Part shown: piece after piece, positions 1 to 51,278 of the stretch
Position numbering within the stretch: the stretch's first letter is position 1
Layout of the letters: each line of letters opens with the position of its first letter
Origin: an uncultured Oscillospiraceae bacterium
GTDB lineage: Bacteria; Bacillota; Clostridia; Oscillospirales; Oscillospiraceae
DNA: 51,278 bases
Assembly (NCBI GenBank): GCA_905234855.1
Contig: CAJOIU010000007.1
Location: 1 to 51,278 of the forward strand
Reading direction: 5' to 3'
The notes under the pieces: generated by a model
Databases searched by the model: none
The model's input: the letters and a program-made list of their open reading frames with translations, nothing else
Told to the model about the DNA's origin: nothing
Position numbers and translations under genes: made by a program

Positions 1-99
1 ACAGAGAAAAGAAGATATTATTAATTATAGGGGGCACCTGCCGGTTTACATACCTATGAACAAAGCGTCATTTGAACGCAAAAAGAATACACGCAAGAA

Positions 100-127
100 T
101 GAGCCCGTGACGATTTGTCACGGGCTC
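100..127 (-). terminator. Terminator-like hairpin after the TnpV gene
   Basis: A perfect 11-bp inverted repeat (101-111 with 117-127, loop GATTT) begins 11 bases beyond the TnpV stop codon. The T-tract on the minus strand is weak (ATTCTT), so termination is plausible but not strong. Confidence 0.5.
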
Positions 128-138
128 AAACCATTCCA

Positions 139-486
139 TCAGCAGTAAACCAATTCGCTTAAAACGATTTCCTCCGCTCTTTCCCGGATGCTGTTCATCT
201 GCCTGATCCACTCCATCTGGTCTGCTGCTTTGAGTGTCTCGGTCACGCCCTCGCGCCTGGCCAGTTGATTCATAATAAGTTCAATGCGTTCATTGCAACT
301 GTGGTCGACCTCGGCCAGGTGTTCGTCCAGCTTGCCGGTCAGCAGCAGGCTGGAATACCATCCGCGCTTGTGCTCTTTCAGGTAGCTCTTTCGCAACAGG
401 CCGTATTTCCCGATGGGCAGATTCTCGTCTTCGAGGTAGAGAGCGGGGAACAGATTGTCCCCGTTTCGGGTATATGCCAGATCCAT
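139..486 (-). CDS. tnpV: TnpV-family transposon-associated protein
   Basis: A small protein of 115 aa resembling TnpV, an accessory protein found on Tn4451-like and other integrative elements of Clostridia; its biochemical role is not established. The family pattern is visible: PIGKYGLLRKSYLKEH near residue 25, LLLTGKLDEHLAEVD in the middle, and LKAADQMEWIRQMN followed by RAEEIVLSELVY at the end. The length is normal for the family and the start is preceded by AAAGGAG. No recombinase or other transposition gene lies beside it in the window, so it is either the edge of an element continuing leftward or a relic. The family call rests on remembered motifs, not a search. Confidence 0.8.
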   Translation of the reverse strand: MDLAYTRNGDNLFPALYLEDENLPIGKYGLLRKSYLKEHKRGWYSSLLLTGKLDEHLAEVDHSCNERIELIMNQLARREGVTETLKAADQMEWIRQMNSIRERAEEIVLSELVYC

Positions 487-771
487 AATCAGTACTCCTT
501 TTCAAGTCAAATGGTTGATTCTGTTCTTGGCGGTGGAGGGGGAAAACAAGCTGAAAAATGAATATATGCAAATGCAAATCAGGACACTCGGCGAACCGCT
601 TTCGGAGTGCGTTTTGACCCCTTGCTTGACCCCCAACTTATTGAACCTAAAAAAATGCAGTGGTCAGACCGGTTTGGAAAAGTTCTTAAAAATAGCAAAT
701 TTGACGTAAAATGACGTTTGAAAGTATCAAAAAATACCCAAATTCTGTTCGAAGCCTTCTTCCCCTGCCAA

Positions 772-802
772 AGTCCGTAGTCCTTGTGGCTGCGGGCTTT
801 TT
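772..802 (+). terminator. Orphan rho-independent terminator
   Basis: Arms 772-780 and 790-798 pair over nine positions, including G-U pairs, and run into TTTTT. No rightward gene precedes it in the window, so it is probably the end of a lost gene or mobile element. Apart from this and the repeats at 845-881, I see nothing convincing in the gene-free stretch 487-1004. Confidence 0.6.
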
Positions 803-844
803 GCGTTTTGTGTGGAGGTAAATGTCTTTCATCGTGCTGCGCCC

Positions 845-881
845 TTATAAGTAATTGAATAAAAAAGTGTTATAAGTAATT
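845..881. repeat. Two 12-bp direct repeats upstream of the permease
   Basis: TTATAAGTAATT occurs at 845-856 and again at 870-881, 25 bp apart start to start, just upstream of the candidate promoter of the permease gene. The spacing and position suit a regulator binding site. That role is inference. Confidence 0.45.
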
Positions 882-896
882 AATTATCAAAGTCTC

Positions 897-926
897 TTGA
901 AGAGCGCTCTCGTTCTATGATAGTAT
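897..926 (+). promoter_or_regulatory. Candidate sigma-A promoter for the permease
   Basis: TTGAAG (897-902), an 18-bp spacer and TAGTAT (921-926) lie about 80 bases before the permease start. The hexamers are imperfect, so this is a weak call. Confidence 0.35.
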
Positions 927-1004
927 GAAAGAAAATGAAAATTGAGCGATCGTGTGGATAGAATTATCCATTCTGTGCACAGATTACTGCTTTTGTGAGG
1001 TATC

Positions 1005-2114
1005 ATGGCGACGATTCGATCCTTCATCCGGCGTGAGCCGGTACTTATCATTGCCGCTTTGGCGGCTGTCATAAGCTGCTTTTTTGTCCATCCTGACGCG
1101 GCTTATGCGAGTTATATCGATTTTCGCACGCTCGCGCTGCTTTATTGTCTCATGACCGTGATTGCGGGACTGCGCGGCGCGGGATTGTTTGCAAGTTTAG
1201 CGCACGCCCTATGCGAGAAGGCAGGGAGCCTGCGTACCATGGGCGTTCTGCTGGTGCTCATGAGTTTCGTCAGCTCTTTGCTCATCACGAACGACGTCGC
1301 GTTGCTGACCTTTGTCCCCTTTGCCGTGGTGGTTCTGGGCATGTCAGGGCATGGGAAAGAACTGATCTATGTCGTGGTATTGCAAACCGCGGCGGCGAAC
1401 CTCGGCAGTATGCTCACGCCCGTGGGGAATCCACAGAACTTGTATCTGTATTCCTATTACGGGATGAGCTTTGGCGAATTTCTGTCGGTGACATTTCCCA
1501 TCTGGGCTCTGTCGCTCCTTCTGATCCTTGCGGCCTGTTTTCTGTTGCCAAAGGAGAAGCTTTCGGTGTTTTTGGGCGAAGAGCCCGGCCTTGAAAAGGG
1601 CAAACTTTGGCTGTATGGAGTGCTGTTTGCCGTATGCCTTCTAGTGGTGCTGCGGATTTGCGACTGGTCGCTCATGCTGGCAGCGGTGGCAGTGGCGCTC
1701 CTCATTTTTGATCGGAGGATGCTGCTCAAGGCGGATTTTATGCTGCTTCTGACCTTTGTTGCGTTTTTCATCTTCGCGGGCAATCTCGCCCGGGTGGAGA
1801 CGGTCGACATCCTGCTGCGCCGGCTGATCGCGGGGCATGAGCTGGCGGCGGGGATCGCAGCGAGCCAAGTGATAAGCAATGTGCCGGCGGCGCTTCTGCT
1901 TTCCGGCTTCACCGACGATGCCCGAGCCCTGATCCTTGGGGTGAACATCGGCGGCCTCGGCACACCGATCGCGAGTCTTGCGAGCCTCATCAGCATGAAG
2001 CTCTATTCCCATTCCGAACACGCGCATACAGGGCGCTACCTGCTTGTTTTCACCGCGGTGAATATCCTCCTGCTGGGGCTGCTTTGTGGTACGCATGCGC
2101 TTTTGCCGAACTGA
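1005..2114 (+). CDS. SLC13/ArsB-type anion permease
   Basis: A 369-aa polytopic inner-membrane protein of the ion-transporter superfamily that includes SLC13 dicarboxylate carriers, CitMHS and ArsB. It is made almost wholly of hydrophobic segments. The diagnostic re-entrant motifs are present twice: ITNDVALLTFVPF with LTPVGNPQNLY (residues roughly 94-145) in the first half, and SNVPAALLLSGF with GGLGTPIASLASL (about 289-330) in the second. These asparagine/proline motifs form the substrate and Na+ site in relatives. It is somewhat shorter than typical SLC13 proteins (430-480 aa). The start follows a GTGAGG sequence. The substrate cannot be told from sequence; dicarboxylate, sulfate or another oxyanion are all possible. 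The SprT-like gene begins 14 bases after its stop and is probably cotranscribed. Confidence 0.8.
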   Translation: MATIRSFIRREPVLIIAALAAVISCFFVHPDAAYASYIDFRTLALLYCLMTVIAGLRGAGLFASLAHALCEKAGSLRTMGVLLVLMSFVSSLLITNDVALLTFVPFAVVVLGMSGHGKELIYVVVLQTAAANLGSMLTPVGNPQNLYLYSYYGMSFGEFLSVTFPIWALSLLLILAACFLLPKEKLSVFLGEEPGLEKGKLWLYGVLFAVCLLVVLRICDWSLMLAAVAVALLIFDRRMLLKADFMLLLTFVAFFIFAGNLARVETVDILLRRLIAGHELAAGIAASQVISNVPAALLLSGFTDDARALILGVNIGGLGTPIASLASLISMKLYSHSEHAHTGRYLLVFTAVNILLLGLLCGTHALLPN

Positions 2115-2128
2115 AGGAGGATACGTCC

Positions 2129-2656
2129 ATGCACACGACAGAAGAGATCCGGGCGGAGTATGACCGCCTTGACCGGTTGCTGGGGGTGGATACCTCGGAG
2201 ATCGAGATCGTTATCTCTCCCCGCGGTGTGAAACGGCTCGGCAGCTTTCGTTCCCCGGGGGAGAGCGTGCCGCCGCTGTTTGCAAAGCCCCTGCGGATCT
2301 CCGTATCCGCGGCGGTCATGGAGGACGATGACCTGTTTTGGGACACGATCCGGCATGAATACGCCCATGCCGTCGTGTATCTGACCCACCCCGGCGAGCG
2401 CCACGGACACGACGCGGTCTGGAAAGCCGTCTGCCGACTGGTTGGATGCACGCCCAAAAGCACGACCGCTGTCAGCGACGAGCAGAAGCAGGCATGGGAG
2501 GCTGGGGCAAAATACCGCGTCCATTGCGAAAGCTGCGGCGCGGATTCCTATTACCATCGGGCTGGAAAGATCGTTCAGTTCCTCATGCGCGGCGAGGGGA
2601 AACGAGTTCGCTGCCGCTGCGGCTCCCATGAGCTTACGCTGTATCTGCGCCGGTAA
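2129..2656 (+). CDS. SprT-like zinc metalloprotease-family protein
   Basis: A 175-aa soluble protein with a SprT-like domain. HEYAH at residues 76-80 matches the zincin HExxH signature, with further histidines at 92 and 94. A C-terminal zinc ribbon is suggested by Cys133/Cys136 and Cys162/Cys164. SprT relatives (SPRTN, YpaA/SprT) act as or resemble DNA-protein crosslink proteases; bacterial members are poorly characterised, so proteolysis is inferred. I chose the ATG at 2129 because GAAGGAGG sits just upstream, whereas an in-frame ATG at 2084 would overlap the permease gene. It appears to form a two-gene unit with the permease, ended by a hairpin at 2670. Confidence 0.75.
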   Translation: MHTTEEIRAEYDRLDRLLGVDTSEIEIVISPRGVKRLGSFRSPGESVPPLFAKPLRISVSAAVMEDDDLFWDTIRHEYAHAVVYLTHPGERHGHDAVWKAVCRLVGCTPKSTTAVSDEQKQAWEAGAKYRVHCESCGADSYYHRAGKIVQFLMRGEGKRVRCRCGSHELTLYLRR

Positions 2657-2669
2657 GAGGTTCGATAGG

Positions 2670-2699
2670 GGAGGATGACCGAGGGTGCATCCTCCTTTT
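2670..2699 (+). terminator. Terminator after the SprT-like gene
   Basis: GGAGGATG (2670-2677) pairs with CATCCTCC (2688-2695), followed by TTTT. It closes the permease/SprT unit. Confidence 0.7.
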
Positions 2700-2748
2700 C
2701 TGCCCGTGGCTCACGGGAAAAAGATTGCGGAATTTCTTTGTGAGAATA

Positions 2749-2777
2749 TGGACAATGCCCGCCGGGCTTGATAAAAT
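2749..2777 (+). promoter_or_regulatory. Candidate sigma-A promoter before the DUF212 remnant
   Basis: TGGACA (2749-2754), a 17-bp spacer and TAAAAT (2772-2777). Transcription would begin near 2784, just before the remnant ORF, and could also serve the flavoprotein gene downstream. Confidence 0.5.
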
Positions 2778-2798
2778 ATAGAGAGATATCGTTCGGCC

Positions 2799-3005
2799 AT
2801 GTCCGGCCGGGTGTGGCATAGAGAAAGAAAGGGTAGGGATGGACAGGAGATCGGGAAGCAGGCGGCAGTGCTGAAGGAGCTGACCAAGGAGCGGGCGGAG
2901 GATATGGAGATCGCGCTTAAGGAATTTGTGGGGCATACCCCCTCGCAGGTGGTGGCGGGGATCCTGCTGGGTCTGGCCGTCGGCTTGACGGTAAGTCTTC
3001 TGTGA
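2799..3005 (+). pseudogene. 3' remnant of a DUF212 (divergent PAP2) membrane protein gene
   Basis: The 68-codon frame ends with a good match to the C-terminus of DUF212 (YuiD-like, divergent PAP2) proteins: IGKQAAVLKELTKE, then LKEFVGHTPSQVVAGILLGL and a final hydrophobic stretch. Normal members are about 140-150 aa. The N-terminal membrane segments and the phosphatase-like GGMPSSHSA motif are missing, and the first 14 residues do not resemble the family. I therefore call a truncated remnant. A promoter-like sequence precedes it, so a short membrane peptide could still be made. No strong ribosome binding site is seen before the ATG. Confidence 0.6.
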
Positions 3006-3048
3006 CCGGGGATAATATAGAGAATCAATCAATGGGAGGAAGGGTCGA

Positions 3049-4545
3049 ATGAAAGAAAAAACCTGTGATATCGTTGTGCTGGGCGGCGGAGGCTCAGGAC
3101 TCGTAGCGGCGGCGCGGGCGGCGGAGCTTTCCGGCGGCAGGGTGATCGTGCTGGAAAAGGGCAAGGTGGCCGGCGGCGGGATGCTGTTTGCGTCCACCAT
3201 GCGCACCTTCGGCAGTCAATGGCAGTCGGAACGGGGTATCCCGGATCAGTCGGTGTCCTTCCTGCGGGGCATGATGGATCTGACGCGCTGGAAGCTGGAT
3301 CCGTGCCTTGCGGCCAATGCCATCCGTGCCACCGGCGCGTTTTTCGACTGGTACAGCCGGTACGAAAAGCCGGAGATTCTTGCCAAATATGAGGCGCGTC
3401 CCTATGTGTTCGATATCCCCGTGGGCGGTCAGCCGGGGCCGCAGATCGATACCTTCCACAACGGCTCGGGCAGATTCATTGTGCAGACCATGCTGCGGCG
3501 CATGGAGGCGCTGGGTGTGGAGCTGCTGCTGGAGCATCCCGCCGTGGACGTGGAGACGGAAAACGGCCGGATCACGGCGGTGATCGCAGAGGGACCGGGG
3601 GGCAGGGTTAGGATCGCGTGCCGTGTCTGCATCCTCGCCACCGGGAGCTGGATCTGCAACCGGGAGATCGTGGAAAAGGTCTGTCCCGCCTTCAACGAGG
3701 CGGAGGTATTGCCCAGCGCCCATCAGAATCCCGCCTACACCGGTGACGGTCTGCCCTTGGCGGAAAAGGCCGGCGCCTTCATCGACTGGGACAGCTTCTG
3801 CCTGCGTCTCATGGGACCCATATGCAGTCTTGGCGACCGCTCCAAGCTGGACGTGCTGACCCACGCGGACTGCGCCGTGATGGTTGATCTGAACGCCAAG
3901 CGCTTTGTGGCGGAGCCTATGGCGCCGCGCATCGACCCCTTTGATACGGGGGCGGTTCTGCTGCAGCATCCCAAGGGGAAGGCGTTTTTCCTCTTCTCGG
4001 CCAATTCTCTGCGGCGGATCATCGCCCAGACCCAGAAAAACGGCGAACATGCGGATTTCGACCCCTTCGGCATGCCGGTTTTGCCGGAATACGCCGAGGT
4101 GGATCGCTGGTTCACCGAGGCCATCGACCGGGGCAGCCGGGAAGTCGGGAAAGCGGATACCGTGGAGGAGCTGGCCGCCTATATCGGGCTGGATCCCGCC
4201 GCCCTGCGGGAAACGGTGGACCGCTATAACGCCTCCTGCGATGCCGGAGAGGATTGGGAGTTTTTCAAGCCGTCCGAAACCATGGAACCCCTCAAGGAAG
4301 GCCCCTTCTACGCGCTGGGGGGCAAGCTCTCCACCGACGGCGCCTTCGGCGGCGTCCGCGTCGATCCTGTCATGCGAGCCTATGGCGCCGACGGTTCGCC
4401 GGTGCCGGGGCTGTATGTCACGGGGGATTTTGCCTCCGGCCGTCATATCGTAGAGGACGGCATCAAAAAGCAGATACTGAACGATATGTCATGGGCGCTG
4501 GCCAGCGGCTTTCTGGCGGGGACGAACGCGGCGGAGAGCCTATGA
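3049..4545 (+). CDS. FAD-dependent oxidoreductase, fumarate reductase flavoprotein family
   Basis: A 498-aa flavoprotein of the fumarate reductase/succinate dehydrogenase flavoprotein type (FAD_binding_2). The N-terminal Rossmann fold is clear: DIVVLGGGGSGLVAAARAAE (residues 7-26) and IVLEKGKVAGGGM next to it. The C-terminal FAD-binding end is clear too: GLYVTGDFASGRHIVEDG near residue 460. There is no signal peptide, FMN-binding domain or heme motif, so it is probably cytoplasmic and takes electrons from a soluble donor. Relatives reduce fumarate, urocanate, enoates or 3-oxosteroids; the substrate here is not determinable. The start follows GGGAGGAAGG. No partner subunit is adjacent, and a small ORF overlaps its stop. 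Confidence 0.8.
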   Translation: MKEKTCDIVVLGGGGSGLVAAARAAELSGGRVIVLEKGKVAGGGMLFASTMRTFGSQWQSERGIPDQSVSFLRGMMDLTRWKLDPCLAANAIRATGAFFDWYSRYEKPEILAKYEARPYVFDIPVGGQPGPQIDTFHNGSGRFIVQTMLRRMEALGVELLLEHPAVDVETENGRITAVIAEGPGGRVRIACRVCILATGSWICNREIVEKVCPAFNEAEVLPSAHQNPAYTGDGLPLAEKAGAFIDWDSFCLRLMGPICSLGDRSKLDVLTHADCAVMVDLNAKRFVAEPMAPRIDPFDTGAVLLQHPKGKAFFLFSANSLRRIIAQTQKNGEHADFDPFGMPVLPEYAEVDRWFTEAIDRGSREVGKADTVEELAAYIGLDPAALRETVDRYNASCDAGEDWEFFKPSETMEPLKEGPFYALGGKLSTDGAFGGVRVDPVMRAYGADGSPVPGLYVTGDFASGRHIVEDGIKKQILNDMSWALASGFLAGTNAAESL

Positions 4546-4670
4546 TACCGAAGCTTGCCGCGGGATCCCGGCAGGAGCCGTTATCTGCCGTCCTCCGGGA
4601 TCAGACTGCCAAAGCATGGCGAAAACAGCTCGCCCGCGACGAGGAAGCGCTTCAATTCTTGTCATTATAA
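4542..4670 (+). CDS. Possible 42-aa small protein overlapping the flavoprotein stop
   Basis: A 42-codon frame starts at an ATGA overlap with the flavoprotein stop (ATG 4542, TGA 4543-4545), an arrangement that favours translational coupling. The sequence is basic with no recognisable motif or membrane segment. No independent support exists, and it may be a chance frame. Confidence 0.25.
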   Translation: MIPKLAAGSRQEPLSAVLRDQTAKAWRKQLARDEEALQFLSL

Positions 4671-4716
4671 AAGATGATCCGAACCGGATTTCGCTTTGAA
4701 AACGGTTCGGATCATA
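4666..4716 (-). terminator. Terminator of the leftward phosphoesterase operon
   Basis: A perfect 13-bp inverted repeat (4674-4686 with 4703-4715, 16-nt loop) is followed on the minus strand by CTTTTAT. It lies 160 bases beyond the stop of the last operon gene. Those 160 bases hold no convincing gene. On the plus strand the tail is weaker, so any rightward activity is doubtful. Confidence 0.6.
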
Positions 4717-4876
4717 TTGTTTTGGCGCGTGTTTTCTTGCGGCGCCTGCAAAGAAACCCGGTATTATCAGCGGTTTGCGGCTGCGCAAGAAGCGATGCTT
4801 GCGGTAAACAGGATCAACAGCATCCCAAAACTGGTTGAAAATGAGCAGATTCCCATCTTCCGTTTCTTCAAACGGT

Positions 4877-6712
4877 TCATGACATCTCGTCAGATGCAGG
4901 GAACGCCTTCCCCATCGTGCGGAAAGTGATGTCCGTTCCGTTTGTGGTGCATAGGATCGTTCCGTCAGTATCGGTACGATACAGCTCGGCACCGGCTTCG
5001 CCGATATCGGACAGTACCTGCGCATCGGGCAAGCCAAAGCGGTTGTTCACGCCGCAGGAGATAATGACATAGCTCGGATCGACCGCCTGCAGAAGCTCTG
5101 CCGTTGTGGAGTCCCTGCTGCCGTGATGACCGGTCTTCAGTACATCACAGGTCGTGTCATATCCCGCCTCCATGATGTCCTTCATCTCGGTCGTCCCGGC
5201 GTCCCCGACAAGCAGGAAGACGACCTCGCCATAGGTGACGCGAAGAACGACAGACTGGTCATTGATGACGGAGGTCTCTCTGATCGGGCCGAGAACCTCC
5301 ACCTCCGCACCGCCCAGCATCCATGTATCACCGGGGGAGGGCACCGTGATCGTCAGGCCCTTGTCTTCCACAGCGGACACGAAGCTATGGAACGCCCTCA
5401 TATCGGAATCCGTCACAGAGCAAAGCACGGTATCGACATCGGCGCAGGCCAGCGCACCGGCCAACCCGCCCGCGTGATCGTCGTGCGAATGGGTGCATAC
5501 AAGATAATCCAGATGGTCGATCCCCTGTTCGGTAAGATACGCGGCGACCGTGTCAGCCTGATCTGTATTCCCTCCGTCTATCAGCATGGCGTGGCCGTCG
5601 CAGACAAGAAGCTCCGAATCGCCCTGTCCCACATCGATGAAATGGACGGTAAGTCCCGGGGCGGCATCCAGCCTGTCGGCCAGCCACTCGCTCCAAGACA
5701 CGGCGTACCCATCCTTGCAGTTTTCTTCCACATACTGATAAAGCAGCGGCGTGAGCTCTGCCTTTTCCGTATACATCGGCGCGTTGGAGTTGGAGCCTGT
5801 ATAGATCGGGTAGCTGGCGCCCATCTGCGCGTGGCGGTACATGATGTCCTTGTCGGAAACCTGCGGGTTCTTCATCTTGTCATAGAGCATCATAAAGGTG
5901 CCTGTGCGTCCCTTTCCTCCGACGCAATGGAAATGGAACCAGGTGTTATCCATGTCGATGCCCTTGACAAATTCGATGAAGGCGTCAATGTCCGCCGGCG
6001 TCGGCATGGCGTGATCGGTGCAGGCGATGCGAAGATAGGTAAAGCCCTCGCTCTCCACGAGCTCGCGCTCCGTCGTCACCGACGTGACCGTGATCTCCAC
6101 AGGCTCACCGGAGCTGCCGGCGGGAAGGCCGACGGCCTGTACCGTCTGACCAAGGAGCGGCTCAAACCGCTCTGCCTCGTCCGCCTCGATCTCCTCCGGC
6201 GTCAGGAACAGGTTGCCCCAGTTGTTCAGCTCCTGCCAGCTGACAGGGATCCCGTTCAGGAAACAATGGCTCTCGGCACGCAGATCCACGATCACGATCT
6301 GCTTGTCCTCCGCCCGTGCGCGCAGATCGTCCGCCAGCGCATAAAACTGGCTTTCGGAAAACTGCTCGCTGGCTGAGATATCCAGCGTATCGAGTCCCTC
6401 GACGCCGGGCACATAGTTCGGGTCGAGGTTGTATTTTGCCTCCGCCTTCCCCAGCGTGTACTCGCCCGCTGTAATAAAACGGAGGTTTCCCAGAGGCCCG
6501 TTCGCCGCCTCGGCATTGTCTCTGTCTAGCCGCAGGAAGCCTTCGTAGTTCTCGAACGAATCGCGGTTTTCCTCGTAATAGATCTGTGCCGCGGGCGTAT
6601 AGGGAGATGTCGCGTCCATTTCTCTTATCCCGGCTCCCGGCAGGAGCAGCAGCACGGCGGCGAGTGTCAGCAGCAGCGCAAGAGCCTTTAGAACCTTTCT
6701 TGTTTTGTTCAT
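4877..6712 (-). CDS. Exported phytase-like cysteine phosphatase fused to a ComEC-type MBL-fold hydrolase
   Basis: A 611-aa protein with a hydrophobic N-terminal signal or anchor (residues 6-27) and two enzyme domains. Residues about 45-330 resemble cysteine phytases/PTP-like inositol phosphatases. The P-loop HCVGGKGRTG gives nucleophile Cys263 and Arg269 (CX5R), and ACTDHAMPTPADIDAF carries the likely general acid Asp233, as in PhyA of Selenomonas. Residues about 353-600 resemble the ComEC C-terminal metallo-beta-lactamase fold: VHFIDVGQGDSELL, THSHDDH (His408, His410, Asp412, His413), Asp504 and GHHGS at 528-532. Both active sites look intact. It acts outside the membrane and is the last of three phosphoesterase-type genes, 36 bases after the nucleotidase-like gene. 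Inositol phosphates or phosphoproteins for the first domain and nucleic acid or nucleotide phosphodiesters for the second are inferences. Confidence 0.8.
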   Translation of the reverse strand: MNKTRKVLKALALLLTLAAVLLLLPGAGIREMDATSPYTPAAQIYYEENRDSFENYEGFLRLDRDNAEAANGPLGNLRFITAGEYTLGKAEAKYNLDPNYVPGVEGLDTLDISASEQFSESQFYALADDLRARAEDKQIVIVDLRAESHCFLNGIPVSWQELNNWGNLFLTPEEIEADEAERFEPLLGQTVQAVGLPAGSSGEPVEITVTSVTTERELVESEGFTYLRIACTDHAMPTPADIDAFIEFVKGIDMDNTWFHFHCVGGKGRTGTFMMLYDKMKNPQVSDKDIMYRHAQMGASYPIYTGSNSNAPMYTEKAELTPLLYQYVEENCKDGYAVSWSEWLADRLDAAPGLTVHFIDVGQGDSELLVCDGHAMLIDGGNTDQADTVAAYLTEQGIDHLDYLVCTHSHDDHAGGLAGALACADVDTVLCSVTDSDMRAFHSFVSAVEDKGLTITVPSPGDTWMLGGAEVEVLGPIRETSVINDQSVVLRVTYGEVVFLLVGDAGTTEMKDIMEAGYDTTCDVLKTGHHGSRDSTTAELLQAVDPSYVIISCGVNNRFGLPDAQVLSDIGEAGAELYRTDTDGTILCTTNGTDITFRTMGKAFPASDEMS

Positions 6713-6748
6713 CTGAAATCTTCCTCTCTATTGATTTCTCCAATGAGC

Positions 6749-8485
6749 TCAGTAAACTGTTTCGATTTTTTCCCCCCGTATGCCGGTGTCCACGGTCAGC
6801 AGCCCGTTATTGGCAGCTGCCTCCTCCCGAAGGAGCCCGATCATAGTAATGTTATCGATCGGCGCTTCGGCCTCGGAAACGATAGGTTCCTTTCCTTCAA
6901 AGACGCTGCCGGCCAGGGTGCCGCTGTAGTTGCTGGTGCATACGCGATAGACGGTTTCCGTATCTGTCAGATCCACCTCAGTCCCATCCGACAGCGTGAT
7001 ACTGACGATAGTATATGCTGCCGGGTCTGCGCTCCCATCGCCGGAGGGATCGCCTGAACTCTGGGCGGAGCCGCCCTCCTGTGTGTAGGTGAAGGTCAGA
7101 CCCGACATCTGATCGCCGTAGTTGGCGTTCCGGAAGCCGTTCAGCAGCTGCTGTGCCAGCTCCGGACCTGTGATCTCGTAGACATACCAATAATTGCAGA
7201 AGGGATTGATGGTATAAATGTCTCCTGCGGTGACAGTCCGCCGGGTCTCGCCGGTGGGGATCGTTAAGCTGGTACGAATGCCTCCGTTATTGTAAAAGGC
7301 CGCCACAGTACCCTGATCCCGGGTGCCGCGAAGCATAAGGGTGGTGATCCAGTTGCCGGCGTAGGTAGCTCCGTTGTCCCCGGTGCGTGTACGGTCTACC
7401 GGCGTAGTGATGTAACCCAGCTCCTCGCACATGTCATCCTTCACAGCTTCCCAAGCCGCGTGGGAAATGGCCAGTACAACAGGATCCAAATTGGCTGTGT
7501 TTTCGGGCGTATCGGCCAGAAGAGTGAGATCCGCGCCCCGACCGGTCAGTGCAGTAGCTCCCAGCTCCTCCACGGTGACATGGCCGTTCTCAAAAACGAT
7601 GGAGGCATTGACGTAGCCCTGAGCGTAGCAGGCGCTCTCCAGATAGGCGACGCCGTTATCCGCATAGCCGAAGGAGCCCGCAGCCGCCTGATTGTGACCG
7701 CCGGTCACCAGCTGTACCTGATCCGGCTCCATGACCGAGGCAATCGAGGCGGCGTTGCCGAAAGCAACAAGCACAGTGACGTCAGGCTGCTGCGCCTCAT
7801 TGATCTCCCGGATCCTTACACGCAGAGCATCCATGTCGGCGTCTATTCTGTATGGAGCGATCTTTGCGGCCATGACCTGAGAGGAAAAGTCCGAGATGTA
7901 ACCGATCAGCGCAATGCGAAGCCCGGCTTTTTCCACCATGACGTAATCTTTGGCGAAATCTACGCGATCCTGTGTCCCCGCATAGTACAGGTTGCAAGCC
8001 AGCACCGGGATCTGCGGGTCACCGGAAAATGCCCCCACCATATAGGCGCCGACGGTGCCGTCTGGGTCGCAGTTCAGGGTGTCGATGCCCCAGTCGAACT
8101 CATGGTTTCCGATGGTGACAGCGTCATAGCCCATCGCGTCCATGGCCGCTCGCACAGCGCTGCCCTTCAATAGATTGGAAACCGGGGTTCCCTCGTAGTT
8201 GTTGCCTCCGTTGATGAGCAGCACATCATCGTATTCCTCCGAGGCACGGGCATTGTTGACGGCTTGCGCGATATATGCCATCCGATACTGGAAGGTGCTC
8301 TCATCGGTGGATGTTGTGTTCATCAGGTAACCGTGGATGTCAGTCGTCTCGAATACTCGGATGACCGTCCGGCCGCCCGATGGCTTCGGATCTTCTGACG
8401 AAGCCAATCCCACGCAGGAGATTGTCAGGCAGCATAAGCTCACCGTGATGGCTGACAGTACTGTGCATAGCAGTCGTTTTAACAT
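6749..8485 (-). CDS. 5'-nucleotidase/UshA-like exported protein with altered metal site
   Basis: A 578-aa protein with a Sec-type signal peptide (residues 3-28), an N-terminal metallophosphatase domain (about 40-300) and a C-terminal 5'-nucleotidase substrate domain (about 340-560, with NNGGIRTSL and INPFCNYWYVYEITG). UshA/YfkN relatives hydrolyse extracellular nucleotides. The ligands of motifs I and III are kept: TTDIHGY (Asp49, His51) and GNHEFD (Asn127, His128). The bridging aspartate of the GD motif is Asn95 (NGGNNYEG), the usual SHxG histidine motif reads LVAFGN, and GHxH reads GGHNQ (second His is Gln266). It may therefore be inactive, a binding protein, or altered in metal use. A clean lipobox is not present. 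It lies second in the operon, 51 bases after the metallophosphoesterase gene. Confidence 0.8.
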   Translation of the reverse strand: MLKRLLCTVLSAITVSLCCLTISCVGLASSEDPKPSGGRTVIRVFETTDIHGYLMNTTSTDESTFQYRMAYIAQAVNNARASEEYDDVLLINGGNNYEGTPVSNLLKGSAVRAAMDAMGYDAVTIGNHEFDWGIDTLNCDPDGTVGAYMVGAFSGDPQIPVLACNLYYAGTQDRVDFAKDYVMVEKAGLRIALIGYISDFSSQVMAAKIAPYRIDADMDALRVRIREINEAQQPDVTVLVAFGNAASIASVMEPDQVQLVTGGHNQAAAGSFGYADNGVAYLESACYAQGYVNASIVFENGHVTVEELGATALTGRGADLTLLADTPENTANLDPVVLAISHAAWEAVKDDMCEELGYITTPVDRTRTGDNGATYAGNWITTLMLRGTRDQGTVAAFYNNGGIRTSLTIPTGETRRTVTAGDIYTINPFCNYWYVYEITGPELAQQLLNGFRNANYGDQMSGLTFTYTQEGGSAQSSGDPSGDGSADPAAYTIVSITLSDGTEVDLTDTETVYRVCTSNYSGTLAGSVFEGKEPIVSEAEAPIDNITMIGLLREEAAANNGLLTVDTGIRGEKIETVY

Positions 8486-8536
8486 ATGAATGGCGCCTCC
8501 TCGTGTTGTTTTTGATTCTTTTGTCCGGGCGCTGCC

Positions 8537-10546
8537 TTACGCCGGAAGCTCGTAGAGCCTGCACTCCGTACCGCCGGAGCTCGCTGTCAGCGCGAAACAG
8601 CCTCCGCTGTAGGTGAGGCAGCGAGAAATGCCGTCTATGTCGATGTAAAGAGCGCCGTCTATTAACTGCCAGCGTGTGTACGCCGCTTCGCCGGGTTCAT
8701 CGACCGGCGTCAGCACCACATTGAGTCCGTTCATGGCCGCAGTCAGATATTTCCCTGACGCGCTGCGCATAAGATAGCCATCGACGTCTTTAATGAACGT
8801 CCAGAAGTGATCCGTATTCGGAACGGTCAGAAGCATACCATCCTCTGCGGCACAGTCCAGACGCGACTGGGTAAACAGGTATTGCTCCTTGTCGGAGGCA
8901 AGAATATATCGGCGATCCTCCTCCAGTGCGGATGCGGCCGAAAGGGGCGCGTCTGCAAGGACCGGCGTCTGGACAAAGTCCACATCAATGCTCACGCCTT
9001 CTTCTGACGCGGATACCGTTTTCTGCCGGATATAGGTGATCGGTATCGCTTTGGCGGACAGATCGAAGAGATACACATCGTCTCCCGTCAGAGAGAAATC
9101 CACGGTGTCAGACGCAAGCTCGATCCGCGCCGTATAGGCTTCCCCGTATGCAAAAGCGCCGGTTACCGAACTGCCGTTGCCGTCCAGCCAGCGGACGGAC
9201 GCGCGGTAACGCTCGGAGAAGGAAACGATGTCTCCCGGCGCCTGCCCCACGATCGGGCGCTGCAGAAACAGGTCGCACCGACGAACGACGCCGGGATCCG
9301 CTTCCTCCGCAAGATCCACCGTGAGTCCCGCCGCGGAGCTTGCGCCGAGAGTTCGGAAATCCTCAAAGTGCGTCATTTCCTTCAAATCGGTGTAGGCCGT
9401 GCGGTCAAAGACATTTCCGTCTCTGCCGCAGTATTCAAAGCGGAGTTTGCTTCCGTCAACGACGGTATACAGCGCGCGTTCCGAGTCCTCCAGCGCGTGG
9501 TCGCTGATCTGGTTCCCGCGGACAGCGCCGCAGGCAACATAGGTAAAGGTGATCTCGCGGGCGGCCGGGGATCCATCGGCGTTTTTATCCTCCAGACTCC
9601 CGTTCGGAACGATGGTGTTGCCGGGGAGCTTCACGGTGCCATAAAGCGGATCCTTTTCTGAGTGATTGTGTCCCCAGACGTACACGGCATAGGGATACTT
9701 GTTCAAAACGGTCAGCAGGTCGCAGTTGTTTTCCGCGCTTCGCTCGCTCGTGTAATAGTGCACCGGTACATGCGCGTCGATAAATGTCGGGATCCCTTGA
9801 TTTTCGGAGCCGTCCTTGCCGTAGATGGCGGCGAGCGTTTCGTCCAGCGCGGTGATCTGATCGGGGTTGACCCAATACTTGTTTCGGGCGCCGGCACGGG
9901 TGTTTGCCTCGTCGATCTCCTGCGTGTGCGCGCAACCAAAGGCCACGACATAGTACAGCGTCTTATCGCGGTCATCGGGAGCCACACCGCACGCAACCAG
10001 CCCGTAGTTGTTGTTGCCCACGGTCTTTTCAAAGACCTGCTCTCCGTTCAGACCGTTTGCCGCTGCCGATTTGTTCTCGTGGTTTCCCATGACGGAAACG
10101 ATAACGGCATCCTCGCCGGCCCATGCATGGATGCGGTCGATGCTCTTGTAATACGCATCGGCGCCATTTGTTATATCGGAGCTTTCCTGCAGATAATCCC
10201 CGATACAGGCATACAAGCCGGGGCGTTTCTCTCCATTGGCCAGATAGGTGAAAACACCCTTCGTCTTGCCGGTGGCTTTGTCATAGAAGAAGAAATCGTC
10301 TTCCGTGTCATGGATGTCCCCAAAGAAGAGGATCTCCCCGCCCAGAGCGGTTTTTACGTTTTTTTCATCCCAATACGGTCTGTAAATGAACTTTTCCGTC
10401 CCCTGAGTCACGCCTTCGGCCGGCGGTGCGGATGCCTTGTCGGAGGCAAATGATCCCGCGCCGAGCAGCCGCATGGCAAAAATCCCCGCCGCCGAAGCGC
10501 TGGCTCCTTTCAAAAATGTGCGCCGAGATATTGGTCTTCTATCCAT
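8537..10546 (-). CDS. Tat-exported calcineurin-like metallophosphoesterase
   Basis: A 669-aa protein with a twin-arginine signal: SRRTFLKG at residues 7-14, then a hydrophobic alanine/glycine stretch to about 35. The metallophosphoesterase domain (about 68-370) keeps every expected ligand: GDIHD (Asp77, His79), GDY (Asp117), GNHE (Asn155, His156), HVPVH (259-263) and GHNH (His293, His295). Residues about 540-669 have repeated YLxxxxxxxYL and W patterns suggesting a beta-trefoil, ricin-like or other beta domain that could bind carbohydrate. It is likely an active extracellular phosphatase or phosphodiesterase; the substrate is unknown. An AGGAGGTGA ribosome binding site and an evident promoter precede it. 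It leads the three-gene operon. Tat export implies folding, possibly with metal, before secretion. Confidence 0.85.
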   Translation of the reverse strand: MDRRPISRRTFLKGASASAAGIFAMRLLGAGSFASDKASAPPAEGVTQGTEKFIYRPYWDEKNVKTALGGEILFFGDIHDTEDDFFFYDKATGKTKGVFTYLANGEKRPGLYACIGDYLQESSDITNGADAYYKSIDRIHAWAGEDAVIVSVMGNHENKSAAANGLNGEQVFEKTVGNNNYGLVACGVAPDDRDKTLYYVVAFGCAHTQEIDEANTRAGARNKYWVNPDQITALDETLAAIYGKDGSENQGIPTFIDAHVPVHYYTSERSAENNCDLLTVLNKYPYAVYVWGHNHSEKDPLYGTVKLPGNTIVPNGSLEDKNADGSPAAREITFTYVACGAVRGNQISDHALEDSERALYTVVDGSKLRFEYCGRDGNVFDRTAYTDLKEMTHFEDFRTLGASSAAGLTVDLAEEADPGVVRRCDLFLQRPIVGQAPGDIVSFSERYRASVRWLDGNGSSVTGAFAYGEAYTARIELASDTVDFSLTGDDVYLFDLSAKAIPITYIRQKTVSASEEGVSIDVDFVQTPVLADAPLSAASALEEDRRYILASDKEQYLFTQSRLDCAAEDGMLLTVPNTDHFWTFIKDVDGYLMRSASGKYLTAAMNGLNVVLTPVDEPGEAAYTRWQLIDGALYIDIDGISRCLTYSGGCFALTASSGGTECRLYELPA

Positions 10547-10594
10547 TGAATATTGTCACCTCCTATTATTGATTAAGGTCTCATGGCTTACATC

Positions 10595-10634
10595 ATTATA
10601 CCAAAATTATACCAAAAACGATTTGAAACAACAA
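10595..10634 (-). promoter_or_regulatory. Promoter of the phosphoesterase operon with duplicated -10 box
   Basis: On the minus strand, TTGTTG (10629-10634), a 17-bp spacer and TATAAT (10606-10611) form a sigma-A promoter. A second TATAAT (10595-10600) follows as part of a tandem TTTTGGTATAAT repeat, 11 bp downstream. The mRNA leader is about 40-50 bases. Confidence 0.7.
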
Positions 10635-10730
10635 TCGGAAAGTAAAACGCCCGGAGTTGTACAAAACAATGTGATAAAAATTACAGAATTGTTTTGCTGA
10701 GTCGACTTTGTAACTGATTAGTACCACCAA

Positions 10731-10759
10731 TGGAATGTGCCCATTTTAGGCACATTCCA
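10731..10759. repeat. Perfect 11-bp inverted repeat
   Basis: TGGAATGTGCC (10731-10741) is mirrored by GGCACATTCCA (10749-10759) around a 7-nt loop. No T-tract follows on either strand, so it is more likely an operator or RNA stem than a terminator. It lies about 100 bp upstream of the phosphoesterase promoter. Confidence 0.5.
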
Positions 10760-10780
10760 AAATAAAAAGACGAATACTAC

Positions 10781-10822
10781 AAGGCGAAAGCATCATTTTG
10801 GATGATACTGTCGCCTTTTTTA
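10781..10822 (+). terminator. Orphan rightward terminator
   Basis: AAGGCGA (10781-10787) pairs with TCGCCTT (10811-10817), with an inner ATCAT/ATGAT stem, running into TTTTTTT. No rightward gene is visible upstream, so it may end a small RNA or be left from a deleted gene. Confidence 0.6.
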
Positions 10823-10844
10823 TTTATTCCCTTGTTCTGGCTCG

Positions 10845-11075
10845 TTTGCTGCCGGCGAGGCGACGGACAGCCCCGCGCAGACCGGCACGGCGGCGACGTA
10901 TATCAAGGGCTTCCAGAGCTGGCTCAACACGGCCTACGGCGCCGGGCTGACGGTGGACGGACGCGCAGGGCCGCTGACACGCCGGGCGGCCTGCCGGGCG
11001 CTGCAGACGTATCTCAACACGACTTATTTTGCACTTTTTGCTTTGACGCTGGTGCATATTAATGCACACCAGTGA
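10845..11075 (+). pseudogene. Peptidoglycan-binding domain fragment of a phage-type endolysin or amidase
   Basis: Reading in the frame of 10857 gives GTAATYIKGFQSWLN, then YGAGLTVDGRAGPLTRRA and LQTYLN. That is the pattern of a PG_binding_1 domain as found at the C-terminus of phage amidases and lysozymes (IKxxQxWLN...VDGxxGPxT...A). The frame is open from 10806 but has no start codon or ribosome binding site. After TYLN it runs into unrelated sequence (the 54-bp inverted-repeat relic) before a stop at 11073. It is a stranded 3' piece of a larger gene, with no catalytic domain left. Confidence 0.65.
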
Positions 11076-11097
11076 CAATTAATGCGCACCAGCGACA
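11044..11097. mobile_element. 54-bp relic with terminal inverted repeats, IS21-like ends
   Basis: The 54 bp begin TGACGCTGGTGC and end GCACCAGCGACA, a 12-bp terminal inverted repeat with one mismatch. Three copies of a 20-bp unit (one forward at 11044, two in tandem reverse at 11058-11097, the latter 18/20 identical) make up nearly all of it. Multiple 20-bp terminal repeats starting TG are typical of IS21-family ends. No transposase lies between the ends and no clear target duplication is seen. The family assignment is inference. Confidence 0.45.
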
Positions 11098-11120
11098 ACG
11101 CCGCGAGGCCTTGAAAATAC

Positions 11121-11164
11121 AACAAAAACCCGGGAGCCGTTGGTTATCAACGGCTCCCGGGTTT
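11121..11164 (-). terminator. Terminator of the tRNA-Leu gene
   Basis: A 17-bp perfect inverted repeat (11126-11142 with 11148-11164, 5-nt loop) abuts the encoded CCA end of the tRNA. The minus strand runs out through TTT, giving a strong intrinsic terminator. Confidence 0.85.
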
Positions 11165-11250
11165 GGTGCGGGGAATGGGACTTGAACCCACACGCCCAAT
11201 CGAGCACAGGCACCTCACGCCTGCCTGTCTGCCTATTCCAGCATCCCCGC
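11164..11250 (-). tRNA. tRNA-Leu(GAG), CCA encoded
   Basis: The minus strand starts GCGGGGA and ends TCCCCGC-ACCA, a 7-bp acceptor stem with encoded CCA. The T loop is TTCAAGT between GTGGG and CCCAT. The anticodon stem CAGGC/GCCTG encloses GTGAGGT, giving anticodon GAG (reads CUC/CUU, leucine). A long variable arm, as required for a class II tRNA, follows. A terminator sits at the 3' end. Confidence 0.95.
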
Positions 11251-11333
11251 GTTTCGCGCTAGATTATTATAACAAATCTGCGCCGTTTGTCAACACTTTT
11301 CTTCCGATCTGTTGCGGAAAAGTTCCGGGAGCG

Positions 11334-12027
11334 TCAGAATTGATGGATTAGCTCCCGCCGCAGGCGGAGGATGATGCGCTTTTCAAGGCGGCTGATGTAG
11401 CTCTGCGAGATGCCCAGAAGATCTGCGTGTGAGCTCCTCATAGCCGTCGAGACCGAAGCGCATGAGGATGATGGTGCGCTCCCGGTCGTCCAGCCGCGCC
11501 ACCGCCTCCATGAGGAGCTGCCGCTCCACGTCATCCTCCATGGGCTTCATCACCTCGTTGCCGTCGGTGCCGAGGATATCGGAAAGCAGAAGCTCGTTGC
11601 CGTCCCAATCCGTATTCAGCGGCTCATCGATGGAAACCTCCGTCCGACGGGCATTTTTCTTGCGCAGGTACATGAGGATCTCGTTCTCAATGCAGCGGGA
11701 GGCATATGTAGCGAGCTTGATGTTTTTCGCGGGATTGAAGGTGCCGATGGATTTGATGAGGCCGATGGTGCCGATGGAGATGAGATCCTCAATATTCACG
11801 CCGGTGTTCTCAAACCGGCGGGCGATATAAACCACGAGGCGGAGGTTATGCTCGATGAGCGTCTGCCGCGCCTCGTGATCCCCGGCGGCGAGGGCGGAGA
11901 GGGCGGATTCCTCCGCCTCCTTCTCGAGGGGCGGCGGCAATATGTCGCTGCCGCCGATATAGAATACCCGGGGCGCGCGCTGCATCAGCAGACGAAGATC
12001 GAGAAGCAAAAGCTGTAATGTCGTCAT
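11334..12027 (-). pseudogene. sigE: Sporulation sigma factor SigE, frame-disrupted near its C-terminus
   Basis: Encodes the mother-cell sigma factor of early sporulation. From the ATG at 12027 (preceded by GGAAAGGAG) the frame holds the pro-sequence and region 2, for example [32 protein letters not shown] and FATYAS-like [19 protein letters not shown], and then region 4.1. After YEELT (about 11430) the frame goes wrong and stops at 11383 after 214 residues. The expected ending, [19 protein letters not shown], is present in another frame to 11334. Comparison with the usual TQKEVADLLG points to loss of 11 nt between ACA and GCA, in the -35-binding helix-turn-helix. It is either a real inactivating deletion or an assembly error. 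spoIIGA lies 19 bases upstream; sigG, which often follows, is absent. Confidence 0.8.
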
Positions 12028-12046
12028 GGAAAAACTCCTTTCCGGG

Positions 12047-12859
12047 TCAGATAACGGCTTGATAGCTCCCGTCGCCGCCGAGGGAGGCGGGGGCGACGGC
12101 AAGAATGAGATCGTCTCTCGGCTCCCCGTCCACGGTGAGCCGTTCGGGGCGGAAGGCCAGCAGCAGGCGGGTCGTGCCGCCGATGCCCGCATAGGGGAGC
12201 AGCCGCGCGCCGGGGATATTGGGCAGCGCATCCGCCGGAGCGCCGTACAGCAAAGCGGCGGCTGCGCGGTCAAAAAGGGGCGCCACGGCGTCTGCCTCCG
12301 CGATGAGGGCGGCGCAGCCGGTCAAGGGATCGTATAGATCGTTTCCCGTATCTTCCAGCGCCCGGAAGCGGACGGTGCGTCCGTTTTTGCTGAGAACAAC
12401 GGTTCTATAGCGCCGCTCCGCCCGCTTGGCACTGCGCCGGAAAACGAAGCTGATCAGCGCCCAGCATATCGCAAAGGAAAGGATCAGCACCCGCATATCC
12501 AGCCTCACAAGAGGACCTCCGCCCGACGGTATTCCCCGATACAGTCCCGCGGCATAGACCGCCCCGCCGAACAGCGCCGATACGCCCAGAAAGGCGAAAA
12601 AACAGCGCAGCAGATGCTTTTCCTGCCCGAAGGCCGCCAGCGTCATGCCGAGAGCCAGCACAGGATGGAGCAGGGGAAGCCGCAGAAAAGCAAGTCCCGG
12701 CAGCAGCGCCAGACAGCACCAGAGCCCGCCCATCGCGGCGGCCATGACGAATCGGCCCCGGCGATAGGGAAGCGCGCAGATCTTGGCCGTGGCCAGCAGC
12801 AGGAAATAATCGATCCCCAGATTCAGCAGGAACAGCTCGTCGAGATATACGATCCTCAT
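12047..12859 (-). CDS. spoIIGA: Sigma-E processing peptidase SpoIIGA
   Basis: A 270-aa membrane-embedded aspartic protease that cleaves pro-sigma-E in the mother cell after a signal from the forespore. The N-terminal half has about five membrane helices, starting [20 protein letters not shown], typical for SpoIIGA. The cytoplasmic half carries the pepsin-like motif [14 protein letters not shown] with the catalytic aspartate. I chose the ATG at 12859 because family similarity begins exactly there; a longer open frame upstream would run through the pyrH gene on the other strand. No ribosome binding site precedes this ATG and a TACAAT sits only 6 bases away. It forms a unit with sigE, its substrate. 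Confidence 0.88.
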
Positions 12860-12865
12860 GGCGTT

Positions 12866-12871
12866 ATTGTA
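12866..12871 (-). promoter_or_regulatory. Candidate -10 box of spoIIGA-sigE
   Basis: TACAAT on the minus strand ends 6 bases before the spoIIGA ATG, so transcription would start at or next to the start codon. At 17 bp there is no acceptable -35 hexamer. Spo0A-driven spoIIG promoters are known for unusual spacing, which could apply here, but that is inference. Confidence 0.35.
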
Positions 12872-12894
12872 GCGCGGCGGATTTGCGAAGCCGG

Positions 12895-12923
12895 TTGAAA
12901 TCGGCGCGCAAGTGTGATAAAAT
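12895..12923 (+). promoter_or_regulatory. Sigma-A promoter of the pyrH operon
   Basis: TTGAAA (12895-12900), a 17-bp spacer and TAAAAT (12918-12923), about 42 bases before the pyrH ATG. It faces away from spoIIGA. Confidence 0.7.
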
Positions 12924-12965
12924 TTATCCCAACAGAATACGGAAGACAATAGGGAGGGGTATGCC

Positions 12966-13685
12966 ATGGAAAAAACGACCCTCGCGTATCGGCGGGTGCT
13001 TCTGAAGCTCAGCGGTGAAGCGCTGGCCGGGCAAGCCGGGCGCGGCCTCGATTTTGACGTCATCAAGTCCGTCGGCCGCAGCGTCAAGGTCTGCGTGGAG
13101 ATGGGCGTGCAGATCGGCATCGTTACCGGCGGCGGCAATTACTGGCGCGGCGTGAAGGATGGCGGCGGCAAGATGGAGCGGTCGAGAGCCGATCAGATGG
13201 GGATGCTCGCCACCGTGATGAACAGCCTTGCCATCGCGGAGGCTCTTGAACAGCTCGATGTTCCCGTGCGGGTGCAGACGATGCTGGATATGCCCCGCGT
13301 CGCGGAGTCCTACAGCTATGGCCGCGCGATGCATCATCTTGAAAAGGGGCGGGTCGTTGTCTTCGGCGGCGGCAGCGGAAACCCCTATTTCTCCACAGAT
13401 TCCGCCGCGGCGTTAAAGGCGGCGGAGATCGGCGCGGATATCCTTCTCATGGCCAAGAATATCGACGGCGTGTACACCGCCGACCCGAAGCTGGATCCCA
13501 CCGCCGTGCGGCTTGACGAGCTGCGCTATGACCGCATCTTGGAGGAGCATCTGAATGTGATCGACTCCACGGCGGCCTGTCTCCTGCGGGATAACGACAT
13601 CCCGACGATGATCTTCGCGCTGGAGCCGCCGGAGAATATTGCCCGCGTCGTCTGTGGCGAGCGCATCGGCACCATCGTGCGATAA
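12966..13685 (+). CDS. pyrH: UMP kinase
   Basis: A 239-aa cytoplasmic enzyme that phosphorylates UMP to UDP with ATP in pyrimidine nucleotide synthesis; bacterial PyrH is hexameric and GTP-activated. Amino-acid-kinase fold motifs are all present: LLKLSGEAL at the N-terminus, IVTGGGNYWRG, RADQMGMLATVMN, VVFGGGSGNPYFSTDSAA and LLMAKNIDGVY. The length is normal. The start follows AGGGAGGGG. It is the first gene of the rightward core operon and precedes frr by 42 bases, an arrangement common across Firmicutes, although the usual upstream rpsB-tsf pair is replaced here by spoIIGA facing away. Confidence 0.96.
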   Translation: MEKTTLAYRRVLLKLSGEALAGQAGRGLDFDVIKSVGRSVKVCVEMGVQIGIVTGGGNYWRGVKDGGGKMERSRADQMGMLATVMNSLAIAEALEQLDVPVRVQTMLDMPRVAESYSYGRAMHHLEKGRVVVFGGGSGNPYFSTDSAAALKAAEIGADILLMAKNIDGVYTADPKLDPTAVRLDELRYDRILEEHLNVIDSTAACLLRDNDIPTMIFALEPPENIARVVCGERIGTIVR

Positions 13686-13727
13686 AACGAATGTCTATTT
13701 GAATCATATTCAGAGGAGGAGCCACCC

Positions 13728-14275
13728 ATGTCCGAATTGAAGGAATTTGAGGTCAAAATGAAAAAGGCTCAGGAGTTCCTGAGCGGCCAATTCGACGCCG
13801 TGCGCGCCGGACGCGCCAACGCCGCCGTCTTGAACGGCATCACCGTAGACTACTACGGCACCGCCACGCCGATCAATCAGGTGGCGGCGATCTCCACCCC
13901 CGATCCCCGCACGCTGATGATCACCCCGTGGGACGGGTCTGTGCTGAAGGGCATCGAGAAGGCGATCCAGATGAGCGAGCTGGGTATTAACCCCCAGAAC
14001 GACGGCCGCGTGATCCGGCTCGTCTTCCCGCAGCTCACGGAGGAGCGCCGCAAGGAGCTTGCCAAGCAGGTGCGCAAATACGGCGAGGACGCGAAGGTCG
14101 CCGTCCGCAATATCCGCCGCGACGCTATGGATAAGATCAAAAAACAGCAGAAGGCCGGCGAGATCACCGAGGACGACCAGAAGGATCTCGAAAAGGAACT
14201 GCAGAAGCTGACGGACGAGAATATCAAGGAAGTCGATAAGCTCACCGACGCGAAGGAAAAAGAGTTGTTCGCCAT

Positions 14276-14279
<4 letters not shown>
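13728..14279 (+). CDS. frr: Ribosome recycling factor
   Basis: A 183-aa protein of two domains (three-helix bundle plus a small beta domain) that, with EF-G, splits post-termination ribosomes. Family motifs seen are RAGRANAAVLNGI, YYGTATPINQVA, ITPWDGSVLKGIEKAI and the highly conserved RLVFPQLTEERRKELAKQV, with the helix ending in EVDKLTDAKEKELF. The length is standard and GAGGAGG lies before the ATG. It overlaps uppS by 4 bases (ATGA), so the two are translationally coupled. Confidence 0.97.
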
Positions 14280-15031
<752 letters not shown>

Positions 15032-15040
15032 CAGCGAGGC

Positions 15041-16189
15041 ATGATTATGGTGAAATCGATATCCGTACTCGGCGCCACTGGCTCCATCGGGCGGCAGTCG
15101 CTGGAAGCGGCAGCGCGACTGGGGCTGCGGGTGGAGGCGCTGACGGCGCAGAAAAGCATAAAGCTCTTGGAGAAGCAGATCCGCCGGTTCCGTCCCCGCT
15201 TTGCGGCGGTGTACGATGAGGCTGCGGCGCAGGCGCTCCGTACGGCCACGGCCGACCTCGATATCGAGATTGGTTCGGGCATGGAGGGACTGCGGCACGC
15301 AGCGGCGCTTGACGGCGCCGACGCGGTGGTAACGGCGGTATCCGGCTCCGTTGGCCTGCAGCCGACGCTGGACGCCATCGCGCAGAAAAAGCGCATCTGC
15401 CTTGCGAACAAGGAGACGCTCGTCTGCGCGGGCGGGCTTGTCATGGCCGCGGCGGCGGCGCAGGGCGCTGAGATCGTGCCGGTGGATTCGGAGCATTCCG
15501 CCATCTTCCAATGCCTTGAAGGGCGGCGGGAGCAGCTTCATAAGCTGCTGCTTACCGGCTCGGGCGGCCCCTTCCGGGGCTGGACACGGGAACAGACCGC
15601 GTCTGTCACGCCGGAGCAGGCGGTGCGCCATCCGAACTGGAGCATGGGCGCGAAGATCTCTGTTGACAGCGCCACGATGATGAATAAAGGCCTCGAATAT
15701 ATCGAGGCGATGCATCTTTTCGCCGTCTCGCCGGACGATATCCAAGTCGTCGTCCATCCACAGAGCGTGATCCATTCCATGGTGGAGCTCATCGACGGGA
15801 CGGTGCTGGCGCAGCTTGCCGTGCCGGATATGGGGCTGCCCATCCAGTATGCCATGACGTGGCCGAAGCGGGCTCCGTCGCCCTATGAGCGGCTGGATTT
15901 CTGGAAAATGCGGGACATGACCTTCGAGGCGCCGGATCTTGCCAAAACGCCCTGTCTCGGCCTTGCCATGGACTGCGCCCGGAAGGGCGGCGCGCGGTCG
16001 TGCGTCATGAGCGCGGCAAATGAGGCAGCGGTGGCGCTGTTTCTCGGCCATCGCATCGGCTTCAACGATATCTTCGACCTCGTGACGGGCGCGGTGGACG
16101 CGCTGGGAGGTCATTCGGCGGACACCCTTTCGGATATTCTCGACGCGGACGCCGCGGCGCGGGAATTTGTTCACAGAAAAACACAATAA
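15041..16189 (+). CDS. dxr: 1-deoxy-D-xylulose 5-phosphate reductoisomerase
   Basis: A 382-aa enzyme that converts DXP to 2-C-methyl-D-erythritol 4-phosphate with NADPH, the first committed step of the MEP isoprenoid pathway. The NADPH-binding start ISVLGATGSIGRQSLE, the metal and substrate region IVPVDSEHSAIFQCL, the flexible loop NWSMGAKISVDSATMMNKGLE and the His/Asn motif SAANEAAVALFL are present. ATG codons at 15041 and 15047 are both possible starts. With uppS upstream and ispG downstream, this operon supplies and uses isoprenoid precursors for the cell-wall carrier. Confidence 0.96.
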   Translation: MIMVKSISVLGATGSIGRQSLEAAARLGLRVEALTAQKSIKLLEKQIRRFRPRFAAVYDEAAAQALRTATADLDIEIGSGMEGLRHAAALDGADAVVTAVSGSVGLQPTLDAIAQKKRICLANKETLVCAGGLVMAAAAAQGAEIVPVDSEHSAIFQCLEGRREQLHKLLLTGSGGPFRGWTREQTASVTPEQAVRHPNWSMGAKISVDSATMMNKGLEYIEAMHLFAVSPDDIQVVVHPQSVIHSMVELIDGTVLAQLAVPDMGLPIQYAMTWPKRAPSPYERLDFWKMRDMTFEAPDLAKTPCLGLAMDCARKGGARSCVMSAANEAAVALFLGHRIGFNDIFDLVTGAVDALGGHSADTLSDILDADAAAREFVHRKTQ

Positions 16190-16247
16190 TTTTCATCTTT
16201 TTCGAATACACTAATCATACATACCATCATCATCGGAAAGGCATTGT

Positions 16248-17327
16248 ATGGGTACGGTTTTATATATCCTTCTCGCGATCCTTATTTTCGGCATCCTTAT
16301 CGGCATCCATGAATGGGGACATTTTATGGCTGCCCGCGCCTGCGGCGTGCGTGTGCTGGAGTTTTCCATGGGCATGGGGCCTGTTCTGTGGCAGAGGGAA
16401 AGCAAAAAAGGTACGATGATCAGCCTTCGGGCGCTGCCCATCGGCGGCTTCTGCGCTATGGAGGGGGAGGACGGCGAGTCCGACGATCCCGCGGCGTTTT
16501 CGAACGCTGCGGCGTGGAAGCGCCTTATCATCCTCGTGGCGGGAGCGTTTATGAACTTTATGTTGGGGCTTCTTCTGATCCTCGTATGCTTTTCCCAGCT
16601 CGACGCCTTCACGACCCCTACCATCACGGGCTTTATGGACGGATGCCCCTATGAGGGGGAAGACGGGCTTATGGAGGGCGACACCTTCTGGAAGATCAAC
16701 GGCCAGCGCATCTATTTTTCCACGGACGTCTCCACCTATCTTGCCCGGCGCACGGGCGATACGTCGGATATCACCGTCATCCGCGACGGGAAAAAGGTCA
16801 CGCTGGAGGATTATCCCATGATCCAGCGGGAGTACGTTGATGAGGAGACCGGCGAAACGGCGATGTATTACGGCCTGCACTTCGGTGTGAAGGAGACGGG
16901 CTTCGGCGCGAAGCTGCGGTACTCGTGGTACTGCGCGATGGATTTCGTGCGCACGGTTTGGCTGGGGCTGGAGGATCTCGTTACCGGCGCGGTGGGCGTC
17001 AAGCAGATGACCGGCGTCGTTGGCATCGTGGGCATGATCGCGGACGTAGGCACCCAGTCGGAAACGTCCTATGACGCCTTTTTGAATATTGCGTATCTGA
17101 CGGCGTTCATTGCCATCAACCTCGCGGTGATGAACCTGCTGCCGCTGCCCGCGCTGGACGGCGGACGGGTGTTTTTCCTCCTTATCACATGGGCGCTGGA
17201 GCATGTCCTCCGGCGGCGGATCGAACCGAAATACGAGGCGTATATCCATACCGCGGGGCTCGTAGCGCTTATGGGACTTATGGTATTTGTGATGTATAAC
17301 GATATTGCGCGGCTCATAACGGGGTGA
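16248..17327 (+). CDS. rseP: Site-2 intramembrane metalloprotease RseP
   Basis: A 359-aa integral-membrane zinc protease that cleaves membrane-anchored anti-sigma factors and signal-peptide remnants (RasP in Bacillus). HEWGH at residues 21-25 in the first helix provides two zinc ligands, and NLLPLPALDGGRVFF near residue 300 provides the third (Asp). A single PDZ domain lies between, around residues 125-190, following ITGFMDGCPYEGEDGLMEGD. The length fits Firmicutes members with one PDZ. The start follows GGAAAGG. It lies 58 bases after dxr and 4 bases before ispG. Confidence 0.94.
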   Translation: MGTVLYILLAILIFGILIGIHEWGHFMAARACGVRVLEFSMGMGPVLWQRESKKGTMISLRALPIGGFCAMEGEDGESDDPAAFSNAAAWKRLIILVAGAFMNFMLGLLLILVCFSQLDAFTTPTITGFMDGCPYEGEDGLMEGDTFWKINGQRIYFSTDVSTYLARRTGDTSDITVIRDGKKVTLEDYPMIQREYVDEETGETAMYYGLHFGVKETGFGAKLRYSWYCAMDFVRTVWLGLEDLVTGAVGVKQMTGVVGIVGMIADVGTQSETSYDAFLNIAYLTAFIAINLAVMNLLPLPALDGGRVFFLLITWALEHVLRRRIEPKYEAYIHTAGLVALMGLMVFVMYNDIARLITG

Positions 17328-17331
17328 GGAA

Positions 17332-18396
17332 ATGACGAGAGAACAGACAAAGCAGATCATGGTGGGCGGCGTCCCCGTGGGCGGCGGCGCGCCCGTCACC
17401 GTCCAATCCATGTGCAACACCAAAACGCAGGACGCGGCGGCGACTCTTGCCCAGATGCGCGAGCTGCGTGACGCGGGCTGCGATATCATCCGCGTGGCCG
17501 TGCCGGATATGGCCGCGGCGCAGGCGCTGCCGACGATCATGGCGGACGCGCCCATGCCCGTAGTGGCTGATATCCATTTCGATCACCGTCTCGCGCTCAT
17601 GGCGGCGGAGGCGGGGGTGAGCGCCGTGCGCATCAATCCCGGCAACATCGGCGCGCCGGAGCGTGTAGAGGCGGTCGCCCGCGCTTGCCGGGAGCGGGGC
17701 ATCCCCATCCGCATCGGCGTGAACTCCGGCTCCGTGGAAAAATCCGTGCTGGCAAAGCACGGCGGCCCTACGGCCGAAGCGCTCGTCGAGAGCGCCGCGG
17801 GGGAGATCGAGGCGCTGCGAGGCTTCGGGTTCGATGATATCGCCCTGTCCGTCAAGGCGTCGGACGTGCCGACGGCCGTGGCGGCCTATCGCCTCGCGGC
17901 GGAGCGCTTTTCCTGCCCGCTGCATGTCGGCGTCACCGAGGCGGGGACAAGCTATGGCGGCCTCGTCAATTCCTCCGTCGGTATCGGCACGCTGCTCATG
18001 GAGGGCATCGGCGATACGATCCGCGTGAGCCTTACCGCCGATCCCATCGAGGAAGTCCGCGCCGGACTGTCTATCCTGCGCGCCTGCGGTCTGCGAAAGC
18101 AGGGCGTGAGGTTCGTTTCCTGCCCCACCTGCGGACGGACGAGCATCGATCTCATTGGCCTTGCCAAGGCCGCGGAGGCTCGGCTTTCCGGCCTTTCCCG
18201 CGATATCACCGTGGCGGTGATGGGCTGTGAGGTGAACGGCCCCGGCGAGGCGGCCTCCGCCGATTTCGGCGTGGCGGGCGGCAAGGGCTTCGGCAGCCTT
18301 TTCAGGAAGGGTCGGGTCGTGAAGACAAGGATCCCCGAAGCGGAGCTGCTGGACGCGCTCATGGCGCTCATCGAGGAAACGCCCGACGGCGAATGA
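17332..18396 (+). CDS. ispG: 4-hydroxy-3-methylbut-2-enyl diphosphate synthase
   Basis: A 354-aa Fe-S enzyme of the MEP pathway that reductively opens 2-C-methyl-D-erythritol 2,4-cyclodiphosphate to HMBPP, using flavodoxin or ferredoxin. The TIM-barrel start reads VMVGGVPVGGGAPVTVQSMC-like with QSMCNTKTQDAAAT, then INPGNIG, LVNSSVGIGTLL, and the cluster ligands FVSCPTCGRT and AVMGCEVNGPGEA near residues 260-305. The length is typical for the short bacterial form. It is coupled tightly to rseP (GTGAGGAA before the ATG). Confidence 0.96.
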   Translation: MTREQTKQIMVGGVPVGGGAPVTVQSMCNTKTQDAAATLAQMRELRDAGCDIIRVAVPDMAAAQALPTIMADAPMPVVADIHFDHRLALMAAEAGVSAVRINPGNIGAPERVEAVARACRERGIPIRIGVNSGSVEKSVLAKHGGPTAEALVESAAGEIEALRGFGFDDIALSVKASDVPTAVAAYRLAAERFSCPLHVGVTEAGTSYGGLVNSSVGIGTLLMEGIGDTIRVSLTADPIEEVRAGLSILRACGLRKQGVRFVSCPTCGRTSIDLIGLAKAAEARLSGLSRDITVAVMGCEVNGPGEAASADFGVAGGKGFGSLFRKGRVVKTRIPEAELLDALMALIEETPDGE

Positions 18397-18414
18397 CTGG
18401 GAGTACATAAAGCC

Positions 18415-21400
18415 TTGGAGAAGATACCTTTTTTGGAGATGTTCCCTTGCTGCGAGGCGGCGGGGGCAAGCTACGGAAATCTGGATAATACCTTCGTCCT
18501 GTCGGCCACGGTCAGCCGCGAGAGCATGACCATGACCGTACGGACGGAGTTTCCCGCCATGCCCGCCCCGGCGGAGATCGCCTCTCTCGAATGGAAGCTG
18601 GCGGCGGAATACGGGCTTCGTGGCGTGACGGTGGAGCCGTCATGGCCGCAGGAGGAGAAAAAGCCCGCGCAGAAAACCGCTTCCGGCGGCAAGGTGCTGT
18701 ATGGCCGGGCAATCAAGGGAAAGCCCGTGGCCATGAGAGAGGCAAGCCCGGAGCAGAAGACCGTCGTGGTTTCCGGCCGCGTGTTTGCGGAGGAAAGCCG
18801 CGATATCCCCAAGCGGGGCGCTTATGTCCTGCAATTCGATATGACCGACGGCACGGGCAGTATCCGTGTCTCAAAGTATTTCCCTAAGGAGGACGACTCC
18901 CTCGGCGCGGTGAAGGGCGCTGTGAAGCCCGGCATGTACGTCACCGTGTCCGGCGCGATGAAATTCAATAACTACAGCCACGAGGTGGAGCTGGAGCCCC
19001 GTCATATTCAAACGGCGGAGGCGCCGCCTGTGCGGCAGGATACCGCCCCTGAAAAGCGCGTGGAGCTGCATCTGCACACGCAGATGTCCTCCATGGACGC
19101 GCTCACCGATCCCGCCGCGGCCGTCAAGCGCGCCGCGGCATGGGGCATGCCCGCCATCGCCATCACCGACCACGGCGTGGCGCAGGCCTTCCCGGCGGCC
19201 TCCAAGGCGGCCAAGGGCATCAAGGTCATATACGGCCTCGAAGGATATTATGTTAACGATATGGACGAGGGCGCGGCGGTTCGCGGCGAGGGCGATTGGC
19301 GGCTCGACGGCGATTTCGTGGCCTTCGATATCGAGACGACCGGCCTTTCGGACGATGACGACCGCATTACGGAGATCGGCGCAGTGGTGTTCACCGGCGG
19401 CAAGGAGGGAGAGCGGTTCCAGACCTTCGTCGATCCCGGCATGCCCATCCCGCCGGAGATCCAGAAGCTCACGGGCATCACCGACCGGGACGTGGCGGGC
19501 GCGCCTTCGGAGGCGGAGGCTGTCGCTGCGTTTTTGGATTTTGTGGGAGACAGACCGCTGTGCGCCCACAACGCGGATTTCGATATCGGCTTCATTACCG
19601 CCGCTGCGGAGCGCATGGGGCGGGAATTCCATCCGCTGTATATGGACACGCTGGGCTTTTCGCAGGCGCTGCTGCCCGATCTGCGCCGGTATAAGCTGGA
19701 TATCGTGGCCGACCGGCTGAGCCTGCCGCCCTTTAACCATCACCGGGCGTCGGACGACGCATATACCTGCGGACGCATCCTCTCAAGGCTGCTGACCATG
19801 CTGCGGGAGCAGGGACTTCAGGAGATCGGCGAGGTGAACGCCCATTGCGCCGAGCTGCGTAAAAAAGCCGGAAAGCATCCCCGGACGCGGCATATCTCGC
19901 TGCTTGTGAAAAACCGCGTCGGGCTTAAAAACCTCTACGAGCTCATCTCCAAGAGCCATTTGGAGCATTTCCGCAAGGTGCCGATCATCCCGAAAAGCCT
20001 GCTCATGCAGCATCGGGAGGGACTCATCGTCGGCAGCGCCTGCGAGGCGGGCGAGCTGTTTCAGGCCGTGGCGCGGCACCGGGGACGGGCGGAACTGCGG
20101 CGGCTCGGCGCGTTTTACGATTATTTCGAGATCATGCCCGTCGCGAATAACGCCTTTATGCTCAATAACGGCATGGCGAAATCGGTGGAGGAGCTGCGGG
20201 ATATGAACCGCCGCGTCCTCGCGCTGGGCGACGAGCTGGGAAAGCCCGTATGCGCCACGGGGGACGTTCATTTCATGGAGCCGGAGGACGAGATATTCCG
20301 GCATATCCTGCTGGGATCCAAGGGGTTTTCAGACGCGGATCAGGACATGCCGCTGTATTTCCGCACGACGGACGATATGCTGGCGGAGTTTTCCTATCTC
20401 GGGGAGGAGCGCGCCTATGAGGTCGTGGTGAAGAACACGAACCTCATCGCGGAAATGGTTGAGGGGCAGGTGGCGCTGCTGCCGGAGCTGCATCTGTATC
20501 CGCCGGTCATCGAAAACTCCGACGGCCAGCTCAAGGAGCTCGTCTACGGGCGGCTGCGGGAGCTATACGGGCCGAACCCCGAAAAGCTCATCACCGACCG
20601 GGTGGAGCATGAGATGAACACCATCCTCGGGCGGCATTTCGACGTGATCTATATGTCCGCCCAGAAGCTGGTGGCGGACTCCAACGCCCATGGCTATCTC
20701 GTCGGCAGCCGAGGGAGCGTGGGATCGAGTCTGGTGGCGTTCCTTTCCGGAATTACGGAGGTGAACAGTCTTCCCGCGCATTATCTCTGCCCCAAGTGTT
20801 ATCACACGGATTTTGAGTCTGGCAAGGGCTATGGCTGCGGCGCGGACATGCCGGACAAGCTATGCCCCCATTGCGGGATCGAGATGAAAAAAGAGGGCTT
20901 CGATATCCCCTTTGCCACCTTCCTCGGCATCAAAGGCGACAAGGTACCCGATATCGATCTGAACTTCTCGGGGGAGTATCAGGCGAACGCCCATGCCTAT
21001 ACGAAAACGCTGTTCGGCGAAGACCATGTTTTCAAGGCCGGCACGGTGGGTACCATCGCGGAAAAAACGGCCTACGGCTATGTGAAGAAATACGCCGAGG
21101 AACGCGGCCTCACCTTCCCGCAGGCGGAGATGAACCGGCTGGCGCAGGGGCTGGTGGGCGTGAAGCGCACCACCGGCCAGCATCCCGGCGGCCTCGTCAT
21201 CATCCCGCAGGATATGGACGTGACGGATTTCTGCCCCGTGCAGCATCCGGCGGACGATGCGGGCTCGGATATCATCACGACCCATCTTGAATATCATTTT
21301 ATGGAGGATTATCTGCTGAAGCTCGATGAGCTGGGGCATGATAACCCCACCATGATCAATATGCTGGAGCGGCTTACCGGCACGAACGCCACGGAGATCC

Positions 21401-22392
21401 GCCTCGACGATCCCGAAACCATGTCGCTTTTCAAATCTCCCAAGGCGCTGGGCGTGCCGGAGGACGATCCCATCATCGGCAAGACCGGCTCCATCGGCAT
21501 CCCGGAATTCGGCACGGGTTTCACCCGGCAGATGCTGGTGGACACCCAGCCGGATAAATTTGATATGCTGGTACGGCTTTCGGGCTACTCCCACGGCACG
21601 GGCGTGTGGCTGGGCAACGCGCAGGATCTCATTCTGAACAAGGTCTGCGGGGTGTCGGAGACGATCGGCTGCCGCGACGATATCATGATCTACCTCATGA
21701 GCATGGGCATCGATGCGAACACCGCCTTCAAGTCCATGGAAAACGTCCGCAAGAAAAACAAGCAGCTCACGGACGAACAGGTGCAGACCATGCGCGAGCA
21801 TCATGTGCCGGAGTGGTATATCGAGTCCTGCCACAAGATCGAGTATCTGTTCCCGAAGGCGCACGCGGTGGCCTATGTGCTGATGGCCTTCCGCATCGCG
21901 TGGTATAAGGTGCATTATCCGCTGGCCTTTTATGCGGCGCTGTTTTACCGCCGGAGCCGGAAGGACGGCTTCGACGCGGAAATGATGATCGGCGGTGCGG
22001 CCAAGGTGAAGGCGAAGCTCAGCCAGATCCGTTCGAATCCCAACGCCACGGCGAAGGAGGAGGATCTCTGCACCACGCTGGAGATGGTGTATGAGTTCTA
22101 TATGCGCGGCTTTGATTTCGCTCCGATCGATCTGTATGCGTCCGACGCCTTCCAGTTCGTCCCGGAGGGGGAAAAGCTCCTGCGCATCCCCTTTGTGGCG
22201 ATATCCGGCCTCGGCGATACGGCGGCGCTGGATCTGGCTGCGGCGACGAAGGACGGCCGCGAATTTGTATCCATCGAGGAGGTCGCCGCCGCCTGCCCGA
22301 AGGTGAGCTCGGCGCATATCGACGTACTGAAGCGGCTCGGCGCGTTCGGCTCCCTGCCAGAGACGAGCCAGATGACGCTGTTTGGTTTTTAA
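18415..22392 (+). CDS. polC: DNA polymerase III alpha subunit, PolC type
   Basis: A 1325-aa replicative polymerase of Gram-positive bacteria. Domains in order: a short N-terminal domain, an OB fold (about 118-210), a PHP domain opening with HLHTQMSSMDALTDP, a DEDDh proofreading exonuclease inserted at about 300-470 (VAFDIETTGLSDDDD), the rest of PHP, then the palm/fingers with the zinc motif CPKC...CPHC and the catalytic DIDLNFSGE. Further motifs are HPGGLVIIP and FPKAHAVAY. The start is TTG at 18415, with GGGAG upstream. At 1325 aa it is about 100 residues shorter than Bacillus PolC, the shortfall being mostly N-terminal. It ends the pyrH operon. Confidence 0.95.
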   Translation: MEKIPFLEMFPCCEAAGASYGNLDNTFVLSATVSRESMTMTVRTEFPAMPAPAEIASLEWKLAAEYGLRGVTVEPSWPQEEKKPAQKTASGGKVLYGRAIKGKPVAMREASPEQKTVVVSGRVFAEESRDIPKRGAYVLQFDMTDGTGSIRVSKYFPKEDDSLGAVKGAVKPGMYVTVSGAMKFNNYSHEVELEPRHIQTAEAPPVRQDTAPEKRVELHLHTQMSSMDALTDPAAAVKRAAAWGMPAIAITDHGVAQAFPAASKAAKGIKVIYGLEGYYVNDMDEGAAVRGEGDWRLDGDFVAFDIETTGLSDDDDRITEIGAVVFTGGKEGERFQTFVDPGMPIPPEIQKLTGITDRDVAGAPSEAEAVAAFLDFVGDRPLCAHNADFDIGFITAAAERMGREFHPLYMDTLGFSQALLPDLRRYKLDIVADRLSLPPFNHHRASDDAYTCGRILSRLLTMLREQGLQEIGEVNAHCAELRKKAGKHPRTRHISLLVKNRVGLKNLYELISKSHLEHFRKVPIIPKSLLMQHREGLIVGSACEAGELFQAVARHRGRAELRRLGAFYDYFEIMPVANNAFMLNNGMAKSVEELRDMNRRVLALGDELGKPVCATGDVHFMEPEDEIFRHILLGSKGFSDADQDMPLYFRTTDDMLAEFSYLGEERAYEVVVKNTNLIAEMVEGQVALLPELHLYPPVIENSDGQLKELVYGRLRELYGPNPEKLITDRVEHEMNTILGRHFDVIYMSAQKLVADSNAHGYLVGSRGSVGSSLVAFLSGITEVNSLPAHYLCPKCYHTDFESGKGYGCGADMPDKLCPHCGIEMKKEGFDIPFATFLGIKGDKVPDIDLNFSGEYQANAHAYTKTLFGEDHVFKAGTVGTIAEKTAYGYVKKYAEERGLTFPQAEMNRLAQGLVGVKRTTGQHPGGLVIIPQDMDVTDFCPVQHPADDAGSDIITTHLEYHFMEDYLLKLDELGHDNPTMINMLERLTGTNATEIRLDDPETMSLFKSPKALGVPEDDPIIGKTGSIGIPEFGTGFTRQMLVDTQPDKFDMLVRLSGYSHGTGVWLGNAQDLILNKVCGVSETIGCRDDIMIYLMSMGIDANTAFKSMENVRKKNKQLTDEQVQTMREHHVPEWYIESCHKIEYLFPKAHAVAYVLMAFRIAWYKVHYPLAFYAALFYRRSRKDGFDAEMMIGGAAKVKAKLSQIRSNPNATAKEEDLCTTLEMVYEFYMRGFDFAPIDLYASDAFQFVPEGEKLLRIPFVAISGLGDTAALDLAAATKDGREFVSIEEVAAACPKVSSAHIDVLKRLGAFGSLPETSQMTLFGF

Positions 22393-22427
22393 GATGGTTT
22401 TTGTGGAATCTGCGGGAAAGAATATGC

Positions 22428-22456
22428 TTGCCTTTTGACAGCCTGCATGATAATAT
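22428..22456 (+). promoter_or_regulatory. Sigma-A promoter of the DUF308-like gene
   Basis: TTGCCT (22428-22433), a 17-bp spacer and TAATAT (22451-22456), giving an mRNA leader of about 105 bases before the ATG at 22568. Confidence 0.6.
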
Positions 22457-22462
22457 GGCAAT

Positions 22463-22550
22463 AGGTAAAAAAGAATCCGAGCGCGGATCGGAAGCCGAGT
22501 GCCTCTGTGGCGGAGCACGGATCGGCTTTGCATCATAAAACTCAGCCATG
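22463..22550 (+). promoter_or_regulatory. Long GC-rich 5' leader with folding potential
   Basis: The leader between the promoter and the DUF308-like ATG contains paired segments: GCCGAGTGC near 22494 can fold against GCACGGATCGGC near 22515, and CCGAGCGCGGATCGG precedes them. No known riboswitch is recognised. A regulatory function is speculative. Confidence 0.3.
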
Positions 22551-22567
22551 GAAAGGGAAGGTTACGG

Positions 22568-23557
22568 ATGTTCAAAAAGAAAGCGGTTTCCGCGGGAGAT
22601 CCTGCTCCCGCGAAGGAGAAGAAGGGTAAGAAGACCAAGGACAAGTCCGCCGCTCCGAAGCGCGCCAACGTCTTCGGGCATCCCGTGCGGAACCTGATCG
22701 TCACGTCCATCGTCAGCATCCTGCTGGGCGTGGCCTTTGCCGTGAAGCCCTATGAGGTCTATACCTACTGCGGCTACGGCCTTGGCGGCCTCATCGGCGT
22801 ATACGGCCTCGTTTATATCATCATCTATTTCGTCCATAAGCCGATCCCGGGCGAGTATCGCTCGGAGTTTGCCATCGGGCTTGTGGCGCTGTTGGCGGGC
22901 GCGTATGTGGCGGTCGGCGGCATTCTGATCGGCAGCGGCGGCGTGGGGTATGAGCTGATCGTGAAGATCATCGGCATCCTCATCGCGGTGGACGGCTTGC
23001 TGAAGCTCCAGTATTCCGTGGATCTGGCGCGCATGAAATATAAAAGATGGTGGATCTCACTGATCCTCAGCATCCTCGGCATCGCCATCGGTGTGCTGAC
23101 AATCATTGGCATGTTTGCCGACCTCGGCAGCTCCCTCGGCCTGTACAGCAACCCCTACACCACGCAGTATAACAGCTTCTTCAGCGGCATGATGATGCTG
23201 GGCATTGCGTTTATCGTAAACGGTGTCATCGACCTCGGCGTAATGACCGTGGTCGCTGTCCGCAACCATAAGGCGAATCGGGAGGCCGCTATAGCGGAGG
23301 CCGCAGCGCTGATGGTTGGCGCGGAAAAGGAGAGCGCGCCGGATTTTTTCCCGGCGGAAGATTCTTCTGCGCCCGTGAACGATGCCCCTTCCGCGGAGCC
23401 GACCTCTGAGCCTGCTCCCGCCCCTGTCCCCGTGTCCGCTCCCGCCCCTGCCTCTGTCCCTGTGTCCGCTCCTGCTCCCGCCCCTGCGGCACCTGCCGCA
23501 GCGGCGCCGACCGTCGTGATCTCCGCGCCGGAGCAGGCGATCCCCGCAGAGGAATAA
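22568..23557 (+). CDS. DUF308/HdeD-like membrane protein with Pro-Ala-rich tail
   Basis: A 329-aa protein of unknown function. After a lysine-rich cytoplasmic start (residues 1-38) come about six membrane segments arranged in pairs, in the style of DUF308/HdeD proteins: VTSIVSILLGVAFAVKPYE, GLGGLIGVYGLVYIII, FAIGLVALLAGAYVAVGG, LIVKIIGILIAVDGLLKLQY, ISLILSILGIAIGVLTIIG and a last one near residue 215. Residues about 265-329 are low-complexity Pro/Ala/Val/Ser with imperfect repeats. I start at 22568 since GGGAAGG precedes it and membrane similarity follows. It stands alone between its own promoter and a terminator. HdeD-type proteins are linked to acid stress in enterobacteria, but that role should not be assumed here. 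Confidence 0.65.
   Translation: MFKKKAVSAGDPAPAKEKKGKKTKDKSAAPKRANVFGHPVRNLIVTSIVSILLGVAFAVKPYEVYTYCGYGLGGLIGVYGLVYIIIYFVHKPIPGEYRSEFAIGLVALLAGAYVAVGGILIGSGGVGYELIVKIIGILIAVDGLLKLQYSVDLARMKYKRWWISLILSILGIAIGVLTIIGMFADLGSSLGLYSNPYTTQYNSFFSGMMMLGIAFIVNGVIDLGVMTVVAVRNHKANREAAIAEAAALMVGAEKESAPDFFPAEDSSAPVNDAPSAEPTSEPAPAPVPVSAPAPASVPVSAPAPAPAAPAAAAPTVVISAPEQAIPAEE
23407..23500 (+). repeat. Imperfect tandem repeats encoding a Pro-Ala tail
   Basis: Runs of GCTCCCGCCCCTG and CCTGTGTCCGCTCC alternate through this stretch and encode two PVPVSAPAPA-like units plus shorter ones. Such repeats change length readily by slippage. Confidence 0.55.
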
Positions 23558-23585
23558 ACCGAGCTTAGAAACGCAGAATATGAAG

Positions 23586-23618
23586 CCGCCCGCCGGATGA
23601 TTCCGGCGGGCGGTGATT
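23586..23618. terminator. Shared terminator between convergent genes
   Basis: CCGCCCGCCGGA (23586-23597) and TCCGGCGGGCGG (23602-23613) form a 12-bp GC-rich stem with a 4-nt loop, between the rightward DUF308-like gene and leftward pckA. The plus-strand tail is TGATTTTG; the minus-strand tail is poor in T. Confidence 0.65.
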
Positions 23619-23640
23619 TTGTTATGCGGTTTTGAGCGGT

Positions 23641-25407
23641 TCAGCCCAGCTTTGCCTCCAGCGTGTCGAGGCATTCGGAAAGCTCAGCAGGGAGCTTGTC
23701 GCCGAACTTCTTATAGTATTCCCGGATGCCGGCGGCCTCTTCGCGCCACAGCGCGGGATCCACCGTAAGCAGATCGCGGACGGTATCGATCGTCACATCC
23801 TCCAGGCCGGTGAGGTCGATATCCTCGGGCTTGGGCAGCCAGCCGATGGGGGAGTCAACGGCGTCGATTTCTCCGAAGCAGCGTTTGAGTACCCACTCGA
23901 TGACGCGCAGGTTATCGCCAAAGCCCGGCCAGATGAAGTTGCCCTGATCGTCGGTGCGGAACCAGTTGACGTTGAAGATCTTGGGAGGATTCGTAAGCAG
24001 ACCCTCCATATCGAGCCAATGCTGCCAGTAATCAGCCATGTGATAGCCCACGAAGGGGAGCATGGCCATAGGATCCCGGCGTACCTCGCCGACCTGACCT
24101 TCCGCGGCGGCAGTCTTTTCCGACGCCATGCTGGAGCCTACGAATACGCCGTGTGCCCAATCCCGGCTCTGGTATACCAGCGGCGCGGTCTTGGCGCGTC
24201 GGCCGCCGAAGACGATGGCAGAGATGGGGACGCCCTGCGGGTTGTCGAACTCGGGGCTGATGCTGGGGCAGTTCTTGGCGGGAGAGGTGAAGCGGGAGTT
24301 GGGATGCGCGCCCTTGCTGCCGTCGGAGGGATCCCACGGCTCGCCCTTCCAGTTGAGAGCGTTTTTGGGCGGGTTCTTGTCCATGCCCTCCCACCAAACG
24401 GTGCCATCGTCCTTGAGAACCACGTTTGTGAAGATGGTATCGTGAGAGGTACTGGCCAGCGCGTTGGGGTTCGATTTCTCGCTGGTGCCGGGCGCGACGC
24501 CGAAGAAGCCGTTCTCGGGGTTCACTGCCCAGAGACGGCCGTCCGGGCCGGGGCGCAGCCAAGCGATATCATCGCCGACCGTCCAGCATTTCCAGCCTTT
24601 TTCGCGATAGGCCTGCGGGGGGATGAGCATAGCAAGGTTCGTTTTGCCGCAGGCGGAGGGGAACGCGCCGCAGACATAGCGGATCTCGCCCTGCGGGTTC
24701 TGCACGCCGAGAATCAGCATATGCTCGGAGAGCCAGCCCTCCTTGCGGGCGAGGTTCGAGGCGATGCGGAGCGCGAAGCACTTCTTGCCCAGAAGGGCGT
24801 TTCCGCCGTAGCCGGAGTTCACGCTCATGATGTAGTTTTCCTGCGGGAAGTGGACGATATAGCGCTTCTCGGGATCCAACTCTGCCTTGGAGTGGAGACC
24901 CTTGATGAAGTCCGCCGTATCCTCGCCCATGGCGTCGAGTACCTGCGTGCCGACGCGGGTCATGATCGACATCGACAGAGTGACATAGATGCTGTCCGTC
25001 AGCTCAAAACCGTATTTGGCGAACGGAGAGCCGACGATGCCCATGGAATAAGGGATGATATACATCGTACGCCCGGCCATGCAGCCGTCGTAGATGTCCC
25101 GTAGCTTGGCCTTCATTTCGTCCGGCGCCATCCAGTTGTTGGTGGGGCCCGCGTCCTCTTCCTTCTCGCAGCAGATGAAGGTGCGGCTCTCCACGCGGGC
25201 GACATCGTTCACGTCGCTGCGGTGGTACACGCAGCCCGGGAGCTTTTCCTGATTGAGCTTGATGAGCTCGCCCGTGCCGAACGCCTCCTGACGGAGACTT
25301 TCAAGCTGCTCCTCGCTGCCGTCGATCCAGACGACCTTGTCCGGCTTGCAGAGTGCGACGCAGCGGTCGATCCACTCCAGCGCATGGGGATTTTTTGTCA
25401 GTGCCAT
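23641..25407 (-). CDS. pckA: Phosphoenolpyruvate carboxykinase (GTP)
   Basis: A 588-aa enzyme interconverting oxaloacetate + GTP and PEP + CO2 + GDP. In anaerobes it often runs toward oxaloacetate or supports gluconeogenesis. It belongs to the GTP-dependent class, shown by the P-loop FPSACGKTNLAM (kinase-1a), by NWMAPDEMKAKL and YIIPYSMG near the N-terminus, and by YGGNALLGKKCFALRIAS in the middle. Class features ahead of the C-terminus include VFVGSSMASEKTAA and the WFRTDDQGNFIWPGFGDNLR segment. The length is right for the class. The start is preceded by TTTGGAGGAAG. It begins 21 bases after the rsmA stop, so the two may share a transcript although their functions are unrelated. Confidence 0.96.
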   Translation of the reverse strand: MALTKNPHALEWIDRCVALCKPDKVVWIDGSEEQLESLRQEAFGTGELIKLNQEKLPGCVYHRSDVNDVARVESRTFICCEKEEDAGPTNNWMAPDEMKAKLRDIYDGCMAGRTMYIIPYSMGIVGSPFAKYGFELTDSIYVTLSMSIMTRVGTQVLDAMGEDTADFIKGLHSKAELDPEKRYIVHFPQENYIMSVNSGYGGNALLGKKCFALRIASNLARKEGWLSEHMLILGVQNPQGEIRYVCGAFPSACGKTNLAMLIPPQAYREKGWKCWTVGDDIAWLRPGPDGRLWAVNPENGFFGVAPGTSEKSNPNALASTSHDTIFTNVVLKDDGTVWWEGMDKNPPKNALNWKGEPWDPSDGSKGAHPNSRFTSPAKNCPSISPEFDNPQGVPISAIVFGGRRAKTAPLVYQSRDWAHGVFVGSSMASEKTAAAEGQVGEVRRDPMAMLPFVGYHMADYWQHWLDMEGLLTNPPKIFNVNWFRTDDQGNFIWPGFGDNLRVIEWVLKRCFGEIDAVDSPIGWLPKPEDIDLTGLEDVTIDTVRDLLTVDPALWREEAAGIREYYKKFGDKLPAELSECLDTLEAKLG

Positions 25408-25428
25408 GATTCTTCCTCCAAATATATT

Positions 25429-26277
25429 TCAATATTGTGAAAGTACGTTCGTAAGGGCGGCAAAATCCGCAAGGCTCAGAGCCTCTCCCCGGACGGTCTC
25501 GGGAAAGCCGCAGGAGGAGACAGCGGCGCGGGCATTTTCTTTTCCGCAAACGCCGTCGAGGGCATTTACAAGGGTTTTCCGCCGCTGGTTGAAGGCGGCG
25601 CGGATCACGCGAAACAGCGCCTTTTCCTCCGCCATGACCGGCGGCTCGCGGCGCATCGTCATGCGGACGACTGCGCTCGTCACCTTTGGCCGGGGCATGA
25701 AGCATTCCGGCCCCACGGTGAAGAGGAGCTCCGGCTCCGCGTACCATTGGGTCAGCAGGGTGAACGCACCGTAGTCGCTCTGCCCGGGCTTTGCGCACAT
25801 GCGCTGCGCCACCTCGCGCTGTATCATCACCGTGGCGGTGTCGAAGCAGCGAGCCTCGAAAATTTTCGTCAGCACCGGGGAGGTGATGCTGTAGGGGAGA
25901 TTTGCGCACAGCACTGGCCGCAGACCCGGCAGACGCGCCGCCGCCTCCGCGGCGAGGTCGGCGCGCATCACGTCGCCGAAAACGACCTCAATATTATCAT
26001 ATGGAGCCAGCGTCCGGGCGAGAACCGGCCGCAGCAGCTCATCTACTTCAAAGGCTGCGACCTTCCGGGCACGGAGCGCGAGCTGCTCTGTCAGGCAGCC
26101 GACGCCGGGGCCGATCTCGATCACGCCCGTCCGAGCGTCCAAGCCCGCCTCCTCCGCGATACGCTCCGGCACCCAGCGGGCGGTGAGAAAATTCTGCCCC
26201 TTTGCCTTGGAGAAGTGAAATCCCTCCGCCGTCAGCAGCGTCTGCATCTGGCGGTAATCGCAAAGATCCATGGCCAT
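25429..26277 (-). CDS. rsmA: 16S rRNA dimethyladenosine transferase
   Basis: A 282-aa S-adenosylmethionine-dependent enzyme (KsgA) that dimethylates two adjacent adenosines near the 3' end of 16S rRNA, a late step in small-subunit assembly. Visible motifs are KGQNFLTARWVPERIAEEAG, the SAM loop VIEIGPGVGCLTEQLA, FEVDELLRPVL and the catalytic CANLPYSITSPV, with FMPRPKVTSAVVRM beyond it. I start at the ATG at 26277, five bases after the preceding gene's stop; an open frame continues upstream but would overlap that gene. No strong ribosome binding site is present, so coupling to upstream translation is likely. Confidence 0.94.
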   Translation of the reverse strand: MAMDLCDYRQMQTLLTAEGFHFSKAKGQNFLTARWVPERIAEEAGLDARTGVIEIGPGVGCLTEQLALRARKVAAFEVDELLRPVLARTLAPYDNIEVVFGDVMRADLAAEAAARLPGLRPVLCANLPYSITSPVLTKIFEARCFDTATVMIQREVAQRMCAKPGQSDYGAFTLLTQWYAEPELLFTVGPECFMPRPKVTSAVVRMTMRREPPVMAEEKALFRVIRAAFNQRRKTLVNALDGVCGKENARAAVSSCGFPETVRGEALSLADFAALTNVLSQY

Positions 26278-26282
26278 GGCTC

Positions 26283-27206
26283 TTACAGCGGCAGGATCGC
26301 GCATACGAGGGGGATGGTGACGACGGAAAGCACCGTGGTGACGAACACGGTCTTCGAAGCCATCTGCACATTTCCGCCGTATTGGATGGAGAGCATGGTG
26401 GCAAACGCCGCCACGGGCATCGCGCCCAGCAGCGTGATGGTATTGAGGAGCATCGTGTCCCGAATGAACAGATGAAGGATGAGCCAGAGAAGGATCGGGG
26501 CGGCGATCAGCGGCACCGGGGCGAAGGCGTAAACGTGCCAGTCCCCGAATACATCCTTCAGCTTCTGGGCGCCGAGGGACGCGCCTATGATGATCATGGA
26601 GGAGGGGACGATCATATCCCCCAGCATGTCAATGGCGCTTTCCAGCGGCGCGGGGAAATGGATATGGAAACAGAGGAGAACGATGGCGATCAGCGAGGCA
26701 ATGAGGGGAGCGTTGATCAGAAGCCGCCAGTCGATTTTCGCCTTGCCGCCTTTGCGGTTCAGCAGAGCGATGCCGAGGGTGTAGGCCAATACGTTAAAGG
26801 GGATATTGAGCAGCGCCGCATACACCGCGGAGGTGGGGCCGAGGATCGACCCGGCCACGGGGATGCCCATGAACCCGACGTTGCCGAAGATGGTCATGAA
26901 GCTGTAGATCCCTTGATCCTCCGATTTGCAGCGATAGAGGACGGGAACGAGAAGGCTCAGCGCCACGAGGATCGCATACATGCAGCAGCCCGCGCCAAGG
27001 ACGGCGAAAACCCGCCCAGGGGTAACGTCCGATCCGGCGTTCAGAACGCTGGCGAGAATCATGCAGGTCTGGGGGATCAACAGGGTGAAGCGGGTGAAGC
27101 GGCGGTTGGTATCCTCATCCATTACGCCGACCTTCGCGGCGATAACGCCGACGATCAGAAGGATCAGCAGAACGAGCATCTGCCGAAAAATCAGTAAAAT
27201 ATCCAT
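26283..27206 (-). CDS. AEC-family transporter
   Basis: A 307-aa inner-membrane carrier of the auxin efflux carrier family, with about ten helices in two inverted halves. The family shows in the N-terminal pattern LLIVGVIAAKVGVMDEDT with SLLVPVLY after it, the crossover FMTIFGNVGFMGIPVAGSI, and SSMIIIGASLGAQKLKDVF in the second half. Bacterial members move malate, malonate, amino acids or other organic anions; the substrate here is unknown. A promoter lies so close to the ATG that the mRNA may lack a leader. rsmA and pckA follow in the same direction. Confidence 0.88.
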   Translation of the reverse strand: MDILLIFRQMLVLLILLIVGVIAAKVGVMDEDTNRRFTRFTLLIPQTCMILASVLNAGSDVTPGRVFAVLGAGCCMYAILVALSLLVPVLYRCKSEDQGIYSFMTIFGNVGFMGIPVAGSILGPTSAVYAALLNIPFNVLAYTLGIALLNRKGGKAKIDWRLLINAPLIASLIAIVLLCFHIHFPAPLESAIDMLGDMIVPSSMIIIGASLGAQKLKDVFGDWHVYAFAPVPLIAAPILLWLILHLFIRDTMLLNTITLLGAMPVAAFATMLSIQYGGNVQMASKTVFVTTVLSVVTIPLVCAILPL

Positions 27207-27212
27207 AGTTTT

Positions 27213-27241
27213 ATATTACTATTACGTTCCGGCGATTGCAA
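27213..27241 (-). promoter_or_regulatory. Sigma-A promoter of the AEC transporter, nearly leaderless
   Basis: TTGCAA (27236-27241), a 17-bp spacer and TAATAT (27213-27218) on the minus strand. Only 6 bases separate the -10 box from the ATG at 27206 and no ribosome binding site is seen, which suggests a leaderless transcript. Confidence 0.6.
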
Positions 27242-27334
27242 TAAAAAATTCCTCAAAAACACAAAAAATGGTCATGAGGATGTGTTAAATTCACATATTA
27301 TTATGTTTGCAATAGGGATAGCTTATCGAAACGG

Positions 27335-27610
27335 TCAGACGAATACAAAATGGAAGGCAAGCCAGACAAGTCCCGCCGTGCCTGCGCCGACAGCGGCGAG
27401 GATCGCGCCCCATAGCCTGCCGCCCCGGCGTTTGGAACCGGTGGCGCATTGCCGGAGGTATTCCCCGGCGGTACGGCGCGCCTCCTCCATGACCTGATCG
27501 GCGCTGCGCTGCTTGAGATAATCCTCCCGCAGCACGAAGATCGCCTCTTCAAATACATGGGGATCGGGGGATTTCACCACGATGACCCGCTTGTTGGTGC
27601 CTTTTACCAT
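27335..27610 (-). CDS. Small conserved protein downstream of spoIIE with C-terminal membrane helix
   Basis: A 91-aa protein of unknown function. The N-terminal part, MVKGTNKRVIVVKSPDPHVF followed by FEEAIFVLREDYL, resembles a short conserved protein I associate with Oscillospirales genomes. The C-terminus ends in a hydrophobic segment (about 70-91), so it is probably a tail-anchored membrane protein. I prefer the ATG at 27610 (GGGAGG upstream). A second possible start at 27715 overlaps the spoIIE stop by ATGA with GGAGG before it and would add 35 basic residues. It follows spoIIE in the same direction, so expression during sporulation is possible. Confidence 0.65.
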   Translation of the reverse strand: MVKGTNKRVIVVKSPDPHVFEEAIFVLREDYLKQRSADQVMEEARRTAGEYLRQCATGSKRRGGRLWGAILAAVGAGTAGLVWLAFHFVFV

Positions 27611-27711
27611 GATCGCTGCCTCCCAGCTTTTCCGATGCTTCCATTCTGTCCATCGGGAGGAAGGATTATACAGGCGCGGAGGCTTTTTCCCAAAGCGTGT
27701 GCGCAGGTGGA

Positions 27712-30021
27712 TCATAACCGTTCCTCCACCCGGATAGCAAGCGCCGTCATGTCGTCCGCGTTGCCGAAGCGCCCGGCGGCGGCGCGCAGCGCCTGCTTGG
27801 CGATATCCTTCACCTCGACGCCATCAGAGCCGAGCAGGATCTCCCGAAGCCAGCCGTCGCCCCGCTCGGCCAGCACCCCGTCCGAGGCAATGAGCGCCAC
27901 ATGCCCCGGCCGCAGCTTCATGCGGTATACGTCCGGCGCGGCGCTGTCGCCGGAGAGCATCCCTGCGGCGAGGGAGCTGCATTTCACCCGCCGGACGGTA
28001 CGCCCGGTTTTGACATACGAGGGGGCCGCGCCGTATTTATAAAAGCACGTCTCGCCGGTATAGAGGTCGATGCAGCAGAGATCCACCGTGGCATAGCCCC
28101 ATTCCTCGCCGTTTTTCAGCATGGCGGCGGCGTTCAGCAGGCGCATGGCGCACAGCGGCTCCACGCCCGCCCGCAGCAGCGCTTCGAGGATATCCACCGC
28201 GCAGGAGCTCTCCCCGGCGGCTGCTTCCCCGGTTCCCATCCCGTCGGAGAGAATGACGCATAGAAGCCCGCTGTCAGTCTTAAAATACGTTTCCCGGTCG
28301 CCGGAAACGGCTTCGCCCTCCTTTTTCAGTGCAGCGATGCCTACGGAGACCGCCAGCGGCTCCGCCTGCCGCAGGAGGATGCGTCCTTTTTCCTGCGGAT
28401 CCACCCGGCACAGCCGTACCCCCAGCGCGGCGGACAGGCGTTCCAGATACTCCGGCTCGTCAGCCAGCGACTCGATCTCCGCCCCCTCCAGCGCAATGCG
28501 CAGGCGGCCGTGACCGTCCCGGAAGGCGGAGCATGCGCCGTCCAGCTCACGGCTTTTGAGATAGCGGATGAGGCGTCGCTCCGCTGCCGCGTCCGGCCCC
28601 GCCGCGCCGGAGAGCTGCCGCGCAGCGTCGCTCATGACCTCCGCCATATCCAGAAACTGCCCATAGGCCGCCATACGCCCCTCACGCAGCCGCGCCGCGT
28701 ATTGGCGGCGATACATCATTCCCCGCAGCTCGCCGTTCACCGTGCTGGCGAAGGCGCCGGGGGCGACGCATTTCTGCCGGAAGGAAACGGGCAGATCGCT
28801 CACCGCCAAGGTGCCGCGGCGGGTCATGCTCTCCGCGGCGGAGGCAAGGGACTGCACCGTTTCCGCGTAATCCTTTTTCCAGCATTGCGTCTTGCCGGCG
28901 CAGGAGCGGCATACGATATCCGCCGCCCGATCGAATACGGCGGTCACGTCGGCGTTTTCCCTGCGGGGAGGCGGCTCCGCCGCGGCGGCCTCATACAGCC
29001 GCCGGAAACCAGCGGCAAGTTGGTCGAGACGCTCCGCCTGATAATAGCGGAACGCGGTCTCCCCATGACCGCGACCCACCCGAAGCAGAGACCCCACCGG
29101 CGTGAGCGCCGCTTGGGGCAGGAGCATGAATACCACTGTGGCGGCAAAGCACTCATACAGCGCTGCGATAGGCGCTCCGCCGCCCCAGCCCAGAAGGACG
29201 GATACGGCGTTGCCCGCGCAGAAGGCCACAGAGAAGGTGAGACGGCCATAGCGGTGAAGAGCGCCGGAAAACAGCCCTGCCAGTGCATAGGCCGCGGTGA
29301 AAAAAAGCTGATCGCTCCCGGCCATATCCATGCCGAGACCCATGGCCGCTCCCGCCGAGCAGCCGGTCAGCGGGCCGCCGCAGAAGCCCGCCGCCATCAC
29401 GGCCAGCATGGCAAGGAACCTACCCACAGACAGGGTGTTCCAGAGACGGATGGAGGCAAGCCCCATCAGCCCGCAGGCGGCAAATATGGCGCAGCTTATG
29501 CTGTGCCGCAGCTCGGCCGTTTCTCCCGTCAGTGACTCGGGGGAGAGGACGAGGCCGAAGAAATAGGCGCAGCCTCCCGCCAGCACCGTCTCCATAAAGA
29601 TCCGGGTAGGTCCGGGAACGCCGCCCAGCGACTCATCGATATACAGGATCCCGGTCAGCGCCGTGAACCCAGCCGCCAGTACCGGCATGAACCATCGGCT
29701 CCCACGGAATTTCTGTCCCCGGGCCACGAATCCGACGGTAAACAGCAGAAAGCATGTGGCAAGATAGCGAAGGCCGTAACGGATGCCGCCGGAGATGAGA
29801 TACCCCAACGCCGCGCCCCCGAGACAGGCCGCGCCGAAAAGATCCGCGCCCGCCGCGGCTACCGCCGCGAGACCGAAGGGACCGCAGGCGGAAAACAGCC
29901 GTCCTGCCCCCATGGCCGTGCCCAGCAGGAAGCCACCCGCGTATCGCAGCGCCGCCTTCGCCTCCGGCGAACGCAGCCGCAGGCCGCTTCGCCGTTCAAT
30001 CCATTGCGTCCAAATTGCCAT
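27712..30021 (-). CDS. spoIIE: Stage II sporulation protein E, membrane serine phosphatase
   Basis: A 769-aa membrane phosphatase that, in Bacillus, localises to the polar septum and dephosphorylates SpoIIAA, freeing sigma-F in the forespore; it also acts with FtsZ in septum placement. The first 310 residues hold about ten membrane helices. A central regulatory region follows, with a Cys-rich segment (IVCRSCAGKTQCWKKDY, typical of SpoIIE). The C-terminal PP2C-type domain (about 560-769) has LSDGMGTGEAA, SDGVLAERGD and NADDMTALAI with the metal-binding aspartates. It appears intact, unlike sigE in the same window. The start is preceded by GGAGGCGGAAG, and a candidate promoter with a Spo0A-like box lies upstream. 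Confidence 0.94.
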   Translation of the reverse strand: MAIWTQWIERRSGLRLRSPEAKAALRYAGGFLLGTAMGAGRLFSACGPFGLAAVAAAGADLFGAACLGGAALGYLISGGIRYGLRYLATCFLLFTVGFVARGQKFRGSRWFMPVLAAGFTALTGILYIDESLGGVPGPTRIFMETVLAGGCAYFFGLVLSPESLTGETAELRHSISCAIFAACGLMGLASIRLWNTLSVGRFLAMLAVMAAGFCGGPLTGCSAGAAMGLGMDMAGSDQLFFTAAYALAGLFSGALHRYGRLTFSVAFCAGNAVSVLLGWGGGAPIAALYECFAATVVFMLLPQAALTPVGSLLRVGRGHGETAFRYYQAERLDQLAAGFRRLYEAAAAEPPPRRENADVTAVFDRAADIVCRSCAGKTQCWKKDYAETVQSLASAAESMTRRGTLAVSDLPVSFRQKCVAPGAFASTVNGELRGMMYRRQYAARLREGRMAAYGQFLDMAEVMSDAARQLSGAAGPDAAAERRLIRYLKSRELDGACSAFRDGHGRLRIALEGAEIESLADEPEYLERLSAALGVRLCRVDPQEKGRILLRQAEPLAVSVGIAALKKEGEAVSGDRETYFKTDSGLLCVILSDGMGTGEAAAGESSCAVDILEALLRAGVEPLCAMRLLNAAAMLKNGEEWGYATVDLCCIDLYTGETCFYKYGAAPSYVKTGRTVRRVKCSSLAAGMLSGDSAAPDVYRMKLRPGHVALIASDGVLAERGDGWLREILLGSDGVEVKDIAKQALRAAAGRFGNADDMTALAIRVEERL

Positions 30022-30051
30022 GTCTTCCGCCTCCGGATATTGATTAACATA

Positions 30052-30084
30052 ATTATAATTACGTTAACAATAGAAACCTGTCGA
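30052..30084 (-). promoter_or_regulatory. Candidate spoIIE promoter with Spo0A-like box
   Basis: TATAAT on the minus strand (30052-30057) lies about 30 bases before the spoIIE ATG. No good -35 hexamer sits at 17 bp, but TGTCGAT on the plus strand (30079-30085) resembles the Spo0A box core TGTCGAA at the position where Spo0A replaces the -35 contact in Bacillus spoIIE. This is inference from one imperfect match. Confidence 0.4.
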
Positions 30085-30100
30085 TCCCTGCGATGGCTGT

Positions 30101-30153
30101 GAAAAAAGCACCGCCCGGTGATCTCTCCGCAGAAGATCGCCAGGCGGTGCTGC
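30101..30153 (-). terminator. Terminator of the leftward co-polymerase gene
   Basis: GCACCGCC (30108-30115) pairs with GGCGGTGC (30143-30150), with an inner GGTGATCT/AGATCGCC stem. The minus strand then runs through TTTTTT (30102-30107). Confidence 0.8.
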
Positions 30154-30167
30154 GATATCGTACCGGG

Positions 30168-31433
30168 CTATGGATCGGCGTACAGGAAAAGAAACCCGCT
30201 TACGGGGGCGGGAGCCTCGCTCAACGCATAGAGGAGGCGGTCGGGCTTCGTTTTCTCACCGTGGACAGAGAACAGGAGCGCGTCAGTGACGGGAAGTCCT
30301 TCCGCTTTGGCCGGGAGAGCAACGATGATGCGGTCATACAGCAGCCGGAGGGAAGCGAGAAGCGTATCCATGGAGCGGGAAGCGGCGGGGTCACCGCCCG
30401 GTATGCTCCCGTTTCCGCAGGGGATCACGTCCAGCGCGACAGGGTCGGCGGCAAAGGGAGTCAGCTGCAGCGAGCGGATCACGTCCCGGGTGTCGGTGTC
30501 CCGCCGGAGAAAGTCCGCCAGCCCCGCGCCGTCAGCATGAGGCATGTACCGACGCAGCGCCGGAGACAGAGAACCGGCCTCCAGCAGCACCACGTTTTCT
30601 CCTGTCGCGGCGAGGGCATAGGCGGTGTTTAGGGCGGAAAGTGCGCAGGCCTCGCCCGAGACTCCAAGGACGGTGTCGGCGTCTGCCAAGGCATCGGCAA
30701 GAAAATTAAGAGATACCGCTGCTTCGGGGGTCATATTCCGCTGGGTGTTCGGAAGAGGCGGCGCCAAGGCGTTTTCCGGCAGCGCGGCAAGGACGGGCAG
30801 ATCGGGATATGCCCGGGCAAGACGATCCGGGGTATGAAAGGCGGGACGGGAAACATAGGAAAGAAGGATCACGGCGGCGTATAAAACGGCTCCGAACAGC
30901 ACTCCTCCCGCGAAGCTCATGGCGTGATCCGCGATCCGATCCCTCCCGGTGACGGTAAGGCTGGCAAAGCGGAAGCGTCCGCCGGAAAACTCCTGCGCGT
31001 CCTGAGGAAGAACATCAGCGGCGGCGTGGGCGATCCTCTCGGTCTCTTCGGCGCTGCGGCCGGATACAATCACCCGGAGAAGCTGACGGTTGGGCATCAC
31101 CTCGGTCGAGAGCATGGCGTCCAGCTCTTCTGCGGAGAGGGAGACCTCCGCTCTTTCCGCTACCGCCTCCAGCACTGGGCGGGTATGTAGCAGCGCGGCA
31201 GCGTTTTCCGCTAAATACCGGGAGATCTCGAAATCGTCAATCTCCACGGCGCCGGGCGTTACGCCCGCGGGGTCGCTGCCCGCATACAGCAGCGCTTCGG
31301 CGCGATAGGGCGGCGGGGAAATAAGGCCGGTGCAGGCGCATAGAGCGCCGCCCGCCAGAAGCGCCGCCAGCAAAACAGCGCGGCTTTTCCGCCGGAGGAC
31401 ACTGAGCAGCGCGCGGATCGTAAAAAACTCCAT
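30168..31433 (-). CDS. Polysaccharide co-polymerase fused to a degenerate BY-kinase domain
   Basis: A 421-aa membrane protein of the Wzz/CpsC type. One helix (about 18-38) and another (about 175-195) flank an extracytoplasmic Wzz-like domain (YRAEALLYAGSDP). The cytoplasmic C-terminus follows the bacterial tyrosine kinase (CapB/CpsD) pattern, for example GLADFLRRDTDTRDVI, DVIPCGNGSIPGGDPAASRS and LLYDRIIVALPA. The P-loop is lost: GVSGEACALSAL stands where GEGKS(T) is expected, VVLLEAGSLSP replaces the LIDAD motif, and no tyrosine cluster ends the protein. It is likely a structural or regulatory pseudokinase for capsule or exopolysaccharide chain length. The start at 31433 puts the first helix near the N-terminus; in-frame codons upstream are weakly supported. 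It is divergent from a related gene at 31660. Confidence 0.75.
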   Translation of the reverse strand: MEFFTIRALLSVLRRKSRAVLLAALLAGGALCACTGLISPPPYRAEALLYAGSDPAGVTPGAVEIDDFEISRYLAENAAALLHTRPVLEAVAERAEVSLSAEELDAMLSTEVMPNRQLLRVIVSGRSAEETERIAHAAADVLPQDAQEFSGGRFRFASLTVTGRDRIADHAMSFAGGVLFGAVLYAAVILLSYVSRPAFHTPDRLARAYPDLPVLAALPENALAPPLPNTQRNMTPEAAVSLNFLADALADADTVLGVSGEACALSALNTAYALAATGENVVLLEAGSLSPALRRYMPHADGAGLADFLRRDTDTRDVIRSLQLTPFAADPVALDVIPCGNGSIPGGDPAASRSMDTLLASLRLLYDRIIVALPAKAEGLPVTDALLFSVHGEKTKPDRLLYALSEAPAPVSGFLFLYADP

Positions 31434-31594
31434 AATTGTTTCTGTCCTGATCCCTTTCCTGCCGCCGACCGGGACGGGGGGATCATCCATTAGTTACTTG
31501 CATGTATTCTACAGGGAAATATTTCATTTGTAAATGGGTAAAAGAAAAAACCGTATTTATTTTTGTCCGATGCCTTGGGGAATCGGGAAAAAGG

Positions 31595-31623
31595 TTGATA
31601 AAAACACGTTGTTATGCTATATT
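31595..31623 (+). promoter_or_regulatory. Sigma-A promoter of the co-polymerase/glmS operon
   Basis: TTGATA (31595-31600), a 17-bp spacer and TATATT (31618-31623). Predicted transcription begins near 31630, which rules out the longer open frame from 31534 and supports the start at 31660. Confidence 0.75.
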
Positions 31624-31659
31624 GTTTGCTTAGAAATGATGAAGGAAACGATTTCGCGG

Positions 31660-32778
31660 ATGGATAAGAACAAAAGCTTCGGCAGCATCGGCACGGCAGC
31701 GCTCGTATGGGGGCAAAGGGCTTTTGCGCTGCTGCGGGCGCTGCGGAGATACCTGTGGCTCGCTGTGGCGGTTGCGGTGCTTTGCGGGTTGATCGCCTTA
31801 GCCGTCACAGCGCTCCAAGCGCCCCGATATGAGGCGTCCGTCCAGTTTTATGTGCGGAACACGGAGACCGACGGCAGCGGTCAGACCACATCGTTCACCG
31901 CCGCGGAGCTTTCCGCGACCTCGCGCCTGATCGGCACCTATCTTGTGATCCTCGACTTTCCCACGACGCTGGAGGCTGTGATCGACGAGGCGCAGCTATC
32001 CTGTTCGGCGGAGGAGCTGAGGGGGATGATCCATGCCGAGGCCGTGGGAACGACACAGATCTTCCGGGTCACCGTAACGGACGGCGATCCTGCGGAGGCG
32101 GCGCGCATCGCGAATGCCATCGGAGCTGTCCTGCCGGAAAAGATCGCAGAGGTGGCCGAGGGAAGCGACGTGCGGGTGGCCGAAAGCGCGTCCGTTCCCG
32201 CGAAACGGGTCGCTCCCGGGTATGGTCGGCATGGGCTTCTGGCGGGGTTCTCGGGCGCCGTCGCGGCGATCCTCGGCATCGCGGCATGGGCTTTGCTGGG
32301 CGACCGGGTGCTCTCTGCAGAGGAGCTTTCGGAGGCTTACAACGGCCTGCGGGTACTGACAGAGAAAAACGGCCTCTATCCCGCCCCGAAACTGGCGGCT
32401 TCGGATGCATGCCGGGTGATCGGCGTGACCGCGGCCGGCCGGGAGACGGATACGATGTACGCCGCCCGACGGCTGGCGGAATCGCTGACGGCTGCGGGGA
32501 GCCGTGCGCGGGCGGTGCAGGCGGATGGGTTCGATCCCTCGCCGGAGCTTCTGGCGGACTGGGATGCGATCCTGCTTGCTCTGTCGCCCGTCACCGAAAC
32601 GCCGGAGGCGCTGCTTGCCTCGCGGCTGTGCGAGGGGATATTCGTTGCCGTGCGGCGAAAGAAAACGAAGCGCTCCATTCTGGCGGATACGGTGCTGCAG
32701 CTTCGGCTGGCGGAACGCCCGATCAGGGGCTTTCTGCTGACGGATCAAGAGGAGGAAAAGCAATGTGTGGAATCGTAG
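31660..32778 (+). CDS. Second polysaccharide co-polymerase with vestigial BY-kinase domain
   Basis: A 372-aa Wzz/CpsC-like membrane protein with helices at about 30-50 and 195-215 and the characteristic start of the periplasmic-side domain, YEASVQFYVRN. It has AELSATSRLIGTYLVIL and IFRVTVTDGDPAEAARIANA as in YveK/CapA. The C-terminal 130 residues keep the outline of a P-loop kinase (IGVTAAGRETDTMYAARRLA, ARAVQADG, DWDAILLALS) but lack the Walker lysine and aspartates. It is thus a second pseudokinase fusion. It lies divergent from its relative at 30168, and its last 16 bases overlap glmS, tying a chain-length protein to amino-sugar synthesis. A start at 31636 is also possible. Confidence 0.72.
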   Translation: MDKNKSFGSIGTAALVWGQRAFALLRALRRYLWLAVAVAVLCGLIALAVTALQAPRYEASVQFYVRNTETDGSGQTTSFTAAELSATSRLIGTYLVILDFPTTLEAVIDEAQLSCSAEELRGMIHAEAVGTTQIFRVTVTDGDPAEAARIANAIGAVLPEKIAEVAEGSDVRVAESASVPAKRVAPGYGRHGLLAGFSGAVAAILGIAAWALLGDRVLSAEELSEAYNGLRVLTEKNGLYPAPKLAASDACRVIGVTAAGRETDTMYAARRLAESLTAAGSRARAVQADGFDPSPELLADWDAILLALSPVTETPEALLASRLCEGIFVAVRRKKTKRSILADTVLQLRLAERPIRGFLLTDQEEEKQCVES

Positions 32779-34631
32779 GGTTCACCGGCCATCATGCCGC
32801 GGCGCCGATCCTGCTGGACGGCTTGGCGCGGCTCGAATACCGCGGGTATGACTCCGCGGGGCTGGCCGTGCGGGACGGGAATAAGCTGGCGGAGGTGGTG
32901 AAGGCCACCGGCAAGCTCAAAAACCTCGCGGAAAAAACCGATAACGGCCGGGCGCTGGCAGGTACCTGCGGTATTGGCCATACCCGCTGGGCGACCCATG
33001 GGGAGCCGAGCCAGTCGAACGCCCATCCCCATGTCAGCGGCAACTGCACCGGCAGCGGTTCGGGTTTGGTGGAATCGAACGTCGTGGGCGTGCATAACGG
33101 CATCATCGAAAACTATGGGGAGTTGAAAGATAAGCTCCTGCGCCACGGCTATGCGTTTTACAGCGACACCGATACGGAGGTCGCCGTGAAGCTGGTGGAC
33201 TACTACTATAAAAAATACGGCATCGGCCCCATCGACGCGCTGGCAAAGACCATGGTGCGCGTGCGGGGCAGCTATGCGCTGGCAGTTATGTTCAAGGATT
33301 ATCCGGGCGAGATCTATGTGGCGCGGAAGGATTCGCCCATGATTCTCGGCGTGGCGGACGGGGAGTCCTATATCGCCTCCGACGTTCCGGCGATCCTCAA
33401 ATATACCCGCAGCGTCTATTATATCGGGAATCTCGAGATGGCGCGGGTGACGCCGGGCGGGGTCGAGTTCTATAATCTCGACGGCGACACCGTTGAAAAG
33501 GAACTCACGGAGATCACATGGGACGCCGAGTCGGCGGAAAAAGGCGGCTTCGAGCATTTCATGATGAAGGAGCTGCACGAGCAGCCGAAGGCCGTGCGGG
33601 ACACCCTCGGCAGCGTGCTGAAGGACGGGAGGCTCGACCTCTCCGCCTTGGGTCTCACCGACGAGGATATCCGCGGGATCTCTCAGATCCATATCGCCGC
33701 CTGCGGCTCGGCATGGCATGTGGGCGTGCAGGCACAGTATATCATCGAGGATATGGTTCGTGTCCCCGTGCGAGTGGAGCTTGCCTCGGAATTTCGCTAT
33801 CGGCGGCTCCTGCTGGCGGAAAACGCGCTGGTAATCGTGATCTCCCAGTCCGGCGAGACGGCGGACAGCCTCGCCGCTCTCCGGGAGGCGAAGAAGCAGG
33901 GGGCGCGGACGTTGGCAGTTGTGAATGTGGTGGGCTCCTCCATCGCCCGGGAGGCGGAGCATGTGTTCTATACGCTGGCCGGGCCGGAGATCGCCGTGGC
34001 CACCACGAAGGCTTATTCCGCGCAGCTTATGGCAATGTATACGCTGGCAGTACAGTTCGGCTATGTCCGGGGCGAGATCAGCGAGGAGGATTATCTCCGC
34101 TATGTGGAGGAGCTGCAGACGATCCCGGACAAGATCGGACGCGTGCTGGAGGATAAGGAGCGCATCCAATGGTTCGCGGCCAAATTCTCCCATGCGAAGG
34201 ATATCTTCTTCATAGGGCGGGGCGTGGACTATGCCATCAGCCTTGAGGGCAGCCTTAAGATGAAGGAGATCAGCTACATCCATTCCGAGGCCTATGCCGC
34301 CGGGGAGCTTAAGCACGGCACCATCAGCCTCGTGGAAAACGGCACGCTGGTGATCGGTGTGCTGACCCAGAAGGAGCTTTTGGAAAAGACCGTCAGTAAC
34401 ATGGCGGAATGCCGCTCCCGGGGCGCGTATCTCATGGGGCTGACCTGCTACGGCAGCTACAGCGTGGAGGATACCGCGGACTTCACGGTCTATATCCCTA
34501 AAACGGATAAGCATTTCACCGGAAGCCTCGCCATCGTTCCGCTGCAGCTTCTCGGCTACTACACCAGCGTGGCGCGGGGGCTTGACGTGGATAAGCCCCG
34601 GAATCTGGCGAAATCTGTCACGGTGGAATAG
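32763..34631 (+). CDS. glmS: Glutamine-fructose-6-phosphate aminotransferase (isomerizing)
   Basis: A 622-aa enzyme that makes glucosamine 6-phosphate from fructose 6-phosphate and glutamine, the entry to UDP-GlcNAc. MCGIVGFTGH places the nucleophile Cys2 of the glutaminase domain directly after the initiator Met. GLARLEYRGYDSAG, GIGHTRWATHGEPS and VHNGIIENY complete that half. Two SIS domains follow (ACGSAWHVG, ISQSGETADSLAAL, TTKAYSAQL), with the invariant end DKPRNLAKSVTVE. The ATG at 32763 overlaps the previous gene and has AGAGGAGG before it. No glmS ribozyme is possible in that position, so the self-cleaving control known in Bacillus is not seen here. Confidence 0.97.
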   Translation: MCGIVGFTGHHAAAPILLDGLARLEYRGYDSAGLAVRDGNKLAEVVKATGKLKNLAEKTDNGRALAGTCGIGHTRWATHGEPSQSNAHPHVSGNCTGSGSGLVESNVVGVHNGIIENYGELKDKLLRHGYAFYSDTDTEVAVKLVDYYYKKYGIGPIDALAKTMVRVRGSYALAVMFKDYPGEIYVARKDSPMILGVADGESYIASDVPAILKYTRSVYYIGNLEMARVTPGGVEFYNLDGDTVEKELTEITWDAESAEKGGFEHFMMKELHEQPKAVRDTLGSVLKDGRLDLSALGLTDEDIRGISQIHIAACGSAWHVGVQAQYIIEDMVRVPVRVELASEFRYRRLLLAENALVIVISQSGETADSLAALREAKKQGARTLAVVNVVGSSIAREAEHVFYTLAGPEIAVATTKAYSAQLMAMYTLAVQFGYVRGEISEEDYLRYVEELQTIPDKIGRVLEDKERIQWFAAKFSHAKDIFFIGRGVDYAISLEGSLKMKEISYIHSEAYAAGELKHGTISLVENGTLVIGVLTQKELLEKTVSNMAECRSRGAYLMGLTCYGSYSVEDTADFTVYIPKTDKHFTGSLAIVPLQLLGYYTSVARGLDVDKPRNLAKSVTVE

Positions 34632-34637
34632 GATGAA

Positions 34638-34659
34638 CACAAGCGCCTTTGCGCTTGTG
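34638..34659 (+). other. Perfect hairpin between glmS and nagB
   Basis: CACAAGCGC (34638-34646) and GCGCTTGTG (34651-34659) close a 4-nt loop. No T-tract follows, so it is more likely an RNA stability or processing element than a terminator. Confidence 0.5.
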
Positions 34660-34696
34660 ATATAAGCGAAATCAATTTTTTAAGGAGAATAGAACG

Positions 34697-35488
34697 ATGA
34701 GAGTAGTTATCCAAGACGATTACGACAAGATGTGCAAATGGGCGGCGGACTATATCGCGGGCAAGATCAACGCCCATAAGGAGGCGAGACCCTTTGTCCT
34801 CGGCCTGCCCACCGGTTCTTCCCCCGTCGGCGTGTATCAGGAGCTCGCCCGGCAAAACAAGGCGGGGGAGGTTTCCTTCGCGAACGTCGTCACCTTCAAT
34901 ATGGACGAGTATCTCGGCCTGCCCCACGAGCATGACCAGAGCTACTGGTATTTCATGCACGACAATTTCTTCGATCACCTTGTGGATATGAAGCCGGAGA
35001 ACATCAATATCCTCAACGGCATGACCGACGATCCCGAGGGCGAATGCGCCCGATATGAGGAGAAGATCGCCTCCTACGGCGGCATCGACCTCTTCATGGG
35101 CGGCATTGGCGTGGACGGCCATCTGGCTTTCAACGAGCCGTTTACCTCGCTTTCTTCCCGCACGGGCGTGCGCGACCTCACCACCGATACCCGCATCGTG
35201 AACTCCCGCTTCTTCGGAAACGATCCCGAGAAGGTGCCTGCCAAGGCGCTTTCCGTTGGCATCGGCACCGTTACGGACTCGAAGGAGGTCCTCGTCCTCA
35301 TCAGCGGCCACAATAAGGCCCGGGCGCTGGCGGCGACGGTGGAGGGCGGCGTCAGCCAGAAATGGACATGCAGCGCCCTGCAGATGCACAACGCGGCCAT
35401 CATCGCCTGCGACGAGGCGGCCTGCGGCGAGCTGACCGTGGACACCTATAAGTATTTCCTCGATATCGAGCGGAAAGAGCGCCTGTAA
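34697..35488 (+). CDS. nagB: Glucosamine-6-phosphate deaminase
   Basis: A 263-aa enzyme that converts glucosamine 6-phosphate to fructose 6-phosphate and ammonia, the reverse of the glmS direction. Motifs are LGLPTGSSPVGVYQEL for the phosphate site, TFNMDEYLGL with the catalytic Asp, DLFMGGIGVDGHLAFNEP with the catalytic His, and SRTGVRDLT nearby. The length is normal and an AAGGAG ribosome binding site lies 8 bases upstream. It usually sits with nagA in amino-sugar catabolism; here it sits inside a biosynthetic cluster with glmS and glmM. Confidence 0.95.
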   Translation: MRVVIQDDYDKMCKWAADYIAGKINAHKEARPFVLGLPTGSSPVGVYQELARQNKAGEVSFANVVTFNMDEYLGLPHEHDQSYWYFMHDNFFDHLVDMKPENINILNGMTDDPEGECARYEEKIASYGGIDLFMGGIGVDGHLAFNEPFTSLSSRTGVRDLTTDTRIVNSRFFGNDPEKVPAKALSVGIGTVTDSKEVLVLISGHNKARALAATVEGGVSQKWTCSALQMHNAAIIACDEAACGELTVDTYKYFLDIERKERL

Positions 35489-35506
35489 GGGAACGGGGGA
35501 CGATCC

Positions 35507-36166
35507 ATGTATACGATCACCGATCTTTACGACCTTGACCACACGCTGGCCAAGGAGTATCTCTCGCAGTTCATCTATCCTTGGGAGGCTCTGGCGGGCA
35601 TCAAGCAGCTCATCCTTGATCTTGGCGCGGCGCTCGATCCCACGGAATATGACGAGGTCTCCGAGCATGTTTGGGTACATAAGACCGCCAAGGTGTTTCC
35701 GTCCGCGTATCTCGGGGCGCCCTGCATCATCGGGCCGAATACCGAGGTGCGCCATTGCGCGTTCATCCGCGGCTCCGCGCTTGTCGGGGCGGACTGCGTC
35801 GTGGGAAACTCCGTGGAGCTCAAAAACGTGATCCTTTTCGATCATGTGCAGACGCCGCACTATAACTATGTCGGCGACAGCATTCTGGGCTATTATTCCC
35901 ATATGGGCGCTGGCTCCATCACCTCTAACGTGAAGTCCGATAAAAAGCTCGTGGTCGTCCATAACGGCACGGAACAGATCGAAACCGGCATCAAGAAATT
36001 TGGCGCGATGCTGGGCGATTATGTGGAGGTGGGCTGCAACGCGGTCTGCAATCCCGGCACGGTCATCGGCCGTCACTCAAACGTCTATCCCACGTCCTGC
36101 GTCCGGGGCGTCGTTCCCGAAAACAGCATCTGGCGGGATAACGGCGAGATCCGCAGCAAGGTCTAA
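35507..36166 (+). CDS. GlmU-like left-handed beta-helix acyltransferase
   Basis: A 219-aa hexapeptide-repeat protein related to the acetyltransferase half of GlmU. After an N-terminal helical part (1-55), left-handed beta-helix repeats begin (VWVHKTAKVFPSAYLGAP, IIGPNTEVRHCAFIRG). The stretch TPHYNYVGDSILGYY keeps the histidine (His118) corresponding to the catalytic base of GlmU, and HMGAGSITSNV the adjoining substrate loop. The N-terminal uridyltransferase domain of GlmU is absent. Acetylation of glucosamine 1-phosphate is the obvious guess given glmS and glmM on either side, but other sugar substrates remain possible. It starts 18 bases after nagB and ends 17 bases before glmM. Confidence 0.8.
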   Translation: MYTITDLYDLDHTLAKEYLSQFIYPWEALAGIKQLILDLGAALDPTEYDEVSEHVWVHKTAKVFPSAYLGAPCIIGPNTEVRHCAFIRGSALVGADCVVGNSVELKNVILFDHVQTPHYNYVGDSILGYYSHMGAGSITSNVKSDKKLVVVHNGTEQIETGIKKFGAMLGDYVEVGCNAVCNPGTVIGRHSNVYPTSCVRGVVPENSIWRDNGEIRSKV

Positions 36167-36183
36167 AACAGGAGGAAAAAGCC

Positions 36184-37530
36184 ATGGGCAAGTATTTCGG
36201 AACCGACGGCTTCCGGGGCGAAGCCAATATCGACCTAAACTACGAGCATGCCATCAAGATTGGCCGCTTCCTCGGCTGGTACTACGGCGCGCGGATGGGC
36301 AAAAAGGCCAAGATCGTCATCGGCAAGGACACGCGGCGTTCGAGCTATATGTTCGAATACGCTCTCTGCACCGGCCTTATGGCCTCCGGCGCGGACGCCT
36401 ATATCATGCACGTCACTACAACGCCCTCCGTTTCCTATATCGCCCGGGTGGACGATTTCGACTGCGGCATCATGATCTCCGCCTCCCATAACCCGTTTTA
36501 CGACAACGGCATCAAGATCGTGAACTCCAACGGCGAGAAGATGGACGAGGAGACCCTGCTGGAGATCGAGAAATACATCGACGGCGAGCTGGAAGTACCC
36601 GTCGCCACGCGGGAACAGATCGGCCGCACTGTGGACTACGTCTCCGGCCGCAACCGCTATATCGGCTATCTGATCTCCATGTCGAAGTTCAGCTTCAAGG
36701 ACGTGAAGGTGGGGCTCGATGTGGCAAACGGCGCGGCATGGTCGATCGCCAAGAGCGTGTTCGACGCGCTGGGCGCAAAGACCTATATCATGAACGCCGA
36801 GCCGGACGGCTATAACATCAACACTGACTGCGGCTCCACCCATATCGAGCATCTGCAGAAGTTCGTGGTGGAAAACGGTCTCGATATCGGCTTTGCCTAT
36901 GACGGCGACGCGGATCGCTGCCTGTGCGTGGACGAGAAGGGAAACGTCGTCACCGGCGACCATATCCTGTATGTCTACGGCCTGTATATGAAGGAGCGCG
37001 GAAAGCTCCTCAACAACAAGGTCGTTACCACCGTCATGTCGAACTTCGGCCTGTATAAGGCGCTGGACGCCGTGGGCATCGAGTATGAGAAGACGAAAGT
37101 GGGCGATAAATACGTCTACGAGAATATGGTGCAGAACGGCCACCGCATCGGCGGCGAGCAGTCCGGTCATATCATCTTCACGAAATACGCCACCACGGGC
37201 GACGGCATCCTCACGAGCCTGAAGCTCATGGAGGTCATGCTGGCGAAGGAGAAGCCCATGAGCGAGTTGGCCGCGCCGGTGGTGTTCTATCCACAGGTGC
37301 TGAAAAACGTCCGGGTGAAATCGAAGCCCGAGGCGCAGAACGATCCCGACGTGCAGGCGGCGGTGGCGAAGGTCGCGGAGGAGTTGGGCGACAGCGGCCG
37401 CATCCTCGTGCGCGAAAGCGGCACGGAGCCGGTCATCCGCGTTATGGTGGAGGCCGACACGGAGGAGATCTGCGAGAAATATGTGGACGGCGTGATCGAC
37501 GTCATCAAGGAAAAGGGTCATCTGGCCTAA
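36184..37530 (+). CDS. glmM: Phosphoglucosamine mutase
   Basis: A 448-aa alpha-phosphohexomutase that interconverts glucosamine 6-phosphate and 1-phosphate. The four domains show YFGTDGFRGEAN at the N-terminus, the phosphoserine loop MISASHNPFYDNGIKI, the Mg-binding FAYDGDADRCL, the sugar loop GGEQSGHII and the phosphate-binding RESGTEPVIRVM. It is the last gene of the co-polymerase/glmS/nagB operon, with AGGAGG before the ATG and a terminator after it. Confidence 0.95.
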   Translation: MGKYFGTDGFRGEANIDLNYEHAIKIGRFLGWYYGARMGKKAKIVIGKDTRRSSYMFEYALCTGLMASGADAYIMHVTTTPSVSYIARVDDFDCGIMISASHNPFYDNGIKIVNSNGEKMDEETLLEIEKYIDGELEVPVATREQIGRTVDYVSGRNRYIGYLISMSKFSFKDVKVGLDVANGAAWSIAKSVFDALGAKTYIMNAEPDGYNINTDCGSTHIEHLQKFVVENGLDIGFAYDGDADRCLCVDEKGNVVTGDHILYVYGLYMKERGKLLNNKVVTTVMSNFGLYKALDAVGIEYEKTKVGDKYVYENMVQNGHRIGGEQSGHIIFTKYATTGDGILTSLKLMEVMLAKEKPMSELAAPVVFYPQVLKNVRVKSKPEAQNDPDVQAAVAKVAEELGDSGRILVRESGTEPVIRVMVEADTEEICEKYVDGVIDVIKEKGHLA

Positions 37531-37546
37531 GGGACAACCCGATAAA

Positions 37547-37590
37547 AAGAGCGGCAGGGAATCCATTGCGGACTCCCTGCCGGCTCGTTT
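37547..37590. terminator. Bidirectional terminator between glmM and ackA
   Basis: CGGCAGGGA (37552-37560) pairs with TCCCTGCCG (37574-37582). The plus-strand tail is GCTCGTTT; the minus strand runs into CTCTTTTTAT, a good T-tract for ackA. Confidence 0.75.
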
Positions 37591-37602
37591 ATGGATGGGA
37601 TA

Positions 37603-38799
37603 TCAGCCCTCAACGAGCGCCTTGGTATCGCGGGCGATGACCAGCTCCTCGTTCGTGGGGATGACCATGACCTTCACCTTGCTGTCGGCGGTGGAGATGA
37701 CGATGTCCTCACCGCGCTTGGCGTTGCACTCCGGGCAGATCTCGATGCCGAGATAGGTCAGGTACTCGCAGATGGCGGCGCGGGTGGAGGCGCTGTTCTC
37801 GCCGATGCCGGCGGTGAAGATGATGCCGTCCACGCCGTTCATGGCGGCGACATAGGAGCCGACCGTCTTGGCGACGGCATAGTGGAACATATCGAGCGCG
37901 AGCGCGGCGCGGTCATTGCCATCGGCCGCGGCGTTGTCGAGATCGCGGAAGTCGCTGGAAACGCCGGAAACGCCCAGTACGCCGGACTTCTTGTTGAGAA
38001 TGTTCGTGAGCTCCTTCACGTCCTTGCCGGTGTTCGCGGCGAGGTACTCAAGGATGGAAACATCGATATCGCCGCAGCGGGTGCCCATGGGCAGGCCAGC
38101 GATGGGGGTGAAGCCCATGGAGGTATCGACGCTCTTGCCGCCGTTGATGGCGCAGATGGAGCTGCCGTTGCCCATGTGGCAGGAGATGAGCTTCAGCTCC
38201 TCGATGGGCTTGCCGAGCATCTCGGCGGCGCGCTTCGACACATAGCGGTGGCTGGTGCCATGGAAGCCGTAGCGGCGAACCTTCAAATCGGAATAATACT
38301 CGTAGGGGATGGCATACATAAACGCTTTGCCGGGCATGGACTGATGGAACGCGGTGTCAAACACGGCGACCTGCGGCACATCGCCCATAACGGCCTTGCA
38401 GGCCTCGATGCCGGTGATGTTCGCGGGGTTGTGGAGCGGGGCGAGGGGGATGCACTCGGCGATGGCGTCCATTACATCGTCATTGATGCGCACGGACTCG
38501 GCAAACTTCTCTCCGCCGTGAACGACACGGTGACCCACGGCACCGATCTCGTCCATGCTTGCCACCACGCCGTATTCCGCGCTGGTGAGCTTGTCCAGCA
38601 CCGCGGCGATGGCCTCGGTATGGGTGGGCATGGCCACGTCCTCGTCGAAGACGGGCTTGCCGTTCTGGGGCTTGTGGGACAGGTGGCCGTCGATGCCGAT
38701 ACGCTCGCACAGACCCTTGGCGAGGAGCTTCTCGCCCTCCATATCCAGAAGCTGATACTTGAGGGAGGAGCTGCCGCAGTTGATGACAAGAATTTTCAT
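37603..38799 (-). CDS. ackA: Acetate kinase
   Basis: A 398-aa enzyme that makes ATP from acetyl phosphate in fermentation, releasing acetate. Signatures are [15 protein letters not shown] at the N-terminus, [35 protein letters not shown] and [10 protein letters not shown], with [14 protein letters not shown] near the C-terminus. The ATG at 38799 is preceded by AAAGGAACC; a much longer frame open upstream lacks support and overlaps tmcAL on the other strand. No pta gene for phosphotransacetylase is present beside it. It is divergent from tmcAL with a promoter for each in the 105-bp gap. Confidence 0.97.
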
Positions 38800-38816
38800 A
38801 GTCGGTTCCTTTCGTC

Positions 38817-38844
38817 TTGTAAAAAAATTGAAATCGTGTAAAAT
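38817..38844 (+). promoter_or_regulatory. Candidate promoter of tmcAL-prfA
   Basis: TTGTAA (38817-38822), a 16-bp spacer and TAAAAT (38839-38844), facing right in the gap shared with ackA. Confidence 0.5.
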
Positions 38845-38860
38845 ATATGCATACACCACT

Positions 38861-38888
38861 ATTTTACCGCAAATTTGAAAATATGCAA
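38861..38888 (-). promoter_or_regulatory. Candidate promoter of ackA
   Basis: On the minus strand TTGCAT (38883-38888), a 16-bp spacer and TAAAAT (38861-38866), giving a leader of about 55 bases. It overlaps the start of the divergent tmcAL transcript. Confidence 0.5.
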
Positions 38889-38904
38889 GAGGAAGGTGAG
38901 CGTC

Positions 38905-40095
38905 ATGGCCGTGATCGGCGTCGTCGGAGAATTCAATCCGTTCCATTGGGGGCATTTTCGGCATTTCGCGCTCAGCCGGGAGCAGCTCGGCACGGATACG
39001 CCCATCGTGTGCGTCATGAGCGGCGATTTCGTCCAGCGGGGCAGCCCGGCTGCGTTCGATAAGCACGTCCGGGCGGAAACGGCGGCCAAATGCGGCGCCG
39101 ATCTTGTTTTTGAGCTTCCGCTGCCGTGGTGCGTTTCGTCGGCGGAGCGGTTTGCCATGGGAGCGATCGGCCTTTTGGACAGTCTGGGCTTTGTGACGCA
39201 TCTGTCCTTCGGCAGCGAGGTCGGCTCTCTCGCGCCGCTGACGGCGCTGGCGCTGGCCGCCGCCGAGCCGGAGAATATCGACCGCATCAAGGCTCAGATG
39301 ACGGAGGGCATGTCCTTCGCCGCCGCAAGGGAAAAAGTCCTGCATGACGCCCTTGGCGGGGAGGCGAAGCTTCTCGAAACGCCAAACAACGTCCTCGGCG
39401 TCGAGTATCTGAAAGCCCTGTTTGCCTATCGGTCGGCCATGATCCCCATGACCACCAAGCGTACCGGCCCCCAGCACGACAGCGTGACGGACGGCTCCGC
39501 CCGCAGCGCAAGCCAACTCCGCTCCATGATGGAGGCTGGGGAGGATATCTCCCGGTTCGTGCCTCCCGCGGCCCGCTCTATGCCCTTGGAGCAAATGGAC
39601 GCGGGGCATGGCCCCGTCACCATGACATCCATGGAGGACGCCATTATCTCCCGCTTGCGGATGCTGAAGGCGGACGATTTCGCCGCACTGCCGGACGCCA
39701 CGGAGGGGCTGGGCAACCGCCTGTATAAGGCCGTGCGCAGCGAATGCAGCGTGGAAGGCATCCTCTCCGCCGTGAAAACGAAGCGCTATCCCTTGAGCCG
39801 CCTGCGCCGGATGGTGCTGTGCGCGGCGCTGGGCGTCCGCGCCGGGATGGGAGGCGACCGGCCGCCCTATGCCCGGCTGCTGGCCTCCACGGAGCGGGGG
39901 CGGTCGCTGCTGCGGGATTCTTCGGAGGAGCTTCCCATCATAACAAAGCCCGCCGCGGCCAAGGAACTGGAGGGCACCGCCCGGGGCATATTCGAGCTGA
40001 CGGCGGATGCGAGGGATTTCTATGTCCTCGGCTATGGCGTCATCGGCGAAAGGAAGGGCGGTTCCGATTGGCGGACGTCGCCCGCGACCATCTGA
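38905..40095 (+). CDS. tmcAL: tRNA(Met) cytidine acetate ligase
   Basis: A 396-aa member of the TmcAL (YlbM) family, which uses ATP and acetate to make N4-acetylcytidine at the wobble position of elongator tRNA-Met. The nucleotidyltransferase-type site shows [17 protein letters not shown] at the N-terminus and [19 protein letters not shown] beyond it, as in the family. [14 protein letters not shown] and [10 protein letters not shown]-like segments also fit. I use the ATG at 38905, preceded by AGGAAGG; an earlier in-frame start at 38875 is less likely. It neighbours ackA, which produces acetate, and its stop is one base before prfA. Confidence 0.85.
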
Positions 40096-40096
40096 T

Positions 40097-41164
40097 ATGG
40101 ACGAGAAGCTGACGCAGATCGAAGAAAAATACGAGAAGCTGGCGGCGCAGTTGAACGCGCCGGAGATCTATGTCGATCCGCAGAAATACGCGGCGCTGGC
40201 GCGGGAGCAGAAGGAGCTGTCCGCCGTGGTGGAGGCGTGGCGCGAGGTAAAGCGCCTCAAAGCCGCCGCCGCTGAGAGCCGCGCGATCCTCGAAGCGGAG
40301 GAGGACGCGGAAATGCGCCTTCTGGCAGAGGAGGAGCTTGCCTCGGCCGAGGCGGCGCTGCCCGGAGCGGAGCTTTCCCTCAAAACCCTGCTGTTGCCTA
40401 AGGATCCGAACGACGATAAAAACGTCATTTTGGAAATCCGCGGCGGCGTCGGCGGGGAGGAATCGGCGCTCTTTGCCCACAGTCTGTATCGGATGTACGC
40501 CATGTATGCCGAGAAAAAGGGCTGGCGCGTCACCGTCGCTAATCTCAGCGAAACGGCCTTGGGCGGCATCAAGGAAATCAGCTGCATCATCGAGGGCGCC
40601 GGCGCGTATTCCCGGCTCAAATTTGAAAGCGGCGTCCACCGCGTACAGCGCGTGCCGGAGACGGAAACGCAGGGGCGCGTGCATACCTCCACGGCTACGG
40701 TGGCTGTGCTGCCGGAGCTGGAGGAAACGGAGTTTTCACTCGATATGTCGGAGCTGCGGATAGACGTGTTCCGCTCGTCCGGCGCGGGCGGACAGAAGGT
40801 CAACAAGACCGAGACCGCCATTCGCGTGACCCATCTGCCCACCGGCACGGTGGTGGAGTGTCAGGACGAGCGCAGCCAGTACAAGAACAAAGCCCGGGCG
40901 CTGTCCATCCTCGCCTCCCGGCTGGCAGAGGCGGAACGGCAGCGGCAGGCGGACGCCAGAGCCGACGCCCGGCGCTCGCAGGTGGGAACCGGGATGCGCA
41001 ATGAGCGCATCCGTACCTACAACTTTCCGCAGGGGCGGGTGACGGATCACCGCATCGGGCTGACGCTCTATCGCATTGACAGCATTATGGACGGTGATCT
41101 GGACGAGCTGATCGACGCCCTTGTGACCGCCGATCAGGCGGAAAAGCTGAGGGAAGAAGCATGA
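40097..41164 (+). CDS. prfA: Peptide chain release factor 1
   Basis: A 355-aa class I release factor reading UAA and UAG. RF1 rather than RF2 is shown by [14 protein letters not shown], where PxT (here Pro-Glu-Thr) is the anticodon-like motif, and not SPF. The catalytic GGQ lies in [20 protein letters not shown]. The C-terminal [17 protein letters not shown] is also canonical. The true start is the ATG at 40097, one base after the tmcAL stop, with no clear ribosome binding site, so translation is probably coupled. It overlaps the next gene by 4 bases. prmC, which methylates the GGQ glutamine and often follows prfA, is not here. Confidence 0.95.
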
Positions 41165-42369
41165 CGACGCAGATACTTACGGACGATATCGCCGCCGCGG
41201 TGCGGAGCATAGCGGAGGGCGGCCTTGTTGCCGTGCCGACGGAAACGGTATACGGCCTTGCCGGGAACGGACTCGATCCGACGGCGGTAGAAAAAATCTA
41301 CGAGGTCAAGGGACGGCCGGAGACCAAGCCCCTAAGCCTCATGGTGCCGGGCGTGGAGTCCATCGGCCGCCTGTGCGAGGATGTGCCCGCGGCGGCGTAC
41401 GCGCTGGCGGAGCGCTTCTGGCCGGGGCCGCTTACGATTGTTTTGAATGCCAAGCCCCTCGTGCCGGAGATCGTCCGCGCCGGGGGCGATACGGTGGGGC
41501 TGCGCTGCCCGGACAGCGAAAAGACCCTCGCGCTGCTTCGCTCCTGCGGCGTGCCGCTGGCCGCGCCGTCTGCCAATCCCAGCGGCCTGCCCAGCCCCAA
41601 GACGGCGGCGGAGGTGGCTACCTATTTCCAAGGCTCCATCGATGCGATCCTTGACGGCGGCGAATGCGGTCTCGGCACCGAAAGCACGGTCGTATCGCTC
41701 ACGGACGGGCGGCTGCGCATCCTGCGGCAGGGCGCGCTGCCCGAGCGGGATATCCGCCGTGCGCTGATCCGAACCATGAAGATCGTCGGCGTGACGGGCG
41801 GCACCGGCACGGGCAAGACCACGGCGCTCGAATCGCTGGCGGCCATGGGCGCGCTCATCATCGACGCGGACGCGGTGTATTACGGCCTCTGCCGCGACAG
41901 CGGGGAGATGCTCGCGCAGATCGAGGTGCGCTTCCCCGGTGTGGTCGAGGACGGTGTTTTGCAACGCAAGAAGCTGGGCGCCGTTGTGTTTTCGGATGCG
42001 CAGGCGCTTGGCGATCTGCGGGCGATCACCGACCCCTTTGTGGATCGCGAGATCGATCGGCTCCTGTCCGATCACGCGGCGGCAGGGGGCACATGCGCCG
42101 CTGTGGACGCCATCAATATCCTCGATACGAACCTCATGGATTATGTGAGCGCCGTAGTGGGCATAACTGCCCCGGAGGAGGCTCGGGTGCGGCGGCTCAT
42201 GGCGCGGGAGGGGATTTCGGAGGAATACGCCCTCATGCGCATCCGGGCGCAGAAGCCCGCTTCGTATTTCGAGGAAAACTGCGACTATACCATCTGCAAC
42301 GACGGCTCGATGGAGGACTATCGCCGCCGGTGCGATGATTTATTTTCAAAGATTCTGAAGGAGACGTAA
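41161..42369 (+). CDS. Fusion of L-threonylcarbamoyladenylate synthase (Sua5/YwlC type) and dephospho-CoA kinase
   Basis: A 402-aa protein with two enzymes in one continuous frame. Residues 1-203 form a YrdC/TsaC domain (VAVPTETVYGLAGNG, KGRPETKPLSLM, RCPDSEKTLAL, APSANPSG, ESTVVSL) that makes threonylcarbamoyl-AMP for the t6A modification at tRNA position 37. Residues 206-402 form CoaE, starting MKIVGVTGGTGTGKTT with the Walker A loop, then IIDADAVYYGL and QRKKLGAVVFSD; it phosphorylates dephospho-CoA in the last step of CoA synthesis. No stop codon or ribosome binding site separates the halves, and Met206 (41776) marks the usual CoaE start. It overlaps prfA by ATGA. Confidence 0.88.
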   Translation: MTTQILTDDIAAAVRSIAEGGLVAVPTETVYGLAGNGLDPTAVEKIYEVKGRPETKPLSLMVPGVESIGRLCEDVPAAAYALAERFWPGPLTIVLNAKPLVPEIVRAGGDTVGLRCPDSEKTLALLRSCGVPLAAPSANPSGLPSPKTAAEVATYFQGSIDAILDGGECGLGTESTVVSLTDGRLRILRQGALPERDIRRALIRTMKIVGVTGGTGTGKTTALESLAAMGALIIDADAVYYGLCRDSGEMLAQIEVRFPGVVEDGVLQRKKLGAVVFSDAQALGDLRAITDPFVDREIDRLLSDHAAAGGTCAAVDAINILDTNLMDYVSAVVGITAPEEARVRRLMAREGISEEYALMRIRAQKPASYFEENCDYTICNDGSMEDYRRRCDDLFSKILKET

Positions 42370-42374
42370 ACCAA

Positions 42375-43760
42375 ATGGACGAGATGAAAGAAAAGCTGCT
42401 GCGGCAGCAGAAAAACGGCTATGACCTGCTCGACACGCAGGAGCGTATCGCAGTGGAGGACTATTGCCGGGGCTACATGACGTATCTGAACAATGCCCGC
42501 ATCGAGCGGGAGGCGGTGTCCGAGGCGATCAAGCTCGCGGAGGCTGCGGGCTTCGAGCCCTTGGCGGAGGGCAGAGGCCCCATCCGCCCCGGACAGAAGG
42601 TTTATTATTCGAATCGCGGCAAGTCCCTCATCCTCGCGGTGGGCGGGAAAAAGTCCCTGTCTGCCGGCTGCGTGATCGGCGCGGCGCATGTGGACTCCCC
42701 GCGGCTCGATCTGAAGCCCTCGCCGCTGTATGAGGACAGCGAGCTTGCGTATCTGCGCACCCACTATTACGGCGGCATCAAGAAATATCAGTGGACGGCG
42801 ATCCCGCTGGAGCTGCACGGCGTCGTTGCGCTCAAGGACGGAACCTCCGTTCCGGTCGCCATCGGCCGAGAGCCGGACGATCCGCAGTTCGTCGTGACCG
42901 ATCTGCTGCCCCACCTCGGCGCGGATCAGATGGCGAAGACCGGCGCGAAGCTCATCGAGGGCGAGAAGCTTTGCCTTCTGGCGGGCAGCGTTCCCTATGC
43001 CGGGGAGGGCGGCGACCGCGTGAAGCTGGCCGTCATGAGCATCCTGAATGACCGCTACGGCATCACCGAGGACGATTTCATCTCCGCGGAGCTGGAGGTC
43101 GTTCCGGCATTTGAGGTGCGGGAGCTTGGCCTTGACCGCAGCCTCATCGGCGGCTACGGGCAGGATGACCGCGTATGCGCCTATGCGGAGTTGGAGGCCA
43201 TTCTCGAGACGGAAGCTCCGGAGCGCACCGCCGTGTGCATCCTTGCGGACAAGGAGGAGATCGGCTCCTACGGCGTGACGGGTATGCAGAGCTGCGCCTT
43301 TGAGCATTTCATGGAGACGATCATCGGCGGTGAATGCAGCGTGCAGACTTGCTTTTCCCATAGCTTCTGTGTTTCGGCGGACGTTACTGCCGCGCTCGAC
43401 CCGCTGTACGCGGAGGTCAGCGAAAAGCAGAACGCGGCGCGGGTGAACTATGGCGTCGGCTTCTGCAAATACACCGGCGCGCGGGGCAAGTCCGGCGCGA
43501 GCGACGCCACGGCGGAGCTGGTGGCCTATCTGCGCCGCATCTGCGACGAGGCGGGCGTGCTGTGGCAGATGAGCGAGCTCGGCAAGGTCGATCAGGGCGG
43601 CGGCGGCACCGTGGCCATGTTCATGGCGCAGCGTGATATCGACACCATCGACGCGGGCGTGCCCGTCCTCTCCATGCACGCGCCCTACGAGACGACCTCG
43701 AAGCTTGACTGCTATATGACCTATAAATGCATGAAAGCGGCGTATAACGCAGAGGGCTGA
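42375..43760 (+). CDS. M18-family aminopeptidase
   Basis: A 461-aa cytoplasmic metallo-aminopeptidase of family M18, forming tetrahedral dodecamers in relatives and cleaving N-terminal residues, often acidic ones. Zinc and catalytic motifs are GAAHVDSPRLDLKP (His and Asp), ILADKEEIGSYGVTG (catalytic Glu pair), QDDRVCAYA with the bridging Asp, and LSMHAPYETTSKLD near the end with the last His. The length is typical. It starts 5 bases after the Sua5-CoaE stop and so closes the tmcAL-prfA operon, followed by a hairpin. Confidence 0.92.
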   Translation: MDEMKEKLLRQQKNGYDLLDTQERIAVEDYCRGYMTYLNNARIEREAVSEAIKLAEAAGFEPLAEGRGPIRPGQKVYYSNRGKSLILAVGGKKSLSAGCVIGAAHVDSPRLDLKPSPLYEDSELAYLRTHYYGGIKKYQWTAIPLELHGVVALKDGTSVPVAIGREPDDPQFVVTDLLPHLGADQMAKTGAKLIEGEKLCLLAGSVPYAGEGGDRVKLAVMSILNDRYGITEDDFISAELEVVPAFEVRELGLDRSLIGGYGQDDRVCAYAELEAILETEAPERTAVCILADKEEIGSYGVTGMQSCAFEHFMETIIGGECSVQTCFSHSFCVSADVTAALDPLYAEVSEKQNAARVNYGVGFCKYTGARGKSGASDATAELVAYLRRICDEAGVLWQMSELGKVDQGGGGTVAMFMAQRDIDTIDAGVPVLSMHAPYETTSKLDCYMTYKCMKAAYNAEG

Positions 43761-43780
43761 ATCGCATTATCAATAAAAGA

Positions 43781-43815
43781 CACCTGTATCGGGCAAACTG
43801 ATACAGGTGATTTTT
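43781..43815 (+). promoter_or_regulatory. Hairpin with T-tract that masks the tepA ribosome binding site
   Basis: CACCTGTATC (43781-43790) pairs perfectly with GATACAGGTG (43800-43809), then ATTTTT runs straight into the tepA ATG at 43816. The AGGTGA that would bind the ribosome is the 3' arm of the stem. The element can act as terminator for the upstream operon and as a lid on tepA translation. Confidence 0.7.
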
Positions 43816-44442
43816 ATGGACGATATCCGCAATATGGGCACGGCGGCGCCGTCGGCGATACAGGTGCTTACCGTGATCGGGCAGATCGAGGGGCATCAGG
43901 TGCTGGGCGAGGATACGAAAACGACGAAATACGAGCATGTCTATCCGCTGCTGGCGGCGGTGGAGGAGTCGCCGGACGTGAAGGGGCTGCTTGTCCTCAT
44001 CAATACCGTCGGCGGGGACATCGAGGCCGGCCTCGGCATTGCGGAGCTTATCGCCGGGATGAAAAAACCCACGGCGGGGCTGGTGCTAGGGGGCGGTCAT
44101 TCCATCGGCGTGCCGCTGGCTGTCGCCGCGAAGCACAGCCTCATCGCCCCCAGCGCCGCCATGACGATCCATCCCGTGCGGATGAACGGCACGGTCATCG
44201 GCGTGAGCCAGACGTATGACTATTTTGCCCGCACGCAGGAGCGGATCGTACGGTTTGTCACGGAAAACAGCCGCATCACCCGGGAGCGGTTCCTCGATTA
44301 TATGCTGCGCACCGGCGAGATCGCCAACGACGTGGGCTCCATCCTCAGCGCCGAGGAGGCGGTGGCCAGCGGCCTCATGGACGGCGCCGGCACACTCTCG
44401 GACGCGTTGGCATGGCTCCACGCGCAGGCGGGGGAAGCGTGA
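43816..44442 (+). CDS. tepA: ClpP-class serine protease, TepA type
   Basis: A 208-aa member of the ClpP/crotonase superfamily, closest by pattern to TepA (translocation-enhancing protein) of Bacillus, a cytoplasmic protease implicated in protein export and spore protein turnover. The catalytic serine lies in LVLGGGHSIGVPLAVAA, the histidine in MTIHPVRMNG, and the oxyanion/strand region in LLVLINTVGGDIEAGLGIAE. The length is a little under TepA of Bacillus (about 245 aa). I use the ATG at 43816; a GTG at 43807 lies within the preceding stem. It has no clear promoter of its own. Confidence 0.85.
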   Translation: MDDIRNMGTAAPSAIQVLTVIGQIEGHQVLGEDTKTTKYEHVYPLLAAVEESPDVKGLLVLINTVGGDIEAGLGIAELIAGMKKPTAGLVLGGGHSIGVPLAVAAKHSLIAPSAAMTIHPVRMNGTVIGVSQTYDYFARTQERIVRFVTENSRITRERFLDYMLRTGEIANDVGSILSAEEAVASGLMDGAGTLSDALAWLHAQAGEA

Positions 44443-44452
44443 AACGACGGGC

Positions 44453-44481
44453 TTGTTCTTTCGCGCAAGATGTGTTAATAT
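44453..44481 (+). promoter_or_regulatory. Sigma-A promoter of uppP
   Basis: TTGTTC (44453-44458), a 17-bp spacer and TAATAT (44476-44481), about 56 bases before the uppP ATG. Confidence 0.65.
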
Positions 44482-44537
44482 ACTATTTTAGGTAGACATA
44501 ACCATTTCGCTGCGGCGAGATCCTTGGAGGCAATGTC

Positions 44538-45386
44538 ATGAACATACTTTACGCGATCTTACTTGGACTGGTACAGGGCGTGGCGGAATTTCTGCCGATC
44601 TCCAGCTCCGGGCATCTGGCGCTGTTTGAAAACATTCTCGGCTCGGAAACGATGGCGGCCATGGACGGCAGCGCGGTGTTCAACGTGATGCTGCATCTGG
44701 CGACGCTGGTGGCCGTGGTGATCGCGTATTGGAGCGATATCCGCGATATGCTGCTGGAGTGCGGCGGGATGATCCGCGGTCTTGGCAAGGGCGAGAGCCT
44801 TGTGTCCGGGAATATCCCGGCTCGGCGGCTGATCCTCATGATCATCGTTTCCACGCTTCCGCTGTTCGTGATCCTTCCGTTCCATCATAAGCTGGAGCAG
44901 CTCAACGAGATCCCTTGGTTCATCGGCGCGGCGCTGATTGTGACAGGACTTCTGCTGTTCATCTCCGACCGCATGCCCCGGGGCGGTAAGACCGAGCGGG
45001 ACATGACGCTGGGGGACGCGCTGTTTATCGGATTCGCGCAGGCGGTGGCGACGATCCCGGGACTGTCCCGCTCCGGCACCACCATCACCGCGGGCATGAG
45101 CCGCGGGCTGACCCGGGAATTTGCCGTGAAGTTTTCCTTCCTTATGTCGCTGCTCTCCGTGCTTGGCGCGGTGATCCTGAAGCTCATCGATGTCATTAAG
45201 GACGACATGGACGCATCGCTGCTGCCGGCGTATCTTGTGGGAATGCTCGTGGCGGGGGTCACGGGGTATGCGTCCATCCGGCTTCTGCAGCGAATCGTGG
45301 CGAAGGGGCGCTTCGGGGGCTTTGCGTATTACTGCTGGGGCGTGGGCGTGCTGTCCATCGTCCTGTCGCTGATCCTAAAGGGATAA
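44538..45386 (+). CDS. uppP: Undecaprenyl-diphosphate phosphatase
   Basis: A 282-aa membrane enzyme (BacA family) that converts undecaprenyl diphosphate to the monophosphate, recycling the carrier that uppS makes. Both inverted-repeat active-site motifs are intact: GLVQGVAEFLPISSSGHL at the N-terminus and ATIPGLSRSGTTITAGMSRG in the second half. About seven to eight membrane helices fit the family. GGAGG precedes the ATG and an upstream promoter is present. Overproduction of this family confers bacitracin resistance in other species. Confidence 0.95.
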   Translation: MNILYAILLGLVQGVAEFLPISSSGHLALFENILGSETMAAMDGSAVFNVMLHLATLVAVVIAYWSDIRDMLLECGGMIRGLGKGESLVSGNIPARRLILMIIVSTLPLFVILPFHHKLEQLNEIPWFIGAALIVTGLLLFISDRMPRGGKTERDMTLGDALFIGFAQAVATIPGLSRSGTTITAGMSRGLTREFAVKFSFLMSLLSVLGAVILKLIDVIKDDMDASLLPAYLVGMLVAGVTGYASIRLLQRIVAKGRFGGFAYYCWGVGVLSIVLSLILKG

Positions 45387-45414
45387 AGCGTTCGATCGAA
45401 GGAGCATCAAATCT

Positions 45415-48300
45415 ATGGCACAAACGAAAAACTCCCGCTCGGGCGGCGGAACGGCGAAGAAAAAGCAGCCGACCTCCACTGCCCGCACGTCGGGAGCCAA
45501 GAAAAATACCGCGTCGGCTCGGAACGGCAGCGCCAAAAGCGCTGCTGCCCGCGGGGCATCCGCAAGGAACGTCGCCCAAGCCGCGCCGCAGAAGCCCATG
45601 CGGAGGCAGGTGGGCTCTATCGTGCTACTGTTTGTCGGCATCGTGGCGTTCATCGCATGGTTTCCCGCGCAGGGCTGGCTGGTAAACGCATATCGCGCGC
45701 TGATCCGCGGCCTGTTCGGCTGGGGCTATTATATCGCGCCCATCGCGCTTCTGGGCGGCGCGTTTATTCTGGGCTTCCACCGGGGGCGCCCGGTACAGGC
45801 GCGGCTTATCTGTGTCCTGCTGCTGCCGATGGTGTTCGGCGCGTTCGTACATATGGTCGCCTGCGAGCGAGACGGGTTGTTCGCCCTCGGCAGCTCTTAT
45901 GGCTTCCGCCAACTCTGGGTTCTCGCGCAGGATCCCGCGGAGCATTGCGGCGGCGTGATCTCGGGTCTTATCGGCATCGCGCTGAAAAAATCCATCAGCG
46001 TCGTAGGAGGCTTCATTGTTCTCTTGCTGGCGTTCGTGCTCATGACGCTGCGGGCGCTGGATATGACCCCGGCGGAGCTGTGGGAGAAATTCAAAAACCG
46101 CCCCCGTCTGGCCTATGAGCCGGAGGAACCGGAGGAACCGGGGGAGGACGAGTTCTTCTCGCCGGAGGATTATTTGTTCCCCGTAAACGGCGGCACGCCC
46201 ATCCGTAAGCGGGAGAAAAAGAAAGCCCCCGCCGCACCGGCGAAGCAGGAGCAGACGCCTGCCCGCCGCCGGATGTATGACGAGGACTGGGAGGAGCATA
46301 AGGATCGCATCTTCGCTGCGATGGACATCGACCCATCCGCCTCTCTTCGGGTCGCCGCAGCCATCGAGGCGGAGCAGGTGGCCGCGGCCGCCCAGCGGGC
46401 GGAGGAGAAAAAGAAACAGGAAAAGCCACGGTCGGAGAAAAAGCCGGAGCCGAAGCCTGTGGAGACGGCGCGCACGGAACCTCCCGCCAAGCCTGCGCCG
46501 GAAATGGAGAAGATCGAGCCTCTTTCCATGGAGGATGCTGCGGAGATCGCGGGTGTAGAGCTCAATTCCGCCGATATGGACGGCGGCGCGGCCGCGCCCG
46601 CCTCCGAGAAGATGAAGATCGACAAGGACGCCGAAGCCGAGCTGGTGGCGGACGAGATCGCCTCCGCCGCTGCGGAGGAAAAGCCGGAATACGTTTTCCC
46701 CGAGCTGTCGCTGCTCAATAAGAGCGATCCGGAGGCTGTGGGGGAGGAGGATGGCCTCGATGAAAACGAGGCGCAGCTCGAGGCGGCGATCCGCAGCTTC
46801 GGTGTGGGTGCGACCATCACGGGAGCGATCCACGGTCCCTCCATCACCCGGTATGAGCTGCGGCTCGATCAGGGCGTGAAGCTTAATAAGATCACGAATC
46901 TGGCGGGGGATATTGCCTTGAGCCTCGGCGTGTCCAGCGTGCGCATCGCTCCGATCCCGGATAAGATCTCCACCGTGGGTGTGGAGGTGCCGAACCGCAA
47001 GATCCAAACCGTTTGGCTCGGTGACGTGATCGACTCCGAAACCTTCCGCAGCGCCAAGTCGAAACTCAGCGTCGCCATGGGCAAGGATATCGGCGGAAAT
47101 GTCATCGTGGGCAATATCGCCAAGATGCCCCACGTTCTGATCGCCGGTACCACCGGCTCCGGCAAATCCGTCTGCATCAACTCGCTCATTCTGAGTCTGC
47201 TGTATAAATCCACGCCGGACGAGGTCCGCATGATCATGATCGACCCCAAGATGGTGGAACTCGGCATCTATAACGGTATGCCGCACCTATATGTTCCCGT
47301 GGTGACCGATCCCAAAAAGGCCGCCGGGGCGCTGCAATGGTCGGTGGTGGAGATGCTCAAGCGCTACCGGCTGTTCTCCGAGGTGGGCGTGCGCGATCTC
47401 GCCGGGTATAACGCCGTTCTGCGGTCAAATGACCAACAGCCTCTGCCGCAGGTGGTTATCATCATCGACGAGCTGGCCGACCTCATGATGGTCGCCGCCA
47501 AGGAGGTGGAGGAATCCATCTGCCGTGTGGCGCAGATGGGACGCGCCGCGGGCATGCATCTCGTGGTGGCGACCCAGCGTCCGTCGGCTGACGTGATCAC
47601 CGGCCTCATGAAGGCCAATATACCAAGCCGCGTCGCCTTCGCGGTGTCGAGCGCCTTGGATTCCCGCATCATCCTCGATCAGCAGGGCGCGGAGAAGCTC
47701 ATCGGCATGGGCGATATGCTGTATAAGCCCATCGGCAGCAGCAAACCCCTGCGTGTGCAGGGGGCATTCGTCACGGACGAGGAGCGGGAGGAGATCATAA
47801 ACTTCGTCAAGCGGGAGGCCGAGGCCGAATACAGCGATGAGATCCTGGCAGAGATCGAAAAGGCCTCCGTCGAGAAGAAGGGCAAGGGCGACGAGTCGGA
47901 GGAGGAAACGCCGAAGAACGATTACGACGAGCTGCTGCCGCAGGCGGTGGACGTGATCTTCGAGACGAAGCAGGCCTCCGTATCCATGCTCCAGCGGCGA
48001 CTGAAGCTGGGCTATTCCCGCGCCGCGCGGCTCATCGACCAGCTCGAGGAGGTCGGCGTCGTCGGCCCCTATGAGGGCTCGAAGCCCCGGCAGATCATGA
48101 TCACCAAGCAGCAATGGCAGGAAATGCAGTATGCGCAGGGCACCGCGCCGGTGGATACCATCGCGCAGGAGTTCGCCGCCGTTGCGGAAAACGATACCTT
48201 TGCCTCGCCGGAGGACGACGAGGGGCAGGACGCGCCCTTCTCCGAGGTGGGAGAGCCGGACGATGAAGGTGCGCTCCTTGGGGAGGACGGCGACCTATGA
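45415..48300 (+). CDS. ftsK: DNA translocase FtsK/SpoIIIE
   Basis: A 961-aa membrane-anchored DNA pump that clears chromosomes from division septa and, in sporulating bacteria, moves DNA into the forespore. Order: a basic tail (1-60), about four membrane helices (62-225), a long Lys/Glu/Pro-rich linker (225-460), the alpha/beta motor with Walker A IAGTTGSGKSVCIN and Walker B VVIIIDELADLMMVAAKE, and a C-terminal gamma winged helix (SVSMLQRRLKLGYSRAARLI) that reads DNA orientation sequences. An extra acidic tail of about 60 residues follows gamma. GAAGGAG precedes the ATG. It overlaps mrnC by 4 bases. Confidence 0.95.
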   Translation: MAQTKNSRSGGGTAKKKQPTSTARTSGAKKNTASARNGSAKSAAARGASARNVAQAAPQKPMRRQVGSIVLLFVGIVAFIAWFPAQGWLVNAYRALIRGLFGWGYYIAPIALLGGAFILGFHRGRPVQARLICVLLLPMVFGAFVHMVACERDGLFALGSSYGFRQLWVLAQDPAEHCGGVISGLIGIALKKSISVVGGFIVLLLAFVLMTLRALDMTPAELWEKFKNRPRLAYEPEEPEEPGEDEFFSPEDYLFPVNGGTPIRKREKKKAPAAPAKQEQTPARRRMYDEDWEEHKDRIFAAMDIDPSASLRVAAAIEAEQVAAAAQRAEEKKKQEKPRSEKKPEPKPVETARTEPPAKPAPEMEKIEPLSMEDAAEIAGVELNSADMDGGAAAPASEKMKIDKDAEAELVADEIASAAAEEKPEYVFPELSLLNKSDPEAVGEEDGLDENEAQLEAAIRSFGVGATITGAIHGPSITRYELRLDQGVKLNKITNLAGDIALSLGVSSVRIAPIPDKISTVGVEVPNRKIQTVWLGDVIDSETFRSAKSKLSVAMGKDIGGNVIVGNIAKMPHVLIAGTTGSGKSVCINSLILSLLYKSTPDEVRMIMIDPKMVELGIYNGMPHLYVPVVTDPKKAAGALQWSVVEMLKRYRLFSEVGVRDLAGYNAVLRSNDQQPLPQVVIIIDELADLMMVAAKEVEESICRVAQMGRAAGMHLVVATQRPSADVITGLMKANIPSRVAFAVSSALDSRIILDQQGAEKLIGMGDMLYKPIGSSKPLRVQGAFVTDEEREEIINFVKREAEAEYSDEILAEIEKASVEKKGKGDESEEETPKNDYDELLPQAVDVIFETKQASVSMLQRRLKLGYSRAARLIDQLEEVGVVGPYEGSKPRQIMITKQQWQEMQYAQGTAPVDTIAQEFAAVAENDTFASPEDDEGQDAPFSEVGEPDDEGALLGEDGDL

Positions 48301-48707
48301 CGCCCGTCCATGAACCGTTGGACGCCGCGGCATTGCAGGCCATGGGCGTTCTGAACCTTGCCCATGTGGGGGATGCGGTTTATGAGCTGCTCGTCCGGAC
48401 CCATCTGTCTCGGCTCGGCGCACAGACGATCGCCGAGCAGCATAAGCGTACCATCGCTTATGTCTCCGCCCCGGCGCAGGCCGCGGCGGCGGAGCGCATC
48501 CTGCCCGCTCTCACGGAGCGGGAGCACGCGGTATTCCGCCGGGGACGCAATGCCCGGGTGCACGGTACTCCCGCGGGCTGCACCGTTGCACAGTATCACG
48601 CCGCCACCGCGCTGGAGGCGCTGTTCGGCTGGCTTTGGCTCAGCGGACAGCCCCAGCGGTGTGAGACGCTGTTCGCTATGATTTTGGAGGATAAGGATGC
48701 CTCTTGA
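48297..48707 (+). CDS. mrnC: Mini-ribonuclease 3
   Basis: A 136-aa nuclease made only of the RNase III catalytic domain, lacking the double-stranded RNA-binding domain. In Bacillus it matures 23S rRNA. LNLAHVGDAVYELLVRTHL near residue 18 gives the metal-binding signature region with the conserved Asp, and VFRRGRNARVHGTP and YHAATALEALFGWLWLSG match the second half, with the conserved Glu. The start overlaps ftsK (ATGA), and the end overlaps rqcH by 11 bases, so the three are cotranscribed. Confidence 0.9.
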   Translation: MTPVHEPLDAAALQAMGVLNLAHVGDAVYELLVRTHLSRLGAQTIAEQHKRTIAYVSAPAQAAAAERILPALTEREHAVFRRGRNARVHGTPAGCTVAQYHAATALEALFGWLWLSGQPQRCETLFAMILEDKDAS

Positions 48708-50283
48708 TGCCGTCGTTGTAAAAGAGCTTGCCGTGGAGCTGAACGAAACGCTCGTCGGCATGAAGATCGACCGCGTGCATCAGCCGGAACGGGACACCGT
48801 GGTGCTGGCGCTGCGCGGCAACAGGGAAAACAAGCGCCTGCTGCTGTGCTTCGGCTCCGGCAGCGGGCGCGTATGCGTGACCCGGGCGGACTATGAAAAC
48901 CCGCCCCAGCCGCCGATGTTCTGCATGCTGCTGCGAAAATACCTTATCGGCGCGCGGATCGTCAGCGTTACCCAGCCGAAGCGGGAGCGGATGCTCCTGT
49001 TCGGGCTGACGGTCTATGACGAGCTGGGCGAGCCGTCGTCCATGACGCTGGCGGCCGAGCTTCTGGGGCGCAACGCGAATCTGATCCTCGTCGGCGCGGA
49101 TGGGCGCATCGTCGATGCCGCCCGGCGGGTGGACGCGGAGATGAGCCCGCTGCGGCAGCTCATGCCGGGCATGATCTACCGCCTTCCGCCCCAGCCGGAG
49201 CCGGGGAGATTCTCCGGGCTGTCGCCTCTTGTGCGGCGGGAACTGGAATACCGCGGCCTGCCGACGACGTGGGAGACGGCGGAGGAGATGGAAAAGCGAC
49301 CGTATATGCTTACGGAAAAAGGCGCGCCGAAGGACTTTTCCTTCCTGCCGATCCTGCAATACGGCGCTGGGACGGACAGCGTGGCCTATGAGAGCTGGTC
49401 AGCGCTGCTGGAGGCGTTTTACGCCGAGAGGGATCGGGCGGAGCATCTGAAAAGCCGCGCGAAATCCATGACGAAGCTGGTGAAAAACGCCAAGGCGCGG
49501 GCGGAGCGGAAGCTCGCCCTGCGGATCGAAGAGCTGGGCGCGACAGAGGATCGGGAGACCGATAAGCGCCGGGGCGACCTCATCACGGCGAATATCTGGC
49601 GCATGAAGCCGGGCATGGCGGAGTTTGTCACGGAGGATTTCTATGAGCCGGATGCGCCGACGGTGGCGGTGCCGCTGGATATACACAAATCGCCGCAGCA
49701 GAACGCGGCGGCGTATTATAAGCGCTATACGAAGAAAAAGGCCGCTAGGAAGCATCTGACAGGGCTTATCGAGGAAAACACCGCTGAGGCGTCGTATCTG
49801 GCATCCGTGATGGAGGAGCTGGAGCGGGCGGACAGTCAGGCCGCGCTGGAGGAGATCCGCGGGGAACTGGAGGCGGCGGGGTATCTGCGGGCTCCGAAAA
49901 ATGCCCGCAGGAAAAAGCCGAAGCCGCTGCCTCCGCTGACCTACCGTACCTCCGCGGGACTGGAGGTGCTGGTGGGGCGGAACAACCTCCAAAACGACGA
50001 GCTGACCTTCCGCACCGCCCGGCGCACCGATCTATGGCTCCATGCCCAGAAGCTCCACGGCGCGCACGTCATTCTCTGCTGCCATGACGCGCCGCCGGAC
50101 GAAACGTCTGTCTACGAGGCGGCGTGCCTTGCGGCCTATCATTCCGAGGGAGTGCAGGCCGGACGGGTGGCGGTGGATGCGGCGCAGGTGCGCTTCGTGA
50201 AAAAGCCCCGTGGCGCGCGTCCCGGCATGGTGATTTATACCGACCAGAAAACCATCCTCGCCGAACCGAGGAAGGAGATATAA
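48697..50283 (+). CDS. rqcH: Rqc2-homologue RqcH (NFACT family)
   Basis: A 528-aa NFACT protein of bacterial ribosome-associated quality control. RqcH binds stalled 50S subunits and adds C-terminal alanine tails that mark the nascent chain for degradation. The NFACT-N domain opens MPLDAVVVKELAVELNETL and carries LAAELLGRNANLILV. A coiled coil follows (about 245-400), and the NFACT-R domain has YRTSAGLEVLVGRNNLQND, DLWLHAQKLHGAHVIL and YHSEGVQAGRVAVD. It is somewhat shorter than Bacillus RqcH (about 570 aa), chiefly in the coiled-coil part. A strong terminator begins within a few bases of its stop. Confidence 0.92.
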   Translation: MPLDAVVVKELAVELNETLVGMKIDRVHQPERDTVVLALRGNRENKRLLLCFGSGSGRVCVTRADYENPPQPPMFCMLLRKYLIGARIVSVTQPKRERMLLFGLTVYDELGEPSSMTLAAELLGRNANLILVGADGRIVDAARRVDAEMSPLRQLMPGMIYRLPPQPEPGRFSGLSPLVRRELEYRGLPTTWETAEEMEKRPYMLTEKGAPKDFSFLPILQYGAGTDSVAYESWSALLEAFYAERDRAEHLKSRAKSMTKLVKNAKARAERKLALRIEELGATEDRETDKRRGDLITANIWRMKPGMAEFVTEDFYEPDAPTVAVPLDIHKSPQQNAAAYYKRYTKKKAARKHLTGLIEENTAEASYLASVMEELERADSQAALEEIRGELEAAGYLRAPKNARRKKPKPLPPLTYRTSAGLEVLVGRNNLQNDELTFRTARRTDLWLHAQKLHGAHVILCCHDAPPDETSVYEAACLAAYHSEGVQAGRVAVDAAQVRFVKKPRGARPGMVIYTDQKTILAEPRKEI

Positions 50284-50285
50284 GG

Positions 50286-50324
50286 AAAACGGCTGAAGCC
50301 CGGCAAAGGCTTCAGCCGTTTGAC
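50286..50324. terminator. Terminator between rqcH and the right-edge gene
   Basis: A perfect 13-bp inverted repeat (50288-50300 with 50308-50320, 7-nt loop) lies between convergent genes. The minus-strand tail includes TTTT; the plus-strand tail is TTTGACATTATTTT. Confidence 0.75.
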
Positions 50325-50336
50325 ATTATTTTGCCC

Positions 50337-51278
50337 TCAATCGCCCAGCAGATCGTCGAGGCGGATGAACACCTCGCCGTCCACGGTGGCCGCCGAGGGA
50401 GGCGGCGGGGGCGCGATGACGATCTCACCCTCAAAGACGCCCGGTTCGATCTCCGTCGGCTCGCCGTCCACGGTCATGATGCCGTTGATCACCGATGTCT
50501 CATCCATGACGAGGGAGGTGAGATAGCTCTGCTTTGTCACGTTCCAGACGGCGTTTTCCATCGTGAGGGCAAGGCCGTGCTCGCCGTCGGTGAAAAAGCC
50601 CAGCTCGGTGCCGGAGGCATAGCGGAAGTCGTTCACGCCGCCGGAGACGGTGACAAGATCATTCGAATCCCACGTATCCTCGCCGAGGGAGATCGCGCCG
50701 GTGACGGTGGAATCCGTAAGATTCAGCTCCATGCTGCGGGACGGACGGTCGCGGGTGACCTCGTTGCCCATCATGACGGTGCTGACGGTGAGCGTGTCCG
50801 CGCAGGTATTGAGAAAATCGCCCGTGAGCTCAGAATCGGCAACGTTTACCACCACCGGCTCCTGCGAGGCATCGGAGCCGGAGCCCGCGTCCGCATTATG
50901 CTGCACCTTTACGATGTTCGTGGCGGTAAGATCGTTATACAGCGCGCGGGAATAGGTGGTATAGTCAAAGATCGGATCGGTCGTATCGAGGCCGTAGGCT
51001 GCGGCGATCTCCGGCACAAAGGCTGCCGTGCCGTCGAAGAAGAAGGCGGAATCCTCGATATTCACGGTCATTTTCGAGTCCTTGATGAGAAAAGCCGTGC
51101 CGCCCACATGGAAGGCGGAGCCGACGGCGTTGATCGTACCGCCGCCGCCTGCGTGTACCATAACGGCGTTGGAGCCGGCGTTCACATAGGTGCCGTCGAA
51201 GGTGCCTTCACCGCTGCCGGTCATGATGAGAGCGATATCCGCCACATCGAAGCAGCTGTCGCAGAAGCGATCCACCGC
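50337..51278 (-). CDS. Beta-strand-rich, probably surface or secreted protein (partial)
   Basis: The frame is open at the right edge, so only the C-terminal 314 codons are visible. The protein is acidic and rich in Gly, Thr, Asp and Val. Short strands recur in the style of a right-handed beta-helix: TFDGTYVNAGSNAVMVHAGG, MTVNIEDSAFFFDG, VVVNVADSELTGDF, MELNLTDSTVTGAISLG and LALTMENAVWNV. The rhythm matches adhesin-like or pectate-lyase-like repeats. A proline run (IVIAPPPPPS) and a short charged end follow; no LPxTG or S-layer motif is seen at the C-terminus. The signal peptide, if any, lies outside the window. I do not recognise a specific family. Confidence 0.6.
   Translation of the reverse strand, partial: AVDRFCDSCFDVADIALIMTGSGEGTFDGTYVNAGSNAVMVHAGGGGTINAVGSAFHVGGTAFLIKDSKMTVNIEDSAFFFDGTAAFVPEIAAAYGLDTTDPIFDYTTYSRALYNDLTATNIVKVQHNADAGSGSDASQEPVVVNVADSELTGDFLNTCADTLTVSTVMMGNEVTRDRPSRSMELNLTDSTVTGAISLGEDTWDSNDLVTVSGGVNDFRYASGTELGFFTDGEHGLALTMENAVWNVTKQSYLTSLVMDETSVINGIMTVDGEPTEIEPGVFEGEIVIAPPPPPSAATVDGEVFIRLDDLLGD

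Follow-up and report, generated by a model that had tools for sequence, protein, structure and literature searches.

A frame break in sigE and recombinase-bearing inserts in sigG of an uncultured Oscillospiraceae bacterium and its relatives

The sigma-E gene (sigE) of an uncultured Oscillospiraceae bacterium carries, in its assembled sequence, a frame break that is not due to chance, and the sigma-G gene (sigG) of the same genome is divided in two by a large insert. We regard the sigE break as probably a loss-of-function allele of very recent origin, the rest of the sporulation programme looking intact wherever it has been assembled. A lesion of this sort is of a known kind; the novelty lies with the DNA that splits sigG, which from its sequence looks built to be cut back out. 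Here we lean, on balance, towards a reading in which serine-recombinase elements of several kinds (defence-carrying, metabolic 6.4-kb, phage-like and the 13.9-kb insert of this genome) have repeatedly used sigG as their attachment site and at least one genus keeps its element by descent, so that spore formation would need excision in the germ line followed by re-entry after germination, i.e. a reversible switch.

The window (the whole 51,278-nt stretch of DNA that was analysed) contains the sigE locus and the following features:

11334..12027, minus strand: sigE (sporulation sigma-E), frame broken (TIGR02835 in two frames, translation, and alignment with 26 relatives)
11426..11427, minus strand: point where 11 nt are missing, where the region 4.2 helix-turn-helix begins (gap of 11 alignment columns, shared by none of the 26 relatives)
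11334..11426, minus strand: out-of-frame sigE tail, with recognition helix and C-terminus still encoded and without premature stop (TIGR02835 203-232, 36.7 bits; pN/pS 0.057)
11164..11250, minus strand: tRNA-Leu(gag), directly downstream of sigE (ARAGORN)
12047..12859, minus strand: full-length spoIIGA, encoding the sigma-E processing peptidase, on the upstream side of sigE (TIGR02854 2-287 of 293, 111 bits, curated cut-off of 209.55 not reached; start codon picked by eye)
27712..30021, minus strand: spoIIE, full length (TIGR02865 6-763 of 764, 321.1 bits, curated cut-off of 490.8 not reached)

The gene sits on the minus strand between spoIIGA and the tRNA-Leu gene, and the adjoining spoIIGA (a TIGR02854 match just upstream, below its cut-off) agrees with its identity as sigma-E. 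Profile searches found the family in two pieces, one frame matching TIGR02835 positions 12-206 (302.1 bits, window 11410-11994) and another positions 203-232 (36.7 bits, window 11343-11432); a continuous match above the curated cut-off (348.6 bits) is lacking, and we treat this sigE as a broken member of the family. When it was aligned with 26 same-genus loci (L013-L038, all those fetched for the genus), a single gap of exactly 11 nt appeared at 11426/11427 of the window. The initial annotation, made from the letters of the DNA, had placed an 11-nt deletion in the -35-binding helix-turn-helix and called for comparison with sister strains. Place and size proved right, the gap lying at the start of the helix-turn-helix of region 4.2, and the deletion is shared by none (0/26) of the aligned genes.

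The first frame yields a product of 214 codons that stops at 11383-11385, its last 14 codons being out of frame, and the other frame runs for 30 residues (11426-11337) before a stop. In the region 4.2 helix-turn-helix, the gap costs the first helix some of its residues, and the recognition helix is lost through the change of frame. In sigma factors, region 2 is responsible for -10 recognition and core binding, and the recognition helix of region 4.2 contacts the -35 element. The truncated sigma-E would accordingly be expected to keep region 2 and to lose its -35 contact. Under the favoured reading, an 11-nt deletion shifting the frame at the start of this helix-turn-helix would yield a pro-sigma-E that has region 2 and no recognition helix for the -35 element, and cells with the allele should arrest early in the mother-cell programme. 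We infer that at least some cells carry the deletion and do not sporulate.

An unbroken sigE match was found by family search in 30 of the 34 other genomes of the genus. In one of the remaining four (G014) the match is cut by contig ends, and G019, G023 and G029 gave no sigE match; the operon of G019 is cut inside sigE by a contig end, and that of G023 and G029 was not found in their assemblies. No second copy of the region from the same species was present among the 80 genome-contig loci listed, which are at most 74% identical in their best protein segment.

Both sides of the gap are as constrained as in relatives with an intact gene. Before it, the median pN/pS against relatives is 0.216 (0.21-0.42 among the relatives themselves), and after it 0.057 (0.03-0.24 among the relatives). 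No second lesion was seen in sigE, and pN/pS is not raised on either side. Four of 160 otherwise invariant columns are changed here, compared with 0-3 in any single relative, and this genome forms the longest branch of the sigE tree. Since the tail is as constrained as the head, the lesion must be very recent or else absent from the organism.

The second of these possibilities, under which sigE is whole in the living species, the gap stemming from strain mixture or local misassembly, is unlikely in our judgement, though it is the rival that we take most seriously. It would account for normal constraint over the whole gene and for our having seen no other frame break; moreover, the assembly is fragmentary (44 contigs, 82.6% complete) and is the sole copy of the species at hand. 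On the other hand, the gap is clean, single and 11 nt long, and a gap of that length is not a usual read error. Frame breaks were also sought across 208 kb of this genome, at 37 distinct loci that each had a relative sharing at least 55% identity, a break being counted when a second piece at least 55% identical lay within 300 bases. None was flagged besides that in sigE, the 36 other loci being spread over contigs C5, C7, C9, C26 and C36. The two sigG halves and possibly some antisense frames are among the tested loci, in a few cases just 71-82% of the relative's frame is matched, and the test would overlook breaks that are small or poorly conserved. With one break among 37 loci a generally error-prone assembly is not supported, though there may be a local error at sigE. 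Further frame changes that had appeared in a smaller first comparison were dropped, since antisense frames, or neighbouring genes whose frames run together, seemed to explain them.

That the two sigE frames could be functional as they stand, by programmed frameshifting or as two separate products, strikes us as scarcely credible. Constraint on the out-of-frame tail speaks for it, but the deletion also takes residues of the first helix of the helix-turn-helix, and frameshifting alone would not restore the family sequence; besides, the break occurs in this genome only.

The initial annotation went further and read the broken gene, if real, as an early step in loss of sporulation, in a lineage that should be unable to form spores with spoIIGA and spoIIE still looking intact. 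As to these two genes, both are full length, as it held, and both score below their curated cut-offs. Elsewhere in the genome the match to spoIIAB is above cut-off, and those to spoIIAA (9-101 of 106) and sigF (1-230 of 231) are below theirs. Of the spoIIIA genes, spoIIIAA (TIGR02858, 225 bits) is below cut-off and spoIIIAH (PF12685) above it; a spoIIIAE-like match is present, in a family whose cut-off is reached in 0/35 genomes of the genus, and the other spoIIIA frames are in step with those of a relative (G002). One gene for a small acid-soluble protein (SASP) is above cut-off. A SASP match (L180, G000:C26:694-846) ends at profile position 51 of 59, as do those of four relatives at 50-51, a variant C-terminus.

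Two genes could not be matched in this genome. One is the sigK-like gene (the second-ranking TIGR02835 match, E about 1e-53 to 1e-62), which 31 of the 34 other genomes of the genus possess, a further one having it split (32/34 in all); the other is spoIVA, above cut-off in 31/34. Together with the broken sigE and the split sigG, they are what favours an established loss of sporulation in the lineage, sigE being one among several decayed or lost genes. In G002 the sigK-like gene and spoIVA lie about 13 kb apart, and in that gene order contig C36 of our genome (8151 bp) begins, on the 3' side of sigK, roughly 70 bases beyond the match and ends some kilobases short of spoIVA. We did not accept the missing pair as further decay, since both would lie past the ends of this short contig; their absence can be an assembly gap and counts for little as a sign of loss. 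On the 5' side, the counterpart of the G002 DNA that lies 1.5 kb upstream of sigK is on contig C5; this contig does not end there and continues for some 58 kb, so that the gene order differs at that point, a circumstance on the side of loss.

Nor is a split sigG itself a sign of sporulation loss, because relatives split at the same site mostly have a whole sigE: an unbroken match was found in 11 of the 12 genus relatives with a split sigG, the twelfth (G029) being without an assembled sigE, and the sigG halves of these relatives are constrained. Several independent lesions or relaxed constraint, the marks of a decayed lineage, were not found here, and with no second lesion or further decay within sigE, normal pN/pS and no other break among the 37 loci, the claim of lineage-wide loss is not supported; we consider it very improbable. 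A single deletion in one assembly amounts at most to one very young null allele, by which decay of a lineage is not demonstrated, and an early step in sporulation loss is possible for one strain. Single-gene loss of sporulation in Spo0A-positive Firmicutes has been described (Galperin et al. 2012, PMC3533761, in the sections of that paper on which we draw); unlike those cases, the present one comes from one assembly and is known from sequence alone, fixation of the lesion not being in evidence. By itself the sigE allele is ordinary, at most another null mutation of an easily arising kind, and it serves as a caution that one frame break in a fragmentary assembly does not equal loss of sporulation.

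The split gene is identified as sigG by TIGR02850/NF006071. Its two halves lie on the minus strand of contig C9 (G000:C9:10715-25379; L123, L124):

C9 25080-25379, minus strand: sigG N-half (TIGR02850 positions 2-101)
C9 10715-11206, minus strand: sigG C-half (TIGR02850 positions 90-253)

The insert between the junctions measures 13,909 bp. Its ends form an inverted repeat with 14 of 15 bases matching (read by eye), and the gene of a 567-residue large serine recombinase (Resolvase, Recombinase and Zn-ribbon domains) stops next to the C-half. Among the cargo are a class III fructose-bisphosphatase gene (fbp) and a P-type ATPase. This fbp looks host-like, with 74-76% DNA identity in eight relatives, where it lies on other contigs than sigG wherever sigG could be placed; in G001 it is on the contig of the C-half, 19 kb away. 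The cargo may therefore have been picked up from host DNA, and the case for treating this particular insert as self-contained is the weaker for it.

At the same codon pair, a manual count over 35 genus genomes gave 13 split (this one included), 18 continuous and 4 undecided (G017, G005, G016 and G024). Six of the split genes were recognized by one half only, five have their halves on separate contigs, and in the remaining two, from this genome and G021, a single contig contains both. The other 12 split genomes share one insert family, whose N-side end could be read in nine and whose C-side end in nine; with up to two mismatches allowed, nine of the 35 genus genomes contain the C-side end, always at sigG and nowhere else. 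A distance of 15,985 bp separates the halves in G021 (L205, G021:C13:5001-25000), and the insert there encodes a recombinase (Resolvase, Recombinase and Zn-ribbon domains) that is 33-34% identical to ours, along with a ParB-like protein, an HTH protein, a SIR2-domain protein and a type III methyltransferase accompanied by a helicase/restriction-like partner (weak match).

Between species, recombinase or ParB DNA of this 12-genome family is 91-98% identical, compared with 85-93% for the sigG C-halves of the same species. In 20 of the 21 pairs compared the element gene was the more alike (the exception being G003-G001), and species with split and unsplit sigG are intermixed on the sigE tree (27 genomes), which together indicate that the family moves between species. 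Halves of split sigG in the genus have a pN/pS like that of unsplit sigG, a constraint that may predate the insertions. An exact-pattern search of viral contigs returned no joined circle form of the 12-genome family.

To widen the survey we took 127 genomes of the order (completeness of at least 90% required, this genome added). By manual count sigG is continuous at this site in 110 of them, split in five and not found in 12. The split ones are our genome, three of a genus of the same family (here g29; 3/3 sampled) and G037, which belongs to another family. We do not count the last as a proven split, as its 66-kb contig has no N-half and its recombinase lies about 2.7 kb from the C-half; a further candidate (G098) was rejected, its contig ending just before the site, which reads through. 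Beside sigE, a sigG match of more than 55% identity accompanies 52 of the 80 sigE loci listed, and all 52 are continuous across the site.

In g29 both halves are on one contig, 6.4 kb apart (L236, L237, L238, L239). The whole 7.5-kb stretch is 87-90% identical among the three species and alike in gene content, which fits a split inherited by common descent. Genes of the 6.4-kb element include a Fe-alcohol-dehydrogenase-like gene, a ferredoxin, the recombinase and an aldehyde:ferredoxin-oxidoreductase-like gene (partial match, below cut-off), as well as two that we take to be MoaD-like and ThiF-like. Nonsynonymous differences between these species number 1-3 in the N-half and 1-4 in the C-half of sigG (pN/pS 0.01-0.045), compared with a pN/pS of 0.06-0.36 for the four insert genes measured. 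No whole sigG was found in the g29 genomes, where the C-half is the best match and a whole gene would rank top. Strict constraint while split argues that the divided gene of g29 is in use.

Viral collections contain a similar arrangement. Three IMG/VR contigs, predicted to be viral (4.0, 7.2 and 66.7 kb) have a recombinase followed directly by the sigG C-half, their recombinases being identical over the match and thus of one element type, and a fourth has a different recombinase beside the N-half (L249, L250, L251 and L257 for the four). Near the recombinase of the 66.7-kb contig are genes for a dUTPase, an anaerobic ribonucleotide reductase and a methyltransferase, as in phages, and sigG seems to be a prophage site as well. 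Used as sole query, the recombinase of the 12-genome family had no relative among the viral contigs. An alignment of five recombinases recovered 22 viral-contig loci, with a sigG half beside the recombinase in 4/22; use of sigG is not evident for most of them. The C-half junction is the same in GenBank MT839977.1, an unverified record from human faeces deposited as phage, whose recombinase stretch contains a stop. In at least 12 faecal 'Bacteriophage sp.' records (MT83xxxx) a sigG-like gene is matched along 98-100% of its length with 51-71% identity; these records resemble host DNA.

Joining the flanks in silico gave a whole open sigG frame of 252-255 residues in all five genomes that have the halves on one contig (G000, G021, G084, G110 and G154). 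This recalls the skin elements in sigK of B. subtilis and C. difficile, in which, as presented in the portions used of PMC5025042 and PMC4191935, a sporulation sigma-factor gene is likewise split by a large-serine-recombinase insert and precise removal restores the frame. As in a skin-type element, the insert divides a sporulation gene at one site with both halves kept (in those five genomes), a site-specific serine recombinase lies inside and beside the junction (G000 and G021; homologues in g29 and the IMG/VR contigs), and the split gene is under selection, clearly so in g29, the insertions in the genus being possibly recent. Unlike skin, several unrelated cargoes share one codon pair, and the host gene is not one that acts in the terminal mother cell. 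Sigma-G acts in the forespore, the germ line (PMC4191935 as far as used here, and established knowledge), so that removal would fall in the germ line.

The gin element in gerE of B. cereus (PMC5595907, in the part consulted) is another insert that has serine recombinases and no phage genes in a sporulation gene; it is described there as having three recombinases in 28.6 kb, in a mother-cell gene. By comparison, the 6.4-kb element in sigG has an aldehyde:ferredoxin-oxidoreductase-like operon and one recombinase was found. Excision of SP-beta is confined to the mother cell, whereby the spore retains the prophage, and the intervening elements described so far act on mother-cell genes, to judge from the passages drawn on in PMC4191935, PMC5595907 and PMC10747680. 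They are tolerated, in the account excerpted from PMC4191935, because the mother cell dies and excision is not inherited. At sigG, which acts in the forespore, an excision would be inherited.

If sigG is such an attachment site, the recombinase and a directionality factor would excise the insert in sporulating cells, by analogy with skin, SP-beta and gin. A serine integrase re-integrates without its directionality factor. Persistence by descent in g29 would then come about if the circle stayed in the spore and re-entered after germination. Alternatively, the two sigma-G pieces may work together, or excision may take place before septation, in some cells only. Should the attachment-site reading be correct, an element in sigG needs a cycle of removal and re-entry, or else another route to sigma-G, and an element long kept in a forespore gene would break the mother-cell-only rule. 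Gene-presence scans, for their part, could misjudge sporulation capacity where sigG reads as two fragments. No element in sigG is described in the titles and opening abstract lines of the papers that searches of the open-licence PubMed Central literature brought up, and catalogues of recombinases, e.g. PMC10083194, may list one.

Some minor observations concern sigK-like genes elsewhere and the rest of the window. In G007, which also has a split sigG, about 2.8 kb separates two pieces of the sigK-like gene, and a recombinase-like stretch lies in this interval, a skin-like arrangement (G007:C34:4095-7493, L191). Two other sigK-like genes have one in-frame stop each, TAG in G035:C17:28998-29633 and TGA in G059:C4:140955-141590. 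Beside the tRNA-Leu gene of the window, an open stretch on the plus strand (10857-11072) resembles by eye the end of a phage or cell-wall lysin, with no Pfam match. Finally, two adjacent genes of the window (16248-17327 and 17332-18396) correspond to a single frame of 712 residues in G006 (G006:C1:85515-87650, L140).
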